From NCBI RefSeq assembly GCF_030063305.1, contig NZ_JASISV010000001.1:1116001-1180000 (forward strand): 64,000 nucleotides of DNA, given 5' to 3'. Below, one piece after another: positions 1 through 64,000 of the stretch. How positions within the stretch are numbered: the first letter of the stretch is position 1; the number at the start of each line of letters is the position of its first letter. A program made the position numbers and the translations under genes. Under the pieces are notes generated by a model that ran no database searches, was not told where the DNA came from, and saw only the letters and a program-made list of their open reading frames with translations. This stretch comes from Salinibacterium sp. G-O1. GTDB lineage: Bacteria; Actinomycetota; Actinomycetes; Actinomycetales; Microbacteriaceae.

Positions 1-1
1 C

Positions 2-631
2 GCGTACACGAGCGTCGACGAACCGCTGCCGATCGCTGAGATCGCGACCCGGTTCGCCGAGATCGTTTCAGAGGGCGCCGCCGCACTCGGCATCCCCATC
101 CCGGTGGTGGCGATCGAGCCAGGTCGCTCGATCGTCGGTCCCTCCACGACGACGCTGTACACGGTGGGCACGATCAAGGATGTGGTCGTGGACGGCACTG
201 ATGTGCGCAAGTACGTCAGCGTCGACGGGGGCATGAGCGACAACATCCGCCCCTCTCTTTATCGCGCCGACTACTCGGTGCGCATAGCCAACCGATCGTC
301 TTCAGCCGCACCACAGCTCGTTCGAATCGCAGGCAAGCACTGTGAGTCCGGCGACATCGTCGTGCATGCTGACTACCTGCCGGGCGACGTCGAGCCGGGT
401 GATCTGGTGGGCGTGCCCGCAACTGGCGCCTACGGTTGGGCGATGGCCAGCAACTACAACTACCTGTGCCGCCCTCCGGTGGTGGCCGTTGTCGATGGAG
501 TTGCGCGGGTCATTGTGCGCCGCGAAACCGAAGAAGATCTGCTCAGCAGGGACGCAGGCGTCAGAGTCAGCACCGCCGTTCCAGCCAGCACAGCCGTTCC
601 AGCGAACACAGTTAAGGGAGCACAATCGTGA
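2..631 (+). CDS. lysA: diaminopimelate decarboxylase, C-terminal part (5' end outside window)
   Basis: Converts meso-diaminopimelate to L-lysine with pyridoxal phosphate. The reading frame is open from base 2, so 209 C-terminal residues are present. Visible family motifs are EPGRSIVGPS, VDGGMSDNIRP, the active-site segment HCESGDIV (the Cys-Glu-Ser that completes the partner subunit's active site) and SNYNYLCRPP near the C-terminus. The TGA stop overlaps the GTG start of hom (GTGA), so translation is probably coupled. The last 30 or so residues are an Ala/Thr/Val-rich tail after the conserved core. Confidence 0.95.
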   Translation, partial: AYTSVDEPLPIAEIATRFAEIVSEGAAALGIPIPVVAIEPGRSIVGPSTTTLYTVGTIKDVVVDGTDVRKYVSVDGGMSDNIRPSLYRADYSVRIANRSSSAAPQLVRIAGKHCESGDIVVHADYLPGDVEPGDLVGVPATGAYGWAMASNYNYLCRPPVVAVVDGVARVIVRRETEEDLLSRDAGVRVSTAVPASTAVPANTVKGAQS

Positions 632-1947
632 CCGAAGAACGCACGCTGCGAGTCGCAATCCTTGGTGGTGGAAGCGTGGGGTCGCAGGTTGCTAGCCTGC
701 TGATCTCGCACGGGGACGAGCTCGCGGTCCGGGCAGGAGCGACGCTCGAGGTGGTCGGCGTCGCCGTCCGTAACCTCGATGCTCCGCGCGACGGAGATAT
801 TCCGTCGCAGCTTCTCACCACGGATGCCGCAGGCCTCGTGCTTCGTGCAGACATCGTTGTCGAGCTCATCGGCGGCCTCGAGCCGGCGCGCACACTCATC
901 CTGGCCGCGCTGAACGCTGGCGCAGACGTGGTCACCGCCAACAAGGCCTTGCTCGCGACGCACGGTCCCGAGCTTTTCGCGGCTGCGGAAAAGGTGGGCG
1001 CGCAGCTCAACTATGAGGCTGCCGTTGGTGGAGCGATCCCGATCATCCGTCCGCTGCGTGACAGCCTCGCCGGCGATCGCGTGAGCCGCATCCTGGGAAT
1101 CGTCAACGGAACGACCAACTACATCCTCGACCGCATGGACGTGGAGGGCGACTCGCTCGAGGGTGCCCTCGCCGAGGCGACCCGTCTCGGCTACGCCGAA
1201 GCAGACCCGACCGCAGACATCGAAGGGTTTGACGCCGCGCAGAAGGCGGCGATCCTCGCGAGCCTGGCGTTCCACACCACCGTGCCACTCGATGCCGTGC
1301 ATCGCGAAGGCATGAGCACGGTCACGCTCGACCAGGTCGTGTCGGCTCGCAAGGCCGGCTACGTCGTGAAGTTGCTCGCCATCTGCGAGCGGATCACGGA
1401 TGCCACCACCGGCGTCGAGGGCGTCACCGCGCGGGTTCATCCCGCCCTGGTGCCTATAGATCACCCGCTCGCGGCGGTGCACGGCGGCAACAATGCCGTG
1501 TTCGTTGAGGCAGAAGCCGCTGGCAGCCTGATGTTTTACGGCGCAGGCGCCGGCGGCATCCAAACCGCGTCCGCCGTGCTCGGCGATGTCGTCTCAGCAG
1601 CCCGCCGCAACCTGGCCGGCGGCCCTGGCGTCGCAGAGTCAACGCAGGCCAACCTGCCGGTATTGCCCATGTCGAGTGTGATCACGAAGTACCAGATCAC
1701 GCTGACCGTGGTCGACGAACCAGGCGTGCTCGCGACGATCGCCACCCAGTTCAGCGACCAGGGGGTCTCGGTCGAGGCAGTTTCGCAATCAGTTCGTGAC
1801 GGCGGGGATGAAGCTCGCCCCACCGCTACCCTTGTCATAGTCACGCACCGCGCCGCAGAGTCCTCTCTCGCCGCGACAGTGACAGCGCTCGCCGCGAGTC
1901 CCGTGGTGTCGAGTGTCGTTTCCGTTTTACGAGTTGAAGGACAGTAA
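628..1947 (+). CDS. hom: homoserine dehydrogenase
   Basis: Reduces aspartate semialdehyde to homoserine, the branch point to threonine and methionine. The 439-residue protein starts at GTG 628. A Rossmann nucleotide-binding loop GGGSVG is at residues 13-18, followed by NKALLATHGPELF and the catalytic-domain segment GIVNGTTNYILDRM. A C-terminal ACT domain begins at about residue 350 (TKYQITLTVVDEPGVLATIA) and would give feedback control by threonine. The length fits the long, ACT-containing form of the family. It lies between lysA and thrC in a tight same-strand operon. Confidence 0.97.
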   Translation: MTEERTLRVAILGGGSVGSQVASLLISHGDELAVRAGATLEVVGVAVRNLDAPRDGDIPSQLLTTDAAGLVLRADIVVELIGGLEPARTLILAALNAGADVVTANKALLATHGPELFAAAEKVGAQLNYEAAVGGAIPIIRPLRDSLAGDRVSRILGIVNGTTNYILDRMDVEGDSLEGALAEATRLGYAEADPTADIEGFDAAQKAAILASLAFHTTVPLDAVHREGMSTVTLDQVVSARKAGYVVKLLAICERITDATTGVEGVTARVHPALVPIDHPLAAVHGGNNAVFVEAEAAGSLMFYGAGAGGIQTASAVLGDVVSAARRNLAGGPGVAESTQANLPVLPMSSVITKYQITLTVVDEPGVLATIATQFSDQGVSVEAVSQSVRDGGDEARPTATLVIVTHRAAESSLAATVTALAASPVVSSVVSVLRVEGQ

Positions 1948-1950
1948 CCA

Positions 1951-3033
1951 GTGGCACACCAGTGGCGCGGAGTTCTCCGCGAATACGCCGACCGCCTCGA
2001 CATCTCGGACGCGACTCCGATTGTCACACTGGGTGAGGGTGGCACCCCGCTCATCCCGGCAGACGCCCTGTCGCACCGAACCGGCTCGAAGATCTGGGTC
2101 AAATACGAGGGAATGAACCCCACGGGTTCGTTTAAAGATCGCGGAATGACCATGGCGGTTTCGAAAGCTGCCGAGCACGGTGCGAAGGCCGTCATTTGTG
2201 CCTCCACCGGAAACACCTCCGCCAGTGCCGCCGCCTATGCGACCCACGCCGGACTCACCGCGGCTGTGCTCGTGCCAGAGGGAAAGATCGCCCTGGGCAA
2301 GCTCGCCCAGGCCATCGCTCATGGTGCCGAGCTCATCCAGGTCAAGGGCAACTTTGACGACTGTCTCGACATGGCGCGGGAGCTTGCCAGCAACTACCCG
2401 GTGCACCTCGTGAACTCGGTCAACCCCGACCGCATCGAGGGCCAGAAGACCGCGGCGTTCGAGGTCATCGAGGTGCTGGGGGATGCGCCGGACTTCCACA
2501 TCGTGCCGGTCGGTAACGCGGGAAACTACACCGCTTACCACCGCGGCTACACCGAAGACCTTGCACAGAATGCGAGCACGAAGTTGCCGCGCATGTTCGG
2601 TTTCCAGGCAGCCGGCAGCGCGCCGCTCGTGCTCGGTCACGTCGTGAAGAACCCGGAGACCATCGCCAGCGCGATTCGCATCGGCAACCCGGCATCCTGG
2701 GAGCTCGCCATCGCGGCTCACGAGAACAGTGACGGATACTTCGGGTCGATCACCGACGAGAAGATCCTCGAGGCATACCGCATCCTGTCGGCAGAGGTCG
2801 GGATCTTCGTCGAACCTGCCTCCGCCATCAGCGTGGCCGGCCTTCTCGAGCGAGCAGAGGCCGGCGTGATTCCCAAGGGCTCGACTGTCGTGCTCACCGT
2901 CACCGGTCACGGCCTGAAAGACCCGCAGTGGGCATTGCGCACTGCAGACGGCGACGAGATCACCCCCACGGTTGTCTCGGTCGATGTCGATGAAATCGCG
3001 GGCGTGCTGGGACTGGCCAAGGAAGGCGCTTGA
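1951..3033 (+). CDS. thrC: threonine synthase
   Basis: Converts O-phosphohomoserine to threonine using pyridoxal phosphate. The 360-residue protein starts at GTG 1951, three bases after the hom stop. The PLP lysine is K62 in [27 protein letters not shown] and the glycine loop [11 protein letters not shown] are also typical. The length is that of the short actinobacterial form. Its TGA stop overlaps the TTG start proposed for thrB. Confidence 0.97.
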
Positions 3034-3983
3034 CCCTCGGGGCACCAGTCGCCGGGCGATCCGTGATCGTGCGTGTGCCCGCGACATCCGCCAACCTGGG
3101 TCCAGGCTTCGACACGCTCGGGCTCGCGCTCGCCGTCTATGACGAGCTCATCGTCACGGCAACGGCGGCGCCCGGCGTTCTCGTCGACGTCACCGGTGTG
3201 GGCAAGGGTGAGGTGCCGACCGACGAGTCGAATCTCGTCGCCAGGTCGATCGCCTACACGTTCGAACGTGTGGGGCAACCCGTTCCCGGGCTGCATCTCG
3301 TGGCAAATAACGTGATCCCCCACGGTGGAGGTCTCGGATCGTCGGCAGCAGCGATCGTGTCTGGTGTCATGGCGGCCGCCGGGTTGCTCGAGGGCATCGT
3401 CGACATCGATGTCGAGCGCATGCTCATTATCGCGACCGAGCTCGAAGGCCATCCAGACAATGTGGCGCCCGCGCTTTTTGGTGGGCTCACCATCGCGTGG
3501 ACGGAAGAGTCGGGTCCAAGGGCGAAGAGTCTGGATGTGCACCAGGGCGTGTTCCCGCTCGTTTTCGTGCCGGACCATTCCGTCTCCACCGCTCTCGCCC
3601 GCAGCCTTCAGCCGGCAACGGTTCCCTTCGACGACGCCGTCTTCAATGTGTCGAGGGTTGCCCTGCTGATCGCTGCGCTCACCCAGAGCCCCGAGCTTCT
3701 TCTCGAAGCCACCGAGGATCGCCTGCATCAGGAGTACCGTGCGAGCGCGATGCCGGAGACCAACGCCGTCGTGCACCTGCTGCGGGAGCACGGCTTCGCG
3801 GCAGTCGTGTCGGGGGCAGGTCCGTCTATTCTCGTCCTCGCCAGTGACTCAGCCCAGCGCGAGGCTGCGGCCGCGCTCGTCGCCGCGCACTCTGAACACC
3901 CCTGGCGCGCCGTGATGACGGCCGTCGATTTCAAAGGTGCTACAGTGAATTCGCACCAGGTAGAAGCGAAGCCCCAGCCGTAG
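3030..3983 (+). CDS. thrB: homoserine kinase
   Basis: Phosphorylates homoserine, the step before ThrC. It is a GHMP-family kinase of 317 residues with N-terminal [16 protein letters not shown], the ATP loop [13 protein letters not shown] and a C-terminal [13 protein letters not shown] take the TTG at 3030 as start because it forms a TTGA overlap with the thrC stop and gives the usual short N-terminal lead; a GTG at 3063 would leave almost nothing before the first strand. It ends the threonine operon. Confidence 0.94.
3938..3946 (+). promoter_or_regulatory. candidate extended -10 promoter for rho
   Basis: TGCTACAGT matches an extended -10 (TGnTAnnnT) inside the 3' end of thrB. It would give a leader of roughly 155 bases before the rho GTG start. 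No good -35 is visible. This is a pattern match only. Confidence 0.3.
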
Positions 3984-4026
3984 CTTCCCGGTTGCACCAT
4001 CACCCTCACCCCGTGGCATCCGATTC

Positions 4027-4042
4027 CTGCGCACCCGCGCAG
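4027..4042 (+). other. hairpin in the rho leader
   Basis: A perfect 6-bp stem (CTGCGC / GCGCAG) with an ACCC loop lies in the 125-base gap between thrB and rho. It has no T-run after it. It could terminate the thr transcript or take part in leader-based autoregulation of rho, which is known for rho genes of other bacteria. The rest of the gap holds the AAAGGAAG ribosome binding site at about 4093-4100. Confidence 0.4.
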
Positions 4043-4108
4043 ACAGCCCGGGATGATCAGCTCTCCTGCGATTAGCAACTTTTCGGCAGGGGAAAGGAAG
4101 ATCCACCA

Positions 4109-6205
4109 GTGACTAACGTCAACTCAAGCTCAGACCTGAGCGCTCTCAAGCTTCCCGAGCTGCAGGCACTCGCCAGCTCCCTCGGCATCAGTGGCGCATC
4201 CAAACTTCGTAAGGGAGACCTCGTGGCCGCGATCAATGACAACCAGAACGCCGGATCCTCAGCAGACTCGGCAGCGGCGTCAGCGCCCACCGAGGCAGCC
4301 CCTGTTGAGGCAGCACCCGTCGAGGCAGCACCTGTTGAGGCAGCACCTGTCGACGACGCGCCTCAGGCGGCACCAGCCGCTCGCAAGCGCACCTCTCGCC
4401 GGGTCACCAGCGCAGACACCGAGGCGATCGCAGCGGCACCGAGCCTTGCTGGCGCGCCAGTTGTGGATGACGCGGCGGTAGCCACGGCGGCAGCCACGGC
4501 CGAAGCCACCACCGTTTCGGCCGCTCCCGACGAAACCGCTCCGCCAGCACGCAAGGCGTCACGTCGCGCCAGCTCACACGTGGCCAAGGCCGAGTCCGGA
4601 CTTGAAGACCCCACTCCGGCTGACGTCGCGGTCGAGGCTTCCGACTCGTCCGAGGACGACTCAAACGGTTCGTCAGACAACAGCGGTGAGCAGGAGGGCG
4701 GTTCCACCCGTTCGTCGCGCAACCGCAACCGCAACCGTAAGCAGGCCGCAGACAGCAATGGCCAGCAGAACGACGGCCAGCAGGGCAACGCACAGCAGGG
4801 CGGTCGTCAGCAGAACAACCGCCAGCAGGCTGGAAACCAGCAGCGCGACAACCAGCGCGATAACCAGAACCGTGACAACCAGCGCGACAACCAGCAGCGC
4901 GACAACCAGAACCGTGACAACCAGAACCGTGACAACCAGCGCGTTCAGGATGGCGACCTCGAGGGCGGCAGCGGCCGCAGCCGTTACCGCGACCGCAAGC
5001 GTGGCCGTGGACCGGTCGGCGACGACTTCGAGCCCGAGATCACCGAAGATGACGTGCTCATCCCGGTGGCTGGCATCCTCGACGTTCTCGACAACTACGC
5101 CTTCGTGCGCACCTCCGGCTACCTGCCCGGAAACAACGACGTCTACGTGTCACTCGGCCAGGTCAAGAAGTACAACCTGCGCAAGGGCGACGCCGTCGTC
5201 GGTGCGATCCGCCAGCCGCGTGACGGCGACCAGGGCCAGGGTCGCCAGAAGTACAACGCCATCGTGCGCATCGACTCGATCAACGGTCTGCCCGTTGACG
5301 AAGCGGCAGAACGCGTCGAATTTGGAAAGCTCACCCCCCTCTATCCTCAGGAGCGCCTGCGCCTCGAGACGGAGCCGGGCAAGCTCTCCACCCGCATCAT
5401 CGACCTCGTGTCGCCGATCGGCAAGGGCCAGCGCGGACTGATCGTCTCGCCCCCCAAGGCCGGCAAGACGCTCGTGCTCCAGGCCATCGCCAACGCCATC
5501 TCCAAGAACAACCCAGAGGTTCACCTCATGGTTGTGCTCGTGGATGAGCGTCCGGAAGAGGTCACCGACATGCAGCGCACGGTCAAGGGTGAGGTCATCG
5601 CCTCGACCTTCGACCGCCCCGCCGAAGACCACACCACAGTTGCTGAGCTCGCTATCGAGCGCGCAAAGCGCCTCGTCGAACTCGGCCACGACGTCGTCGT
5701 GCTGCTCGACTCGATCACCCGCCTCGGCCGCGCATACAACCTGACCGCGCCGGCATCGGGTCGCATCCTCTCCGGCGGCGTCGACTCGTCCGCGCTCTAC
5801 CCGCCGAAGCGTTTCTTCGGCGCGGCACGCAACATCGAGGAGGGTGGCTCGCTCACCATCATCGCCACCGCGCTGGTCGAAACCGGCTCCAAGATGGATG
5901 AGGTCATCTTCGAGGAGTTCAAGGGCACCGGCAACATGGAGCTTCGCCTGTCACGCCAGCTCGCCGACAAGCGCATCTTCCCTGCGGTGGATGTCAACGC
6001 ATCCGGAACCCGTCGCGAAGAGATGCTGCTGGGCGCCGACGAGGTCAAGGTGACGTGGAAGCTGCGTCGCGCACTCGCCGGTCTCGACCACCAGCAGGCA
6101 CTTGAGATCGTCCTGGGGCGTTTGAAAGAGACCCAGACGAACGTAGAGTTCCTCATGCAGGTGCAGAAGTCGATGCCCGGTGCCAACGGATCCAAAGAGG
6201 ACTAA
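4109..6205 (+). CDS. rho: transcription termination factor Rho with long low-complexity insertion
   Basis: RNA-dependent ATPase that terminates transcription. The protein has 698 residues against about 420 in E. coli; the extra length is an insertion between the Rho N-terminal helical domain (about residues 8-42) and the cold-shock-like RNA-binding domain (about 310-390). The insertion holds an Ala/Pro/Val/Glu repeat (residues about 62-81), an acidic Ser stretch and an Asn/Gln/Arg/Asp tract with RDNQ repeats (about 205-280). Walker A is PPKAGKT at about residue 447 and Walker [17 protein letters not shown] at about 530. Long N-terminal insertions are usual in actinobacterial Rho. GTG start after a good AAAGGAAG site. 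prfA follows after two bases. Confidence 0.97.
4292..4351 (+). repeat. 4 x 15-bp in-frame tandem repeat in rho
   Basis: Four copies of a 15-bp unit (GAGGCAGCACCTGTT with third-position changes) encode EAAPV repeated four times in the Rho insertion. The copies differ mainly at synonymous sites. Confidence 0.85.
4844..4942 (+). repeat. RDNQ-coding tandem repeat in rho
   Basis: Tandem 12-bp units close to CGCGACAACCAG, some with one extra Asn or Gln codon, encode repeats of Arg-Asp-Asn-Gln at Rho residues about 246-278. This is the core of a longer Asn/Gln-rich, disordered-looking tract. Confidence 0.85.
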
Positions 6206-6207
6206 GA

Positions 6208-7287
6208 ATGTTCGAGTCAGTGCAGACGCTGCTGGCCGAACATGATGAGCTTCAGAATCAGCTAGCTGACCCTGAACTGCACTCAGATCCGGCCAGGAGC
6301 AAGAAGGTCAATCGACGATACGCGGAACTTGCGCGCATCATCGCGGCGTATCACGAGTGGCGTCAGCTCACGGATGACGTGGCTGCTGCCACCGAGATGG
6401 CGGCGGAAGACGAGTCATTCGCCGACGAACTGCCGGCGCTGACGGAGGCGCTCGACCTGGCCCAGGAGAAATTGCGTCGGCTGCTGATTCCTCGCGACCC
6501 CAACGATGCCCGTGACGTCATCATGGAAATCAAGATGGGGGAGGGTGGAGCAGAATCCGCTCTCTTCGCCGGCGATCTGCTTCGCATGTACCTGCACTAC
6601 GCAGAGTCGAAGAAGTGGAAGACCGAGATCATCGAGCAGACCTCGAGCGACCTCGGGGGCGTCAAGGATGTGCAGGTCGCCTTCAAAGGCAACTCCAGCG
6701 ACCCCGCCGAGGGCATCTGGGCTCACCTCAAGTACGAGGGTGGTGTGCACCGCGTCCAGCGCGTGCCAGCGACCGAATCGCAGGGGCGCATCCACACCTC
6801 GGCGGCCGGCGTGCTCGTCTTCCCCGAGGTGGATGAGCCCGAAGAGGTCGAGATCAGCCAGAACGATCTCAAGATCGACGTCTACCGCTCGAGTGGACCC
6901 GGCGGCCAGTCGGTCAACACCACCGACTCCGCTGTGCGCATCACCCATCTTCCGACCGGCATCGTCGTTGCCATGCAGAACGAGAAATCGCAGCTGCAGA
7001 ACCGCGAAGCCGGCATGCGAGTCCTGCGTGCGCGCATCCTCGCTCACAACCAGGAGATCGCGGACGCCGAAGCCAGCGTGTACCGCAAGAGCCAGATCCG
7101 CACCATGGACCGCTCGGAGCGCATCCGCACGTATAACTTCCCCGAGAACCGCATCGCCGATCACCGCACGGGATACAAGTCGTACAACCTCGACGCGGTG
7201 ATGAACGGAGCACTCGAGCCGGTCATCCAGTCGTGCATCATTGCGGATGAAGAGTCGCGACTCGACGCTCTTGGCGCCGACGACTGA
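6208..7287 (+). CDS. prfA: peptide chain release factor 1
   Basis: Releases nascent peptide at UAA and UAG. The 359-residue protein has the catalytic GGQ at residues 232-234 ([16 protein letters not shown]) and the RF1-type codon-recognition tripeptide PAT at 187-189, which separates it from RF2 (SPF). The ATG start lies two bases after the rho stop. PrmC, encoded just downstream, methylates the GGQ glutamine. Confidence 0.97.
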
Positions 7288-7318
7288 TCCACATCTGGGC
7301 GTCAGGCCCGACAACACC

Positions 7319-8176
7319 ATGATTACGATCACAGAACTGCTTGAGCGCGCAATCGGCACGCTCTCAAGCGCCGGAATCAGCAACCCGTCGGTCGACGCAG
7401 AGCTTCTCATCGGACACGTGCTGGGGCTCAGCCGCGGGGGAGTGCAGGCGAGAGCCGTCACGGGAACGACCGTGCCCGGCGACGCCTGCGCCGCGATCGA
7501 GCAGCTCGTGGAGCGCAGGGCCGCCCGCGAGCCGCTTCAGCACATCACCGGTCGAGCCGCGTTCCGTCAGCTCGATCTCGCCGTCGGCCCCGGAGTTTTC
7601 GTGCCGCGACCCGAGACGGAGTTCGTGGCGCAGTTCGCGATCGACGCGTTGCGCGCCACGGCATCACCCGAACCCGTCGGCGTCGATCTCGGCACGGGCA
7701 GCGGTGCGATCGCGCTGGCCATGGCGACCGAGGTCGGTCACGCTCGCGTGTACGGCGTCGAGGTCTCGCCTCGCGCCTTCGTCTGGACGCGGCAGAACTT
7801 CCGCGATGTGGGCGCACCGAATGCCACCGCCGTGTTCATCGACCTCGCGCATGCACTGCCCAGCCTCGATGGCAGGGTCGATGTGGTGATCTCCAATCCC
7901 CCGTACATCCCGCTCGGTGCGATTCCGCGTGATCCCGAGGTGCGGCTGTTCGACCCCGAGATCGCCCTCTACGGCGGGGAAGACGGGCTGGATGTCGTGC
8001 GCCAGGTCTCGGCGACGGCACTGCGACTGCTGCACCGGGGTGGCACGCTCATCCTCGAGCACGGCGAGTTGCAGGCCGCGCAGATAGCCGCGCTGCTCAG
8101 GGACGACGGATGGACCGCCGTCGCTCACCACCGCGACCTCCTCGGTCGCGATCGCGCCACGACTGCCCTGCGCTAG
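7319..8176 (+). CDS. prmC: release-factor glutamine N5-methyltransferase
   Basis: SAM-dependent enzyme that methylates the GGQ glutamine of release factors. The SAM loop is DLGTGSGAIALA and the substrate-glutamine motif NPPY is at residues 193-196. I place the start at ATG 7319 (285 residues): it begins the usual helical N-terminal domain (MITITELLERAIG), while a longer frame from 7241 would overlap prfA by 47 bases with unconserved sequence. Same operon as rho and prfA. Confidence 0.94.
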   Translation: MITITELLERAIGTLSSAGISNPSVDAELLIGHVLGLSRGGVQARAVTGTTVPGDACAAIEQLVERRAAREPLQHITGRAAFRQLDLAVGPGVFVPRPETEFVAQFAIDALRATASPEPVGVDLGTGSGAIALAMATEVGHARVYGVEVSPRAFVWTRQNFRDVGAPNATAVFIDLAHALPSLDGRVDVVISNPPYIPLGAIPRDPEVRLFDPEIALYGGEDGLDVVRQVSATALRLLHRGGTLILEHGELQAAQIAALLRDDGWTAVAHHRDLLGRDRATTALR

Positions 8177-8189
8177 CCGGCGCTCGCCC

Positions 8190-8235
8190 GCGCGCCGCTG
8201 CCCGCGCTGCGCGCCGCTGCCCCGCGCGCCGCTGC
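8190..8235. repeat. three short direct repeats GCGCGCCGCTGC
   Basis: GCGCGCCGCTGC occurs at 8190, 8209 and 8224 (spacing 19 and 15 bases) between prmC and the palindrome that starts at 8235. No gene is visible in the 234-base gap 8177-8410; it holds these repeats, the palindrome and otherwise unassigned sequence. Confidence 0.7.
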
Positions 8236-8289
8236 GAACCGCGGCAAATGTCGAGTGTGCGCGCCAGAGTCGACCATTTGGCGCGGTTC
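8235..8289. repeat. palindromic repeat element, upstream copy
   Basis: Left arm GAACCGCGGCAAATGTCGA (8236-8254) and right arm TCGACCATTTGGCGCGGTTC (8270-8289) are near-perfect reverse complements around a 15-base loop. The left arm plus base 8235 is an exact 17-base inverted match to the outer arm of the downstream copy at 9395-9411. The element resembles REP-type palindromes. Confidence 0.8.
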
Positions 8290-8410
8290 GCGAGCGTCCT
8301 GCTGCCGCGCCCGTGGCTCATCCTCCCCTCCACAGGCACCGTTGCCAGGCGGATGCCACCAACACGCGACCGTGCGGCGGTCCATCCTGCCAAGGCTGAC
8401 AGGGTGAAAT

Positions 8411-9389
8411 GTGACCCGCCGCCCCACGATCCCCGACGAGTTTCGGGGAGTACCATTCACGCGATCACAGAGCATCGCAGCTGCGCTATCGCCGGGTCGA
8501 CTGCGCTCGCGCGATATCGAGCATCCGTTCCACGACGTTCATCGGGAGGTGGGGAGCCCAAAGACGCTCGCCTGGAACTGCCGCGCATACCTGCTGCGAA
8601 TGGTGCACGGCGGGGCATTCAGCCATGCCACTGCAGCCGCGCTCTACGGTCTTCCCCTTCCGGCGTATGCAGCCACTTCCGTCGTGCACGTGACAAGACC
8701 GGTGGGTGGTCGCGCGCCAGAGGGTCGGGGTGTGGCAGGTCACGAACTTTCCTCCGTTGTGGATGACTCGGCCCTTCGTGCACCGCGACCATCAGAATCA
8801 CGACCTCTTCGAGCTCCCTGTTCTCGCTCCCGCCGTCGTGTGGGCGCAGTTGGCACAATCGCTGGATGAGGACGATCTCGTGGCGATGGCCGACGCCCTT
8901 GTCGCCGGTGCCGACCCTGTATGCACGATGCAGGAATTGAGGGTGCAAACCCTCGCATGGCGGGGCCGTCGAGGTGCTCGGGCGATGTTGAGGGCGATAG
9001 ATAATGTGCGAGTCGGATCGCTTTCCCGACCCGAGTCGCTACAGCGCCTGCAACTGGTGAGGGCGGGGATTCCGGAACCGAGGCTCAACGTGACTGTCGC
9101 CGATCTGCATGGCGTTGACATCGCGATGGCAGACGAGGTGTGGCCTGAGTTCCGGACACTCGTGGAGTACGAAGGGGATGGGCACAGAGCATCCCGCGGA
9201 AAATTTCGAAGCGACATCACCCGCGTCGAGCGGTACGCCGACGGCGAATGGTTCGCGCTTCGGTCTCACGCGGATGACGTGTTCGGCGACCCCAATCCTT
9301 TTATCGGACGGCTCTGGCGCAGGCTGGTGGCGCGCGGATGGCGTCCAGGGCTGCGCGAACCGCGGCATATTGCTCCCGCGCGAAGGTAG
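8411..9389 (+). pseudogene. frameshifted DUF559-type endonuclease-like gene
   Basis: Two overlapping frames look like halves of one protein. The first (from GTG 8411) has the N-terminal part with RTRSQSIAAAL-like helix and the segment AFSHATAAALYGLPLP, as in proteins annotated with an AbiEi-like N-terminal domain. Its sense ends near RGVAGHELSSVVDD. The second frame continues with DLFELPVLAPAVVWAQLA and ends in a Vsr/DUF559-like nuclease domain (VEYEGDGHRASRGKFRSDI, then RVERYADGEWFALR). The switch lies at about 8760-8810 and needs one extra base (or two missing). As written the gene is broken, unless this is a sequencing error or programmed shift. The stop codon lies inside the downstream palindrome. 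Confidence 0.75.
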
Positions 9390-9411
9390 ACCCCACATTT
9401 GCCGCGGTTCG
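9357..9411. repeat. palindromic repeat element, downstream copy
   Basis: Left arm GAACCGCGGCATAT (9357-9370) pairs with right arm ACATTTGCCGCGGTTC (9395-9410). The left arm encodes the last residues of the broken nuclease gene and the stop codon is in the loop. It may also act as a terminator for that gene. Confidence 0.75.
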
Positions 9412-9457
9412 ACGCGGGAGGGGCGGCTTGTGGCAACCGAGGGCTAGCGCCGACGGG

Positions 9458-10072
9458 CTAGCGGCGAGCCGCCGCGAACGTCTCGATCGCGTCGAGCATC
9501 CCGGCCGCACTGCCGTAGTGATACGACGTGATCCCGATCGAGCGGGCTCCTGCCACGTTCTCGTGCATGTCGTCGGCGAAGAACGCGTCGCGGGGAGAGG
9601 TGTCGTATGCCGCGAGCACCCGCTCGAACACGAGGGGATTCGGTTTGCGCGCACCGTAGTGACTCGAGGTCAGCATGTGCTCGCCGAAAACGTCGATCAG
9701 CTCGGGCGCGAGGGTGCGGATGTGTTTGGCGGTGAGCGCGTTGTTGTTGGTCAGCAGCGTGATTCTTCCGAGCTGGGATGCCCGGCGAACCGCCGCGATC
9801 GCTTCGGGCCGCACGGCCATCGCAGACCCGCGCACGCGCACCCACTCGTCTTCATCCACGTCGACACCGATCGCCGCGGTGAACGCGCTGAGGTAGGCAT
9901 CCGGAGTCTCGAAAACTCCGGCCTCTCCCGCCCACTCGCCGTCGTCGTGCCACCACAGCTCTCGCAGCTCACCGAGGGGGATGCCCGTGAGCTCGGTCAG
10001 TCCATCCATGCGGACGCGCCAGTCGTAGTCGTACAGCACGTCATCCATGTCGAAGATGAACAGGAGGCTCAT
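9458..10072 (-). CDS. HAD-superfamily hydrolase
   Basis: A 204-residue phosphatase-like protein with all four HAD motifs: DMDDV (nucleophile D8, acid D10), LLTNNN, the lysine of ARKPNP and FFADDMHENV. The small helical cap between motifs I and II places it with the subfamily I (phosphoglycolate phosphatase/epoxide hydrolase N-domain-like) members. The substrate cannot be told from sequence. Start ATG has GGGAGG about six bases upstream. Transcribed divergently from the Sua5 gene. Confidence 0.88.
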   Translation of the reverse strand: MSLLFIFDMDDVLYDYDWRVRMDGLTELTGIPLGELRELWWHDDGEWAGEAGVFETPDAYLSAFTAAIGVDVDEDEWVRVRGSAMAVRPEAIAAVRRASQLGRITLLTNNNALTAKHIRTLAPELIDVFGEHMLTSSHYGARKPNPLVFERVLAAYDTSPRDAFFADDMHENVAGARSIGITSYHYGSAAGMLDAIETFAAARR

Positions 10073-10178
10073 TCGGTGCCTCCCGCGAAGCGCTGGTCAA
10101 AGAAGTAGGTGTCCACGGGGTTTCAGTCTTCCACGGCTTGATGCGGCCGCGTCTCAGGGGCTTCGTGACGCGCACGGG

Positions 10179-10184
10179 TAGCAT
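10179..10184 (+). promoter_or_regulatory. -10 box of a probably leaderless promoter
   Basis: TAGCAT ends nine bases before the ATG at 10194, and no ribosome binding site is visible there. A transcript would start within a few bases of the start codon. Confidence 0.45.
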
Positions 10185-10193
10185 AGACGCGAC

Positions 10194-10850
10194 ATGGCCC
10201 CCATTTACGATTGCTCGGTTGAAGCCGAGCTGCTCACCGGCATGCGCCTGGCTCGTCTTGCTATCGGTCGCGGAGATCTGGTGGTGATACCGACCGACAC
10301 CGTCTACGGCCTTGCCGCCGATGCGTTCAACCCGGCCGCCGTGCAGAAGCTCATCGATGCGAAGGGCCGCACGCGGCAGTCGCCCCCACCCGTGCTGATT
10401 CCGGGCATCCCGACCCTCGATGCTCTGGCCGAAAGCGTTCCGGACGAGGCACGCACCCTGATGGCGAAGTTCTGGCCGGGTGCGCTGACGATCATCCTGC
10501 CCGCGCAGTCGTCGCTGGTGTGGGACCTGGGGGAGACGCGGGGCACCGTCGCGCTGCGCATGCCGTCGAACCGCATCGCACTCGAACTGTTGTCGGAGAC
10601 CGGGCCGCTTGCCGTGTCGAGCGCGAACCTCACCGGCGAGCCTGCTGCCGTCACTGCGGCTGGCGCTGAGGGGATGCTCGGCGATTCTGTCAGCGTCTAC
10701 CTCGACGACGGCGAGGGCGGCACCGTGCCTTCGACGATCGTGGATGCCACGCCGCTGCTGCTGCCCGACGGCAAACTGCGCATCGTGCGCGAGGGCGCCA
10801 TCTCGCAGTACCACATCCGCGCCGTGGTGGGGGCGGATCGATGCGAATAG
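10194..10850 (+). CDS. L-threonylcarbamoyladenylate synthase (Sua5/YrdC/TsaC family)
   Basis: Makes threonylcarbamoyl-AMP from threonine, bicarbonate and ATP for the t6A base of ANN-decoding tRNAs. The 218-residue protein has the YrdC signature: VIPTDTVYGLAADA, KLIDAKGR, LTIILPAQ and PLAVSSANLTGEP, ending at SQYHIR. It has the YrdC domain only, without the C-terminal Sua5 extension. It overlaps the next gene by 10 bases, a linkage with the WecA-like gene seen in many actinobacteria. Confidence 0.93.
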   Translation: MAPIYDCSVEAELLTGMRLARLAIGRGDLVVIPTDTVYGLAADAFNPAAVQKLIDAKGRTRQSPPPVLIPGIPTLDALAESVPDEARTLMAKFWPGALTIILPAQSSLVWDLGETRGTVALRMPSNRIALELLSETGPLAVSSANLTGEPAAVTAAGAEGMLGDSVSVYLDDGEGGTVPSTIVDATPLLLPDGKLRIVREGAISQYHIRAVVGADRCE

Positions 10851-12085
10851 TCTTCTACATCCTGGTGACGGGGGTCTCGGCGGTCGTGACGTTCGGTCTT
10901 GCCGTGGTGATCTGGAAGCTGAGCACGAAGTACCGTCTGTATCCGCAGATCCGTGACCGCGACGTGCACACGCGGCCGACCCCACGTCTCGGCGGGGTGG
11001 CGATGTTCCTGGGCATGCTGGTGGCGTTCGCTGTCGCATCCCAGCTAGACAGTTTCCGCATCGTGTTCACCGAGCCGGGGAAGGTGCTCGGCATCCTCGG
11101 TGCAGCATCGATCATCGTGCTGATCGGTGTTGCGGATGACATCTGGGATCTTGACTGGGTCACGAAGCTGGCAGGGCAGTTCGTCGCGGCGGGGCTGCTC
11201 GCGTGGCAGGGCGTGCAGATCTTCACCCTTCCCATCGGCGGCCAGACGATCGTGTCCCCGTACGTCTCGCTGACTCTCACCGTCTTCGCGGTGGTGTTGG
11301 TCATGAATGCCATCAATTTCATCGACGGCCTCGATGGTCTCGTTGCCGGCGTCGCGTTGATCGCCAACTCTGTGTTTTTTGTGTACACCTACGTGCTCCA
11401 GTCGAGTGCGCAGACCGAGTACTTCAACCTCGCTTCCCTTTTGACCGCCGTGCTGATCGGCGCGTGCATCGGGTTCCTGCCGCTGAACTTCCACCCGGCG
11501 AAACTGTTCATGGGGGATGCCGGGGCGCTGCTTGTGGGTCTCCTGATGGCTGCGTCTGCCATCTCGGTCACCGGACAGATCGACCCGAGTATTGCCGCCC
11601 AGCCGGACAGCTTCACGGCGTCGCTGCTTCCCGCGTTCATCCCGATCGTGTTGCCGTTCGCCGTGCTGGTGATTCCGCTGCTCGACTTCGGACTCGCCGT
11701 CGTCCGCCGTCTGCGCGCTGGCAAGTCTCCGTTCTCCGCTGATCGCAAGCACCTCCATCACCGACTGCTCGACATGGGACATTCCCACCTGCACGCCGTG
11801 CTGATCTTCTACGCGTGGACCCTGGTCGTCTCGGTGGGATGCCTCGCCTACCGATTCGTGCCGTGGTACGCCGCAACCCTTTTCATCGTCGTCGGCCTGA
11901 TCATCTGCACCTTTGTGACGCTGACGCCGCTGAGCAAGAGGAAGGCCCTCGAGGCCCGCTCCCAGTCGGCTGGAGCGAGTGATGGCGTTGCTGACGCTCG
12001 CTACGACGGTCTCGATGCTGCGGCCGACGAAGAGATCCTGACAACTGCAGCCTCACACCACGAACCGAGAGAACCGCACGCATGA
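10841..12085 (+). CDS. undecaprenyl-phosphate glycosyl-1-phosphate transferase (WecA/TagO/MraY family)
   Basis: An integral membrane enzyme of 414 residues with about ten or eleven hydrophobic segments. It transfers a sugar phosphate, typically GlcNAc-1-phosphate, to a polyprenyl phosphate carrier for cell-wall glycopolymers. Family motifs are GVADDIWDLDW, NAINFIDGLDGLVAGV, KLFMGDAGALLVGLL and KHLHHRLLDMGHS. The cytoplasmic C-terminal tail is Ala/Asp-rich and not conserved. Its stop overlaps the next ATG (ATGA). Confidence 0.93.
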   Translation: MRIVFYILVTGVSAVVTFGLAVVIWKLSTKYRLYPQIRDRDVHTRPTPRLGGVAMFLGMLVAFAVASQLDSFRIVFTEPGKVLGILGAASIIVLIGVADDIWDLDWVTKLAGQFVAAGLLAWQGVQIFTLPIGGQTIVSPYVSLTLTVFAVVLVMNAINFIDGLDGLVAGVALIANSVFFVYTYVLQSSAQTEYFNLASLLTAVLIGACIGFLPLNFHPAKLFMGDAGALLVGLLMAASAISVTGQIDPSIAAQPDSFTASLLPAFIPIVLPFAVLVIPLLDFGLAVVRRLRAGKSPFSADRKHLHHRLLDMGHSHLHAVLIFYAWTLVVSVGCLAYRFVPWYAATLFIVVGLIICTFVTLTPLSKRKALEARSQSAGASDGVADARYDGLDAAADEEILTTAASHHEPREPHA

Positions 12086-12534
12086 AGACAGCGACAATCC
12101 TTGCCAGGGCCATCGTCTACGGAGCGATCCTGACCGCGATCATTGCGGTCGTCGGTTCGGTGATCGGATATCTCGTGGCCGGCAGCTCGGGTCTCATTAG
12201 CGCCCTCGTGGGAGCTGGCCTCACCGCGCTGTTCATGGGATTCACGGCGCTGAGCATCGTTCTGGCGGCGAAAGTCACCCACAACGAGCCCTCGAGCACT
12301 CTTTTCTTCGGGATCGTTCTCGGGGTGTGGCTACTGAAGTTCGTCGTGTTTATCGCGATCCTCGTGATCCTGCGTGATCAGCCGTTCATCGAACCGCTGA
12401 TCATGTTCTTCTCGATTCTCGTTGCGGTTATCGGCAGCCTGGTGGTGGATGTTGTGGCGTTTGTGGGCGCCAGAGTGCCCTATGTGGGCGATGAAGTCCT
12501 GCCCGATGGGGCAAATAACGCCGCCAAAGAGTAG
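12082..12534 (+). CDS. AtpI-like small membrane protein
   Basis: A 150-residue protein with four predicted membrane helices (about 8-30, 38-62, 73-97, 103-130) and a short charged tail. Position just before atpB and the four-helix form fit the AtpI/subunit I group, which assists assembly of the c-ring or ion supply. There is little sequence signature, so the name rests mainly on context. ATGA overlap with the upstream gene. Confidence 0.7.
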   Translation: MKTATILARAIVYGAILTAIIAVVGSVIGYLVAGSSGLISALVGAGLTALFMGFTALSIVLAAKVTHNEPSSTLFFGIVLGVWLLKFVVFIAILVILRDQPFIEPLIMFFSILVAVIGSLVVDVVAFVGARVPYVGDEVLPDGANNAAKE

Positions 12535-12561
12535 TTCGGGTTCTACACAGTGTCGAACTGT

Positions 12562-12570
12562 TGGTAGAGT
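12562..12570 (+). promoter_or_regulatory. candidate extended -10 promoter of the atp operon
   Basis: TGGTAGAGT fits the extended -10 pattern TGnTAnnnT and lies 64 bases before the proposed atpB start. TTCTAC at 12541-12546 is a poor -35 with an 18-base spacer. Confidence 0.45.
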
Positions 12571-12633
12571 CTTAGAGATCGCCCCCCACCTTTCATCGCC
12601 GCGTGTTCGCACGCCCCGATTCTGGAGCCAGCG

Positions 12634-13455
12634 CTGCTACACCACGCTCTCAACCTTCTTGCCCTCGCCCCCGATGACGGATCGGGCGACAGTGGTTTCC
12701 ACGGGCCTACCCTCGAGGATTTCTTTCCTCCGGTGCTCTTCTTCGAAGGAACGCCGTTCGAGATAAACCGCGTCATCCTGATTCGCTTCCTCGTTGTTGC
12801 GCTGATCGTGCTGGTCTTCTGGCTCGGCACCAGGCGGATGAAGATGATCCCGGGCCGCGGCCAGTCGATCCTCGAGTTCATCCTCGGCTTCGTGCAGTCC
12901 AACATTGTCGAGGGAAACCTCGGTAAGAAAGACGGCGCCCGCTTCCTCCCGGTTATCACAGCGATCTTCATCACCGTTCTCGGGATGAATATCACCGGCA
13001 TCATTCCCGGCATCAACCTCACCGGAACGTCCGTTATCGGGTTGCCGCTGGTGCTCGCCCTGGTCGCGTATGTCACCTTCATCTATGCCGGTGTGAAGAA
13101 GTCGGGAGCCGGCTTCTTCAAGACAGCGCTGTTCCCGTCTGGTGTGCCCGTCGGCTTGTACATCATCGTGACGCCGATCGAATTCCTCTCGACGTTCATC
13201 CTGCGCCCGGTCACGCTTGCCCTTCGACTTCTGATGAACATGATCGCCGGGCACATGCTTCTGGTGCTCTGCTTCTCGGCAACCCAGTTCTTCTTCTTCA
13301 GCGCCGGCGGGCTCTACGCCCTGTTCGGCGTCGGAACGCTTGCGTTCGGCTTCATCTTCACCATCTTTGAGATTCTCGTTGCCGTGCTTCAGGCATATGT
13401 CTTCGCTTTTCTCACCGCCGCCTACATCCAGCTCGCGCTGGCTGAAGATCACTAA
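12634..13455 (+). CDS. atpB: F1Fo ATP synthase subunit a
   Basis: Membrane subunit of the proton channel next to the c-ring. The segment LALRLLMNMIAGHM carries the essential arginine, and FLTAAYIQLALAEDH ends the protein. The frame stays open upstream of the first GTG (12733), and those codons encode the conserved-looking SGFHGPTLEDFFPPVLFFEG, so the GTG is too far in. No ATG, GTG or TTG exists in frame between the stop at 12565 and 12733. The best start is CTG 12634, with GGAG at 12624-12627 six bases before it, giving 273 residues. Start uncertain; the gene identity is not. Confidence 0.93.
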   Translation: MLHHALNLLALAPDDGSGDSGFHGPTLEDFFPPVLFFEGTPFEINRVILIRFLVVALIVLVFWLGTRRMKMIPGRGQSILEFILGFVQSNIVEGNLGKKDGARFLPVITAIFITVLGMNITGIIPGINLTGTSVIGLPLVLALVAYVTFIYAGVKKSGAGFFKTALFPSGVPVGLYIIVTPIEFLSTFILRPVTLALRLLMNMIAGHMLLVLCFSATQFFFFSAGGLYALFGVGTLAFGFIFTIFEILVAVLQAYVFAFLTAAYIQLALAEDH

Positions 13456-13500
13456 ACGAACCTGGCACTCGCCAGTTCGCCACCCTGGAAGGAAACACAC

Positions 13501-13737
13501 GTGGACCCCATCACGAACGTCGCCGAGCTCACCGGCCACATCGCTCCGATCGCCTTTGGCATCGCGACCATCGGCCCCGCCATCGGCGTGGGTATCGTCG
13601 TCGGAAAGACCGTCGAGTCGGTTGCTCGCCAGCCTGAGCTGCAGGGCCGCCTGACCGGCCTCATGTTCCTCGGCATTGCGTTCACCGAGGCTCTCGCGTT
13701 CGTCGCGATCGCCGTCGCGTTCATCCCGTTCCCGTAA
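13501..13737 (+). CDS. atpE: F1Fo ATP synthase subunit c
   Basis: Rotor ring subunit, 78 residues with two membrane helices joined by the polar loop ARQPELQGRL. The proton-binding acid is E63 in AFTEALAF. GTG start preceded by a GGAAGGAAA site. Between atpB and atpF in the operon. No Na+-type ligand pattern is evident, so it is most likely proton-driven. Confidence 0.97.
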   Translation: MDPITNVAELTGHIAPIAFGIATIGPAIGVGIVVGKTVESVARQPELQGRLTGLMFLGIAFTEALAFVAIAVAFIPFP

Positions 13738-13764
13738 TAATCACCAGTCAAAGAGGAGGCAGGA

Positions 13765-14331
13765 ATGCTTAGCGCAATCCTGGCTGCAGCAGCGGAAGTG
13801 GAAGCGGAAGCAACGCCGAACCCGCTCCTGCCCGAGCCGTACGACATCATCTGGTCGGCCGTCTGTTTCGCGATCATCCTGTTCGTCTTCTGGAAGAAGT
13901 TCCTTCCTGCAGTCAAGAAGACGCTCGATGCTCGCTCCGAGGCGATCGAGGGCGGGATCAAGAAGGCCGAGATCGCTCAGGCAGAGGCTGCCGCTGCGCT
14001 CGCGCAGTACAAGGACCAGCTCGCCGAGGGTCGTGCCGAGGCCGCGAAGATCCGTGACCAGGCTCGCGCCGACGGTACGAAGATCCTCACCGAGCTCAAG
14101 GAGCAGGCCGCCGTTGAGGCAGCCCGCATCACCACCAACGCCCAGGCGACCATCGAGGCTGAGCGCCAGGGTGCTCTTATCTCGCTGCGTGCAGAGGTTG
14201 GATCGCTCGCGATCGACCTCGCGTCCGGTGTTATCGGCCAGAGCCTCAGCGACGACAAGCGAGCATCGACCCTCGTCGACCAGTTCCTTGCTGAGCTCGA
14301 AACTGACGACAAGGCCAAGGCGGGTAAGTAA
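13765..14331 (+). CDS. atpF: F1Fo ATP synthase subunit b
   Basis: Peripheral stalk subunit of 188 residues: one membrane helix at about 29-48 (IIWSAVCFAIILFVFW) followed by a long charged, Ala-rich coiled coil to the C-terminus. Start ATG follows AGGAGGCAGGA. The TAA stop shares a base with the atpH ATG. Confidence 0.96.
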   Translation: MLSAILAAAAEVEAEATPNPLLPEPYDIIWSAVCFAIILFVFWKKFLPAVKKTLDARSEAIEGGIKKAEIAQAEAAAALAQYKDQLAEGRAEAAKIRDQARADGTKILTELKEQAAVEAARITTNAQATIEAERQGALISLRAEVGSLAIDLASGVIGQSLSDDKRASTLVDQFLAELETDDKAKAGK

Positions 14332-15125
14332 TGGGATCGGCAACCAGGGTGGCGCTGGCGGAAGCCCGCACAGCGCTCGGTGCGCTCAGTAACACTGACG
14401 CCCTCGCGGCAGGGCAGCAGCTCTTCAGCGCTGGCCGTGTCATCGGGGATTCCGCGCAGCTGCGTTCGATGCTCGCCGACCCAGCGGTTGCCGCATCCGA
14501 GAAAGCGGCTGTTGTCGACAGTCTCTTCTCCTCGCTCGGCGCACCAGCGCGTGGGTTGCTCTCTGGGATCGTCGCTTCGCGCTGGTCCACTCAGGATCAG
14601 CTTCTCGCTGGCATCGAGGAGATCGGCATTCGTGCTGTCGCTCGTTCTGCACCGAAGGGCCTCTCGATCGAGAGCGAACTTTTCGCCTTCGGCGCGGCCG
14701 TCTCGTCCGACCCCGAGCTCGAGCTGGCGGTCGGAAGCAAGCTCGGCACCAACGCGGCCAAGTCGGCGCTGGTCAGCGCCCTGCTCAAGGGCAAGTCGAG
14801 CGACCAGTCGCTCGCGATCCTCGACCAGCTTGTGCAACAGCCCCGCGGCCGTCGCATCGGCGGCCTCGTTCGCACCGCAGCATCCATCGTCGCTGATGAG
14901 GCAGGACTGGCAGTCGCCACGATCACCTCAGCATCGCCGATCAGTGCTGCTCAGGTCGACCGGCTTCGTGCTGGACTCTCGAAGAGCTACGGACGCGATC
15001 TCGAGGTCAACCTCGTCGTCGATCCGTCCATCGTGGGCGGTATTCGCGTGCAGGTCGGCGACAACGTCATGGACGGCAGCGTCTCGACCCGCATCAACGA
15101 ACTCAGGCTCAAACTCGCCTCCTAG
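14331..15125 (+). CDS. atpH: F1Fo ATP synthase subunit delta
   Basis: Links the peripheral stalk to the top of F1. The 264-residue protein has the N-terminal helical bundle (ALGALSNTDALAAGQQLFSA) and the C-terminal family signature VNLVVDPSIVGGIRVQVGD. It is longer than the approximately 180-residue E. coli protein, as usual in actinobacteria, but is not the b-delta fusion of mycobacteria because a separate atpF is present. Confidence 0.96.
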   Translation: MGSATRVALAEARTALGALSNTDALAAGQQLFSAGRVIGDSAQLRSMLADPAVAASEKAAVVDSLFSSLGAPARGLLSGIVASRWSTQDQLLAGIEEIGIRAVARSAPKGLSIESELFAFGAAVSSDPELELAVGSKLGTNAAKSALVSALLKGKSSDQSLAILDQLVQQPRGRRIGGLVRTAASIVADEAGLAVATITSASPISAAQVDRLRAGLSKSYGRDLEVNLVVDPSIVGGIRVQVGDNVMDGSVSTRINELRLKLAS

Positions 15126-15221
15126 TTTCGGGGCGCACCACAAGGTTTCAACAAATTCGTGTCAGCAGCACCACACGAGCTGACACAAGAATCAAACTTT
15201 TCCACTGAACAGGAAGACACA

Positions 15222-16859
15222 ATGGCAGAACTCACGATCAGCCCGGACGAGATCCGTGACGCACTCAAGGACTTCGTCAAGGCGTACGAGCCCGGCAAGG
15301 CGTCCAAGACGGAGATCGGTCACGTCATCGACGCGGCAGACGGCATCGCGCACGTCGAGGGTCTCCCCGGCGTCATGGCCAACGAACTCATCACCTTCGC
15401 TGACGGCACGCTTGGCCTCGCGCAGAACCTCGATGAAGACGAGATCGGTGTCGTTGTGCTCGGTGAGTTCACCGGCATCGTGGAGGGCATGGAGGTCAGC
15501 CGCACCGGAGAGGTGCTGTCTGTTCCGGTAGGAGACGCCTTCCTCGGTCGCGTCGTCGACCCGCTCGGTGCCCCGATCGACGGTCTCGGCGAGATCGCCT
15601 CAGACACCCGTCGTGCCCTGGAGCTCCAGGCGCCTGGCGTCATGCAGCGCAAGAGCGTGCACGAGCCCATGCAGACCGGCATCAAGGCAATCGACGCCAT
15701 GATCCCGATCGGCCGTGGCCAGCGCCAGCTGATCATCGGCGACCGCCAGACCGGCAAGACGGCCATCGCGATCGACACGATCATCAACCAGAAGGCGAAC
15801 TGGGAATCAGGCGACGCGAAGAAGCAGGTTCGCTGCATCTACGTCGCCATCGGGCAGAAGGGTTCGACGATCGCGGCTGTTAAGGGCGCGCTCGAAGACG
15901 CTGGAGCCATGGAGTACACGACCATCGTCGCGGCGCCCGCCTCAGACCCCGCCGGTTTCAAGTACCTCGCGCCGTACACCGGCTCGGCCATCGGCCAGCA
16001 GTGGATGTACGACGGCAAGCACGTTCTGATCATCTTCGATGACCTGTCAAAGCAGGCAGAGGCCTACCGCGCTGTTTCACTGCTGCTGCGTCGCCCGCCG
16101 GGACGCGAGGCGTACCCCGGTGACGTGTTCTACCTGCACTCCCGTCTGCTGGAGCGTTGTGCCAAGCTCTCCGACGAGCTGGGCGCTGGTTCGATGACCG
16201 GTCTTCCGATCATTGAGACCAAGGCCAACGACGTTTCCGCGTACATCCCGACCAACGTGATCTCGATCACCGACGGCCAGATCTTCCTGCAGTCCGACCT
16301 GTTCAACGCCAACCAGCGCCCCGCTGTTGACGTGGGTATCTCGGTTTCGCGTGTTGGTGGCGATGCTCAGGTCAAGTCGATCAAGAAGGTATCGGGAACG
16401 CTCAAGCTCGAGCTCGCGCAGTACCGCTCGCTCGAAGCCTTCGCGATGTTCGCCTCTGACCTGGATGCCACGAGCCGCCGCCAGCTCGCTCGCGGCGCCC
16501 GTCTGACCGAACTTCTGCGCCAGCCGCAGTACTCGCCGATGCCCGTTGAGAAGCAGGTTGTCTCGATCTGGGCAGGCACCAACGGCAAGCTCGATGAGGT
16601 GCCGGTGGAGGACGTGCTGCGTTTCGAGACTGAACTGCACGACCACCTCGCACGCCACACGAAGGTTCTCGACACGCTTCGCGAGACCAACGTGCTCGAT
16701 GACGCCACCGTAGCCGCGCTCGGTGACGCCGTTGACGAGTTCAAGCTTGGATTCCAGACGGGTGACGGCAAGTCGCTGTCTGGCCCGGGTTCAGAGCAGT
16801 TCGCCGAGATGCCCGACGAAGACATCAACCAGGAAAAGATCGTCAAGGGCAAGCGCTAA
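15222..16859 (+). CDS. atpA: F1Fo ATP synthase subunit alpha
   Basis: Regulatory nucleotide-binding subunit of F1, 545 residues. Walker A GDRQTGKT is at about 173-180, and the family signature [17 protein letters not shown] is present. I choose ATG 15222 because AGGAAGA lies seven bases upstream; an upstream in-frame GTG (15159) would add 21 unconserved residues. The gap to atpH is 96 bases and seems to hold only the leader. Confidence 0.97.
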
Positions 16860-16911
16860 CACCCGGCGATAACCACTCCACCTTTTACACACGAAACCAG
16901 GGACACACCAC

Positions 16912-17811
16912 ATGGGAGCGCAACTTCGGGTCTACCGGCAGAAGATCAAGTCTGCCCAGACGACCAAGAAGATCACTCGGGCCATGGAGCTCATCTCCGC
17001 TTCGCGCATTCAGAAAGCGCAGCAGCGGGTAGCAGCATCCGGGCCGTACTCTCGCGCCGTCACGCGGGCTGTGTCGGCCGTCGCCACCTTCTCGAACGTC
17101 GACCACCTGCTCACGACCGAGGCGGAGAACCCCACGCGTGCAGCTGTGGTGTTGTTCACCTCCGATCGTGGTCTTGCCGGCGCGTTCAGCTCGCAGATCA
17201 TCCGCGAGATGGGCGAGCTTCGCACTCGCCTCGAGGGCGAAGGTAAAGAGGTCATCTTCTACCTGGTCGGTCGTAAGGCCGTCGCCAACTTCGCCTTCCG
17301 CAAGCGTGCATCAGAAGCGCAGTGGATCGGTGGAACTGACCAGCCCGTGTTCGAGACTGCACAGGAGATCGGCGAGGCCCTGGTGGCCAAGTTCGTGCAG
17401 CCGACGGAGGAGGGGGGAGTGGACGAGATCCACATCCTGTTCAACCGTTTCGTCAGCATGGTCACGCAGGTTCCCGAAGTTGTTCGCCTCCTGCCGCTCG
17501 AGGTTGTCGAGGGCGTCGAGAGTGCTGAGACCACCGAGTCGTTGCCGCTCTACGAGTTCGAACCCGAGGTCGACGATGTGCTGGATGCGCTGCTTCCGGT
17601 GTACATCGAGAGCCGCATCTTCAACGCGATGCTGCAGTCGGCCGCGTCGGAGCACGCAGCTCGTCAGAAGGCCATGAAGTCGGCCAGCGACAACGCAGAC
17701 AAGCTCATCAAAGACTTCACCCGGCTGGCGAACAACGCTCGCCAGTCCGAGATCACGCAGCAGATTTCCGAGATCGTGGGCGGCGCAGACGCCCTGAGCT
17801 CGGCCAAGTAG
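16912..17811 (+). CDS. atpG: F1Fo ATP synthase subunit gamma
   Basis: Central rotor shaft of F1, 299 residues. The N-terminal helix ([20 protein letters not shown]) and C-terminal helix ([13 protein letters not shown], then [20 protein letters not shown]) are the two arms of the coiled coil. ATG start, 18 bases before atpD. Confidence 0.97.
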
Positions 17812-17814
17812 TGA

Positions 17815-19308
<1,494 letters not shown>

Positions 19309-19310
19309 TA

Positions 19311-19571
19311 ATGGCCGAACTCGCGGTCAGCGTTGTCGCGGCCGACCACGAGGTGTGGTCGGGCAAGGCGAAGCAGATCATCGCGCGCACCACCGAGGGC
19401 GAGATCGGAATCCTGCCAGGCCACGAGCCTGTGCTGGCGATCCTTGCCCTGGGTGAGGTACGTGTAACGACTCTCGATGGCAACGTCATCACCGCCCAGG
19501 CGGACGATGGCTTCCTTTCGGTCGAGAACAACACCGTGACCGTCGTCGCGCGAAACGCCGGCCTGGTCTAG
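19311..19571 (+). CDS. atpC: F1Fo ATP synthase subunit epsilon, short form
   Basis: Rotor foot subunit. At 86 residues it holds only the N-terminal beta-sandwich (AELAVSVVAADHEVWSGKA, GEIGILPGHEPVLAIL) and stops where the two C-terminal helices of the 120-140-residue family members would start. Start ATG 19311 lies two bases after the atpD stop; a start at 19278 would lie inside atpD. The final gene of the operon. Confidence 0.95.
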   Translation: MAELAVSVVAADHEVWSGKAKQIIARTTEGEIGILPGHEPVLAILALGEVRVTTLDGNVITAQADDGFLSVENNTVTVVARNAGLV

Positions 19572-19597
19572 CCTGCGATGACCTCAGGGCGCTCATC

Positions 19598-20116
19598 ATG
19601 CTGATCGCGATGGCTGGACTTCCCGGTTCCGGGAAGTCCACCATGGCGCAGGTGTTGGGCGCGCGCCTTCAGTTGCCTGTGATCTCGGTCGACCCGATCG
19701 AGGAGGCGATCCTGAAGGCGGGGATCGATATCGATCAGCCGACCGGACTGGCCGCGTACCTCGTTGCTGAAATGCACGCGGATACCACTCTCGCAGCCGG
19801 CCGCAGCGTCATCATCGACGCGGTGAACGCGGTCAATCCCGCGCGTGAGCAGTGGATCAACCTCGCGCTTCGGCGCAACGAACAACTCAGGTTCATCGAG
19901 GTGGTCTGCACCGACCCCGAGGTGCACCGCGAGCGAATCGAAAATCGCGAACGCCAGGTGCCACACCAGCAATTGACCTGGCACGCCGTCGAGCAAAGCC
20001 TCGAGGATTATGCCGAGTGGTCCGGGTCGAGCGCAGGAGTCGCACGCATCACCCTCGACTCCACGCTGCCGTTCGCTGGCAACCTCGAGCGCGCCTTGGC
20101 GTTCCTCGAGTCGTAG
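19598..20116 (+). CDS. P-loop kinase-like ATPase
   Basis: A 172-residue protein with Walker A GLPGSGKST (residues 7-15) and a DxD-like ISVDPIEEAIL segment, then SVIIDAVNAVNPAREQW and RRNEQLRFIEVVC. It fits the large AAA_33/zeta-toxin-like group of small-molecule or nucleotide kinases. The substrate is unknown. It follows atpC by 26 bases and abuts yaaA. Confidence 0.82.
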   Translation: MLIAMAGLPGSGKSTMAQVLGARLQLPVISVDPIEEAILKAGIDIDQPTGLAAYLVAEMHADTTLAAGRSVIIDAVNAVNPAREQWINLALRRNEQLRFIEVVCTDPEVHRERIENRERQVPHQQLTWHAVEQSLEDYAEWSGSSAGVARITLDSTLPFAGNLERALAFLES

Positions 20117-20854
20117 GTGCTGCTTCTTCTCCCACCATCTGAGACCAAGCGTGATGGTGGGCTGGATTCCACGGCGCTCGACCTCGGCGCGCTCAGTTTC
20201 GCGGCACTGACTTCCCAGCGGGTTCCCGTCGTCGCCGGGCTTCGCCGACTGTCGCGCTCCGTCGGCGGATCCATGACCGCGCTGTCGCTCGGCCCCACCC
20301 AGCGGTTCGAGATCGACCGCAACCGCGCCGTCGCCACCTCGCCGGTCATGCCGGCCGTGGAGCGCTACACCGGGGTGTTGTACGACGCCCTTGACGTTGC
20401 ATCCCTGAGCGAGCCGGCGCGGGCGTTTGCGGGCGAACACCTGGTCATCCACTCTGCGTTGCTGGGTCTTGTGCGCGGCAGCGATCCGATCCCGGCGTAC
20501 CGGCTGTCGCATGATTCCCGTCTGCCGGGACTGTCGCTGCGCCGGCATTGGCGCGAGGCGGTCACGGCTGTGCTTGCTGCCGAAGACGGGCTCGTTCTCG
20601 ACCTGCGCTCCGATTCCTACATCGCCCTCGGGCCCACACCGTCGTCAGCCGTGCCGATTCGTGTCGTCTCGGAGGATGCCCGCGGCCGCCGCGTGGCGCT
20701 CAGTCACTTCAACAAGGCGGGCAAGGGGCGGTTCGCTCGTGCCGTCGTCGAGGCCGGTGTCGTTCATCCCGATCTCGACTCGCTGCTGGAGTGGGCCGCG
20801 ACCCGGCAGATCCGGCTCGACCCCACCGAGACCGGCCTCGACCTCGTAGTGTGA
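20117..20854 (+). CDS. yaaA: YaaA family peroxide-stress protein (DUF328)
   Basis: A 245-residue member of the UPF0246/DUF328 family. In E. coli YaaA lowers free iron and DNA damage during peroxide stress, and the fold binds DNA. Visible signature: N-terminal LLLLPPSETKRDGG, TGVLYDALD and SHFNKAGKGRFAR. The GTG start directly follows the TAG of the upstream kinase-like gene. Confidence 0.9.
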   Translation: MLLLLPPSETKRDGGLDSTALDLGALSFAALTSQRVPVVAGLRRLSRSVGGSMTALSLGPTQRFEIDRNRAVATSPVMPAVERYTGVLYDALDVASLSEPARAFAGEHLVIHSALLGLVRGSDPIPAYRLSHDSRLPGLSLRRHWREAVTAVLAAEDGLVLDLRSDSYIALGPTPSSAVPIRVVSEDARGRRVALSHFNKAGKGRFARAVVEAGVVHPDLDSLLEWAATRQIRLDPTETGLDLVV

Positions 20855-20859
20855 CCGAA

Positions 20860-20875
20860 CCGGTCGTGTGACCGG
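20860..20875. terminator. hairpin between convergent yaaA and tag
   Basis: CCGGTC / GACCGG form a perfect 6-bp stem around GTGT in the 21-base gap between two convergent genes. No T-run on either side, so it would be a weak or factor-assisted bidirectional terminator. Confidence 0.4.
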
Positions 20876-21493
20876 CTAGGCGGCGCGCCAGCAGCCCGTG
20901 ACGTGGTCGTCGACCATTCCCGACGACTGCATGAGCGCATACATCGTCGTGGGCCCAACAAACTTGAACCCGCGCCGCTGCAGCTCGGTGCTCATCGCTG
21001 TCGATTCCGGGGTGATCGCCGGGATCTCCGCCATCGAGGTGGGCCTGGCTTCGCGTGCTGGCGGCGCGAAACTCCACATCAGCTCGTCCAACGCGCCGGG
21101 AGCGGCTGTGCTGAGTTCGTGGGCGAGCCGTGCGTTGCCGATGGTGGCGAGCACTTTCGCCCGGTTTCGGATGATCCGTTCATCGCCCATGAGGCGCTCG
21201 ATGTCCTCATCGCCGTAGCTGGCAACGAGTTGGGGATCGAAGCCGTCGAAGGCAGCGCGGAAGCCGGGTCGCCGCCGCAGGATCGTGATCCACGAAAGGC
21301 CGGCCTGGAACGCTTCGAGGCTCAACTTCTCGAAGAGAGCCTGGTCGCCGTGAAGCTGGTGACCCCACTCCTCATCGTGATAGCGCTGGTACTCGGGGTC
21401 GGAGCCGACCCAGCGGCAACGGGATACCCCGTCAGCGCCGGTGAGCACGCTGTGAGTCGTCTCCCGGTCTGCATCCTGCTGGGTATCGGCCAT
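20876..21493 (-). CDS. tag: DNA-3-methyladenine glycosylase I
   Basis: Excises 3-methyladenine from alkylated DNA. The 205-residue protein has the Tag signature: CRWVGSDPEYQRYHDEEWG, LEAFQAGLSWITIL and, at the C-terminus, FVGPTTMYALMQSSGMVDDH followed by VTGCW. The N-terminal Cys and His and the C-terminal His and Cys are the zinc ligands of the family. Its ATG shares one base with the ogt stop (TGATG), so both repair enzymes are made from one transcript. Confidence 0.95.
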   Translation of the reverse strand: MADTQQDADRETTHSVLTGADGVSRCRWVGSDPEYQRYHDEEWGHQLHGDQALFEKLSLEAFQAGLSWITILRRRPGFRAAFDGFDPQLVASYGDEDIERLMGDERIIRNRAKVLATIGNARLAHELSTAAPGALDELMWSFAPPAREARPTSMAEIPAITPESTAMSTELQRRGFKFVGPTTMYALMQSSGMVDDHVTGCWRAA

Positions 21494-21990
21494 CAGCGGT
21501 GCGCGATGCCTTCATGATCGAGCAGCCATGCTTTGGTGGCGATTCCCTCGCCAGCGCTGAAACCGGTGATGCGGCCGTTCGCCGCGAGCACCCGGTGGCA
21601 CGGCACGATGATGGGGACGGGATTGGCGCCGACCGCACCACCGACCGCCCTGCCGGCACCAGCCCGGCCAGTGGCGCTGCCGAGGAAGCCGTACGAGACG
21701 ACGGCGCCGAAGGGGAGCCGGGCAAGCTCCGCCCAGATCGTCTTCTGGAATTCCGTGCCGGCGACCGCCACGGGCACATCGAAATCGGTGCGCGTGCCCG
21801 AGAAGTATTCGGCCAGCTGGCTAACGGCGGTGTCCAGCACGGGAGCTGTCTTCTCGGGGAGGTCGTCACACGGCAGCGAACCTTCATTCTCGATGGCGAG
21901 CGACGTGATCGACGTCCCGTCGCTCTGAAGCTCGATCCGGCCGAGTGGAGAATCGGTGCGGCGAATAAATGCGGGAGCTGCTGTGGTCAT
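21493..21990 (-). CDS. ogt: methylated-DNA-[protein]-cysteine S-methyltransferase
   Basis: Suicide enzyme that takes the methyl group from O6-methylguanine. Active-site PCHRV with Cys131; the helix-turn-helix region FQKTIWAELARLPFG and the C-terminal ATKAWLLDHE are typical. The protein has 165 residues from ATG 21990. A longer open frame to 22341 encodes no family sequence and overlaps the divergent aldo/keto reductase gene. First gene of the ogt-tag operon. Confidence 0.95.
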   Translation of the reverse strand: MTTAAPAFIRRTDSPLGRIELQSDGTSITSLAIENEGSLPCDDLPEKTAPVLDTAVSQLAEYFSGTRTDFDVPVAVAGTEFQKTIWAELARLPFGAVVSYGFLGSATGRAGAGRAVGGAVGANPVPIIVPCHRVLAANGRITGFSAGEGIATKAWLLDHEGIAHR

Positions 21991-21996
21991 GACACG

Positions 21997-22002
21997 ACTG
22001 TA
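21997..22002 (-). promoter_or_regulatory. -10 box of a probably leaderless ogt promoter
   Basis: On the minus strand TACAGT ends six bases before the ogt ATG, and no ribosome binding site fits between. Confidence 0.45.
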
Positions 22003-22084
22003 GCTGTGACATCCTGTGCCCTTCTGGCGCATTTCAGACATCGGTGTGGAACCGCTGATGCTGGGGACGGTGGAGGATAGGAGG

Positions 22085-23032
22085 ATGGCTGCTATCGAAT
22101 TTCGCGCACTGGGTCTCAACGGCCCCCAGGTCTCGACCATCGGGTTGGGCTGCAACAACTTTGGCCGGACAGGCACTGCCACCGAGGGCCAGAAGGGCAC
22201 CGATGCCCTCATCTCCGAGGCGGTCGAACTGGGGGTGACCCTGCTCGATACGGCGGACATGTACGGCGGAGCGCCGGGTGTGAGTGAGACGCTCATGGGT
22301 GTGGCGCTCAAGGGCAAACGCGACAGCGTGTTCCTCGCCACGAAGTTCGGTCACGACAGCTTTGACATGGGAATCGCGCCGGGGGAGCGGAAGGGGTCGC
22401 GTGCCTACATCCGGGAGGCGCTTGACGGCTCGCTCAGGCGCCTTCAGACGGATCGGGTGGATCTTTACCAGATGCACACGCCAGACCCGCATACGCCGAT
22501 CGAGGAGACCATCGCCGCTCTCGACGAACTCGTGGACGAAGGCAGGGTCATCCACTACGGTCATTCGAACTTCACGGCGAACCAGATCGATGCCGCGGCC
22601 AGCGCCGGTGGCAGGTTCGTTTCAGCGCAGAACGAATACAGTCTCCTGGCCAGGGGCATCGAGGATGACGTGCTGCCGGCCATCAATCGCCATGACCTCG
22701 GCCTCCTGCCGTACTTTCCGCTTCAGAACGGTTTGCTCACCGGCAAGTTCACCCGCACCGAGCGGCCTGCCGATTCGCGGATCATGCGCCAGCGTCCGCA
22801 CATAGCCGATAACGCGCCATGGGATGCCCTCGAGGCGTACGACGCATTCTGCGTGGCGACCGGGATCTCGATGCTCGAAGCGACCTTTGGATGGCTGCTG
22901 GCGCAGCCGGGTCTATCGAGCGTGATTGCTGGGACAACCCGGCCCGAGCAGCTCAGGCAGAACGCGTCAGCTGCGACGGCGTGGGTGCCCTCAGCGGCAC
23001 AGGTCGCAGAGATTTCTGCAATTTTCGCCTGA
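22085..23032 (+). CDS. aldo/keto reductase
   Basis: NADPH-dependent reductase of the AKR superfamily, 315 residues, TIM-barrel. The catalytic tetrad positions are seen in LLDTADMYGG (Asp, Tyr), FLATKFG (Lys) and LYQMHTPDP (His). The C-terminal cofactor segment SSVIAGTTRPEQLRQNA is present. ATG 22085 is taken as the start since the protein begins with the usual first strand (FRALGLNGPQVSTIGLG). Substrate unknown. Confidence 0.93.
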   Translation: MAAIEFRALGLNGPQVSTIGLGCNNFGRTGTATEGQKGTDALISEAVELGVTLLDTADMYGGAPGVSETLMGVALKGKRDSVFLATKFGHDSFDMGIAPGERKGSRAYIREALDGSLRRLQTDRVDLYQMHTPDPHTPIEETIAALDELVDEGRVIHYGHSNFTANQIDAAASAGGRFVSAQNEYSLLARGIEDDVLPAINRHDLGLLPYFPLQNGLLTGKFTRTERPADSRIMRQRPHIADNAPWDALEAYDAFCVATGISMLEATFGWLLAQPGLSSVIAGTTRPEQLRQNASAATAWVPSAAQVAEISAIFA

Positions 23033-23038
23033 CCGACG

Positions 23039-24088
23039 CTACAAGTCGCCGTTTGAGCGTGGCTGAATGTTGATGCTCTCGTTGAGCTCGGTGACCTCGG
23101 CGTTGAGAGCGTCGAGTTGCGCGACGAGGTCGTCGTACTGGGTGACCCTGTCGGCGATGGACGTGTAGAGAGCGTCGAGCTCCGCCTGTCGCGTCACCAG
23201 CGCATCCCGTTCGGCGTCGAACTGTTTTTGGGTGAAATGCCCGCCCTCATCGGCCAGCGTGTTGAAGGTGGTGATGTCGGAATTGAGCGTGTCATAGCCG
23301 GTGTTGTACGACGTGTAGTCGCCGTCGATGCTTGTCTTCAGCGCGGTGATCTGGTCGAGGATGTCAGCGATCGCGGCCTGACGTTCGGTGAAGACGGCGT
23401 CAGAGGTGATGTGCAGTTGCACGACGGCTTCGCGGTGGGAAAAGAACGTCGCGTAATACTTCTCGAGCTCGGGGCTGATGTCAGAGAACTCCGTGCCGAC
23501 GATGGAATGCAACTCGTTCACTCGTTCGCCCGGCTCTGCCGTGGCGTAGTACTCCATGGTCGTCGCAAATGCTGCGTTGTCGGCTCGCTTGGTAGCTTCG
23601 GCTTCGAGCAGCGGGGTGATTACCTCCCGGTCGGCATCCGACATCCGGTCCCAGGCAGCGTGCAGCATCTCGTGGGCGGCGACAACCTCCTCGATTCCGT
23701 CGAGTCGGTCGTCCGTCACATCGAACAGGAAGATCTTTCGGTCGCCGTGTACGTAGCATCCGAGGATGCCGACGTCCTCCAGGTGGCTCGCACAGTGCCG
23801 GTCGAATGATGATGTCGATTCGATGGAGGGGCGGCTCGCATAAAACAGGAACCGTCCCTCGTCCGTCATCGTCACGCGATCGGCATATGCGGCGAGGGTC
23901 GCCGTCGGTTCGAATTGCCAGACAGTGAATTGGTCGCTCACCCGCTGCTGGTGAGTCAGCACCCAGACCCCGGCCGCACCGAGCGCGATGACCAGAATTG
24001 CGCCAAGCGCGGCCGCGATGATTCGTCCGAAACCGGGTCGAGCCCGCACCAGCTGCTCAGGCAGGGGGGCGGGCTCGATGAATGTCAC
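23039..24088 (-). CDS. membrane-anchored protein with HExxH motif and coiled coil
   Basis: A 349-residue protein I cannot name. One membrane helix (about 22-44) follows a short positive N-terminus, so most of it is outside the cell. HEMLH at residues 139-143 (AAHEMLHAAWDRM) is a zinc-metallopeptidase signature, preceded by a domain with Cys100 and Cys111 that could pair. The C-terminal 120 residues are Asp/Glu/Leu/Thr-rich helices with coiled-coil character. Start is GTG 24088. No partner gene is linked; it is convergent with the aldo/keto reductase. Confidence 0.85.
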   Translation of the reverse strand: MTFIEPAPLPEQLVRARPGFGRIIAAALGAILVIALGAAGVWVLTHQQRVSDQFTVWQFEPTATLAAYADRVTMTDEGRFLFYASRPSIESTSSFDRHCASHLEDVGILGCYVHGDRKIFLFDVTDDRLDGIEEVVAAHEMLHAAWDRMSDADREVITPLLEAEATKRADNAAFATTMEYYATAEPGERVNELHSIVGTEFSDISPELEKYYATFFSHREAVVQLHITSDAVFTERQAAIADILDQITALKTSIDGDYTSYNTGYDTLNSDITTFNTLADEGGHFTQKQFDAERDALVTRQAELDALYTSIADRVTQYDDLVAQLDALNAEVTELNESINIQPRSNGDL

Positions 24089-24095
24089 GGCAGAG

Positions 24096-24101
24096 ACTCT
24101 A
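24096..24101 (-). promoter_or_regulatory. -10 box upstream of the HExxH gene
   Basis: TAGAGT on the minus strand ends seven bases before the GTG start at 24088, again a leaderless arrangement. Confidence 0.45.
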
Positions 24102-24124
24102 TCCCGAGCGTTGCCGAATGAGGA

Positions 24125-24682
24125 CTACGGCTGCAGCACTACCTGCAATTCAAGGCCGATTGTGACATTGTCGCCGAGGGTGAGGCCGCCCGCCTCCGTG
24201 GCGGCATTCCAGCTGACGCCGTAGTCGTGGCGGTTGATCACGGTCGACGCGGTCGCGCCGGCCTTCGTCTGGCCGTAGCCGTCGGTGACGATTCCCCCGA
24301 ATTCGCCCTTCAAAACCTCTGACTTCGTGACACCGCGAAGGGTGAGATCGCCGGTGATGGTGAATTCGTCGCCGGAGGTCTCGATTGACGTCGAGGTGAA
24401 GGTCATGGTCGGGAACTCGTCTGCCAGGAAGAAGTCGCTCGTGCGCAGGTGGGCGTCGCGGTCTTTCTGGTTGGTGTCGACAGAAGCGATTTCGACGGTT
24501 GCGTCGATCGTGGTGTCTGCGGGGTTCTCAGCGGTCACGATGGTCGCGTCGAAGGTCTTGAACGAGCCGCGCACCTTGCTGATCATGAGGTGCTTCACCG
24601 AGAAGGAGATCTCGGAGTGGGTCGGATCGAGCTTCCAGGTTCCCGCGATGTAACCGGGGTGAATGTCAGTTGAAGTAGTCAT
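24125..24682 (-). CDS. YceI family lipocalin-like protein
   Basis: A 185-residue YceI-fold protein; the fold binds polyisoprenoid-like lipids in an eight-stranded barrel. Signature segments: GTWKLDPTHSEISFSVKHLM, FPTMTFTSTSI, GDLTLRGVTKSEVL and the C-terminal LGDNVTIGLELQ. No signal peptide, so the protein is cytoplasmic as in most actinobacterial homologues. I start at ATG 24682; an upstream ATG would lie inside the likely operator. Confidence 0.92.
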   Translation of the reverse strand: MTTSTDIHPGYIAGTWKLDPTHSEISFSVKHLMISKVRGSFKTFDATIVTAENPADTTIDATVEIASVDTNQKDRDAHLRTSDFFLADEFPTMTFTSTSIETSGDEFTITGDLTLRGVTKSEVLKGEFGGIVTDGYGQTKAGATASTVINRHDYGVSWNAATEAGGLTLGDNVTIGLELQVVLQP

Positions 24683-24701
24683 AACTTCATGCAAGCGCAT
24701 A

Positions 24702-24713
24702 TATCTCGAGATA
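24702..24713 (-). promoter_or_regulatory. candidate operator of yceI
   Basis: TATCTCGAGATA is a perfect 12-bp palindrome 19 bases upstream of the yceI ATG. On the minus strand it sits at the -10 region following an ATGACA (-35-like, 17-base spacer). It resembles operators of dimeric winged-helix (for example MarR-type) repressors. No regulator gene is adjacent. Confidence 0.4.
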
Positions 24714-24780
24714 ATTCCCAAAATCCATGACGTGTCATATTTTTTTTGGGATGCTGCAACGACAGCCCCTCAGTGCCGCA

Positions 24781-26139
24781 TCAGTGTCCCGTCAGCGGAC
24801 CCATCAGCTTTGCGGCGACTGATGCCCGGCCCGTCACGCGCTCCTCGGCGTCGGCCACGGTCATGGCGAGCAGGCCGGCGTTGGCGCCCAGGAACCGCAG
24901 GGGTTCGGGCTCCCACGACGGCGACCGATGGTTGACCCACGGAAGCTTCGTGAGAGCAGATTCCGTCGCGGTCATCAGGTCGGCCAGAGTGCGTCCGGCG
25001 AGGTTCGTGGTGCTCAGGCCGTCACCGACGTAACCACCTGCCCAGGCGACACCCCGCGCCGCGTCGTAGCTGGCAGTCGCGTGCCAGTCCCTCGCGACCC
25101 CGAGTGGGCCACCCCAGCGATGAGTGACCGGCACGTCGCCGATGACGGGGAACATTTCACCGAGCGTCCGGCGCAGGTGGTCGAAGACGGCGGGCGCACG
25201 GTCGTACTGGGGGCGGATTGCGCTGCCCCAGTGGTACCTGGCTCCGCGTCCACCGAAGGCGAAACGGTTGTCTGCCGTGCGCTGTCCGTAGACGAGAAGG
25301 TGCCTGAAGTCGGTGAAGGTCTGCCCGTGCTCGATGCCGATCTCGCGCCAGGTGGCATCCGGCAGCGGCTCGGTGGCGATCATGAGTGAGTACAGGGGCA
25401 GGACGCTGCGACGGGTGGCCGGCAGGGTGGCACCGTAGCCTTCGGTCGCGACAACCAGTTTGTCCGAGCGCACCGTGCCGTGGGTCGTGGTGACGGTGTG
25501 GGCGGCATAGTCGAGCACTTCGGTGCTCTCATAGATTCTCACTCCGCGAGTTTCGAGCGCCCGGGCGAGCCCTCGCACAAGTTTGCCCGGATGCAGCCTG
25601 GCGCAGGCAGGGTCGAAAGTGGCGCCGAGCGCCCCCGCCGCCTTCACCTTCTGCTGTCCCCACAATTCGATGCTGTCCACGCCGAAACTGCGAGCCTCCG
25701 CCACCTCGGCCCTGGCGGCAGCAAGCTGCACCTTTGACCGCGCAAACGACACCGTGCCGCCCCTCACGAAGTCGATATCCAGCCCAATGGATGCCGCGAC
25801 CCGTCCAACCTCGTCCACGGAGCCGATCATCGCCCGCCGCATCGCCAGGGCCGCATCCCGGCCGTGAGCGCGCTCGAGTGATGCGGTGGAGCGTGGGAAC
25901 AGCGCGCTGCACCAGCCGCCGTTTCGGCCAGAGGCACCAAACCCGACGATGTCCTTCTCGATCACAGCAATCGACAGGGAGGGGTCTCGTTCGAGCAGGT
26001 ACCAGGCGGTCCACAGGCCGGTCAGCCCACCACCCACGATGGCAACGTCAACGTCAACGTCGCCACCGAGCGGTGGACGTGGGGTCAGGTCGTCCGGCAC
26101 GGTGTCGTGCCAGAAGCTCAGTCCGCGATAGTCGGTCAC
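24781..26139 (-). CDS. FAD-dependent amine oxidoreductase (DAO/PuuB-like)
   Basis: A 452-residue flavoprotein with the dinucleotide loop DVAIVGGGLTGLWTAWYLLE at about 30-50 and the second FAD segment GASGRNGGWCSALFP, typical of gamma-glutamylputrescine oxidase and related D-amino-acid-oxidase-fold enzymes. GGYVGDGLSTTNLAGRTLAD is the C-terminal FAD motif. It oxidises an amine to the aldehyde, here probably putrescine or a derivative, judged from the aminotransferase and aldehyde dehydrogenase next door. No gamma-glutamylputrescine synthetase gene is present in the window. Third gene of the minus-strand operon lrp - aminotransferase - oxidase. Confidence 0.88.
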   Translation of the reverse strand: MTDYRGLSFWHDTVPDDLTPRPPLGGDVDVDVAIVGGGLTGLWTAWYLLERDPSLSIAVIEKDIVGFGASGRNGGWCSALFPRSTASLERAHGRDAALAMRRAMIGSVDEVGRVAASIGLDIDFVRGGTVSFARSKVQLAAARAEVAEARSFGVDSIELWGQQKVKAAGALGATFDPACARLHPGKLVRGLARALETRGVRIYESTEVLDYAAHTVTTTHGTVRSDKLVVATEGYGATLPATRRSVLPLYSLMIATEPLPDATWREIGIEHGQTFTDFRHLLVYGQRTADNRFAFGGRGARYHWGSAIRPQYDRAPAVFDHLRRTLGEMFPVIGDVPVTHRWGGPLGVARDWHATASYDAARGVAWAGGYVGDGLSTTNLAGRTLADLMTATESALTKLPWVNHRSPSWEPEPLRFLGANAGLLAMTVADAEERVTGRASVAAKLMGPLTGH

Positions 26140-26152
26140 GCGAGACCGCGAC

Positions 26153-27577
26153 TCAGAGCCGCGACCACGCCTCCGTCAGCACGGAGCGCAGGATGGCCTC
26201 GATCTCGTCAAACTCGGCCGGCCCAATCGTGAGTGGTGGAGCCAACTGGATGACGGGGTCGCCTCGGTCGTCGGCGCGGCAGTACAGGCCGGCGTCGTAG
26301 AGAGCCTTCGACAGGAATCCGCGGAGCAGGCGCTCAGCCTCGTCGTCGTCGAAGGTCGTCTTGGTCGCCTTGTCTTTGACGAGCTCAATACCGAAGAAGT
26401 AACCGGCACCGCGCACGTTGCCCACGATCGGCAGGTCGAGCAGCTTCTCGAGGGTCTTCCTGAAGATCGGCGAGTTCTCGCGAACGTGCTCGTTGAGCTT
26501 CTCCTCCTCGAAGATGTCGAGGTTGGCAAGTGCCACGGCGGAGGAGACGGGATGACCGCCGAAGGTGTACCCGTGGTAAAACGCCGTGGTGCCGTGCTTG
26601 AACGGCTCATAGATGCGGTCGGAGATGATCGTCGCGCCGATGGGGGAGTACCCGCTGGTCATCCCCTTCGCGCAGGTGATCATGTCTGGCACATAGCCGT
26701 ACTCGTCGCACGCGAACATGTGTCCGATGCGGCCGAAGGCGCAGATCACCTCGTCGCTGACCAGCAGTACGTCGTACTGGTCACAGATCTCGCGAACACG
26801 CTGGAAGTAGCCGGGCGGGGGCGGGAAGCATCCGCCCGAGTTCTGAACAGGCTCGAGGAACACCGCGGCCACCGTCTCCGGCCCTTCGAAGAGGATCATC
26901 TCTTCGATGCGGTTGGCCGCCCACACGCCGAATTCCGCTTCAACGTCGGTGGCGGCGGCGGATGCAACGAAGCCCATCTCTTCCGCACGATAGAAGTTGG
27001 TGTTCGGCACGCGGAAGCCTCCGGGCACGATGGGTTCGAACATCTCTTTCATCGCCGGGATTCCGGTGATGGCCAGGGCGCCCTGCGGCGTGCCGTGATA
27101 GGCCACTGCCCGCGAGATCACCTTGTGCTTGGTCGGTCGACCCTGCAGCTTCCAGTAATACTTGGCGAGCTTGAACGCGGTTTCTACCGCCTCGCCGCCA
27201 CCCGTGGAGAAGAACACGCGGTTCAGGTCTCCTGGTGCGTAGTCGGCGAGGCGGTCGGCGAGCTCGATGGCATTCGGATGCGCGTACGACCAGATCGGGA
27301 AGAAGGCGAGCTCTTCGGCCTGCTTCGCAGCGACCTCGGCAAGGCGCTTGCGGCCGTGACCCGCGTTGACAACGAAGAGCCCACTCAGCCCATCGATGTA
27401 CTTCTTGCCCTTGGAGTCCCAGATGTGGTGGCCCTCACCCTTGGTGATGATGGGTACGCCGTGGCCATCCTCCAGAACCGACTGTCGGGAGAAGTGCATC
27501 CAGAGGTGGTCTTTTGCCTTCTGCTGGAGGTCGGCATCGTTCCAGGTTTGCGTTGCGGTGGTGTCTGCGATGGTCAT
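26153..27577 (-). CDS. class III aminotransferase, probably putrescine/diamine transaminase
   Basis: PLP-dependent omega-aminotransferase of 474 residues. The Schiff-base lysine is K304 in CAKGMTSGYSP; DEVICAFGRIG and STGGGEAVETAFKLAKYY are class III signatures. Most similar in overall pattern to putrescine-pyruvate and beta-alanine transaminases (SpuC type). With the divergent aminobutyraldehyde dehydrogenase it would convert putrescine to GABA. The substrate is inferred from neighbours. Five bases downstream of the regulator gene. Confidence 0.88.
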   Translation of the reverse strand: MTIADTTATQTWNDADLQQKAKDHLWMHFSRQSVLEDGHGVPIITKGEGHHIWDSKGKKYIDGLSGLFVVNAGHGRKRLAEVAAKQAEELAFFPIWSYAHPNAIELADRLADYAPGDLNRVFFSTGGGEAVETAFKLAKYYWKLQGRPTKHKVISRAVAYHGTPQGALAITGIPAMKEMFEPIVPGGFRVPNTNFYRAEEMGFVASAAATDVEAEFGVWAANRIEEMILFEGPETVAAVFLEPVQNSGGCFPPPPGYFQRVREICDQYDVLLVSDEVICAFGRIGHMFACDEYGYVPDMITCAKGMTSGYSPIGATIISDRIYEPFKHGTTAFYHGYTFGGHPVSSAVALANLDIFEEEKLNEHVRENSPIFRKTLEKLLDLPIVGNVRGAGYFFGIELVKDKATKTTFDDDEAERLLRGFLSKALYDAGLYCRADDRGDPVIQLAPPLTIGPAEFDEIEAILRSVLTEAWSRL

Positions 27578-27582
27578 TCTGT

Positions 27583-28065
27583 TTACCTTGTTCCCCAGTT
27601 ATAGAACTGTTTTTGTAGTTTGAGGTACACGAAAGTTTCGGTGGACTGCACGCCCTCTATGGAGCGGATCTGCTTGTTGAGCAGGTCGATCAGGTCGTCG
27701 TCGTTCTCGCACACGACCTCGGCGAGAATGTCGAAACTGCCCGCGGTCAGTACGACGTAGTCGACGGCGGCCATGGCGCTCAGCCTCTCTGACACGACTG
27801 TCGTGTCGCCGCTCACGCGTACGCCGATCATCGCCTGACGGTAGAAACCCAGTTGCATGGGGTCGGTGACAGCGACGACCTGCATGACGCCGGAATCGGT
27901 GAGCTTCTGAACGCGTTGGCGCACGGCGGCTTCGCTGAGCCCCACGGCTTTGCCTATTTCGGCGTAGGAGCGTCGGCCGTCTGCCTGCAATTGCTCGATG
28001 ATGCCCTTCGACACCTCGTCAAGCTGCAGCGGACGGGATCCGGGCTGGCGCGGTGAAGGAGTCAT
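27583..28065 (-). CDS. Lrp/AsnC family transcriptional regulator
   Basis: A 160-residue feast/famine regulator: N-terminal helix-turn-helix (GRRSYAEIGKAVGLSEAAVR, about 29-48) and C-terminal RAM ligand-binding domain with the alpha/beta pattern of the family (FDILAEVVCENDDDLIDLLN). It starts the minus-strand operon and faces the aldehyde dehydrogenase gene, so it probably controls the putrescine genes from the 125-base intergenic region. -10-like CAGAAT lies six bases before its ATG. Confidence 0.92.
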   Translation of the reverse strand: MTPSPRQPGSRPLQLDEVSKGIIEQLQADGRRSYAEIGKAVGLSEAAVRQRVQKLTDSGVMQVVAVTDPMQLGFYRQAMIGVRVSGDTTVVSERLSAMAAVDYVVLTAGSFDILAEVVCENDDDLIDLLNKQIRSIEGVQSTETFVYLKLQKQFYNWGTR

Positions 28066-28102
28066 GCATTGATTCTGCCAGTGGAAGGACGCCCTGACAA
28101 GC

Positions 28103-28113
28103 GATTCCGAATC
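28103..28113. promoter_or_regulatory. imperfect palindrome in the divergent lrp/aldehyde dehydrogenase region
   Basis: GATTCCGAATC, with only the centre base breaking the symmetry, sits mid-way between the two divergent starts. It is a candidate half of an Lrp-type binding site. No second clear copy was found. Confidence 0.25.
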
Positions 28114-28178
28114 AAGTTCCCGCCCAAATCAACGAAATCGGTAGTGAAACGGTCTAGATACTGCGCTAATCGCTTGGG

Positions 28179-28184
28179 TAAGTT
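28179..28184 (+). promoter_or_regulatory. -10 box of the aminobutyraldehyde dehydrogenase gene
   Basis: TAAGTT ends six bases before the ATG at 28191 and there is no ribosome binding site, so the mRNA is probably leaderless. Confidence 0.4.
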
Positions 28185-28190
28185 AGATGC

Positions 28191-29627
28191 ATGGCTATCC
28201 ACGAAATTCGAAATTTTATCAATGGCGAGTATGTATCGGCGAGGGCCGACTCCAGTTTCGACGTGATAGACCCGGCGACCGAGCAGACGTACGCGTCATC
28301 ACCGGTGTCTGGCGCAGCCGATGTCGACTCGGCGTACAGCGCGGCCTCAGCAGCGTTTGAGGGCTGGGGGGAATCCACGCCCGCCGAGCGCCAACTCGCA
28401 CTTTTCCGCATCGCGGACGCCATGGAGGCTCGCGCTGAAGATTTTGCTGACGCCGAATCGAAAGACACCGGAAAGCCGCGGGGCAGCCTGGTCGAAGACG
28501 AGATCATGCTCTCGGTCGATCAGATCCGGTTCTTCGCGGGTGAGGCGCGTCATCTCTCCGGCATGGCGACCGGCGAGTACATGAAAGACCACACGTCGTC
28601 GATCAGGCGGGAGCCCATCGGGGTCGTCGGGCAGGTCACGCCGTGGAACTACCCACTCAACATGGCCGTCTGGAAGTTCGCCCCTGCTCTGGCTGCCGGG
28701 AACACGACGGTGCTCAAGCCGAGCGATACGACGCCGTCGTCCACTCTTCTTCTCGCCGAGATTGCAGCGGAGTTCCTCCCCAAGGGCGTGTTCAACGTCA
28801 TCACCGGCGACCGCACGACAGGCGGTCTCATGATCGATCATCGTGCTCCGCAGATGGTGTCGATCACCGGTTCGGTGCGTGCCGGCATGGAGGTTGCCAA
28901 GGCGGCCGCGAACGACCTCAAGCGCGTACACCTCGAGCTCGGTGGCAAGGCCCCGGTCATCGTCTTCGACGACGCCGACATCGAATCTGCCGTCGAAGGC
29001 ATAGCGACTGCGGGATATTTCAACGCCGGCCAGGATTGCACTGCAGCCACGCGAGTGCTGGTGCAGGCGGGCATTCACGACGAATTTGTCGCAGCGCTCG
29101 CAGCGTATGCGCGGGAGAACGCGAAGACCGGTGCGCCGGATGCCGAGGGAATCCTGTTCGGCCCTGTCAACAATGCACAGCAGCTCGAGCGCGTTTCGAG
29201 CATCGTCGACTCACTGCCAGACAATGCCACGATCGAGCTCGGCGGCGCACGCCAGGGCACCACCGGCTACTTCTACGAAGCGACCATCGTCTCAGGGCTC
29301 AACCAGAGCGATGACGCCATCCAGAACGAGATTTTCGGCCCGGTCATCACCGTGCAGAAGTTCACGGACGAAAAGGAGGCCCTGCAGTGGGCCAACGACG
29401 TGCAGTACGGCCTGGCATCGAGCGTGTGGACCCGCGATCACTCACGCGCGATGCGGTTTGCCAAGTACCTCGACTTCGGTTGCGTCTGGATCAACACCCA
29501 CATTCCGCTGGTCGCAGAGATGCCCCACGGAGGGTTCAAGCACTCCGGCTACGGCAAGGATCTCTCAAGCTACGGCTTCGAGGACTACACGAGGATCAAG
29601 CACGTAATGAGCTACATCGGTGGTTAG
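28191..29627 (+). CDS. gamma-aminobutyraldehyde dehydrogenase
   Basis: NAD(P)-dependent aldehyde dehydrogenase, 478 residues. Catalytic Cys283 (NAGQDCTAATRV) and general-base Glu249 (HLELGGKAPV) are in place; QVTPWNYPLNMAVWKFAPAL is the cofactor-binding stretch. The NAGQDC form and overall pattern match the YdcW/PatD group that oxidises 4-aminobutyraldehyde to GABA. Divergent from the Lrp-controlled aminotransferase/oxidase operon, which supplies its substrate. Confidence 0.9.
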   Translation: MAIHEIRNFINGEYVSARADSSFDVIDPATEQTYASSPVSGAADVDSAYSAASAAFEGWGESTPAERQLALFRIADAMEARAEDFADAESKDTGKPRGSLVEDEIMLSVDQIRFFAGEARHLSGMATGEYMKDHTSSIRREPIGVVGQVTPWNYPLNMAVWKFAPALAAGNTTVLKPSDTTPSSTLLLAEIAAEFLPKGVFNVITGDRTTGGLMIDHRAPQMVSITGSVRAGMEVAKAAANDLKRVHLELGGKAPVIVFDDADIESAVEGIATAGYFNAGQDCTAATRVLVQAGIHDEFVAALAAYARENAKTGAPDAEGILFGPVNNAQQLERVSSIVDSLPDNATIELGGARQGTTGYFYEATIVSGLNQSDDAIQNEIFGPVITVQKFTDEKEALQWANDVQYGLASSVWTRDHSRAMRFAKYLDFGCVWINTHIPLVAEMPHGGFKHSGYGKDLSSYGFEDYTRIKHVMSYIGG

Positions 29628-29631
29628 CCCA

Positions 29632-29637
29632 TAAAGT
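29632..29637 (+). promoter_or_regulatory. -10 box before the FHA/PP2C/kinase block
   Basis: TAAAGT ends six bases before ATG 29644, with no ribosome binding site. It would start a leaderless transcript of the signalling cluster. Confidence 0.4.
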
Positions 29638-29643
29638 AGGCGC

Positions 29644-30216
29644 ATGGCCGGGGAACTCGAAGACACGAGCACAACGCCATCCCGCCGCAGGACCACCAAC
29701 GTCGGTGTGCCGTTTGATGACGCCCTCGATGAGTTGGCGGACACCGTGATGACCTCGAGCCGGGCAGTGGTCGACCTTGTAGAGCCGGCACACTCGGTGG
29801 TGTCGCGTGAGGATGTCGAGGCGGCAATCGGCCTGGCTCAGGCCGAATTGCCCCGGCCCACCGGCTTTTACAGCTTCCAAATAGGTGCGTGGTCCAGCCC
29901 GGTCATGCTCGACAGGCCCGCCAGAGTGGGCAGGGAGCCGTCGGCGCCGAGAATTGCCACGGGCGTGGCGCCCGCACTGATTCGGGTCGACTCACCGAGC
30001 AACGAGGTATCCGGGACTCATCTTGAAGTGCGTCAGGTCGGCTCTTCGGTTGTCGTCACCGACCTGCGATCCACCAACGGATCTGTGGTCATGCAGCCGG
30101 GCAGCATTCCCCGAAAATTGCGTCAGGGTGAGTCACTGGTCATCTCACCGGGCGCGCTGGTGGATATTGGGGACAAGAACATTCTCGAGATCCTTCCGAT
30201 GCAGCGCCTCGGCTAA
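29644..30216 (+). CDS. FHA-domain protein
   Basis: A 190-residue soluble protein. The first 80 residues are Thr/Arg/Val-rich and may carry phosphorylation sites (TTPSRRRTTN). The FHA domain covers about 88-185, with phosphothreonine-binding residues in ARVGREPS, SGTHLEVRQ and LRSTNGSVV. It should bind phosphothreonine peptides made by the kinase encoded at 31198. First gene of the cluster; the PP2C gene follows after 19 bases. Confidence 0.9.
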   Translation: MAGELEDTSTTPSRRRTTNVGVPFDDALDELADTVMTSSRAVVDLVEPAHSVVSREDVEAAIGLAQAELPRPTGFYSFQIGAWSSPVMLDRPARVGREPSAPRIATGVAPALIRVDSPSNEVSGTHLEVRQVGSSVVVTDLRSTNGSVVMQPGSIPRKLRQGESLVISPGALVDIGDKNILEILPMQRLG

Positions 30217-30235
30217 TCAACTCAGAAAGGCAGCC

Positions 30236-31075
30236 GTGACTGAAATCGGCCCGAATAATGAAGGCTTCGCCGTGCCCTTACCGGGTCGGCCGGAGGGTGC
30301 TCTGCGCCTCGCGTGGGCGTCTGCGACCGACGTTGGCCACCGTCGCCAGGTGAACGAGGACAGCTATGTCGCGCGTTTCCCCGTCTTCGCGGTTGCCGAC
30401 GGCATGGGCGGTCATTCGGCCGGAGACCTCGCCAGTGCGGCCGTCGTCAACAGGCTCGCCGAGGTCGCAGAGACCGAAGATGCAGGCTTGCTGGAGCCGC
30501 GATCCATCGAAGAAGCGCTCCACCTGGCGACCGAAGACATCGCGACGATCGCCGGAGACAGCGAACTCGGGGTAGGAACGACCGTGACCGGAGCGGTCCT
30601 GACCGTTCAGGATGACCACCTCTACTTCGCCGTATTCAACATCGGCGACAGCCGCGTGTATAGGTTCGAGGCGAACGATCTCGCCCAGGTCACCACCGAC
30701 CATTCGGTCGTGCAGGAACTGGTCGAATCCGGCGCCCTCACGAGGGAGGAAGCGGAGAGCCACCCCGACAGCAACATCATCACTCGGGCCGTCGGTTTCA
30801 GCGCGCGACCATACCCCGATTTCTGGATGGTGCCAGTGCGTGGGGGGCTTCGGCTGCTGATTTGTTCCGACGGCCTGACCAAGGAAGTCAGCGACGAGCG
30901 ACTCAGGATGCACATGGGAGCAGGGTTGAGTCCCTATGAGACCGCGGGGGCTCTCATCGACGCGGCTCTTGCATCCGGCGGTCGAGACAACGTCACGGCA
31001 GTCGTCGTAGACGTTCTCGAGGCGCCCGATGAGGTCGACATCGACGACACTGCACCTCGCGCTCATCGCTTGTAG
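30236..31075 (+). CDS. PP2C-type serine/threonine phosphatase
   Basis: Metal-dependent protein phosphatase, 279 residues, cytoplasmic: no membrane helix, unlike mycobacterial PstP. Metal-binding aspartates are visible in ADGMGGHSAGDLAS, CSDGLTKEV and GGRDNVTAVVVDV; the N-terminal VNEDSY motif is present. GTG 30236 is chosen as it follows AGAAAGG and the longer frame from 30023 overlaps the FHA gene. It probably reverses the action of the neighbouring kinase. Confidence 0.93.
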   Translation: MTEIGPNNEGFAVPLPGRPEGALRLAWASATDVGHRRQVNEDSYVARFPVFAVADGMGGHSAGDLASAAVVNRLAEVAETEDAGLLEPRSIEEALHLATEDIATIAGDSELGVGTTVTGAVLTVQDDHLYFAVFNIGDSRVYRFEANDLAQVTTDHSVVQELVESGALTREEAESHPDSNIITRAVGFSARPYPDFWMVPVRGGLRLLICSDGLTKEVSDERLRMHMGAGLSPYETAGALIDAALASGGRDNVTAVVVDVLEAPDEVDIDDTAPRAHRL

Positions 31076-31083
31076 CACTTTCG

Positions 31084-31139
31084 GGCGCTACTCGGAATGG
31101 GGGTTCGCCACGCGCCCCCCGTTCGGGGGTTGTAGCGCC
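31084..31139 (+). terminator. nested hairpin between PP2C and kinase genes
   Basis: Outer stem GGCGCTA (31084-31090) / TAGCGCC (31133-31139) encloses an inner stem CCCCC/GGGGG with a GTTC loop (31116-31129). TTATT follows. It could end or attenuate the FHA-PP2C transcript. Confidence 0.45.
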
Positions 31140-31160
31140 TTATTGGGGTATGAACCTGCC

Positions 31161-31166
31161 TACAAT
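31161..31166 (+). promoter_or_regulatory. -10 box of the kinase gene
   Basis: TACAAT, close to the consensus, lies 31 bases before GTG 31198 and after ATG 31150, which supports GTG 31198 as the real start. -35 is poor. Confidence 0.4.
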
Positions 31167-31197
31167 TGGGCATCGGACCCGAATCCAGGAGGTGATC

Positions 31198-32628
31198 GTG
31201 GCGCGTAGATTGCCGTCCTCGCCTCCCATCCTGCCCGGATTCTCACATATTCACGTGCTGGGTTCCGGTGGTTTCGCCGACGTATTCCTGTATGAGCAGA
31301 ACATGCCGCGCCGTCAGGTTGCGGTAAAGGTGATGCTCAGCGAGATCGTGAATGATCAGGTCAGGCAGATGTTCCAGGCCGAAGCGAACCTGATGGCGCA
31401 GCTCAGCGCGCACCCCTCGATTCTGACCGTCTACCAGGCGAGTGTGTCGTCCGACGGCAGACCGTACCTTGTCATGGAACTGTGCTCGTCGTCATTGAGC
31501 CAGCGATACCGCACCGAGCGACTGCCAGTAGCCGAGGTGTTGCGCATCGCGGTGAAGATAGGCAGTGCCCTCGAAACCGCGAACCGCGCCGGAGTGCTGC
31601 ACCGCGACATCAAGCCGTCCAATATTCTCACCACGGCATATGGCAATCCAGTGTTGTCTGACTTTGGCATCGCAGCGACCCTCGGTGAGTCTGAGAGCTT
31701 CGAGGCGGTCGGAATGTCGATTCCGTGGTCCGCCCCCGAGGTGCTCATGGATGAGACGGCTGGCACCGTCCAGTCCGAGGTCTGGGCGTTCGCCGCAACG
31801 ACCTACTCGCTGCTTGCTGGCCGCTCACCGTTCGAAATCCCGGGCGGGTCGAACAAGTCGACAGACCTCATCTCTCGAATCAACCGCGCAAAGCCACAAC
31901 CGATTGGCCGCGGTGATGTGCCAGCGAGTCTCGAGCGCGCCCTCATTCGAGGCATGTCACGCAAGCCGGAAGCGCGTCAGAGCTCGGTCATCGAGCTGGT
32001 GCATGAACTGCAGGCGATTGAGTCCGAGATGGGCCTGGCGCAAACGGCAGTCGAATCAGTGATCGATGAGTGGGCTCTCGCAACCGTCTCGGATCTGGAG
32101 GATCGCACCAGGGTCCGTGGCGGTGCATCGCCGGCAGCGTCGATATCTGAGCGAAGGCGCCGACGCCGGGGAACTGACGACAGTGCCCCCTATGCCGGCG
32201 TCGACACCATGGCGCGCGATTCCCGCTCGAGTCCGAGAGTCACGGGAACCGGTGCGGCCGGTCGACCACGGCCGACGCGTGGGCTGATGTGGGCTGCTGT
32301 CGCCACTGCGACGGTGCTCGTGCTCGGGCTCATCATTGCTCTCGCCGTGCTCTTCACTGCGACGGGGAAAAGCACAGTGCCGACAGTCTCGAATATCCAG
32401 GCGACCGTGGTCGGCGGCACCGTGACATTCAGCTGGCAGGATCCGGGCATCAACGATGCTGACTCCTATCGAATCGTCACAGCCGACGGCCAGTCGAGCA
32501 TTCAACGCAGCCCCGAATTCACCTATGACTCGGATCCAGGCGAGCGAGTCTGCATTACGGTGACCGTCAATCGCGAAGGCAAGGATGGCCCGGCCAGCGG
32601 CGAGAAGTGTGTAGACATCCCAGCATGA
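31198..32628 (+). CDS. transmembrane Ser/Thr protein kinase with extracellular Fn3-like domain
   Basis: Hanks-type kinase, 476 residues. Cytoplasmic kinase domain at about 14-275: glycine loop GSGGFADVFL, VAVKVML, LHRDIKPSNI (catalytic Asp) and LSDFGIAATL. A Pro/Arg/Ser linker leads to one membrane helix (about 365-389), then an 85-residue external domain with the beta pattern of fibronectin type III (SNIQATVVGGTVTFSW). The start is GTG 31198, as AGGAGGTGAT sits five bases ahead; ATG 31150 has no such site. This is the pkb2 position of the PFNA-type cluster. No PASTA repeats, so it is not a PknB orthologue. Confidence 0.92.
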   Translation: MARRLPSSPPILPGFSHIHVLGSGGFADVFLYEQNMPRRQVAVKVMLSEIVNDQVRQMFQAEANLMAQLSAHPSILTVYQASVSSDGRPYLVMELCSSSLSQRYRTERLPVAEVLRIAVKIGSALETANRAGVLHRDIKPSNILTTAYGNPVLSDFGIAATLGESESFEAVGMSIPWSAPEVLMDETAGTVQSEVWAFAATTYSLLAGRSPFEIPGGSNKSTDLISRINRAKPQPIGRGDVPASLERALIRGMSRKPEARQSSVIELVHELQAIESEMGLAQTAVESVIDEWALATVSDLEDRTRVRGGASPAASISERRRRRRGTDDSAPYAGVDTMARDSRSSPRVTGTGAAGRPRPTRGLMWAAVATATVLVLGLIIALAVLFTATGKSTVPTVSNIQATVVGGTVTFSWQDPGINDADSYRIVTADGQSSIQRSPEFTYDSDPGERVCITVTVNREGKDGPASGEKCVDIPA

Positions 32629-32638
32629 TGAGCGACTC

Positions 32639-35600
32639 ATGCTGAGAAAATGGCTCTCGGCACATACTTCCTCCGTTGTCAGCCTGACAAGTGGTGTGGT
32701 GATCGCGGCGCTCATCGCCACCGTCGCCATCGTGTCAACCGGATACTCAGCGCAGCGACTCGATCTCGGCGACGGTTCCGTCTGGGTAGCGAACAGCCAG
32801 CAGCAAGCGATCGGTCGGGCTAATCCGGAGGTGCTCGAGCTCAACACGGTGGTGTCAACGACGGGTAACGACGTAGACGTGCTGCAGCGCGGCGAGACTG
32901 TGTTTCTCTTCGACCGCTCAGAGATCAAGATCGACATCGTCGACCCCGCGACTTCCCAGGTAACGGACAGCGTGCCGTTGCCTCCAGACCAGCCCGAGGT
33001 TTTCCTCGCGGGCGACAATGTCGTGATATTCGCCGAGGGCACGGGCGAGTTATGGGTAGTTTCGGTAGAGAACTTCACCACATTTGATGCTGAGTCGGAG
33101 TCGACCCTGAGCCTCGGCAAGGGCGCGGCGGTGAGCGTCGATCCTGACGGCCTCCTTTTCGCATACTCGCCGGTGACGTCGCTGGTGTACAGGGTGGACG
33201 CCGCAGGGTCCGCAGCCGTGGAGTCGAGCGAGCGCGTCGATCTGGCGGTTGCCGATGCTGCAGTGAGCATCACATCGGTCAGTGGACATTGGGCGATCCT
33301 GGATCTCGACGCCGACCAGCTCTACATGGCTGAGCGAACCGTCGATCTCGCGGGACTGGTAGCAACGTCGAGTTCGGTGAGCGTGCAGTGGGCGAGCTCT
33401 GGCGGCGACAGGATCCTCGTCGGATATTCGGGAGGGCTGATCAGCGTTCCGCTGAGCGGCGCTGCGGCAGTAAACCTTGCCGACGGGCAATCCGGCATCG
33501 CCGCGAGACCACTCGCGCTCGATGGATGCGAATTCGCGTCATGGACGAATGGCAACAGCTGGCGACGCTGTCTGGACGACGGTGGCTCCGACTCGATTAT
33601 TGCGCTGGCATCCGTGACTGCCAATGCCCAGCTCTCGTTTGTGACCAACGGCGACAGTGCCGTGCTCAACGATCGGAGAACCGGTCGCACCTGGGCTGTG
33701 CAGCGTGCCGGTGAGCTGATCAACAACTGGGACGACCTCATCACCACCGATGAGCAACAACCGCAGGAGCAGCAAAACGACGACTCAGTGCCACCCGAGG
33801 TCGAGAAAGTTCAGGAACCTCCCGTCGCGATTGATGATGAGTTCGGCGCTCGCCCGGGTCGCGCTACTGTGCTGCCGGTGTTGCTCAATGACTATGACCC
33901 GAACGGTGACGTACTCGTGGTGAGCGACCTCGCCCCCATCGATGAATCCATCGGAAGGATCGACCTCATCAACGAGCGGCAGCAAATCCAGCTGACGCTT
34001 ACGGACGGCGCTACCGGACAAGTTTCGTTCTCGTACACCATCACCGACGGCCGAGGCGGGAGCGCGTCAGCCATGGTGGTCGTGGCGGTGCGCAGTCCCG
34101 GCGAGAATTCGCCGCCAGCGCAGGTGCGGTCGACAAAGACCAGTGTCGTATCGTCCGGGCGCGTGACAACGCAGGTGCTCGCAGACTGGGTCGACCCCGA
34201 CGGCGACGCGTTCTATCTGACTGATGCGACGGTGGCGGCTCCCGCTGCCGTGACCTACAAGCCAAATGGCACCGTCATCTATTCGGATGCCGGATCGGGC
34301 GCAGAGCTCGCGATCGTGACGCTCGTGGTGTCTGACGGAGCCGCAGAAGGCACGGGCACGCTGTCAGTAGCGGTAAAGCCGAACGGGGACGTTCCCATCG
34401 TCGCTGACCCGTTTGTGGTGCTTGTGTCCGCAGGACAGGAAACGACGATCGCGCCGCTCGACCACGTACACGGCGGCTCTGGCATCCTGCGACTCAACAG
34501 CGTGCCGGCCAAACCCGACGCCACGCTCACGCCCAGCTACGAAACCGGAACCTTCCGTTTCACGAGCAGTCAGGTGCGCAGCCACTACCTCGAATATGTG
34601 GTGACCGACGGCACGCTGACCGTGACCGGCATCGTGCGCGTCGATGTCGTGTCACCTCCCGACCCCAGTACCAAACCCATCACCGTTCCGAAAACCGTTT
34701 TCGTCAGGACACTGCGAAACGAGCGAATCGATGTGGCTGGCACAGACGTAGACCCTGCTGGCGGCGTGCTGCTCGTCACGGGCCTGATGAACATCGCGAG
34801 CAACTCCGGAGTGCGGGCCGAGATCCTCGATCAGCGGGTCGTCAGGGTCAGCCTCGACAAACCACTCGACAACGGACCGGTGTCGTTCAATTACCGCATC
34901 AGCAATGGTCTCGCCGAAGCCGAAGGCGTCATTACCGTCATCGAAATACCGGCGTTGACGCGCATCCAGCCGCCGATCGCCAACGATGACTCCATCACGG
35001 TGCGAGTGGGGGAGGCAATCGATATTCCGGTGCTTGCCAACGATGAGCATCCCGATGGTCTGACGCTCACCCTCCAGCCTGTGCTCGACCAGGCGCTGCC
35101 GGAAGGCTCCGGCCTGCTGTTCGCTTCAGACAGAGTGCTGCGCTACCTCGCTCCGAACAAGACAGGCAACTTCTCCGCGGCGTACCGCGTTACCGGGCCT
35201 GATGGCCAGGCGGCCACCGGACTCGTGCGAATCTCAGTGCGCGAGCCAGACACCGCAACGAATAACGCTCCCGTGCCGACCACCGTCACCGCACGGGTGC
35301 TCGCGGGCGAGACGGTTCGGGTACGAATTCCCCTCAGTGGCATCGATCCGGATGGCGACTCCGTGCAGCTGATCGGACAGTCCACCAACCCGGAAAAGGG
35401 CTCAGTGTCCAGCGTCGAAGATGACACGTTCGTCTACGAGGCTGGCACATACTCCGCCGGCACCGATTCGTTCACATACACAGTGATCGATTCGCTGGGA
35501 GCGAGAGCAACCGGTCTCGTGCGCATCGGAATCAGTCCTCGGCTTGAGGGTGCGCGTAACCCCGTCGCCATCGTCGATGAGGTCACGGTGAGACCCGGCG

Positions 35601-38542
35601 TGACGGTGTCGGTGCAGGCCCTGGTCAACGACTCCGACCCTGACGGCAGTCCCCTGAAAATCACGAGCGCTATTCCCAACGACGACGTGACGACCGCGGT
35701 GATCGCCGGCACGGATGTCGTTGACATCACGCCTCCGATCGCGCCGGGCAACTACGGCGTGATCTACACAATCGAGAACGACAAGGGTGGCACCAGCCAG
35801 AACTTCATCAGGGTCACTGTGGATCCGAACGCGCCGCTGTCGTATCCGATCGCAGCCGACAGCGTGCTGACCCTTTCCGACGTGCTCAATCGCCCAAAGG
35901 TGACCGTCGATGTTCTTGCCAATGTGTTCTTCGCCGATGGCGAGTCCCGATCGCTCGGTCTTTCCGTCTACCCTGGCTACTCCGCCAACGCCACGGTCAC
36001 CTCAAGCAAGCGCATCGAGGTCACCATCGCCAACAAGAGTCAGATCATTCCGTTCAAACTGACTCATCCCGACGACTCCACGGTGTTCAGTTACGCGTTC
36101 ATCCGGGTGCCCGGACTTGATGACACGCTGCCTCAACTTGACCGTCGGGCGCCAGCACTCAAGGTGAACAGCGAATCAGAACTCATCATCGACATCAACG
36201 ACTATGTAATCGCCGTCGGGGGTAAGACTGTCCGGCTCACCGACTCCAGCACGGTTCGGGCGACACATTCGAACGGTCGGAGCCTCGTGGCCGACCAGTA
36301 CACGCTGCGGTTCACCTCAGCGGACAGGTATTTTGGCCCGGCCTCCATTTCATTCGAAGTGACGGATGGCACGACGGCCAGCGATCCGAACGGGCGGACA
36401 TCGATACTTGTGCTGCCCATCACCGTGGAACCCAGGGCGAATCAGGCGCCGGCGTTTGGTGGAGCGGTCATCGACTTCGAGCCGGGCCAGGAGAGAGATA
36501 TCGATCTCCTCAAGCTGACGAACTACCCGTACCCCGATGACATCGACGAACTCGTTTACTCGATTCTCGCTCCGCAACCCGAGGGATTCCGGGCAACGCT
36601 GACGGGCACGATTCTCACGCTCCAGGCGGGCGCCAACGTTCGTAAGGGTGCTGTCAGTTCGATTTCTCTCGGCGTGCGAGATGGCATTAACCAGGGCGAC
36701 TCGGGGCGCATCCAGCTCACCATCGTTCCGTCCACGCGCCCGCTGCTTATTCCGGCTGCAGATTCGGCGATAGCTCGTCGCGGTAGCACAACGTCAGTGG
36801 ATGTGCTCCTCAACGATGCCGCGACCAACCCGTTCCCTGGCTCGCCGCTCCGCGTCATCAACATCAGGGGGCTCGACGGTGGTTCGCTTCCGGCTGGCGT
36901 TGTCATCAGCCCGAACGCAGACAACACCAAGCTGACGGTGACCGTCGCCCAGAGCGCCCTTCCGGGTGATGTGAATCTCCAATATCAGGTGGCCGACTCA
37001 ACAAACGACCCTGACCGCTACGTCTGGGGTTCCATCGCCGTGTCGGTGCAGGACAGGCCGGATCCGGTCGCGAACATCGCGCCAACGGGTTTCGCCGACA
37101 AGTCCATCACCTTGCGCTGGAATGCCGGGGCATCCAACAACTCACCCACCACGTCGTACCGGGTTACCGCGAGCCAGGGGTCGACTGTCGTGAGCACGAC
37201 GGAGTGCAGCGGCACGACCTGCGCGATTCCAACCCTCGGAAACGGCCCCACGAATGGTGTGACGGTGTCGGTGGTGGCCACGAACGCGATCGGAGACTCT
37301 GATGCCGCGGCTCTCGCCGGAACTGTCTGGTCTGACCTCATTCCACCCGCCCCAACCCTGTTCAGTTCGGTGGCTCTCGATCACGGCCTGAATATCTCGT
37401 GGAACGCTGTGGCGTCCCCGGCCGGAGGTTCACCGGTTGACAGGTACCAGTTGACGGTGGGCGCATACACGGGGGACTTCGCGCCATCCGCCATCTGCAG
37501 CGGCGGCACCTGCACCGTCAATACCCTCGCGGCGGGATGGACTCTCGACAACGGCGTCGCGGTGACCTACACCGTGAGCCCACGTAACGCCGCGCTGACG
37601 GCGCTCTCGGTGTGGAATACGAGCGAACCGCGATCAGACGTTCCCGCAGGGCCACCTATCGCCGTGGCCACGCCGCTCGCGACGGTCACGGGCGACGCTA
37701 GTGTGCGGTTGGACTGGCCGGGAGTCTTCGCTGAAAACGGCCGATCGATTTCCAGTTTCCGGGCCGCCGCCTACACGGGAGCGGCTCCGACCTGCGCCCC
37801 GGACGGAACTGTGTCGACCAATGGCGCGGTTGTGATCAACGCGGGAACAGCGACATCCGCCCAATTCAGTGGGCTGCAGGCCAACGCGACATACACCCTG
37901 CTGGTTTTCGCTTTCAACGGTCAGGGCTGCACGGCCAGTTCGTCAGTGATCGCCCACACCGCTCCCGGCATCGTCACATCGGTAAACACGGGCACGGGAC
38001 CCGTGCCCAACGGCGACGTGTTCGACTATCGGCTGCTGGGTGGATCAAGCGGAGCCGAGCAACTCACGAGCGACTATTCGATCATTTACAGACTCATCGG
38101 GTCTGGCGTTCCCGCCACCGAGTACGGGCCGGTTGCGCTGGGGTCCTTCCTGGTCGCTGGCACCCAGCATTACGGTCACAACGTCGCCGTCCAGGTGCGC
38201 GCCTGCCGGACTTGGGACTCTGTGCCGCTGTGCCAATCGAACTGGTCAGCGTCGTTCAACCTCGGCACGCCCGTCGACCCACGGGTGACCGGACAGTTGA
38301 CGTTCGTGTCAGATGACGTTCTGGTGTCGAATTCGGGAACCTTCCAGTGGGATGGCTTGCCCGTGGGATACAGCCTCGTCGCGTACGCCTGTGGCGCGCC
38401 GCCCACCGAGTTCACGCCAGCGGGAACAGAAACTACCTGCCATGCTGACGCGGGCCTGCTGCAGGTTCCGCAACTCACCATTCGCGTTACCGCCAATGGC
38501 ACCACATACACGAAGACTTACGACGGGCCGGATTATGACTGA
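32639..38542 (+). CDS. giant surface protein with Ig/cadherin-like and Fn3 repeats
   Basis: A 1,967-residue protein with one N-terminal signal anchor (about 13-34) and the rest outside. Residues 40-370 look like a beta-rich, WD/propeller-like sensor region; 370-400 is a Gln/Glu/Pro linker; then come about ten Ig/cadherin-like repeats of 85-100 residues carrying variants of LLNDYDPNGD (VLADWVDPDGD, VLANDEHPDG, ALVNDSDPDGS). From about 1480 to the end are four Fn3-like modules with paired cysteines (CSGTTCAI, CSGGTCTV). No LPxTG or C-terminal membrane helix. It is the Fn3 member of the PFNA-type cluster, ten bases after the kinase gene, and probably spans the cell wall. Confidence 0.9.
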   Translation: MLRKWLSAHTSSVVSLTSGVVIAALIATVAIVSTGYSAQRLDLGDGSVWVANSQQQAIGRANPEVLELNTVVSTTGNDVDVLQRGETVFLFDRSEIKIDIVDPATSQVTDSVPLPPDQPEVFLAGDNVVIFAEGTGELWVVSVENFTTFDAESESTLSLGKGAAVSVDPDGLLFAYSPVTSLVYRVDAAGSAAVESSERVDLAVADAAVSITSVSGHWAILDLDADQLYMAERTVDLAGLVATSSSVSVQWASSGGDRILVGYSGGLISVPLSGAAAVNLADGQSGIAARPLALDGCEFASWTNGNSWRRCLDDGGSDSIIALASVTANAQLSFVTNGDSAVLNDRRTGRTWAVQRAGELINNWDDLITTDEQQPQEQQNDDSVPPEVEKVQEPPVAIDDEFGARPGRATVLPVLLNDYDPNGDVLVVSDLAPIDESIGRIDLINERQQIQLTLTDGATGQVSFSYTITDGRGGSASAMVVVAVRSPGENSPPAQVRSTKTSVVSSGRVTTQVLADWVDPDGDAFYLTDATVAAPAAVTYKPNGTVIYSDAGSGAELAIVTLVVSDGAAEGTGTLSVAVKPNGDVPIVADPFVVLVSAGQETTIAPLDHVHGGSGILRLNSVPAKPDATLTPSYETGTFRFTSSQVRSHYLEYVVTDGTLTVTGIVRVDVVSPPDPSTKPITVPKTVFVRTLRNERIDVAGTDVDPAGGVLLVTGLMNIASNSGVRAEILDQRVVRVSLDKPLDNGPVSFNYRISNGLAEAEGVITVIEIPALTRIQPPIANDDSITVRVGEAIDIPVLANDEHPDGLTLTLQPVLDQALPEGSGLLFASDRVLRYLAPNKTGNFSAAYRVTGPDGQAATGLVRISVREPDTATNNAPVPTTVTARVLAGETVRVRIPLSGIDPDGDSVQLIGQSTNPEKGSVSSVEDDTFVYEAGTYSAGTDSFTYTVIDSLGARATGLVRIGISPRLEGARNPVAIVDEVTVRPGVTVSVQALVNDSDPDGSPLKITSAIPNDDVTTAVIAGTDVVDITPPIAPGNYGVIYTIENDKGGTSQNFIRVTVDPNAPLSYPIAADSVLTLSDVLNRPKVTVDVLANVFFADGESRSLGLSVYPGYSANATVTSSKRIEVTIANKSQIIPFKLTHPDDSTVFSYAFIRVPGLDDTLPQLDRRAPALKVNSESELIIDINDYVIAVGGKTVRLTDSSTVRATHSNGRSLVADQYTLRFTSADRYFGPASISFEVTDGTTASDPNGRTSILVLPITVEPRANQAPAFGGAVIDFEPGQERDIDLLKLTNYPYPDDIDELVYSILAPQPEGFRATLTGTILTLQAGANVRKGAVSSISLGVRDGINQGDSGRIQLTIVPSTRPLLIPAADSAIARRGSTTSVDVLLNDAATNPFPGSPLRVINIRGLDGGSLPAGVVISPNADNTKLTVTVAQSALPGDVNLQYQVADSTNDPDRYVWGSIAVSVQDRPDPVANIAPTGFADKSITLRWNAGASNNSPTTSYRVTASQGSTVVSTTECSGTTCAIPTLGNGPTNGVTVSVVATNAIGDSDAAALAGTVWSDLIPPAPTLFSSVALDHGLNISWNAVASPAGGSPVDRYQLTVGAYTGDFAPSAICSGGTCTVNTLAAGWTLDNGVAVTYTVSPRNAALTALSVWNTSEPRSDVPAGPPIAVATPLATVTGDASVRLDWPGVFAENGRSISSFRAAAYTGAAPTCAPDGTVSTNGAVVINAGTATSAQFSGLQANATYTLLVFAFNGQGCTASSSVIAHTAPGIVTSVNTGTGPVPNGDVFDYRLLGGSSGAEQLTSDYSIIYRLIGSGVPATEYGPVALGSFLVAGTQHYGHNVAVQVRACRTWDSVPLCQSNWSASFNLGTPVDPRVTGQLTFVSDDVLVSNSGTFQWDGLPVGYSLVAYACGAPPTEFTPAGTETTCHADAGLLQVPQLTIRVTANGTTYTKTYDGPDYD

Positions 38543-38599
38543 CATAGGTCGGCCCAGCCCGAGCAGAACCCACCCGAATCCAAGCAGGGGAGTACCAGC

Positions 38600-39571
38600 A
38601 TGACCATGACACAGGAGCAGGCCACGTGGTTCTCCGATATCTTCAGCCGGCTGGTCGCCAACGTTGATCAGGTTCTCCTCGGCAAGACATTTGTCATTCG
38701 ACTCGGTTTCACGGCGCTCCTCAGTGATGGCCACCTCCTGCTGGAGGACTTCCCCGGCACGGGAAAGACATCATTCGCGCGCGCCATGGCACAGAGCGTC
38801 GCAGGATCGAGCAGCCGCATCCAGTTCACCCCCGACCTCCTTCCCGGTGACATCACCGGCGTGAGCATTTACAACCAGGCCGTCGCTGACTTTGAGTTTC
38901 ACCGTGGCCCGATCTTCGCGAACATCGTGCTCGCGGATGAGATCAACCGCGCGAGCCCGAAGACCCAGTCGGCGCTTCTGGAGGTAATGGAGGAGGGTAA
39001 CGTCACGGTTGACGGGGTCACTCATCCGGTCGGCGCGCCCTTCATGGTCATCGCGACCCAGAACCCCATCGAACAGGCCGGAACGTATCGGCTTCCGGAG
39101 GCTCAGCTCGACCGCTTCATCATGAAGGCGTCAATCGGTTACCCCGACCACGCATCGACTCTCCGCATCCTTGAGGGTGCAGGGGTCAAGGCCCACGAAA
39201 CCACGGTTCCACCGATAGTCACCGCAGACGTCGTCGCGGAGATGTCACACCTTGCGCGTACCGTTCACGTCGATCCCACCATCAATGACTACGTGGGCCG
39301 ACTGGTTGAGTCGACCCGCACCTCGCCGGAGGTGCGGCTGGGGGCCAGCGTGCGCGGCGCGCTGGCACTCGTCCGCACGGCGAAGACCCTCGCGGCTGCC
39401 AGCGGCAGGCACTACGTGATTCCGGATGATGTGAAGGCGCTCGCCGAGCCCGTGCTGGCGCACAGGCTCGTGATTGATCCAGAGGCCGAGTTTGATGGAG
39501 TGACGGCGTCAAGCATCATGAGCCAGATCCTCATGGAAACCCCGCCGCCCAGTGAGCGGCAATCCGTGTAA
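38600..39571 (+). CDS. MoxR family AAA+ ATPase
   Basis: A 323-residue MoxR ATPase, chaperone-like. Walker A LEDFPGTGKTSFA at about 48-60, Walker B NIVLADEINRASPKTQ, sensor 1 MVIATQNPIEQAGTYRLPEA and a C-terminal lid with PEVRLGASVRGALAL. MoxR proteins act with vWA or DUF58 partners; the DUF58 gene overlaps by one base (TAATG). The AAA member of the PFNA-type cluster. Confidence 0.95.
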   Translation: MTMTQEQATWFSDIFSRLVANVDQVLLGKTFVIRLGFTALLSDGHLLLEDFPGTGKTSFARAMAQSVAGSSSRIQFTPDLLPGDITGVSIYNQAVADFEFHRGPIFANIVLADEINRASPKTQSALLEVMEEGNVTVDGVTHPVGAPFMVIATQNPIEQAGTYRLPEAQLDRFIMKASIGYPDHASTLRILEGAGVKAHETTVPPIVTADVVAEMSHLARTVHVDPTINDYVGRLVESTRTSPEVRLGASVRGALALVRTAKTLAAASGRHYVIPDDVKALAEPVLAHRLVIDPEAEFDGVTASSIMSQILMETPPPSERQSV

Positions 39572-41007
39572 TGGCAGATCGCGCCACGGAAGGCAATGGG
39601 GCATCGCCGCCCCGCACATCGAGGAAGCAAGGTCCGTCGACCGCCTCGACAGCACCGGCGCGTTTCGATTCTCATTTCACCACGGGCACGAGCGGCCTCA
39701 CCAACGCGCGCACGCGAATCGTGGGAGAACGAACAGGATTTTTAGCGGACACCGTCATTGCGGGCGTCCTGTTGGGGCGCGCTGTCGGTGGATTCCTTCG
39801 CCGCATCTTCGCGAGGGTAGCGGCCGTCGTCACTGCGCTCGGCTGGTCCATGCTCATTGTGGTGCCGCTCGCGCTCGTTACCGGCTATGTGATCGGCTGG
39901 ATCGAACTGGTCGTTGTGGGATTCGCCGGTGTTGCGCTGGTGGCGATAGCCGTTATTTACCTCGTTGGCCGAAGCTCCATCCAGATCGGGCTGAATATTC
40001 CACACCACAGGGTTGTGGCTGGCGACCCCGCGTCTGGTGAGGTCATCATCTCCAACATGAGCCGCAGGCGCACGCTGGGTGTCACCATCGAAATTCCCGT
40101 GGGGATGGGCCTCGCCGAAGTCGCTCTGCCGAGTCTTCGTAAGGGCGCCAGCTTCACTCACAACTTTGGCATCCCCACTGCTCGGCGCGGTGTCATTCCC
40201 GTCGGGCCTGTTCGAACAGTGCGAGCGGACCCGATCGGACTCGTGCGCCGCGAGCTGGTGTGGACCGACGTGCAGGAGCTTTTCGTTCACCCACGCACCG
40301 TCGGAATCCCGAGCATGAGCACTGGATTCATCCGGGATCTTGAGGGCAACCCGACCCGCGATCTTTCCAACAATGATGTCTCCTTCCACGCGCTGCGGGA
40401 GTACATGCCCGGCGACGAGCGCCGCAACATCCACTGGAAATCAACTGCGAGAACCGGCACGTACATGGTGCGTCAGTTCGAGGAAACTCGTCGCAGCCAC
40501 CTGATGATTGCACTCAGTCTCGCCAGCGCGGATTACGCCACCGATGACGAGTTCGAACTCGCGGTGAGCGTGACCGGATCACTCGGAGTCAGGGCCATCA
40601 GGGATACCCGTACCGTCACGGTCGTCGCGAGCGAGGACACACCGCAGTTCGCGAAACGCAAGGTCTTCGCGGTCCGGCTGCTCTCGACCCTGACCCGCAC
40701 CAGACTGCTCGACGATCTCGCCGTGGTGGAACATACTGAATCCGCGCTCACCATGGTCGATGTCGCCCGTGTAGCGGGGGAGCAAGCGAGCGGCGTGTCA
40801 GTCGCGTTCCTGGTGTGCGGCTCGCGCGTTACGCGCCAGCAGTTGCGTGCGGCATCCACAAAATTTGGCATGGGTGTTGAGGTCGTCGCGGTGGTGTGCG
40901 ACCCCGAGAGCGCGCCGGGGCTTCGCCGGATCGCGGGACTGAGCGTGCTCACCATCGGCTACCTGGATGACCTCAAGCAGTCCCTCGCGCGGGCGGCAGC
41001 AGCATGA
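39571..41007 (+). CDS. DUF58 membrane protein
   Basis: A 478-residue protein with a 40-residue charged N-terminus, two or three membrane helices (about 50-135) and a cytoplasmic DUF58 domain with the hallmark DERRNIHWKSTARTGTYMVR. DUF58 is a vWA-related fold found beside MoxR ATPases; function is unknown. Its last four bases overlap the transglutaminase-like gene (ATGA). Confidence 0.92.
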   Translation: MADRATEGNGASPPRTSRKQGPSTASTAPARFDSHFTTGTSGLTNARTRIVGERTGFLADTVIAGVLLGRAVGGFLRRIFARVAAVVTALGWSMLIVVPLALVTGYVIGWIELVVVGFAGVALVAIAVIYLVGRSSIQIGLNIPHHRVVAGDPASGEVIISNMSRRRTLGVTIEIPVGMGLAEVALPSLRKGASFTHNFGIPTARRGVIPVGPVRTVRADPIGLVRRELVWTDVQELFVHPRTVGIPSMSTGFIRDLEGNPTRDLSNNDVSFHALREYMPGDERRNIHWKSTARTGTYMVRQFEETRRSHLMIALSLASADYATDDEFELAVSVTGSLGVRAIRDTRTVTVVASEDTPQFAKRKVFAVRLLSTLTRTRLLDDLAVVEHTESALTMVDVARVAGEQASGVSVAFLVCGSRVTRQQLRAASTKFGMGVEVVAVVCDPESAPGLRRIAGLSVLTIGYLDDLKQSLARAAAA

Positions 41008-43322
41008 GCCGGCGCAGGAAGGTCTCTCGCGGGTTCGTGCGAGCCACACCTCTTTTCGTTGTCGTCAACGTCGCGATGTTCTGGTTGGCCACCTCGATTG
41101 CGGCGACAGCACTGTGGCCGATCTACCGCAGCGTGGCGCTGCTCGTCCTCGTGGGTGTGGCCCTCGCCGTTGGCACAATAATCGCCGTTTTGGGCGCATA
41201 TTTCCGCTGGCCGTCGCCCGTGGTGATGTTGTCGACCGTGGTGGCATTCCTTCTCATCGGAGTGCCCCTGGCGGTGCCAGCCAAGGCGCAATACGGAGTG
41301 TTGCCGACGCTCGGCGGGCTGCTCGATTTGGTGACCGGAGTCGCTCTGGGCTGGAAACAGCTCCTCACCATTACGTTGCCGGTCGGCGAATATCAGGCGC
41401 TGCTGGTTCCCGCCCTCGTGCTGATTCTGGTGGCGACAGTCATCGGTGTGAGCGTGTCACTGAGGTCGCAGAGGGGAGAGGTCGCCGTGCTCCTTCCCGT
41501 GCTGGTGTTCCTGGTGGCCACCGCCTTCGGCCCCAAGTTTCCCGACCGTCCCCTTGTGACCCCGATCGCTTTGTTGGCCGTTGTGCTGCTCTGGCTTGTG
41601 TGGTTCCGCTGGTACCGACGACGTGTTGCCATCCGGTCGCTTCTCACCCAGCCGAAGAGTTCTGGCACATCCGGTCGGGCTCCTGATTCAGGATTCGCAG
41701 GATGGCGCACAGCGATCAGCGCGGCCGTCATCATCGCCGTCGCCTCAGCCGCAGCCGTGGGCGCTGCCACAGTGGTGCCTCCGTCTGCAGACCGCACTGT
41801 GTTGCGAACCGCCATCGTGCAGCCGTTTGATCCTCGCGACTATGTGAGCCCCCTTTCCGGTTTCCGCAGTTACTGGCAACCAGCGCTCAGCAACACCACC
41901 CTGTTCGAGGTATCCGGTCTTTCGGAGGGCAGCCGCATCAGGCTTGCCACCCTCGACACCTACAACGGCGTCGTGTATTCGGTGGGCAGCGACCGAGTCG
42001 CGAGCCAGTCCGGCTCGTTCACCCGGGTTCCCTCCCAATTCGATCAGTCAGCAGTCGAGGGAACCGAGGAAACGCTCGAAATCAATATCGATGCGTATTC
42101 GGGCGTGTGGATGCCCACTGTCGGCAAATTCGAGTCCGTCGAATTCGCTGGTTCCGGATCCGACGACCTTCGCGACGGTTTCTATTACAACAACGTTTCG
42201 GGGACTGCCGCGGTCGTGGGAGGTCTGTCCAGCGGTGACGCGTACTCCTTGAAGGCGATCATTCCCGTGCAGCCGACCGAGAGCCAGCTGGCGTCGCTCG
42301 ACCCCGGTCCGGCTTCAGTGCCACGGGCCCGGGACGTGCCGGAGGAGCTCACCGCCATCCTCGAGGAGTACACAACGGGGATCTCCGGGGCGGGCGACAG
42401 ATTGCTTGCTGCCATCGCGGGGTTGCAGTCCGACGGTTACATCAGCCATGGGGTCGACGCAGAAGAGCCGACGAGCCGATCGGGTCATGCCTCCGATCGC
42501 ATCGCTCAACTTTTTACCGATCCCAGGATGATCGGTGATTCCGAGCAGTATGCCGTGGCGGCGGCCTTGATGGCCAGCGATATCGGTTTTCCGTCCAGGG
42601 TGGTTCTGGGATTCGTGCCGCAGGGTCAGCGAGTAACCGGTGCGGACGTTTCTGCCTGGATCGAGATCAACACTGTGCAGTTTGGCTGGGTGACGATAGA
42701 TCCGAATCCGCCGATACGGGACATCCCTGAGGAGATTCCGGAAGAACGGTCGCAGATCGCGAGGCCACAGACCATCGTGCCGCCACCCGTGGTTGAGTCC
42801 GAAAGCATTGACAAGCAGGTGACTCCAGATTCGCAGCAGGATCGCGCACCCGACGTGAACCTCGTGCTGCAGGCAGTGCTTGCGGTATTGCGTGTACTCG
42901 GTTGGGTGGCCCTCGCAGCATCCATTGTGCTGGCCCCCTTCATCGTCATTGTCGCGGCGAAGGTACGACGGCGACGGTTGCGTCGACGCGCGCGCACCCC
43001 CATCCAGCGCATCAGTGGCGGCTGGCAGGAATTTGAAAACGCCGTCATTGACCATGGTCTGACGCCGGCACCCTCCTCAACGCGAAGTGAATTTGCATCG
43101 GTGGCCGGAGGAGTGCAGTCTGAAGTGCTCGCCGCAATTGCGGACCGGGCGAACTTCGCTCCGGATGATGCGTCGCGGTTGGACGCCGACAACGTTTGGC
43201 ACGCGGTCGACGAACTGCGGGCCTCGCTCGATGACGGCCTGTCCCGGTGGCAGCGGCTGAAGGCCAAAATCTCCCTTCGTTCACTTGGTGGATATAGTGT
43301 CAAGAAGTTTTTCAACCGATAG
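41004..43322 (+). CDS. TgpA-like membrane protein with catalytically degenerate transglutaminase domain
   Basis: A 772-residue protein: five to seven N-terminal membrane helices (to about 255), an external region with a transglutaminase-like core at about 480-570, and one more helix (about 630-655) before a cytoplasmic DUF4129-like tail. In the core the expected catalytic Cys is Ser513 (GDSEQYAVAAALM) and the expected His is Ser550 (DVSAWIEI); the Asp566 position (TIDPNP) is kept. It is therefore unlikely to be an active protease or transglutaminase; a binding role is more likely. It takes the tgm place in the PFNA-type order. Confidence 0.9.
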   Translation: MSRRRKVSRGFVRATPLFVVVNVAMFWLATSIAATALWPIYRSVALLVLVGVALAVGTIIAVLGAYFRWPSPVVMLSTVVAFLLIGVPLAVPAKAQYGVLPTLGGLLDLVTGVALGWKQLLTITLPVGEYQALLVPALVLILVATVIGVSVSLRSQRGEVAVLLPVLVFLVATAFGPKFPDRPLVTPIALLAVVLLWLVWFRWYRRRVAIRSLLTQPKSSGTSGRAPDSGFAGWRTAISAAVIIAVASAAAVGAATVVPPSADRTVLRTAIVQPFDPRDYVSPLSGFRSYWQPALSNTTLFEVSGLSEGSRIRLATLDTYNGVVYSVGSDRVASQSGSFTRVPSQFDQSAVEGTEETLEINIDAYSGVWMPTVGKFESVEFAGSGSDDLRDGFYYNNVSGTAAVVGGLSSGDAYSLKAIIPVQPTESQLASLDPGPASVPRARDVPEELTAILEEYTTGISGAGDRLLAAIAGLQSDGYISHGVDAEEPTSRSGHASDRIAQLFTDPRMIGDSEQYAVAAALMASDIGFPSRVVLGFVPQGQRVTGADVSAWIEINTVQFGWVTIDPNPPIRDIPEEIPEERSQIARPQTIVPPPVVESESIDKQVTPDSQQDRAPDVNLVLQAVLAVLRVLGWVALAASIVLAPFIVIVAAKVRRRRLRRRARTPIQRISGGWQEFENAVIDHGLTPAPSSTRSEFASVAGGVQSEVLAAIADRANFAPDDASRLDADNVWHAVDELRASLDDGLSRWQRLKAKISLRSLGGYSVKKFFNR

Positions 43323-43334
43323 AAAGTGCGTACC

Positions 43335-44762
<1,428 letters not shown>

Positions 44763-44773
44763 GCCGATATCGA

Positions 44774-45436
44774 CTAAAGGCCGGCCAGCACCTTCGCGAT
44801 CGGACGCACCACGCGTCGGGACTGAGGATCATCGGATGCCGTGAGCCGGCGGACGAGCGCGCCGACTTCCGGCCGCAGACCCGGGCGCTTCAGCGCGATC
44901 GCGCGCAGGGCCATCGTTTGCGCCGAGCCGACCAGGGGTCGTCGATCACCGGCATTCGCGTCGATCAGGGCGAGGGCGTCAGTGAAGAGCTTGTCATCGG
45001 CGGATGCGTCGTGAAGCGCGAGACCCCATAGCAGGGCGAAGCCGGCCCGTTTCGTGAACTCGAGATCGCTGCTCGCCCACGGCTCGATCATCGACCAGGC
45101 GTGGGGCGTTTTATCGAACAGAGTGAAGCACACGGTGTCGACGAGGGCCCAGTTGTCGAAGTCTGAACACCACTGATCCATCTGGTCGACGCCGACACAG
45201 CGCGGGTCATCAATGTGCGCGGCAATCGTGCGGGCCTCGTATAAACCGCACTCCCACAGCGCAACGGCGAGTTCATGGTCAGGCGCGAGGGGCTTGGCGA
45301 TCGCCTTCATTCTTGCCATGCTCATCCCGATCGCGCGGTCGGTATGGATGCCGTACCGCCGACCTAGTTCGGCCCGAATCGTCGCGTCGCTTTCGGCGTG
45401 AAGCTGTCGAACCACTGCGGCCGCACGCTCCTCCAC
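44774..45436 (-). CDS. AlkD-like DNA alkylation repair protein
   Basis: A 220-residue all-helical HEAT-repeat protein of the DNA alkylation repair (AlkD/DUF1061-like) group, which removes positively charged alkylated bases. Visible pattern: RRYGIHTDRAIGMSMARMKA, LAVALWECGLYEARTIA, WALVDTVCFTLF and RAGFALLWGLALHD. The open frame runs to 45784, but the conserved part begins at GTG 45436, which has GGGAGGGGG ahead. It is convergent with the FHA gene (11-base gap) and divergent from the EccC-like gene. Confidence 0.87.
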   Translation of the reverse strand: MEERAAAVVRQLHAESDATIRAELGRRYGIHTDRAIGMSMARMKAIAKPLAPDHELAVALWECGLYEARTIAAHIDDPRCVGVDQMDQWCSDFDNWALVDTVCFTLFDKTPHAWSMIEPWASSDLEFTKRAGFALLWGLALHDASADDKLFTDALALIDANAGDRRPLVGSAQTMALRAIALKRPGLRPEVGALVRRLTASDDPQSRRVVRPIAKVLAGL

Positions 45437-45563
45437 GTCTACCCCCTCCCGTGATACCCACAGGGTAGCCCTAACCTCTCCGCAGGCTGCCCCGACGGGG
45501 AGGGAAGTCCACGACTGCCGGCGCAGACGACACGCGCGGTCTCGCTCATGATTGTCTTCCGGT

Positions 45564-48386
45564 GTGAGCACTCCGGACACCCCACGCATCGCTGTACCGC
45601 GCCCACCGGCTCCGACGCCGCCGTTCCGACTCCCGGTCGTCGCCAGCCTCGCGCCGCTGGTGGCTGCCGTTGCGCTGTGGCTCATGACCGGTTCGCCGTT
45701 CGCGCTGCTCTTTGCCGTTCTCGGTCCGATCACCGCGGTCGCGAGCTTCGCAGATTCGAGGATCGGCGCACGCCGGTCGACCACGCGAGAGCTCGCGAGG
45801 TTTGTACACGACGCGGCCGGAGTTCGTCGCGCGATCGGGGCCGCGCACGATGCTGAACGATCAGACCTCGCTGAGGCGGGGCCGTGTGCCGAGGTGATAG
45901 CGTCTCGCCACGGCGCGGACCCCTATCGCTGGTCGGCGTCGGCGACGTCGCCGATCCTGACCAGGATCGGGGTCGGCACAGTTCCCAGCAGCCTGCGCCT
46001 TGACGCTTCTGTTCGCACAGCGTCCACCCTGGTCGACTCCGACCTTGACGAGATCGAACGCAGCGCCGCGGTGATCACTGACGCTCCGGTGCTGGTCGAC
46101 GCGCGACTCGGGATCGGGGTGTGTGGGTCACCGCCGCTGGCTGCCGCCGTCACGAGGGCAATCATCGTCCAGCTTGCCTGGGTGTTGTCTCCCGCCGATC
46201 ATTGGGTTGCGGCGGCGCGCGCGGAGTCGTTGTGGACGGATGCCCTGCCACATCACCCTCGACGCGAGGCGCGAGCGGGCTACTCCGCGGAGTTTGGCAT
46301 CAACGGCGATGACCGCGCTATCGCGGTTATCGCGCTCGCGCGAACTCAAAGCGAGCTTCCCGGCGAATGCCGCATCGTCGTCAGGGTCGGGCACGACACC
46401 GTGACCGAGATCGTGCAACACCCTGATCGCGCACAGCGGCGGCCGCTCACCCCGGGGATGCTGTCCCGCGAATCCGCGATGTCGTGGGCGGCTCGGGCCA
46501 CTGTCGAGGCCGCGCGAGACGGGCTGATCTCCCCGCGCACCGACCTGCCTGCACTCGTCTCACTCACGTCTTTGCTGCCGGCGGCTGGGCACCTCGAGAG
46601 CTCCGCGACCCTGGCCGCCAGGTTCGCGGCGGATGCCGAGGGCCCCGTCACCATCGATTTGGTGTCGCACGGCCCGCACGCCGTCGTCGGTGGCACCACG
46701 GGAAGCGGCAAGAGCGAACTTCTCATCTCCTGGGTGCTCGCGCTCGCGGCGCGGCACTCACCCGCGCAGGTCAACTTTCTGCTTATGGATTTCAAGGGCG
46801 GGTCCGCCTTCGATTCGCTGGCGGCGCTGCCACATTCCGTGGGCATCATTACCGATCTGGATGCCGCTGCCGCAGCACGCGCACTCTCGAGCCTGCGGGC
46901 CGAACTGAAGTACCGCGAGCGCAAGCTCGCCGAGGCGGGGGTCCGCGACATCCGGGACTTGCCGCTCGCCGGGTTGCCAGGCATGGCCAGGCTGGTCATC
47001 GTGGCCGACGAGTTTGCGGCGATGCTCGCCGACCATCCCGATCTGCACCCCTTATTCGCCGACATTGCGGCGAGGGGACGGTCCCTGGGCGTGCACCTCA
47101 TCCTGTGTACGCAGCGGCCGGCCGGGATCGTTCGAGACGGGGTGCTTGCTAATGCTGACCTGCGCATCTCCCTGCGAGTGAACAATGGCGCAGACAGTGC
47201 GGCGGTGGTGGGATCGAGCGTCGCAGCCGAACTCCCGCACCACGCGGTTGGTCGAGGGGTGATCGCGATCGCCGGCGGTGCAGCTCGGTGCGTGCAGTTC
47301 GCGATAGCTGAACCCAGCGTTATCGCAGCAATTGCGCACAGCTGGTCTGGCGCTGAGACACCGCGACGACCATGGTGCGATCCATTGCCGACGGTGTTGA
47401 GGCTGCGGGAAGTCGCGGATGCCGGCGCGAGCCGAGGCGAGAAGCGGGTGTCGTTCGGACTCATCGATGTGCCGCACGAGCAACGCCGCGCCATCGCGCA
47501 GTGGGATCCCCACAGCGACGGACACGTTCTGGTGCTGGGCGCTGCACGAAGCGGCACGTCCACCGCGCTGCGCGCTGTGGCGCGCGGTGGATTGCTCGTA
47601 CCAACCGACGTGCCGGGGGCGTGGGATGCGATCGCCGGACTCGAATCGGCTGCAGACCTGGTCGTCGCTATCGACGACCTCGACTCACTGCTTGCTCGAT
47701 TTCCACCGGACTACCGGGATATTTTCCTCGAGCGGCTGTCGCGGCTGTTGAGGGATGGACCTGCCCGGGGCATCGCCCTCGTACTTGTTGCGCAGCGACT
47801 GACAGCTGATCTGAACTCATTGGCGCCCATCATCCCGGCGCGCCTGATGCTGAGGCACGCAAATAGATCGGAGTTCGTGCTCGCTGGGGGCGATGGCGCC
47901 ATGTTCGATGGGGCACTTCCACAGGGAGGGGGAACCTGGCGTGGGGCACGTGTGCAGGTGGTGTGCGATCCCGACCCGCTTCGTGAGTATTCAGCGTCGG
48001 CTCCCGCGCCGCCGTCGCGGCTGAGGCCGTGGGCGATCGTCACCTCGCGCGCATCGAGAGTCGGAACCCAGCTCGCTTCGTGCGGCCTCGATGTGCTCGA
48101 ACTGTCGATGCTCCCGGCGGGGGAGTGGGAGTCGATGCTGCAGGGCGGGCAGGCCGTCGTCGGCGATGTCGAGCAGTGGCAGTCACGGTGGGGACTGCTG
48201 CCCGCCCTGCGGTCGAGTGCCGAGATCATGTTCGACCGGTGCACCATCGCGGACTACCGATCGCTGACTCGATCACGGGAGGTGCCACCGCCATTGATCG
48301 GGCTCACGGACGCGGTGTGGCTCGAGGGTGACGAGGGTGTGCTGAGAGCCACGCTGCCGTCCCCGCAGCAGCACCCACTTTCATGA
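45564..48386 (+). CDS. EccC/FtsK-SpoIIIE-like membrane ATPase
   Basis: A 940-residue protein. Two membrane helices at about 20-65, a middle region, then an FtsK/SpoIIIE domain with Walker A GGTTGSGKSELL (about 376-387), MDFKGGSAFDSL and Walker B LVIVADEFAAML, as in the EccC/EssC ATPases of type VII secretion. A second ATPase-like domain (from about 645) has the P-loop GAARSGTSTAL without the lysine, and IDDLDSLLARF, so it is probably inactive. No WXG100, EccB, EccD, EccE or mycosin genes lie nearby. Start GTG 45564 has no ribosome binding site and may be leaderless; TTG 45552 is the alternative. Confidence 0.85.
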   Translation: MSTPDTPRIAVPRPPAPTPPFRLPVVASLAPLVAAVALWLMTGSPFALLFAVLGPITAVASFADSRIGARRSTTRELARFVHDAAGVRRAIGAAHDAERSDLAEAGPCAEVIASRHGADPYRWSASATSPILTRIGVGTVPSSLRLDASVRTASTLVDSDLDEIERSAAVITDAPVLVDARLGIGVCGSPPLAAAVTRAIIVQLAWVLSPADHWVAAARAESLWTDALPHHPRREARAGYSAEFGINGDDRAIAVIALARTQSELPGECRIVVRVGHDTVTEIVQHPDRAQRRPLTPGMLSRESAMSWAARATVEAARDGLISPRTDLPALVSLTSLLPAAGHLESSATLAARFAADAEGPVTIDLVSHGPHAVVGGTTGSGKSELLISWVLALAARHSPAQVNFLLMDFKGGSAFDSLAALPHSVGIITDLDAAAAARALSSLRAELKYRERKLAEAGVRDIRDLPLAGLPGMARLVIVADEFAAMLADHPDLHPLFADIAARGRSLGVHLILCTQRPAGIVRDGVLANADLRISLRVNNGADSAAVVGSSVAAELPHHAVGRGVIAIAGGAARCVQFAIAEPSVIAAIAHSWSGAETPRRPWCDPLPTVLRLREVADAGASRGEKRVSFGLIDVPHEQRRAIAQWDPHSDGHVLVLGAARSGTSTALRAVARGGLLVPTDVPGAWDAIAGLESAADLVVAIDDLDSLLARFPPDYRDIFLERLSRLLRDGPARGIALVLVAQRLTADLNSLAPIIPARLMLRHANRSEFVLAGGDGAMFDGALPQGGGTWRGARVQVVCDPDPLREYSASAPAPPSRLRPWAIVTSRASRVGTQLASCGLDVLELSMLPAGEWESMLQGGQAVVGDVEQWQSRWGLLPALRSSAEIMFDRCTIADYRSLTRSREVPPPLIGLTDAVWLEGDEGVLRATLPSPQQHPLS

Positions 48387-48441
48387 GCTTTATCGTGATG
48401 GCGAACCGTTGCGTAAAGAAGAGATCGCCATGGATTCCGCA

Positions 48442-48451
48442 CACAATTGTG
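48442..48451. promoter_or_regulatory. 10-bp perfect palindrome upstream of potD
   Basis: CACAATTGTG lies in the 182-base gap before potD. Possible operator; no further support. Confidence 0.25.
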
Positions 48452-48464
48452 CCTTTCGGTACTG

Positions 48465-48490
48465 ATTTCGTGAAATTCTTGTTACGAAAT
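48465..48490. promoter_or_regulatory. inverted repeat upstream of potD
   Basis: ATTTCGT and ACGAAAT (7 bp, perfect) flank a 12-base AT-rich spacer about 80-105 bases before the potD start, with TTGTTA as a possible -35 inside it. It has the form of an operator for the polyamine transporter operon. The rest of gap 48387-48568 holds a potD ribosome binding site (AAGGAG, 48555-48560) and the palindrome at 48442. Confidence 0.35.
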
Positions 48491-48568
48491 AGCCGCTTTC
48501 GTCGATTAGGGGTGTGACTGACGTTTCTCTTGTGCAAGTATCGACCAACGCGCGAAGGAGCTGCCCTA

Positions 48569-49792
48569 ATGTCATCGATGCCGAAATCGCTTCCCGAAGA
48601 TCCGATCATCCGCCAGCTGGTTATGCAGGCCAGGAAGTCGCAGTTGAGCAGGCGCCACCTGCTTCAGGGGGCCGGAGTCGGCGCCACGGCGCTCGCCCTC
48701 GCAGCGTGCGCTCCCTCAGGAGGGAATGCACCGCAACCCGCCACCGACGTCTCTGATACCGATAAGTCGCTCACCTGGTCGAACTGGCCCGCGTACATCG
48801 ACGAGGACGACAGCGGGGACTACCCGACGCTCATCAACTTCGAGAGCTCGACCGGAATCAAGGTCGACTACAAGATCGACATCGATGACAACAACACCTA
48901 CTACGGCACCATCAAAGACCAGCTGGCCCTCGGACAGGACACGGGCGCCGACACGTTCTGCCTGACGGAATGGATGGTCGCCCGACTCATCCGGTTCAAG
49001 TACGTGCAGGAACTTGACGCGGCGAACATCCCCAACAAGAAGAACCTCACCCCTGCCCTGCTCAACCCCGACTTCGATCCAGGTCGAAAGATGTCTCTTC
49101 CGTGGCAGAACGGTTTCGCAGGAATCGCGTGGAACACCGAGCAGATCCCGGCCGGACTCGAGAGCGTTGACGACCTCTGGGACCCGAGCCTCAAGGGCAA
49201 GGTGACGGTGCTGAGCGAGATGCGCGACACGATGGGCATCCTCATGCTCAGCCAGGGCGTCGACATCGCCAGTGGCGACTGGGGAGCAGACGAGTACGCC
49301 AAAGCCATCGAGTTGCTCGAAAAGCAGGTCACATCTCGCCAGATCTCGGGCATCAAGGGCAACGAGTACATGCAGGACTTCGTGTCGGGCGACGCTACCG
49401 CTGCCATCGCGTGGTCTGGTGACATCACGGTACTGAACGCGGAGGCGGGCTTCGAGAAATGGAAGTTCGCTCTGCCCGACTCCGGAGGCACGCTGTGGGG
49501 CGACACCTTCGTCGTGCCCATGGGCTCGCCGCGCAAGAAAAACGCCGAGATCCTCATGAACTATTACTACGAGCCTGAGGTTGCCGCCGAGGTCGCTGCC
49601 TGGGTGAACTACATCACTCCCGTCGAGGGGGCGCAGGCTGTGGCAGCCGAGATGTTCCCGGAGGTCGCAGACAACCAGTTGATTTTCCCCAACGAAGAGA
49701 CACTCAGCCAGGCACACATCTTCCGCACTCTTGACACCGCTGATGACCAGGCGTTCAATGCCGAGTTCCAGCGCGTCAAGCTGGGTGCGTGA
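48569..49792 (+). CDS. spermidine/putrescine-binding lipoprotein (PotD/PotF family)
   Basis: Solute-binding protein of a polyamine ABC transporter, 407 residues. The N-terminus has a twin-arginine (SRRHLL) followed by a hydrophobic stretch and the lipobox LAAC, so it is probably a Tat-exported lipoprotein. Mature sequence begins with the family pattern LTWSNWPAYID and contains ADTFCLTEWMVARL and FVVPMGSPRKKNAEILMNYY. ATG 48569 has AAGGAG eight bases upstream. The stop shares one base with the potA ATG. Confidence 0.93.
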   Translation: MSSMPKSLPEDPIIRQLVMQARKSQLSRRHLLQGAGVGATALALAACAPSGGNAPQPATDVSDTDKSLTWSNWPAYIDEDDSGDYPTLINFESSTGIKVDYKIDIDDNNTYYGTIKDQLALGQDTGADTFCLTEWMVARLIRFKYVQELDAANIPNKKNLTPALLNPDFDPGRKMSLPWQNGFAGIAWNTEQIPAGLESVDDLWDPSLKGKVTVLSEMRDTMGILMLSQGVDIASGDWGADEYAKAIELLEKQVTSRQISGIKGNEYMQDFVSGDATAAIAWSGDITVLNAEAGFEKWKFALPDSGGTLWGDTFVVPMGSPRKKNAEILMNYYYEPEVAAEVAAWVNYITPVEGAQAVAAEMFPEVADNQLIFPNEETLSQAHIFRTLDTADDQAFNAEFQRVKLGA

Positions 49793-50991
49793 TGGCCCAA
49801 AGCGATTTCGCCGAGGCGGGTGCAGACCTCGAGCTCGTAGGGATCACCAAACGGTTCCCGGGATTTACTGCCATCGATGAGCTGGATCTGCTGATTCCGG
49901 CCGGTTCGTTTTTCGCGCTGCTCGGCCCCTCGGGGTGCGGCAAGACGACGACCCTGAGGTTGGTGGCAGGTCTGGAAGAACCCACATCGGGCCGCATCCT
50001 GATCGGGGGAAAGGATGTCACCGGCACCAAGTCCTTCAAACGCCCGGTCAACACGGTCTTCCAGAGCTATGCGCTGTTTCCCCACATGAGCGTGCTGGAA
50101 AACGTGGCCTTCGGTCTTCGTCGTCGCGGAATCAGCGACGCAGCGGGCAAAGCGCATGAGGCGTTGCGCCTGGTCGAACTCGACCACCTGGCTGCACGCA
50201 AACCGCAGCAGCTCTCGGGTGGCCAGCAGCAACGTGTTGCTCTGGCGCGAGCTGTGGTCAATCGCCCGGCGCTGCTGCTGCTGGACGAGCCGCTGGGAGC
50301 ACTCGACCTCAAGCTCCGACGGCAGATGCAGCTTGAACTGAAGTCGATCCAAAGCGAAGTCGGGCTGACATTCCTGCACGTCACACACGACCAGGAAGAG
50401 GCCATGACCATGGCCGACACCGTTGCCGTGATGAACAAGGGCCGCATCGAGCAGATGGGAGCGCCAGAGGAGCTGTACGAATTGCCGAAAACGGCGTTCG
50501 TTGCGAACTTCCTCGGCCAGTCGAACCTCTTCACCGGAGACGTCACCTCGAGCGAGAAGGCCTCCATCATCGTCGACGTCGGGGGCGTGAAGATTGAGGT
50601 GCCCACTTCGCGGGCCCAGCGTCACACCGGCGAGGTCACCATCGGCGTCCGGCCCGAAAAGCTCATGCTGTACACCTCAGCACCCACGGCAACGCCCGGG
50701 GTCAATGTGCTCGGGCCCGGTCGGGTCACCGACGTCTCATTCAGCGGGGTGAGCACCCAATACCTGGTCGCCGTGCCAGGGCTCGGGGTCATCACCGTGT
50801 TCGCGCAAAACATGGAGTTCGGCCCGGTCGCCCACATCGGTGAAGAGATCTGGATGTCGTGGAAGGTGGAGCACGGCTTCGGCCTTGCCGACGAACCTGG
50901 CATAGTCCCGAGGTTCTCGGCGGACACGGATACCGCCACGATTGCGACGCAACGACGGCACCAACTGCTTGCGGAGATCGAGGAAGGCTAA
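49792..50991 (+). CDS. potA: polyamine ABC transporter ATP-binding protein
   Basis: A 399-residue ATPase subunit. Walker A GPSGCGKTTTLRL, signature LSGGQQQRVALARA, Walker B LLLLDEPLGALD and switch His in LHVTHDQEE. The C-terminal TOBE-type regulatory domain (VTIGVRPEKLML) is present, as in PotA. ATG 49792 is chosen over the adjoining GTG 49789 because it makes the TGATG overlap with the upstream stop. Confidence 0.95.
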   Translation: MAQSDFAEAGADLELVGITKRFPGFTAIDELDLLIPAGSFFALLGPSGCGKTTTLRLVAGLEEPTSGRILIGGKDVTGTKSFKRPVNTVFQSYALFPHMSVLENVAFGLRRRGISDAAGKAHEALRLVELDHLAARKPQQLSGGQQQRVALARAVVNRPALLLLDEPLGALDLKLRRQMQLELKSIQSEVGLTFLHVTHDQEEAMTMADTVAVMNKGRIEQMGAPEELYELPKTAFVANFLGQSNLFTGDVTSSEKASIIVDVGGVKIEVPTSRAQRHTGEVTIGVRPEKLMLYTSAPTATPGVNVLGPGRVTDVSFSGVSTQYLVAVPGLGVITVFAQNMEFGPVAHIGEEIWMSWKVEHGFGLADEPGIVPRFSADTDTATIATQRRHQLLAEIEEG

Positions 50992-51905
50992 TGGCATTCG
51001 CAGCCATCGGGTCGAACTCGACCCAAACGGAACAGGTGCCACGGCGCAGGTCGAAAGTGGCGATCATCCTGCTGCTTCCCGGCCTTGCCTATCTCGCCCT
51101 GTTCTTCCTCACGCCGCTGGTGTCTCTCGTCATGACCTCGCTGCAGACCCCGGTCGAGTTCGGTGATGTCGGGCAGTATCAGGCGGCCTTCCAGATCGAG
51201 AACTACGCCATCGTGGTAGGCGCGTACTGGCCGCACTTCCTGCGCGCCTTCGGGTATGCACTGGCCGCGACATTCTTCGCGCTCGTCATCAGCTATCCAC
51301 TGGCCTACTTCATCGGAGTGAAGGCGCGGCGCTGGCCGCTGCTGCAGGCGCTCATGCTGACACTGGTCATCGCGCCGTTCTTCATCTCGTTCCTGCTCCG
51401 GACGCTCGCCTGGAAACAATTGATGTCGGATGACTCGGGGCTGGTCTCTGCGCTGAAGACTCTCACGATCCTGCCGGCGGATGGGCATCTCACAGGTACG
51501 GCGTTTTCGGTGATCTTCGGACTGACCTACAACTTCCTTCCCTTCATGACTCTTCCCATTTACACGACCCTTGAGCGACTCGACACGCGTTATCTCGAGG
51601 CCGGAGCCGACCTGTACGCGAGCCCCTTTACGACTTTCTGGCGTGTGACGGTGCCGCTGTCGATGCCGGGAGTCGTGTCAGGCACCCTGCTGACCTTCAT
51701 CCCGGCGTCGGGCGATTACATCAACGCCAGCGCCAGTTTTCTCGGATCCGCCCAGACGCAGATGGTCGGTAACGTCATCGAGTCGCAGTTCATCTCGCTG
51801 CTCAACTATCCGCAGGCCTCAGCGCTGTCCGTGCTGCTCATGGGATTGATCCTGCTCATTGTGGCGCTCTATGTGAAGCGCTCCGGAACGGAGGACCTGC
51901 TGTGA
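50991..51905 (+). CDS. potB: polyamine ABC transporter permease, PotB type
   Basis: A 304-residue permease with six membrane helices. The cytoplasmic EAA loop reads LEAGADLYASPFTTFWRVTVPLSMPG in two joined parts (EAGADLYASP and VTVPLSMPG), the contact with PotA. ATG 50991 overlaps the potA stop by one base; the frame upstream of it lies inside potA. The stop overlaps potC (GTGA). Confidence 0.94.
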   Translation: MAFAAIGSNSTQTEQVPRRRSKVAIILLLPGLAYLALFFLTPLVSLVMTSLQTPVEFGDVGQYQAAFQIENYAIVVGAYWPHFLRAFGYALAATFFALVISYPLAYFIGVKARRWPLLQALMLTLVIAPFFISFLLRTLAWKQLMSDDSGLVSALKTLTILPADGHLTGTAFSVIFGLTYNFLPFMTLPIYTTLERLDTRYLEAGADLYASPFTTFWRVTVPLSMPGVVSGTLLTFIPASGDYINASASFLGSAQTQMVGNVIESQFISLLNYPQASALSVLLMGLILLIVALYVKRSGTEDLL

Positions 51906-52702
51906 AACTGTCACTCGGCAAATGGCTCCTGCCGCTGTACAGCGCGCTTGCGCTGATCTTCATCATGATCCCGATCGCGTACACATTCGTGTTCTCATTC
52001 AACGCGTCGGTCAAATCCAACATCGTGTGGGTCGGGTTCACCCTCGACAACTGGATCAACGTCTGCCAGGCGCAGGGCGTCTGCGCGGCATTCGGCACGA
52101 GCCTCCTGGTCGGAGCGGTCGCGACGGTAATCGCGACGGTGCTGGGCACGGCGATGGCGATTGCGCTGGTGAGGTTCAAGTTCCGCGGGCGATCCACCGT
52201 CAGCCTGCTGTTGTTCCTGCCGATGGCAACCCCTGAGGTCGTCCTTGGCGCGGGGCTTGCTGCACAGTTCCTCAGTGCCGGAGTGCCGAAGGGCCTGGGC
52301 ACCATTATCATCGCCCATGCACTGTTCTGCCTGAGCTTCGTGGTCGTGACCGTCAAAGCCCGAGTCGCGAGCCTCGACCCCGCCCTCGAGGAGGCTGGGC
52401 GTGATCTCTACGGGTCGTCGGCGCAGGTGTTCATGAAGATCACCCTGCCGCTGCTCATGCCGGGCATCATCGCGGCAGCCCTGCTGTCGTTTGCGCTCAG
52501 CTTCGACGATTTCATCATCACGCGCTTCAACAACGGTTCTGTCGAAACGTTCCCGGTCTTCGTATATACGGCTGCAGCCAAGGGGATGCCCCCCGAGGCC
52601 AACGTGATCGCCTCGGCGGTCTTCCTCTTCGCCCTCATCCTGGTGGTCGTCAGTCAGCTGACGTCCGCCGCACGACGCAAACGCCTCGCTCAGGTGTCCT
52701 AG
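51902..52702 (+). CDS. potC: polyamine ABC transporter permease, PotC type
   Basis: Second permease, 266 residues, six membrane helices, with the EAA loop EEAGRDLYGSSAQVFMKITL followed by PLLMPG and the PotC-like FALSFDDFIITRF. GTG start. The last 53 bases overlap the 3' end of the convergent asparaginase-like gene. Confidence 0.94.
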   Translation: MKLSLGKWLLPLYSALALIFIMIPIAYTFVFSFNASVKSNIVWVGFTLDNWINVCQAQGVCAAFGTSLLVGAVATVIATVLGTAMAIALVRFKFRGRSTVSLLLFLPMATPEVVLGAGLAAQFLSAGVPKGLGTIIIAHALFCLSFVVVTVKARVASLDPALEEAGRDLYGSSAQVFMKITLPLLMPGIIAAALLSFALSFDDFIITRFNNGSVETFPVFVYTAAAKGMPPEANVIASAVFLFALILVVVSQLTSAARRKRLAQVS

Positions 52703-53678
52703 CGCGCGGTGGCCGGCCCGTTGGCGTGAGCAACGCGTCGACCGCGCGAAGTAGCCCCACCGGGAGCCCGCCGCCGAGCACGGGCTCGGTGACGGCGGCC
52801 GTCACCGCGGCGGCGGCCGTGGCATCCACTGCCCCCACCGACGCCAGCAGTGACAGCCCGATGGCGACTGAGGCTCGCATGCTTCCGTCGATGACCTTCA
52901 GGGCGACCGACGTTCCGTTTGGCGCGAGCGCGACGAAGACGCCTTCGGCGCCGCTCTTGGCCACGACGCCCAGGCCATCGATGACCGTCGCGATCGCGGC
53001 GGAATCCAGAGCCCATCCGTGAGTCCTGATCGCGGCAACCAACCTTTCGCCGTCAGGGTCGGCAGGTAGCCTCGCCATCGATCGGGAAAGCCCGCGCAGG
53101 GTCACCGCGAAGACCGGAGTGCCACACCCATCTGTGCCACTGTGCTCGACCGGCTCGCCGGTGAACTCCTCCACCGTGGCCCTGATCGCCTGCTGCAGCG
53201 GATGCACGGGGTCCAGGTACGTCTCGATGGGCCAGCCGTTGTGCACGCAGGCGAGCAGAAACGCCGCATGCTTGCCGGAGCAGTTCATGGTGATGCGCCG
53301 CTTGCCGAAGGCGCTGTGCCTCGACGCGGCATCCTGAGGATAGTCAACGGGACACTGGAGTGACTCGTCGCTCAGCCCCGCGCGCTCGAGAATCTGCTCG
53401 ACGATCCCAACGTGGCGCTGCGTGCCGATGTGACTCGCGGTGGCCAGTACGAGCTGTTCGCCCTCGAGGCTCACACCCGTTCTCAGCAGGGTGATGGCCT
53501 GCAGAAACTTCAACGTCGAGCGACCGTAGACCAGTGCCGCGCCGTCACCGAGTTCCCGCAGAATCGATCCATCAGACGCTGTGACAACGGCTGCGCCGAA
53601 GTGGCGGGACTCGATCATTCCAGATCGCTCTAGTACCGCGAGTTCGACGACCCCTTCAGCGCCGAGTGCGTCGGCCAT
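52650..53678 (-). CDS. asparaginase II-family protein
   Basis: A 342-residue member of the L-asparaginase II family (the AnsA-unrelated group first seen in Rhizobium). Family segments: RHFGAAVVTASDGSI, ALVYGRSTLKFLQA, RITMNCSGKHAAFL and HSGTDGCGTPVFAV. ATG 53678 forms TGATG with the gabT stop, so it is translated after GabT. Activity on asparagine is inferred from family; beside gabT and the polyamine transporter a role in nitrogen salvage is plausible. Its last 17 or so codons overlap potC. Confidence 0.87.
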   Translation of the reverse strand: MADALGAEGVVELAVLERSGMIESRHFGAAVVTASDGSILRELGDGAALVYGRSTLKFLQAITLLRTGVSLEGEQLVLATASHIGTQRHVGIVEQILERAGLSDESLQCPVDYPQDAASRHSAFGKRRITMNCSGKHAAFLLACVHNGWPIETYLDPVHPLQQAIRATVEEFTGEPVEHSGTDGCGTPVFAVTLRGLSRSMARLPADPDGERLVAAIRTHGWALDSAAIATVIDGLGVVAKSGAEGVFVALAPNGTSVALKVIDGSMRASVAIGLSLLASVGAVDATAAAAVTAAVTEPVLGGGLPVGLLRAVDALLTPTGRPPRARTPERGVCVVRRTSAD

Positions 53679-55021
53679 CACAGGGACGCGAAGGCCTCGT
53701 CGATGACGCCGACTGCTTCGCGGAGCAGGTCGTCGCTGATCGCGAGGCTGGGCAGGAAGCGGATGACGTTTCCGTAGGTTCCTGCCGAGAGCAGGATGAC
53801 GCCGTGCTGCGCCGCGAAGGCGGTCACAGCGGCAACGGCGGCAGGATTCGGGTCGAGCGAACCGTGCTGAACGACTTCGATCGCGATCATCGCGCCGATG
53901 CCTCGAACGTCGCCGATGATCGGGTACTTGAGGGCGAGCGCGTGCATCGCGGGCTTCAGAATCGACTCGATCCTGGCGGCCTCCGCCAACAGCCCTCTGC
54001 TCTCGATCTCAGCGAACACGGCTATCGCGGCGGCCGCGGCAACGGGGTTGCCGGCAAAGGTGCCACCGAGGCCACCCTTGTGTGGAGCATCCATGATCTC
54101 GGCGCGTCCGGTGACGGCCGCGATGGGAAGCCCGCCGGCGATGCCCTTGGCGGTGAGCACCATGTCTGGCTCGACGCCGAAGTGCTCGCTCGCGTAGTAC
54201 CTTCCGGTGCGGGCCATCCCGCTCTGGATCTCGTCGGCGATGAACACAACTTCGTTGGCCGTGCACCACTCCTGCAGCGCCGCGAGGTATCCGTCCGCCG
54301 GCACGACGAAGCCACCCTCGCCCTGAATGGGCTCCGCCACCACGCAGGCAAGGTCGGAGGCGCCGATGGACTTCTCGAGGTAAGTGATGGTGCGGGCTGC
54401 GGCATCCGCCCCGCTGAGTCCGTCGCGGAAGGGGTAGGAGCCGGGCGCGTGGAACACGGATGGTGCGAACGGCCCGAAGCTGGTCTTGTATGGCATCGCC
54501 TTGAAGGTCATGGCCATGGTGAGGTTGGTGCGACCGTGGTACGCGTGGTCGAGGACCGCCACGCCCGCGCGACCAGTGTATGAGCGAGCGATCTTCACGC
54601 CGTTCTCAACGGCTTCAGCGCCAGAGTTGAGCAGCACGCTTTTCTTCGCAAAATCGCCGGGGGTGTGCTCGGCGAGGAGTTCCGCCACCCGCACGTACGA
54701 CTCGTAAGGCGTGATCGTGAACATCGCGTGGGTCAGCTCGCGAAGCTGCTGGGATGCCGCGGCGACGACGGCCGCGTCGGTGTGCCCGATCGTCATCACG
54801 CCGATGCCTGCGCCAAGGTCGATGAACTGGTTTCCGTCAACATCCACCAGAATCGCCCCGTGTGCGCGTTCGGCGAAAACGGGCAGCGCTGACGCCACTC
54901 CGGATGCCACAACCGCCTCCCGGCGCTTCTGGAGAGCGATCGAATTCGGCCCAGGAATGGCCGTGACGATTTTGCGCTCCTGAGCGATAGCCAACGAAAC
55001 GGTCGAGATGGTGTCAGTCAT
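53678..55021 (-). CDS. gabT: 4-aminobutyrate aminotransferase
   Basis: PLP enzyme that turns GABA and 2-oxoglutarate into succinate semialdehyde and glutamate. 447 residues; PLP lysine K292 in LTAKGIAGGLPI, with LNSGAEAVENGVKIAR, EPIQGEGGF and FIADEIQSGMARTG typical of GabT. It takes over the product of the aminobutyraldehyde dehydrogenase at 28191. No succinate-semialdehyde dehydrogenase gene is present in the window. Confidence 0.94.
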   Translation of the reverse strand: MTDTISTVSLAIAQERKIVTAIPGPNSIALQKRREAVVASGVASALPVFAERAHGAILVDVDGNQFIDLGAGIGVMTIGHTDAAVVAAASQQLRELTHAMFTITPYESYVRVAELLAEHTPGDFAKKSVLLNSGAEAVENGVKIARSYTGRAGVAVLDHAYHGRTNLTMAMTFKAMPYKTSFGPFAPSVFHAPGSYPFRDGLSGADAAARTITYLEKSIGASDLACVVAEPIQGEGGFVVPADGYLAALQEWCTANEVVFIADEIQSGMARTGRYYASEHFGVEPDMVLTAKGIAGGLPIAAVTGRAEIMDAPHKGGLGGTFAGNPVAAAAAIAVFAEIESRGLLAEAARIESILKPAMHALALKYPIIGDVRGIGAMIAIEVVQHGSLDPNPAAVAAVTAFAAQHGVILLSAGTYGNVIRFLPSLAISDDLLREAVGVIDEAFASL

Positions 55022-55030
55022 AATAAGTCG

Positions 55031-55036
55031 AGCCTA
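55031..55036 (-). promoter_or_regulatory. -10 box of gabT
   Basis: TAGGCT on the minus strand ends nine bases before the gabT ATG, without a ribosome binding site between; possibly leaderless. Confidence 0.35.
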
Positions 55037-55073
55037 GAGGCACCACTAGCGCGAGGCTACGGAGGCGTTCCCG

Positions 55074-55541
55074 ATGAATTTTGACCACCACTATGGCGTG
55101 CGTGTCGAGTGGACCGGCAACACCGGAGCCGGCACCACGGGCTATCGCGAATACAGCAGAGACAACCTGGTGTCGGCCGAGGGAAACCCGCGCATTGACG
55201 GCTCGGCAGACACACCTTTTCGTGGAACACCCGAGCGGTGGAATCCCGAACAATTGTTGCTGGCGTCGCTCAGTCAGTGCCACATGCTGAGCTACCTGCA
55301 CGTCGCTGTGAAGCACGGCATCGTCGTCACCGGCTACGTGGATGACGCCCAGGGCATCATGCAGCAGGTGGGGGAGGGCGGCCATTTCACGTCTGTGACC
55401 CTTCGGCCGACTGTCGTAATTTCGACGGGTGATCCGGCCGTCGCGCAGGCGATCCATGCGGAAGCGAGTGCGCTGTGCTTCATCGCCAGTTCGGTAAACT
55501 TCCCCGTACGCCACGAGCCGACCATCCGCGTCGAGTCGTAG
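55074..55541 (+). CDS. OsmC family peroxiredoxin-like protein
   Basis: A 155-residue OsmC/Ohr-fold protein. Both cysteines of the family are present: C69 (LASLSQCHMLSYL) and the later one in ALCFIASSVNFPV. Such proteins reduce organic hydroperoxides with thiols. The RGTPERWNPEQLL segment marks the OsmC-like rather than the Ohr subgroup. ATG start after GGAGG. Divergent from gabT with a 52-base gap. Confidence 0.9.
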   Translation: MNFDHHYGVRVEWTGNTGAGTTGYREYSRDNLVSAEGNPRIDGSADTPFRGTPERWNPEQLLLASLSQCHMLSYLHVAVKHGIVVTGYVDDAQGIMQQVGEGGHFTSVTLRPTVVISTGDPAVAQAIHAEASALCFIASSVNFPVRHEPTIRVES

Positions 55542-55608
55542 CGTTCACACTTCGTTCAGGAAAACTGCGTCAGTATTGCTCCGGACTTCCGATCAGAAAG
55601 GTGCCTCC

Positions 55609-56592
55609 TTGCGCATCGCTACAACCATGCTCGTTACCGCGGGGCTCGTCGTCACGCTCGCCGCGTGCTCTCCAACTTCTGAGGGCGACGCGTCGGCCGA
55701 CTGCACGCCGACACCCTCTGGCTCGATCTCGGATGCGGTAGAGGCGAGCGGCGACTTTGGCACCCTGCCCATCGTCATCTTCGACTCGCCCACGGCGGCC
55801 GAGACCACCGAGCGCACCGTCGCGATCAAGGGCGATGGTGACCGCGCCGTCGAGGGCGACACCATCAACGTGCAGTATTCGATCCTCAACGGCGCCACCG
55901 GCGTCAACATTGCGGGCACCGACTACACCGATGCCACCCTCAGCGCATTCCCCCTCAACGACAACCTGCTCCCCGGCTTTGTGAAAACCCTCGAGTGCTC
56001 GACGGTCGGATCCCGCGTGGTTGGCGTGATCCCTCCGGTTGACGCCTTCGGCGAGACCGGTTCTCCCGATCTCGGCATCGAACCCGGACAGGATCTTGTG
56101 TTTGTCGCCGACATCATCTCGATCGCAGCCCCGGAGCCGACAGGCGAACCGGCAGTGCCGGCGCTGCCCAAGGCTGACGGCGCAGAGCAGCCGGAAACCC
56201 CCGGATTCCCGAAGGTCGTCCTCGCGGACGACGGCCGACCGACCGTGACCATCCCCGACGAGGCTCCGCCGACCGAGCTGCAAATCGCCGTGCTCAAGAA
56301 GGGCGACGGCGCGGTGGTGCCCGAAGCTTCCGACGTCATCGTGCACTACCAGGGCATCAACTGGAACACGAAAGAGATCTTCGACGAGAGCTGGGCGCGA
56401 GGCGAACCGTCCCCGTTCAACACAGCGCAGGTCATCGCCGGCTTTACCAAGGCAATCGAGGGCCAGACCGTCGGGTCACAGGTCATCGTGATCATCCCCC
56501 CGGCAGAAGGCTACGGAGAAGCGGGTCGTCCACCGTCGATCGGCGGCACGGACACTCTCGTGTTCGTGGTCGACATCCTCGGTCTCGGCTAA
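55609..56592 (+). CDS. FKBP-type peptidyl-prolyl isomerase lipoprotein
   Basis: A 327-residue secreted protein: signal peptide with lipobox LAAC, a divergent first FKBP-like domain (about 60-175; [22 protein letters not shown]) and a recognisable second FKBP domain (about 220-327; [44 protein letters not shown]). It would fold proline-containing extracytoplasmic proteins. TTG 55609 is the start: AGAAAGG lies seven bases upstream and the signal peptide follows at once; a start at 55576 would add 11 residues before it. Confidence 0.92.
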
Positions 56593-56600
56593 CGGTCATC

Positions 56601-57683
56601 ATGCGTCGCGTCATCATCCTCGGGTCTACGGGTTCCATCGGAACCCAGGCGCTCGACGTGATTGCAGCGAACCCCCACCTCTTCGAGGTGGTGGGTCTCG
56701 TGGCGGGCAGCAATCGCGATGCGATGATGGCGCAGGCGGCAACCTTTGGCGTTGAGCACACGGGGCTCGGGGCCGACGAGGCGTGCCAGCTGGTTCGGGA
56801 TGTCCCGGCCGACGTCATCCTGAACGGCATCACCGGGTCGGTGGGGCTCGGCCCGACGCTCGCTGCCCTGGCGACCGGCGCAACTCTCGCCCTGGCGAAC
56901 AAGGAAAGCCTGATCGTGGGCGGCGACCTTGTGACGGCTGCATCGAAACCAGGGCAGATCGTTCCGGTCGACTCAGAGCACTCCGCAATCGCGCAGGCGC
57001 TGCGCTCCGGCAGAGCCGACGAGGTGCGACGGCTCGTGCTGACGGCATCCGGCGGACCGTTTCGGGGGCGCACGAGAGAATCACTCCGCGATGTGACGCC
57101 CCAGCAGGCGCTGGCGCATCCGACCTGGGACATGGGTCTCGTGGTCACCACAAACTCTTCGACCCTGGTCAATAAGGGCCTGGAAGTGATTGAGGCGCAC
57201 ATCCTGTTTGACGTACCGTACGACCGCATCGATGTGACGGTGCATCCCCAGTCGATCGTGCACTCGATGGTGGAGTTCATCGACGGGTCAACGATCGCTC
57301 AGGCGAGCCCGCCCGACATGCGACTGCCGATTTCGCTCGGCCTGGACTGGCCGAACCGGGTGGCCGGGGTCGGCGCACCGCTCGACTGGACTACCGCAAG
57401 CCAATGGAGCTTTGAACCGCTCGACTCCGAGGTATTTCCCGCGGTTGCACTGGCCAAACAGGTTGGGGAGGCTGGGTCGACGTTTCCCGCGGTGTTCAAC
57501 GCCGCGAACGAACAGGCGGTTCTCGCCTTCCACGCCGGCTCGATCGGATACCTCGACATCCTCGACACGGTGGCAGCGGTGGTCGACGCCCATAAGCCGC
57601 AGGGCATGGATCTCGACGCGGTCTACGACGCCGAACGATGGGCGCGTGAGCACGCAGATCGGCTGCTGACGACTCGCGGCTAG
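56601..57683 (+). CDS. dxr: 1-deoxy-D-xylulose 5-phosphate reductoisomerase
   Basis: Second step of the MEP isoprenoid pathway, making 2-C-methylerythritol 4-phosphate with NADPH. 360 residues. NADPH loop [14 protein letters not shown] at 8-21, [31 protein letters not shown] and HPTWDMG are DXR signatures. The ATG lies eight bases after the FKBP gene. The other MEP gene in the window is ispG. The stop overlaps the stop of the convergent lipoprotein gene by four bases. Confidence 0.97.
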
Positions 57684-58117
57684 TCGTCTTTGTTGTCCTT
57701 CTCCTGCTTTTCGGCCTCTTTTTGGGCCTCTTCGGCTGCTTTTTTGGCCTCTTCCGCAGCTTTTTTGGCCTCTTTGTCCGTCATCGGGGTTTCCTGGCTC
57801 ACCTCGGGGACGACCTCAACCTGAGCGGCGATCGCTTTTTCCAGGTCGGCGCGCACCAGGGCGATCGCGGCACTGATGCTGTCGAACCGAGACTGCTCGA
57901 CGGTGCCCTTGGCGTTGGCGTCGAGCAACGCCGCCTGCAGTTCGTCGAGGCGAGCCAGCGCAGAGACCGGGTCGCCAGCCGCCGACGCGTCGGTGACTGC
58001 CAGCACGCCATTCTGAAGCGACTCCGCCGTAGCGCCGACGTAGGGATCCTCCGGCGCTGTCGCGCACCCAGAGAGTAGAACGCATACTCCGAGAACGACG
58101 GCGATGATTTTGCGCAT
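57680..58117 (-). CDS. small helical lipoprotein with Lys/Glu/Ala tail
   Basis: A 145-residue putative lipoprotein of unknown function: signal peptide with lipobox LSGC, a helical core ([18 protein letters not shown], then [20 protein letters not shown]) and a charged tail built of KKAAEEA/EAEKQ repeats. At DNA level the tail comes from about three imperfect 21-bp repeats near 57720-57775. ATG 58117 forms TGATG with the stop of the kinase gene upstream, so the two are coupled and may act together at the membrane. Confidence 0.82.
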
Positions 58118-59334
58118 CACGGTGCCACACTTTCTTGCAACTGCGTCAGGTGGACGCCCAGATCGCCCTCGACCGCGGGATAGCTGACCTCGCTAGTGGT
58201 GTCGGATGATTCCGGGGCAGCGTCTGTAGCCTGGCCGGGTCGCACTGACCAGAGGCCCACCGCGGCGACGACAACGACGACGGCTATCGCCGCGATGACG
58301 CCCAGCTTTCCCCGAGCCGGGGATACAGCGGGGGATGAAGGGGTGGCGCGTGGTGCCACTGTGGGACGGTGCGATTGAAGCACTTCGGTGGCGCCCGGCG
58401 TGCTCGTCATCGGTTGAGTCGGCTGATCGGCATCCGCACCCGCAGCCACGGGGAGGATGAGCGTTGCCTCGGTCTCTGACAAGCCCTTCAGTGCCCGGGC
58501 GAACTCGGCAGCAGTAGTCCGCGAGGCGGGATCGCGCGTGGTCGCCGCGCGCAAAACCTCGATCCATTCCGGCTCCATATCGAGGGGGATCGGAGGGTCA
58601 CGGTGAATCCTGGCGAGGGAGGACTCGACAGCCGTACCGGGGAAGGCGCGTTCACCAGTGCGGCACTCGAGCAGTGTGAGGGCGAGGGAGTAGACGTCGC
58701 TCGGCGCCCCCACCGCGCCACCCTGGACCTGCTCTGGGCTCAGAAAGCTCGCGGTACCGATGAGGGTTCCGGTGGCGGTGAGGTGGGTCGAATCGATGAG
58801 GCGGGCGATCCCAAAATCAGCCAGTTTGGCGTGTACCGGATTCGAGGCGCCAGCGGCCCCGGCGAGCAGGATGTTGCCGGGCTTCACATCCCGGTGCACA
58901 ACACCCTTGCTATGGATGTAGGCCAGAGCTCCCGCGACATCGGCGCCGATGAGCGCAGCCGACCTCGAGTCGAGCGCGCCGCCCAGCATGCGCGTTCTCA
59001 GGTCGTCGCCGTCGACGAACTCCATAATAAGGAAGCTGTCTTCACCATCGATCGCAGCATCGAACAGGGTGACCAGATTGGGATGATTGAGGCTGGCGAG
59101 CAGGCTGGTCTCCTCCCGCTGGCGGCGGGCATCCTGGGCATGGGCCAGCCCGGTATGGAAAACCTTCACCGCAACAGTGCGACCCAACGACTCGTCGTCG
59201 GCTTTGAAGACGGACGCCATCCCGCCGCGACCAAGCAACTCGCGCAGCCTGTAACGGCCGGCGACGAGGCGGTCAGACGCGGAGTCGTCTGGACCCAAAT
59301 ATTCCACCGTCGGGTCGTCGTCAATGGTGCTCAC
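58117..59334 (-). CDS. transmembrane Ser/Thr protein kinase
   Basis: Hanks-type kinase of 405 residues. Kinase domain at about 27-285: LGRGGMASVFKA, VAVKVFH, VHRDVKPGNILL, LADFGIARL and the activation segment TATGTLIGTASFLSPEQ. Pro/Ala/Thr linker, one membrane helix (about 345-362) and a short 43-residue external tail ending LGVHLTQLQESVAP. No PASTA domains. GTG start at 59334. It shares an operon with the small lipoprotein and lies divergent from rip1. Confidence 0.93.
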   Translation of the reverse strand: MSTIDDDPTVEYLGPDDSASDRLVAGRYRLRELLGRGGMASVFKADDESLGRTVAVKVFHTGLAHAQDARRQREETSLLASLNHPNLVTLFDAAIDGEDSFLIMEFVDGDDLRTRMLGGALDSRSAALIGADVAGALAYIHSKGVVHRDVKPGNILLAGAAGASNPVHAKLADFGIARLIDSTHLTATGTLIGTASFLSPEQVQGGAVGAPSDVYSLALTLLECRTGERAFPGTAVESSLARIHRDPPIPLDMEPEWIEVLRAATTRDPASRTTAAEFARALKGLSETEATLILPVAAGADADQPTQPMTSTPGATEVLQSHRPTVAPRATPSSPAVSPARGKLGVIAAIAVVVVVAAVGLWSVRPGQATDAAPESSDTTSEVSYPAVEGDLGVHLTQLQESVAP

Positions 59335-59341
59335 CTTGCCG

Positions 59342-59347
59342 ATCGTA
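59342..59347 (-). promoter_or_regulatory. -10 box of the kinase/lipoprotein operon
   Basis: TACGAT on the minus strand ends seven bases before the GTG start; leaderless arrangement. Confidence 0.4.
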
Positions 59348-59426
59348 CCAATCGTGGGCGATTTGGATTACCCCTTGCATGAGGCGCTCCCAGCGTGCGC
59401 ACAGCGAGTTATCGAGATCACGCCGG

Positions 59427-59432
59427 TAATAT
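59427..59432 (+). promoter_or_regulatory. -10 box of the site-2 protease gene
   Basis: TAATAT ends six bases before GTG 59439, with no ribosome binding site; leaderless arrangement. Confidence 0.45.
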
Positions 59433-59438
59433 GGGCCA

Positions 59439-60797
59439 GTGGAAACCGTATTGCTCTATGTCCTCGGCATCGTGATCATCGTCATTGGTCTGGCCCTGTC
59501 GATCGGTCTCCACGAGCTGGGGCACCTGGTTCCCGCAAAGCTTTTCGGCGTTCGGGTGACCCAGTACATGATCGGGTTTGGCCCCACGATTTTCTCGCGA
59601 AAGCGCGGTGAGACCGAATACGGGGTCAAGGCGATCCCGCTCGGTGGCTACATCTCGATGGCTGGCATGTTCCCGCCGGCCAAAAAAGGCGACAGGTCGC
59701 GAACCGCGACGACTGGGGTGATGCAGAGCCTCGTACAGGAGGCTCGAACCTCGAGCGCCGACACCATGGTCGCCATCGACGAGACCACCGGCGACGAGAC
59801 CGTCGTCGACGAGAGTCGAGCGTTCTACAAGCTGCCCGTCTTCAAGCGAGTGATCATCATGCTCGGCGGGCCCTTCATGAATCTCGTGATCGCGATCCTG
59901 CTGTACGCCGTGCTCCTGACCGGTTTCGGTCTTGCACAGGCCAGCACGACCGTCGGCAGCGTCTCAGAGTGTGTTGTGCCGGCAACGAGTCAGCAGCAGG
60001 AGTGTGACGCGTCATCCGCGCCGTCTCCGGGTCTGGCAGCGGGGCTGATGCCTGGCGATCTGCTCGTGAGCATGAACGGCACGGCGATCACCAGCTGGGC
60101 GCAGGCCACCTCCATCATTCGGGCTTCGGCGGCGGATGACCTGTCGATCGTCGTGAACCGCGATGGATCAGACGTGACGCTCGCCGCGACACCCCTGCTG
60201 ACCGAACGCTATGTGTATGACGCACAGGGTGTGATTCAGAAGGACGCGAACGGTACCTCGATCACTGAAGAAGTTGGATTCCTCGGCATCGGCCCCGCCA
60301 CCGAGGTCGTTCAGCAGCCCATCACCGCGGTACTTCCCGCGGTGGGCGACAACATCTCGCGCGTGACGCACCTCATCCTGAACCTTCCGCAGCGCATGAT
60401 CGACGTCGTGAACGCCGCGTTCGGCCCCACGGAGCGCGACCCGAACGGTCCCATCAGCGTCGTCGGTGTCGGACGCCTCGCGGGGGAGATCACCAGTCTT
60501 AACACCATCCCGGTCGTCGAGCGGGCCTCGGCACTCGTCGGGCTTGTCGCGTCGCTGAATGTTGCGCTCATGGTCTTCAACCTCGTACCGCTGATGCCGC
60601 TGGATGGCGGACATGTCGCTGGTGCTTTGTTCGAGGGCATTCGCAGGTTCTTCGCGAAACTCTTCGGACGCAAGGACCCGGGACCGGTCGACGTCGCGAA
60701 GATCATTCCCCTGACATTCGTGGTCGCCTCGGTGCTCATCGTCATGAGCGCGATCCTGATTTACGCGGATATCGTCAAACCGATCTCCATCCTGTAG
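59439..60797 (+). CDS. M50 site-2 zinc metalloprotease (RseP/Rip1 family)
   Basis: Intramembrane protease that cuts anti-sigma factors or other membrane proteins. 452 residues; zinc motif HELGH at 25-29 in the first helix, a PDZ domain at about 180-275 (LAAGLMPGDLLVSMNG) and the third-ligand motif LMPLDGGHVAGALFEG near 380, with further membrane helices at about 140-165 and the C-terminus. GTG start. The setting upstream of ispG, and dxr nearby, is the mycobacterial dxr-rip1-gcpE order. Confidence 0.94.
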   Translation: METVLLYVLGIVIIVIGLALSIGLHELGHLVPAKLFGVRVTQYMIGFGPTIFSRKRGETEYGVKAIPLGGYISMAGMFPPAKKGDRSRTATTGVMQSLVQEARTSSADTMVAIDETTGDETVVDESRAFYKLPVFKRVIIMLGGPFMNLVIAILLYAVLLTGFGLAQASTTVGSVSECVVPATSQQQECDASSAPSPGLAAGLMPGDLLVSMNGTAITSWAQATSIIRASAADDLSIVVNRDGSDVTLAATPLLTERYVYDAQGVIQKDANGTSITEEVGFLGIGPATEVVQQPITAVLPAVGDNISRVTHLILNLPQRMIDVVNAAFGPTERDPNGPISVVGVGRLAGEITSLNTIPVVERASALVGLVASLNVALMVFNLVPLMPLDGGHVAGALFEGIRRFFAKLFGRKDPGPVDVAKIIPLTFVVASVLIVMSAILIYADIVKPISIL

Positions 60798-60839
60798 GCG
60801 TTCAGCACGTGGCCAGTCCGCCCGCGTAAGGTGGAGTCT

Positions 60840-61988
60840 GTGCCAGCTATCAATCTCGGTATCCCGAAGGTTCCAGAAACTCTCGCTCCCCGACGCAAGA
60901 CTCGTCAGATCCACGTCGGCAAAGTCGGGGTCGGCAGCGACTCGCAGGTAAGCGTGCAGTCGATGACGACGACTCAGACCACCAACATCAATGCGACTCT
61001 CCAGCAGATCGCAGAACTGACCGCGACGGGCTGCGACATCGTGCGCGTTGCCGTACCGCATCAGGATGACGCCGATGTGCTGCACATCATCGCAGGCAAG
61101 AGCCAGATCCCGGTGATCGCCGACATCCACTTCCAGCCCCGCTATGTGTTCACCGCTATTGATGCCGGTGTCGGGGCCGTGCGGGTGAACCCCGGAAACA
61201 TCCGCAAGTTCGACGACCAGGTTGGCAAGATCTCTGCTGCGGCAAAAGCTGCCGGTGTCAGCATCAGGATCGGTGTCAATGCGGGGTCCCTCGAGCCGAG
61301 CATCCTGCAGAAGTATGGCAAGGCAACGGCCGAGGCTCTCGTTGAAAGCGCAGTGTGGGAGGCCGGGCTCTTCGAGGAGCACGATTTTCACGACTTCAAG
61401 ATCTCCGTGAAGCACAACGACCCCATCGTCATGGTCAAGGCATACCGCCTGCTCGCCGAGCGGGGCGACTGGCCGTTGCATCTCGGGGTGACCGAAGCCG
61501 GTCCCGAGTTCCAGGGCACCATCAAGAGCGCGACAGCGTTCGGCATCCTGCTGTCGGAGGGGATCGGCGACACGATTCGCGTGTCTCTGTCAGCGCCCCC
61601 GGCCCAGGAGATCAAGGTCGGGTTGCAGATTCTGCAGTCGCTCAACCTGCGCGAGCGGAAGCTCGAGATCGTGTCATGCCCCAGCTGCGGTCGCGCCCAG
61701 GTAGACGTGTACCAGCTCGCCAATGATGTGACCGCCGGCCTCGAGAAGATGACTGTTCCGTTACGCGTGGCCGTGATGGGGTGCGTGGTCAACGGGCCGG
61801 GAGAGGCGCGCGAAGCCGACCTCGGAGTCGCCAGCGGCAACGGTCGCGGCCAAATTTTCGTCAAGGGCGAGGTCATTAAGACCGTGCCGGAAGCCGACAT
61901 TGTCGCGACCCTCATCGAGGAAGCAAACCGCCTTGCGGCCGAAATGCCGCCGGGAGCGACCGGATCGCCGCAGGTCGTCACGACCTGA
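60840..61988 (+). CDS. ispG: 4-hydroxy-3-methylbut-2-enyl diphosphate synthase
   Basis: Iron-sulfur enzyme of the MEP pathway making HMBPP. 382 residues, TIM barrel plus C-terminal [4Fe-4S] domain with C280 and C283 (SCPSCGRAQ) and C315 ([11 protein letters not shown]), the GPGEA glutamate being the fourth ligand. N-terminal [17 protein letters not shown] is typical. GTG 60840 is chosen over GTG 60831 because AAGGTGGAG then acts as its ribosome binding site. Confidence 0.96.
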
Positions 61989-62026
61989 TCGCAGATTCGT
62001 CGCAGGCTGGCGGTCGAATCCGCGGA

Positions 62027-62032
62027 TAGCAT
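62027..62032 (+). promoter_or_regulatory. -10 box of proS
   Basis: TAGCAT ends seven bases before GTG 62040, as expected for a leaderless proS transcript. It overlaps ATG 62031, which argues against that codon as the start. Confidence 0.4.
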
Positions 62033-62039
62033 GGAGGCC

Positions 62040-63833
62040 GTGTCTACTCGCCTCTCGCAACTTTTTGTCCGCACCCTCCGCGAAGATCCCGTTGATGCCG
62101 AGGTGGCCAGCCACCGGCTACTCGTGCGCGCGGGCTACATCCGTCGCCAGGCTCCCGGAGTTTTCGCGTGGCTGCCACTCGGGCTCAGGGTGCGTCGCAA
62201 GATTGAGGCGATCATTCGCGACGAGCTTGAATCGTTCGGCGCCCAGGAGGTGCTGTTCCCCGGCCTTCTTCCTCGCGAACCCTATGAGGTGACGAACCGG
62301 TGGACTGAGTACGGCGACGGACTCTTCCGACTGAAAGACCGCAAGGGTGCCGACTATCTGCTCGCGCCGACGCACGAGGAAGTTTTCACGCTGCTCGTGA
62401 AAGATCTCTATTCGAGCTACAAAGACCTGCCGCTCTCGCTGTACCAGATCCAGGACAAGTACCGCGATGAGGCGCGTCCCCGCGCCGGACTCCTGCGCGG
62501 GCGTGAGTTCTCGATGAAAGACAGCTACTCGTTCGACTACACCGACGCCGGGCTCGAGGTGTCGTACCAGCAGCACCGTGACGCCTATGAGCGCATCTTC
62601 CAGCGACTCGGCCTCGACTACGTGATCGTAAAGGCGGATGCCGGTGCGATGGGCGGGTCTCGGAGCGAGGAGTTTCTGCACCCCACCCCGGTTGGTGAAG
62701 ACACCTTCGTGCGGTCGGCCGGCGGATACGCCGCCAACGTCGAAGCGTTCACGACGGATGCACCCGCACCTCGCTCGCTCGATGGACTCTCACCCGCCGA
62801 AGTCCTCGATACTCCTGACACGCCCACTATCGCGACTCTCGTCGACGTGGCCAACCAGAAGCACGCTCGCGCCGACGGACCCGAATGGACAGCGGCAGAC
62901 ACACTGAAGTGCATAGTCCTCGCGTTGACAGCGCTCGACGGAACCCGCGAGCTGGTCGTTGTCGCCCTCCCCGGTGACCGCGACATCGACATGAAGCGCG
63001 CCGAGGTGGCGTTCGCCCCGGCCGAGGTCGAAGCGGCAAACGAGGCCGATTTCGCGAAGCATCCCGAGCTCGTCAAGGGCTACATCGGCCCATGGACCGC
63101 GGATCGGGCAATGCTGGGTGGGTCGGCAGAGGGCGAGCCCGCACGCTCCATCACCGGCATCCGGCTGCTGCTTGATCCTCGGGTGTCGGAAGGCACCGCC
63201 TGGGTCACCGGTGCGAACGAACACGGAAAGCACGTGTTCGGACTGGTGGCGGGCCGGGACTTCGTCGGTGACGGTGAAGTCCAGATTGGCTCCGTCGTCG
63301 CCGGCGACCCCGCGCCAGACGGATCGGGCCCTGTCGAGCTAGCGCGCGGTATGGAGATTGGGCACGTCTTCCAGCTCGGTCGTAAGTACGCGGAGGCCCT
63401 CGGACTGAAAGTTCTCGACGAGAACGGCAAGCTCGTCACGGTCACGATGGGGTCGTACGGAATCGGCGTGACCCGCATCCTGGCCGTTATCGCCGAGAGC
63501 AACAACGACGGCAAGGGACTGATCTGGCCGAAGAACGTCTCGCCCTTCGACGTGCACGTTGTCGTCGCCGGCAAGGATGCCGCGGTCATGGAGATCGCGG
63601 AGAGCCTCGTCGGGAATCTGGAAGCCGGCGGACTCGACGTGCTCTTCGACGATCGCCCCAAGGTGTCTCCTGGCGTCAAATTCGGCGACGCCGAGCTGCT
63701 GGGAGTTCCCCTGATCGTTATCGTGGGTCGGGATGCGCCAGAAGGCCGGGTCGAGCTCTGGAACCGCGCGACGGGCGAACGCACCTCGGTCAGCATCGAC
63801 GAGTTGGGTTCGGCACTGGCGGCACAGGCGTGA
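62040..63833 (+). CDS. proS: prolyl-tRNA synthetase
   Basis: Class II aminoacyl-tRNA synthetase for proline, 597 residues, bacterial type with the editing (INS) domain inserted between motifs 2 and 3 (about 230-400). N-terminal [20 protein letters not shown], motif 2 [15 protein letters not shown], motif 3 [13 protein letters not shown] and the C-terminal anticodon-binding domain are present. Start GTG 62040 ([15 protein letters not shown]) matches the common N-terminus. GTGA overlap with the next gene. Confidence 0.96.
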
Positions 63834-64000
63834 CCAGCACCCTCCCGGCGGCAGATCTCGCCAGGGCCACCGCGATCCTGAAGACCATCGGGGACGCCTA
63901 CGACACGAAGGTCGTCGGCCAGGCCAGCCTCAAGCGAAGCCTGCTCATCGGCCTCCTCACGGGCGGCCATGTGTTGCTCGAGAGCGTGCCAGGGCTCGCC
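63830..64000 (+). CDS. MoxR-family ATPase, N-terminal part (runs off the window)
   Basis: 57 codons from GTG 63830 (overlapping the proS stop) reach the window edge. The sequence [20 protein letters not shown] and LLESVPGLA is the start of a MoxR AAA+ ATPase just before Walker A. It is a second paralogue besides 38600 and would be followed by its partner genes beyond the window. Confidence 0.85.

Follow-up and report, generated by a model that had tools for sequence, protein, structure and literature searches.

RAYT transposases are, to our knowledge, the sole kind of dedicated enzyme known with short dispersed palindromes. They are HUH Y1 tyrosine transposases, and in the compact units that they form (REPtrons) the enzyme gene is flanked by the same palindrome that is dispersed at gene 3' ends, with arms specific to each family. 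The Vsr and DUF559 nucleases are standalone proteins with short-patch-repair or unknown roles, and we know of no link between them and palindromes. A classical homing gene splits its own recognition site; among homing endonucleases the EDxHD type is represented by I-Bth0305I. According to the excerpted text of PMC3733652, REP palindromes carry a GTAG or CGTC tag at one end, and a CGTC class has been reported without any dedicated enzyme. For two AbiEi antitoxins of the type IV toxin-antitoxin systems (S. agalactiae AbiEi and Rv2827c), an excerpt of PMC7319586 describes binding to paired 23-bp inverted repeats that precede their own genes.

The locus described here was found in a window of 64,000 nucleotides (the whole stretch of DNA that was analysed) belonging to a genome of 3.14 Mb (G000). 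The features listed above for REPtrons, the 3'-end dispersal, the flanked enzyme gene, the family-specific arms and the compact unit, are shared by the new element, but its enzyme is a predicted fusion of an AbiEi-like half with an EDxHD nuclease, its palindromes are longer, with a variable centre and a near-fixed length, and their outer ends are by inspection CGAG, TGAG, CGAA and others in place of the REP tags. In comparison to the EDxHD homing endonucleases it has an AbiEi-like DNA-binding half and many dispersed sites. Two complete palindromes frame the gene and no intron or intein was seen; because complete palindromes stand on both sides, the layout is unlike that of a classical homing gene. 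The fold of the N-terminal half is by model similar to that of the AbiEi antitoxins, from which the unit differs in having no toxin partner in the window, a fused nuclease domain, a downstream palindrome and dispersed copies, while its C-terminal domain resembles the Vsr and DUF559 nucleases. We take it that the element works like REP/RAYT with an unrelated enzyme, and that it stands outside both REP/RAYT and the classical homing genes. In the open-licence part of PubMed Central, which holds neither preprints nor most subscription papers, no apparent link of DUF559, Vsr-like or AbiEi-like proteins to dispersed palindromes was found, and a nuclease with a private palindrome is apparently a kind of element undescribed so far.

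Palindromes and nuclease gene in the window

The unit lies between prmC (7319..8176, plus strand) and the convergent gene of a HAD-family hydrolase (9458..10072, minus strand), and is bounded by two palindromes of 58 bp, neither assigned to a strand. The upstream palindrome (8234..8291; 17-bp arms, 24-bp centre) had an arm complementarity of 94% and a DNA hairpin energy of -31.3 kcal/mol (z -7.9), and the downstream palindrome (9355..9412) an energy of -20.1 kcal/mol (z -2.9). The preliminary description had regarded the bounding elements as palindromes in themselves, which these hairpins bear out, and their outer arms, at 8235..8251 and 9395..9411 on the plus strand, as a perfect 17-bp inverted repeat; the two are indeed exact reverse complements. 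The elements go beyond the simple terminal inverted repeats with which it compared these arms, as both are complete sites with two arms. With at most three mismatches the arm 16-mer had four matches in the window against 0.65 expected, all inside the two palindromes.

The nuclease gene is represented by two open reading frames on the plus strand, an N-terminal piece with the AbiEi-like half (8411..8869) and a C-terminal piece with the EDxHD/DUF559-like nuclease domain (8706..9389), the stop codon of which lies, as described earlier, within the downstream palindrome. A profile of relatives matched 8414-8770 with its positions 2-120 and 8796-9347 with its positions 120-301. As these pieces match in different frames, the window copy is frameshifted, and the single intact gene first assumed had to be abandoned. 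The Pfam scan of the two pieces gave no family at E 0.001, so that the DUF559 label, and with it the original description of a DUF559/Vsr-like gene, is valid through the relatives and not through the window pieces themselves. Among eight homologous proteins the Pfam scan gave DUF559 or REase_MTES_1575 in five, other weak matches in one and nothing in two, the cut-off being passed by two of the eight; no transposase family was present in any of them.

The protein is predicted to consist of an AbiEi-like DNA-binding half, N-terminal, and an EDxHD/Vsr-like homing-endonuclease domain, C-terminal, and by the predicted model the catalytic domain belongs to the known EDxHD homing-endonuclease family. 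No AbiEii nucleotidyltransferase toxin gene adjoins the unit in the window, where the neighbours are prmC and the HAD gene and the only open reading frames with a family match between the palindromes were the two nuclease pieces.

Three matches to known RNA families within 7900-9700 all remained under their gathering scores, and none was located on the palindromes. Integron attC sites were weighed as a further reading by their shape. A GC-rich 34-bp near-duplicate (79%) at 8167-8234 spans the end of prmC and fills the gap to the first palindrome; it is missing in G017. Carriage as phage cargo was rejected. One scan of viral contigs with A3 gave no relative, and the other hits comprised six plasmid records and a single phage record, the 6.7-kb unannotated MT837503.1:5022-5966 (H7), which encodes a 28% identical relative.

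Pairing of nuclease genes with palindromes

The link between nuclease and REP-like palindrome had been noted from one locus, and it recurred at 79 of 121 homologous loci, where palindromes of 50-68 bp (at most four mismatches) flanked the gene on both sides. The pooled set comprised 58 loci from a protein search of the genus (27 genomes, with the G000 loci included) and 63 loci from a scan of named genomes (68 less five duplicates), and palindrome pairs were present at 37 and 42 of these, respectively; no pair was detected at the remaining 42 of the 121. The named-genome loci were mostly from Microbacteriaceae (Salinibacterium, Cryobacterium, Agreia, Agromyces, Leifsonia and others), and some were also from Actinomycetospora and Skermania.

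A stricter count (50-68 bp, 18-bp arms, at most three mismatches) was made from the 56 genus loci with enough flanking sequence. Palindromes were present upstream at 33 loci, against about two expected, downstream at 33 and on both sides at 23, the background from random stretches (20 of 20 kb) being 0.034 palindromes per 320-bp interval. When at most two mismatches were allowed, the corresponding counts were 22, 22 and 12 (0.015 expected per interval), and with four they were 41, 44 and 37 (0.119 expected). Where palindromes were present, the start of the gene usually followed the upstream one by some tens of bases, and its stop lay beside or within the downstream one. Four of the 58 genus loci (L015, L063, L064 and L087, of which L064 sits close to a contig end) had no open N-terminal part in the hit frame; the open reading frames of most of the others were roughly 290-310 amino acids long.

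The palindrome count per 400 kb was 42 in random stretches from nuclease-bearing genomes and six in those from same-genus genomes without the nuclease; the latter are lower in G+C (0.60 vs 0.67), and their own shuffle gave three. Mononucleotide shuffles yielded seven palindromes per 400 kb compared to the 42 observed, and a chance origin was rejected. Of 296 actinobacterial genomes, 96 had homologues (E <= 1e-8) in a wider profile search. Among the 30 loci returned by it, palindromes on both sides (44-76 bp, at most four mismatches) were present at 10 of the 15 same-class loci but at two of the 15 other-class loci, one of the two having unlike arms.

The sequence of the arms varied from gene to gene across loci. 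When the flanking palindromes were picked by symmetry and distance alone, the arm score had a median of 17 between the two sides of one locus and of five between loci (3081 pairs). Scores of at least 12 were reached by 68 of the 79 same-locus pairs and by 64 of the 3081 between-locus pairs, and a locus's own partner was strictly the best-scoring one in 59 of 79 cases; the 11 pairs with unlike arms (score below 12) may have come about by chance. In the 54 intact loci, similarity of the arms was correlated with protein identity at a Mantel r of 0.44, a value reached by none of 500 permutations, and at a modest rank correlation of 0.22. Judged from these sequences, arm similarity appears to track the AbiEi half, the partial correlation with the arms being 0.32 for the N-terminal and 0.05 for the C-terminal half when the other half is given.

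A second nuclease subfamily, with a motif near GEFDG.GKY, was also palindrome-flanked at one or both ends (L098, G013:C6:237312; L096, G014:C77:70183; L122, G022:C1:528259), and the L098 palindrome GCGCGGGGGTTTCGAC was found again elsewhere in G013 (L111). At L142, L146, L175 and L179 (Cryobacterium, Frigoribacterium) cognate palindromes formed short series beside the unit, on one side or on both, resembling REP clusters.

Solo copies and same-site units

The palindrome was also checked for a genome-wide scatter unrelated to DUF559 genes, which would have spoken against the preliminary reading; it is scattered, yet not without a relation to genes of the DUF559 type, and neither this check nor that of the polymorphism below refuted the reading. 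Seven copies were used to build a covariance model, which found 15 elements in G000, both window palindromes included; 150 of 1232 first-look candidates were scored, and two weaker hits (E 0.35 and 6.9) were left uncounted. The elements were usually matched on both strands and measured 58 or 59 bp, with 54 or 55 bp from GAAC to GTTC. Among 11 unique 54-bp copies arm identity was 0.82 and centre identity 0.33, compared to 0.29 expected from composition; the arms are conserved and the centre is near random. Four families with intact nucleases had values of 0.86-0.93 for the arms and 0.58-0.73 for the centres, and the window family looks the most decayed of the five compared, on a single broken case and a small difference in the arms. 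The second family of G000 (CGAGACCTCC, intact nuclease L017) had nine solo copies. Weaker covariance hits were obtained in six of 39 other genomes, some of different sequence yet similar build; in G009 a same-family gene split between two frames was enclosed by a pair of palindromes that differ in sequence from those of the window and lie about 1 kb from each other.

Two arms were searched across the genus. For the arm GAGTGTTCCGANWTG (at most one mismatch), G023 had 17 pairs and G024 five, always with an offset of 41 bp; these two genomes encode the cognate nucleases L083 and L088. The other 25 genomes had from zero to four unpaired matches, about equal to the reversed-pattern control. The arm GAGGTGCGGCAAWNGCA (at most two mismatches) was paired at 38 bp twice in G007, five times in G008 and at least three times in G017, the genomes of the cognate nucleases L074, L086 and L073, and once in G000, within a copy of G000's own related family; no pairs were found in the remaining 23 genomes. 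In both tested families paired dispersed copies go with the cognate gene and are missing in genomes that lack it. A relaxed scan of selected stretches gave 18 palindromes in G023 and nine in G024, the flanking ones counted, and those of G023 were clustered, with five neighbour gaps below 5 kb against 0.39 expected.

An insertion/absence polymorphism downstream of prmC, proposed as a check in the preliminary description, was found. In G017, the nearest relative of the window genome and 79-85% identical at the locus, prmC is separated from the HAD-gene side by 37 bp, compared to 1,297 bp in the window, where the interval 8177..9473 has no counterpart. The other 26 genomes of the genus gave no nuclease hit at the window site, and in G004, G008, G009, G015 and G020 the interval holds other sequence. 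At a second site, units of G000 (L017), G023, G024, G022, G020, G007 and G015 lie between the same flanks, and the site is empty in G017, G003, G019 and others. G009 (L368, G009:C40, about 34270), which lacks the unit here, retains a half palindrome, CGCCGAGTTCGCCACTTCTGCC, perhaps the relic of a lost unit; empty sites may accordingly result from loss. The orthologous same-site units show long vertical inheritance, and transposition is therefore not frequent. No target duplication was readable, the empty-site junctions being too diverged.

The seven nucleases of the second site were 48-70% identical and mostly mutual nearest relatives in the genus set, and were on this ground regarded as orthologues. 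The arms of their units agreed in just 9 to 17 of 20 bases, and in all seven species both flanks bore the species' own arms, which the solo copies shared in the four species examined (G000, G022, G023 and G024). In 45 of the 46 copies from four species (L234:8358 left out), 127 arm-pair cells were changed on both sides and still paired, compared to 38.8 in shuffles, which ignore relatedness, and at most 29 when slid. An RNA-structure reading from the window family alone was rejected, covariation among its seven copies being no higher than in shuffles; covariation emerged only once families with changed arms were compared, in the set of 45 copies.

In the comparison of solo sites between G023 and G022, from which 716717 and the non-comparable sites were left out, a palindrome was present in both genomes at 834921, 717597 and 710860 (the last by interval only), and no G022-family palindrome was found at the sites matched to 712142, 865832, 918386, 919130, 921821 and 955314. 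At 717597 GTTCCGA of one genome stands against GTTGCCA of the other on both arms, and the palindrome is likely orthologous and changed in place; the right flank was 88% identical over 60 bp, and the left flank was weakly similar (0.60, equalled in 4 of 300 shuffles). At 834921 the right flank had 0.73 identity over 60 bp (0.50 over the first 30) and the left flank none. As the right flank alone is clearly homologous, a double insertion at a hot spot is possible at both sites. At 906535 of G000 and in G017, palindromes of different families occupied the same interval, their near flanks unlike by eye; three further G000 sites had larger differences to G017, with no palindrome of the nuclease type recognised. 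The solo palindrome at C7:105070 of G024 was absent in G022. A different long imperfect palindrome (GGTTTCGAGACGCCGCC ... CTGGTTGAGGAG) was seen in G022 (L258, G022:C1, about 1196280) at a G024 solo-palindrome site.

Explanations for the pairing

We consider the best explanation, with a probability of roughly 0.6, to be a selfish, palindrome-recognising nuclease element of the chromosome that consists of one gene and one recognition palindrome. The pairing, the cognate arms, the dispersal, the near-fixed length, the presence/absence polymorphism and the change of the flanks with the nuclease were all computed, as was the protein architecture, in the form of a predicted model. The pairing, the cognate arms and the polymorphism support the small self-spreading unit, with a nuclease tied to REP-like palindromes, of the preliminary description; binding of the palindrome, cutting in its centre, and movement or conversion are what we infer. 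The N-terminal AbiEi-like half would recognise both arms of a 56-58 bp palindrome, and the EDxHD/Vsr-like domain, acting as a dimer over the unrecognised centre, would nick or cut there. The gene would be kept between two copies of its own palindrome, with more copies dispersed mostly just beyond the ends of other genes, and by acting on the palindromes the nuclease may spread both units and palindromes and keep them alike in each genome, in a homing- or drive-like manner. Such action on its own palindromes would account for arms that are alike within a genome and different between species.

A bacterial drive, in which the nuclease rewrites the dispersed palindromes so that after a change of recognition flanking and solo copies are converted in place, on both arms, is a tentative reading that we hold to be less likely than not. 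Each species would then have 'passwords' of its own, and the copies at orthologous sites would evolve in concert.

The palindromes could also belong to a regulon controlled by an AbiEi-type autorepressor that happens to bear a nuclease-like domain. This protein would bind the upstream palindrome as its operator and the solo copies as operators of further genes, with the downstream palindrome serving as a terminator. At most loci some tens of bases separate the end of the upstream palindrome from the likely start codon, and the promoters of AbiEi and Rv2827c contain the 23-bp inverted repeats that these proteins bind (excerpt of PMC7319586), but we hold this explanation to be unlikely. By a simple rule-based gene caller just one of 36 solo copies was located between divergent genes, the others being between convergent (14) or tandem (19) genes or in a called open reading frame (2), and 25 of the 36 were at most 60 bp past a called stop codon. 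Furthermore, E199, D232, H249 and D258, invariant in 33 sequences, would be needless for a mere regulator.

A defence or addiction module, in which a harmful or antiviral nuclease is restrained by palindromes that act as decoys, docking sites or self-markers, appears improbable. The AbiEi-like half, with a PADLOC AbiEi match in four of six proteins, the Vsr-like nuclease predicted by model and the many cognate chromosomal sites per genome would suit it, but no partner toxin is evident between the window palindromes, these persist next to a frameshifted nuclease, and the one scan of viral contigs with A3 gave no relative.

Ordinary dispersed hairpins that lie near DUF559-type genes through insertion preference, whether terminators or REPs mobilised by an unrelated transposase, are already disfavoured and highly improbable. 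In their favour, solo copies are mostly at gene 3' ends, as for REPs (excerpt of PMC3733652), and palindromes in the same interval of two species could mark hot spots. They would leave unexplained why both flanks share gene-specific arms, why two families are confined to genomes that have the cognate gene, and why orthologous units at one site differ in both flanks.

If the selfish nuclease element is real, a nuclease lineage with private palindromes, present with many arms and in many genera, would mean that the RAYT-like lifestyle arose again from unrelated parts. The matched pairs of protein and DNA form a natural series for reading the DNA recognition of AbiEi-type domains, and palindromes that change in step with their nuclease would make molecular drive directly testable in bacteria. 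The pairing, with differing palindrome 'passwords', recurs in many actinobacteria.
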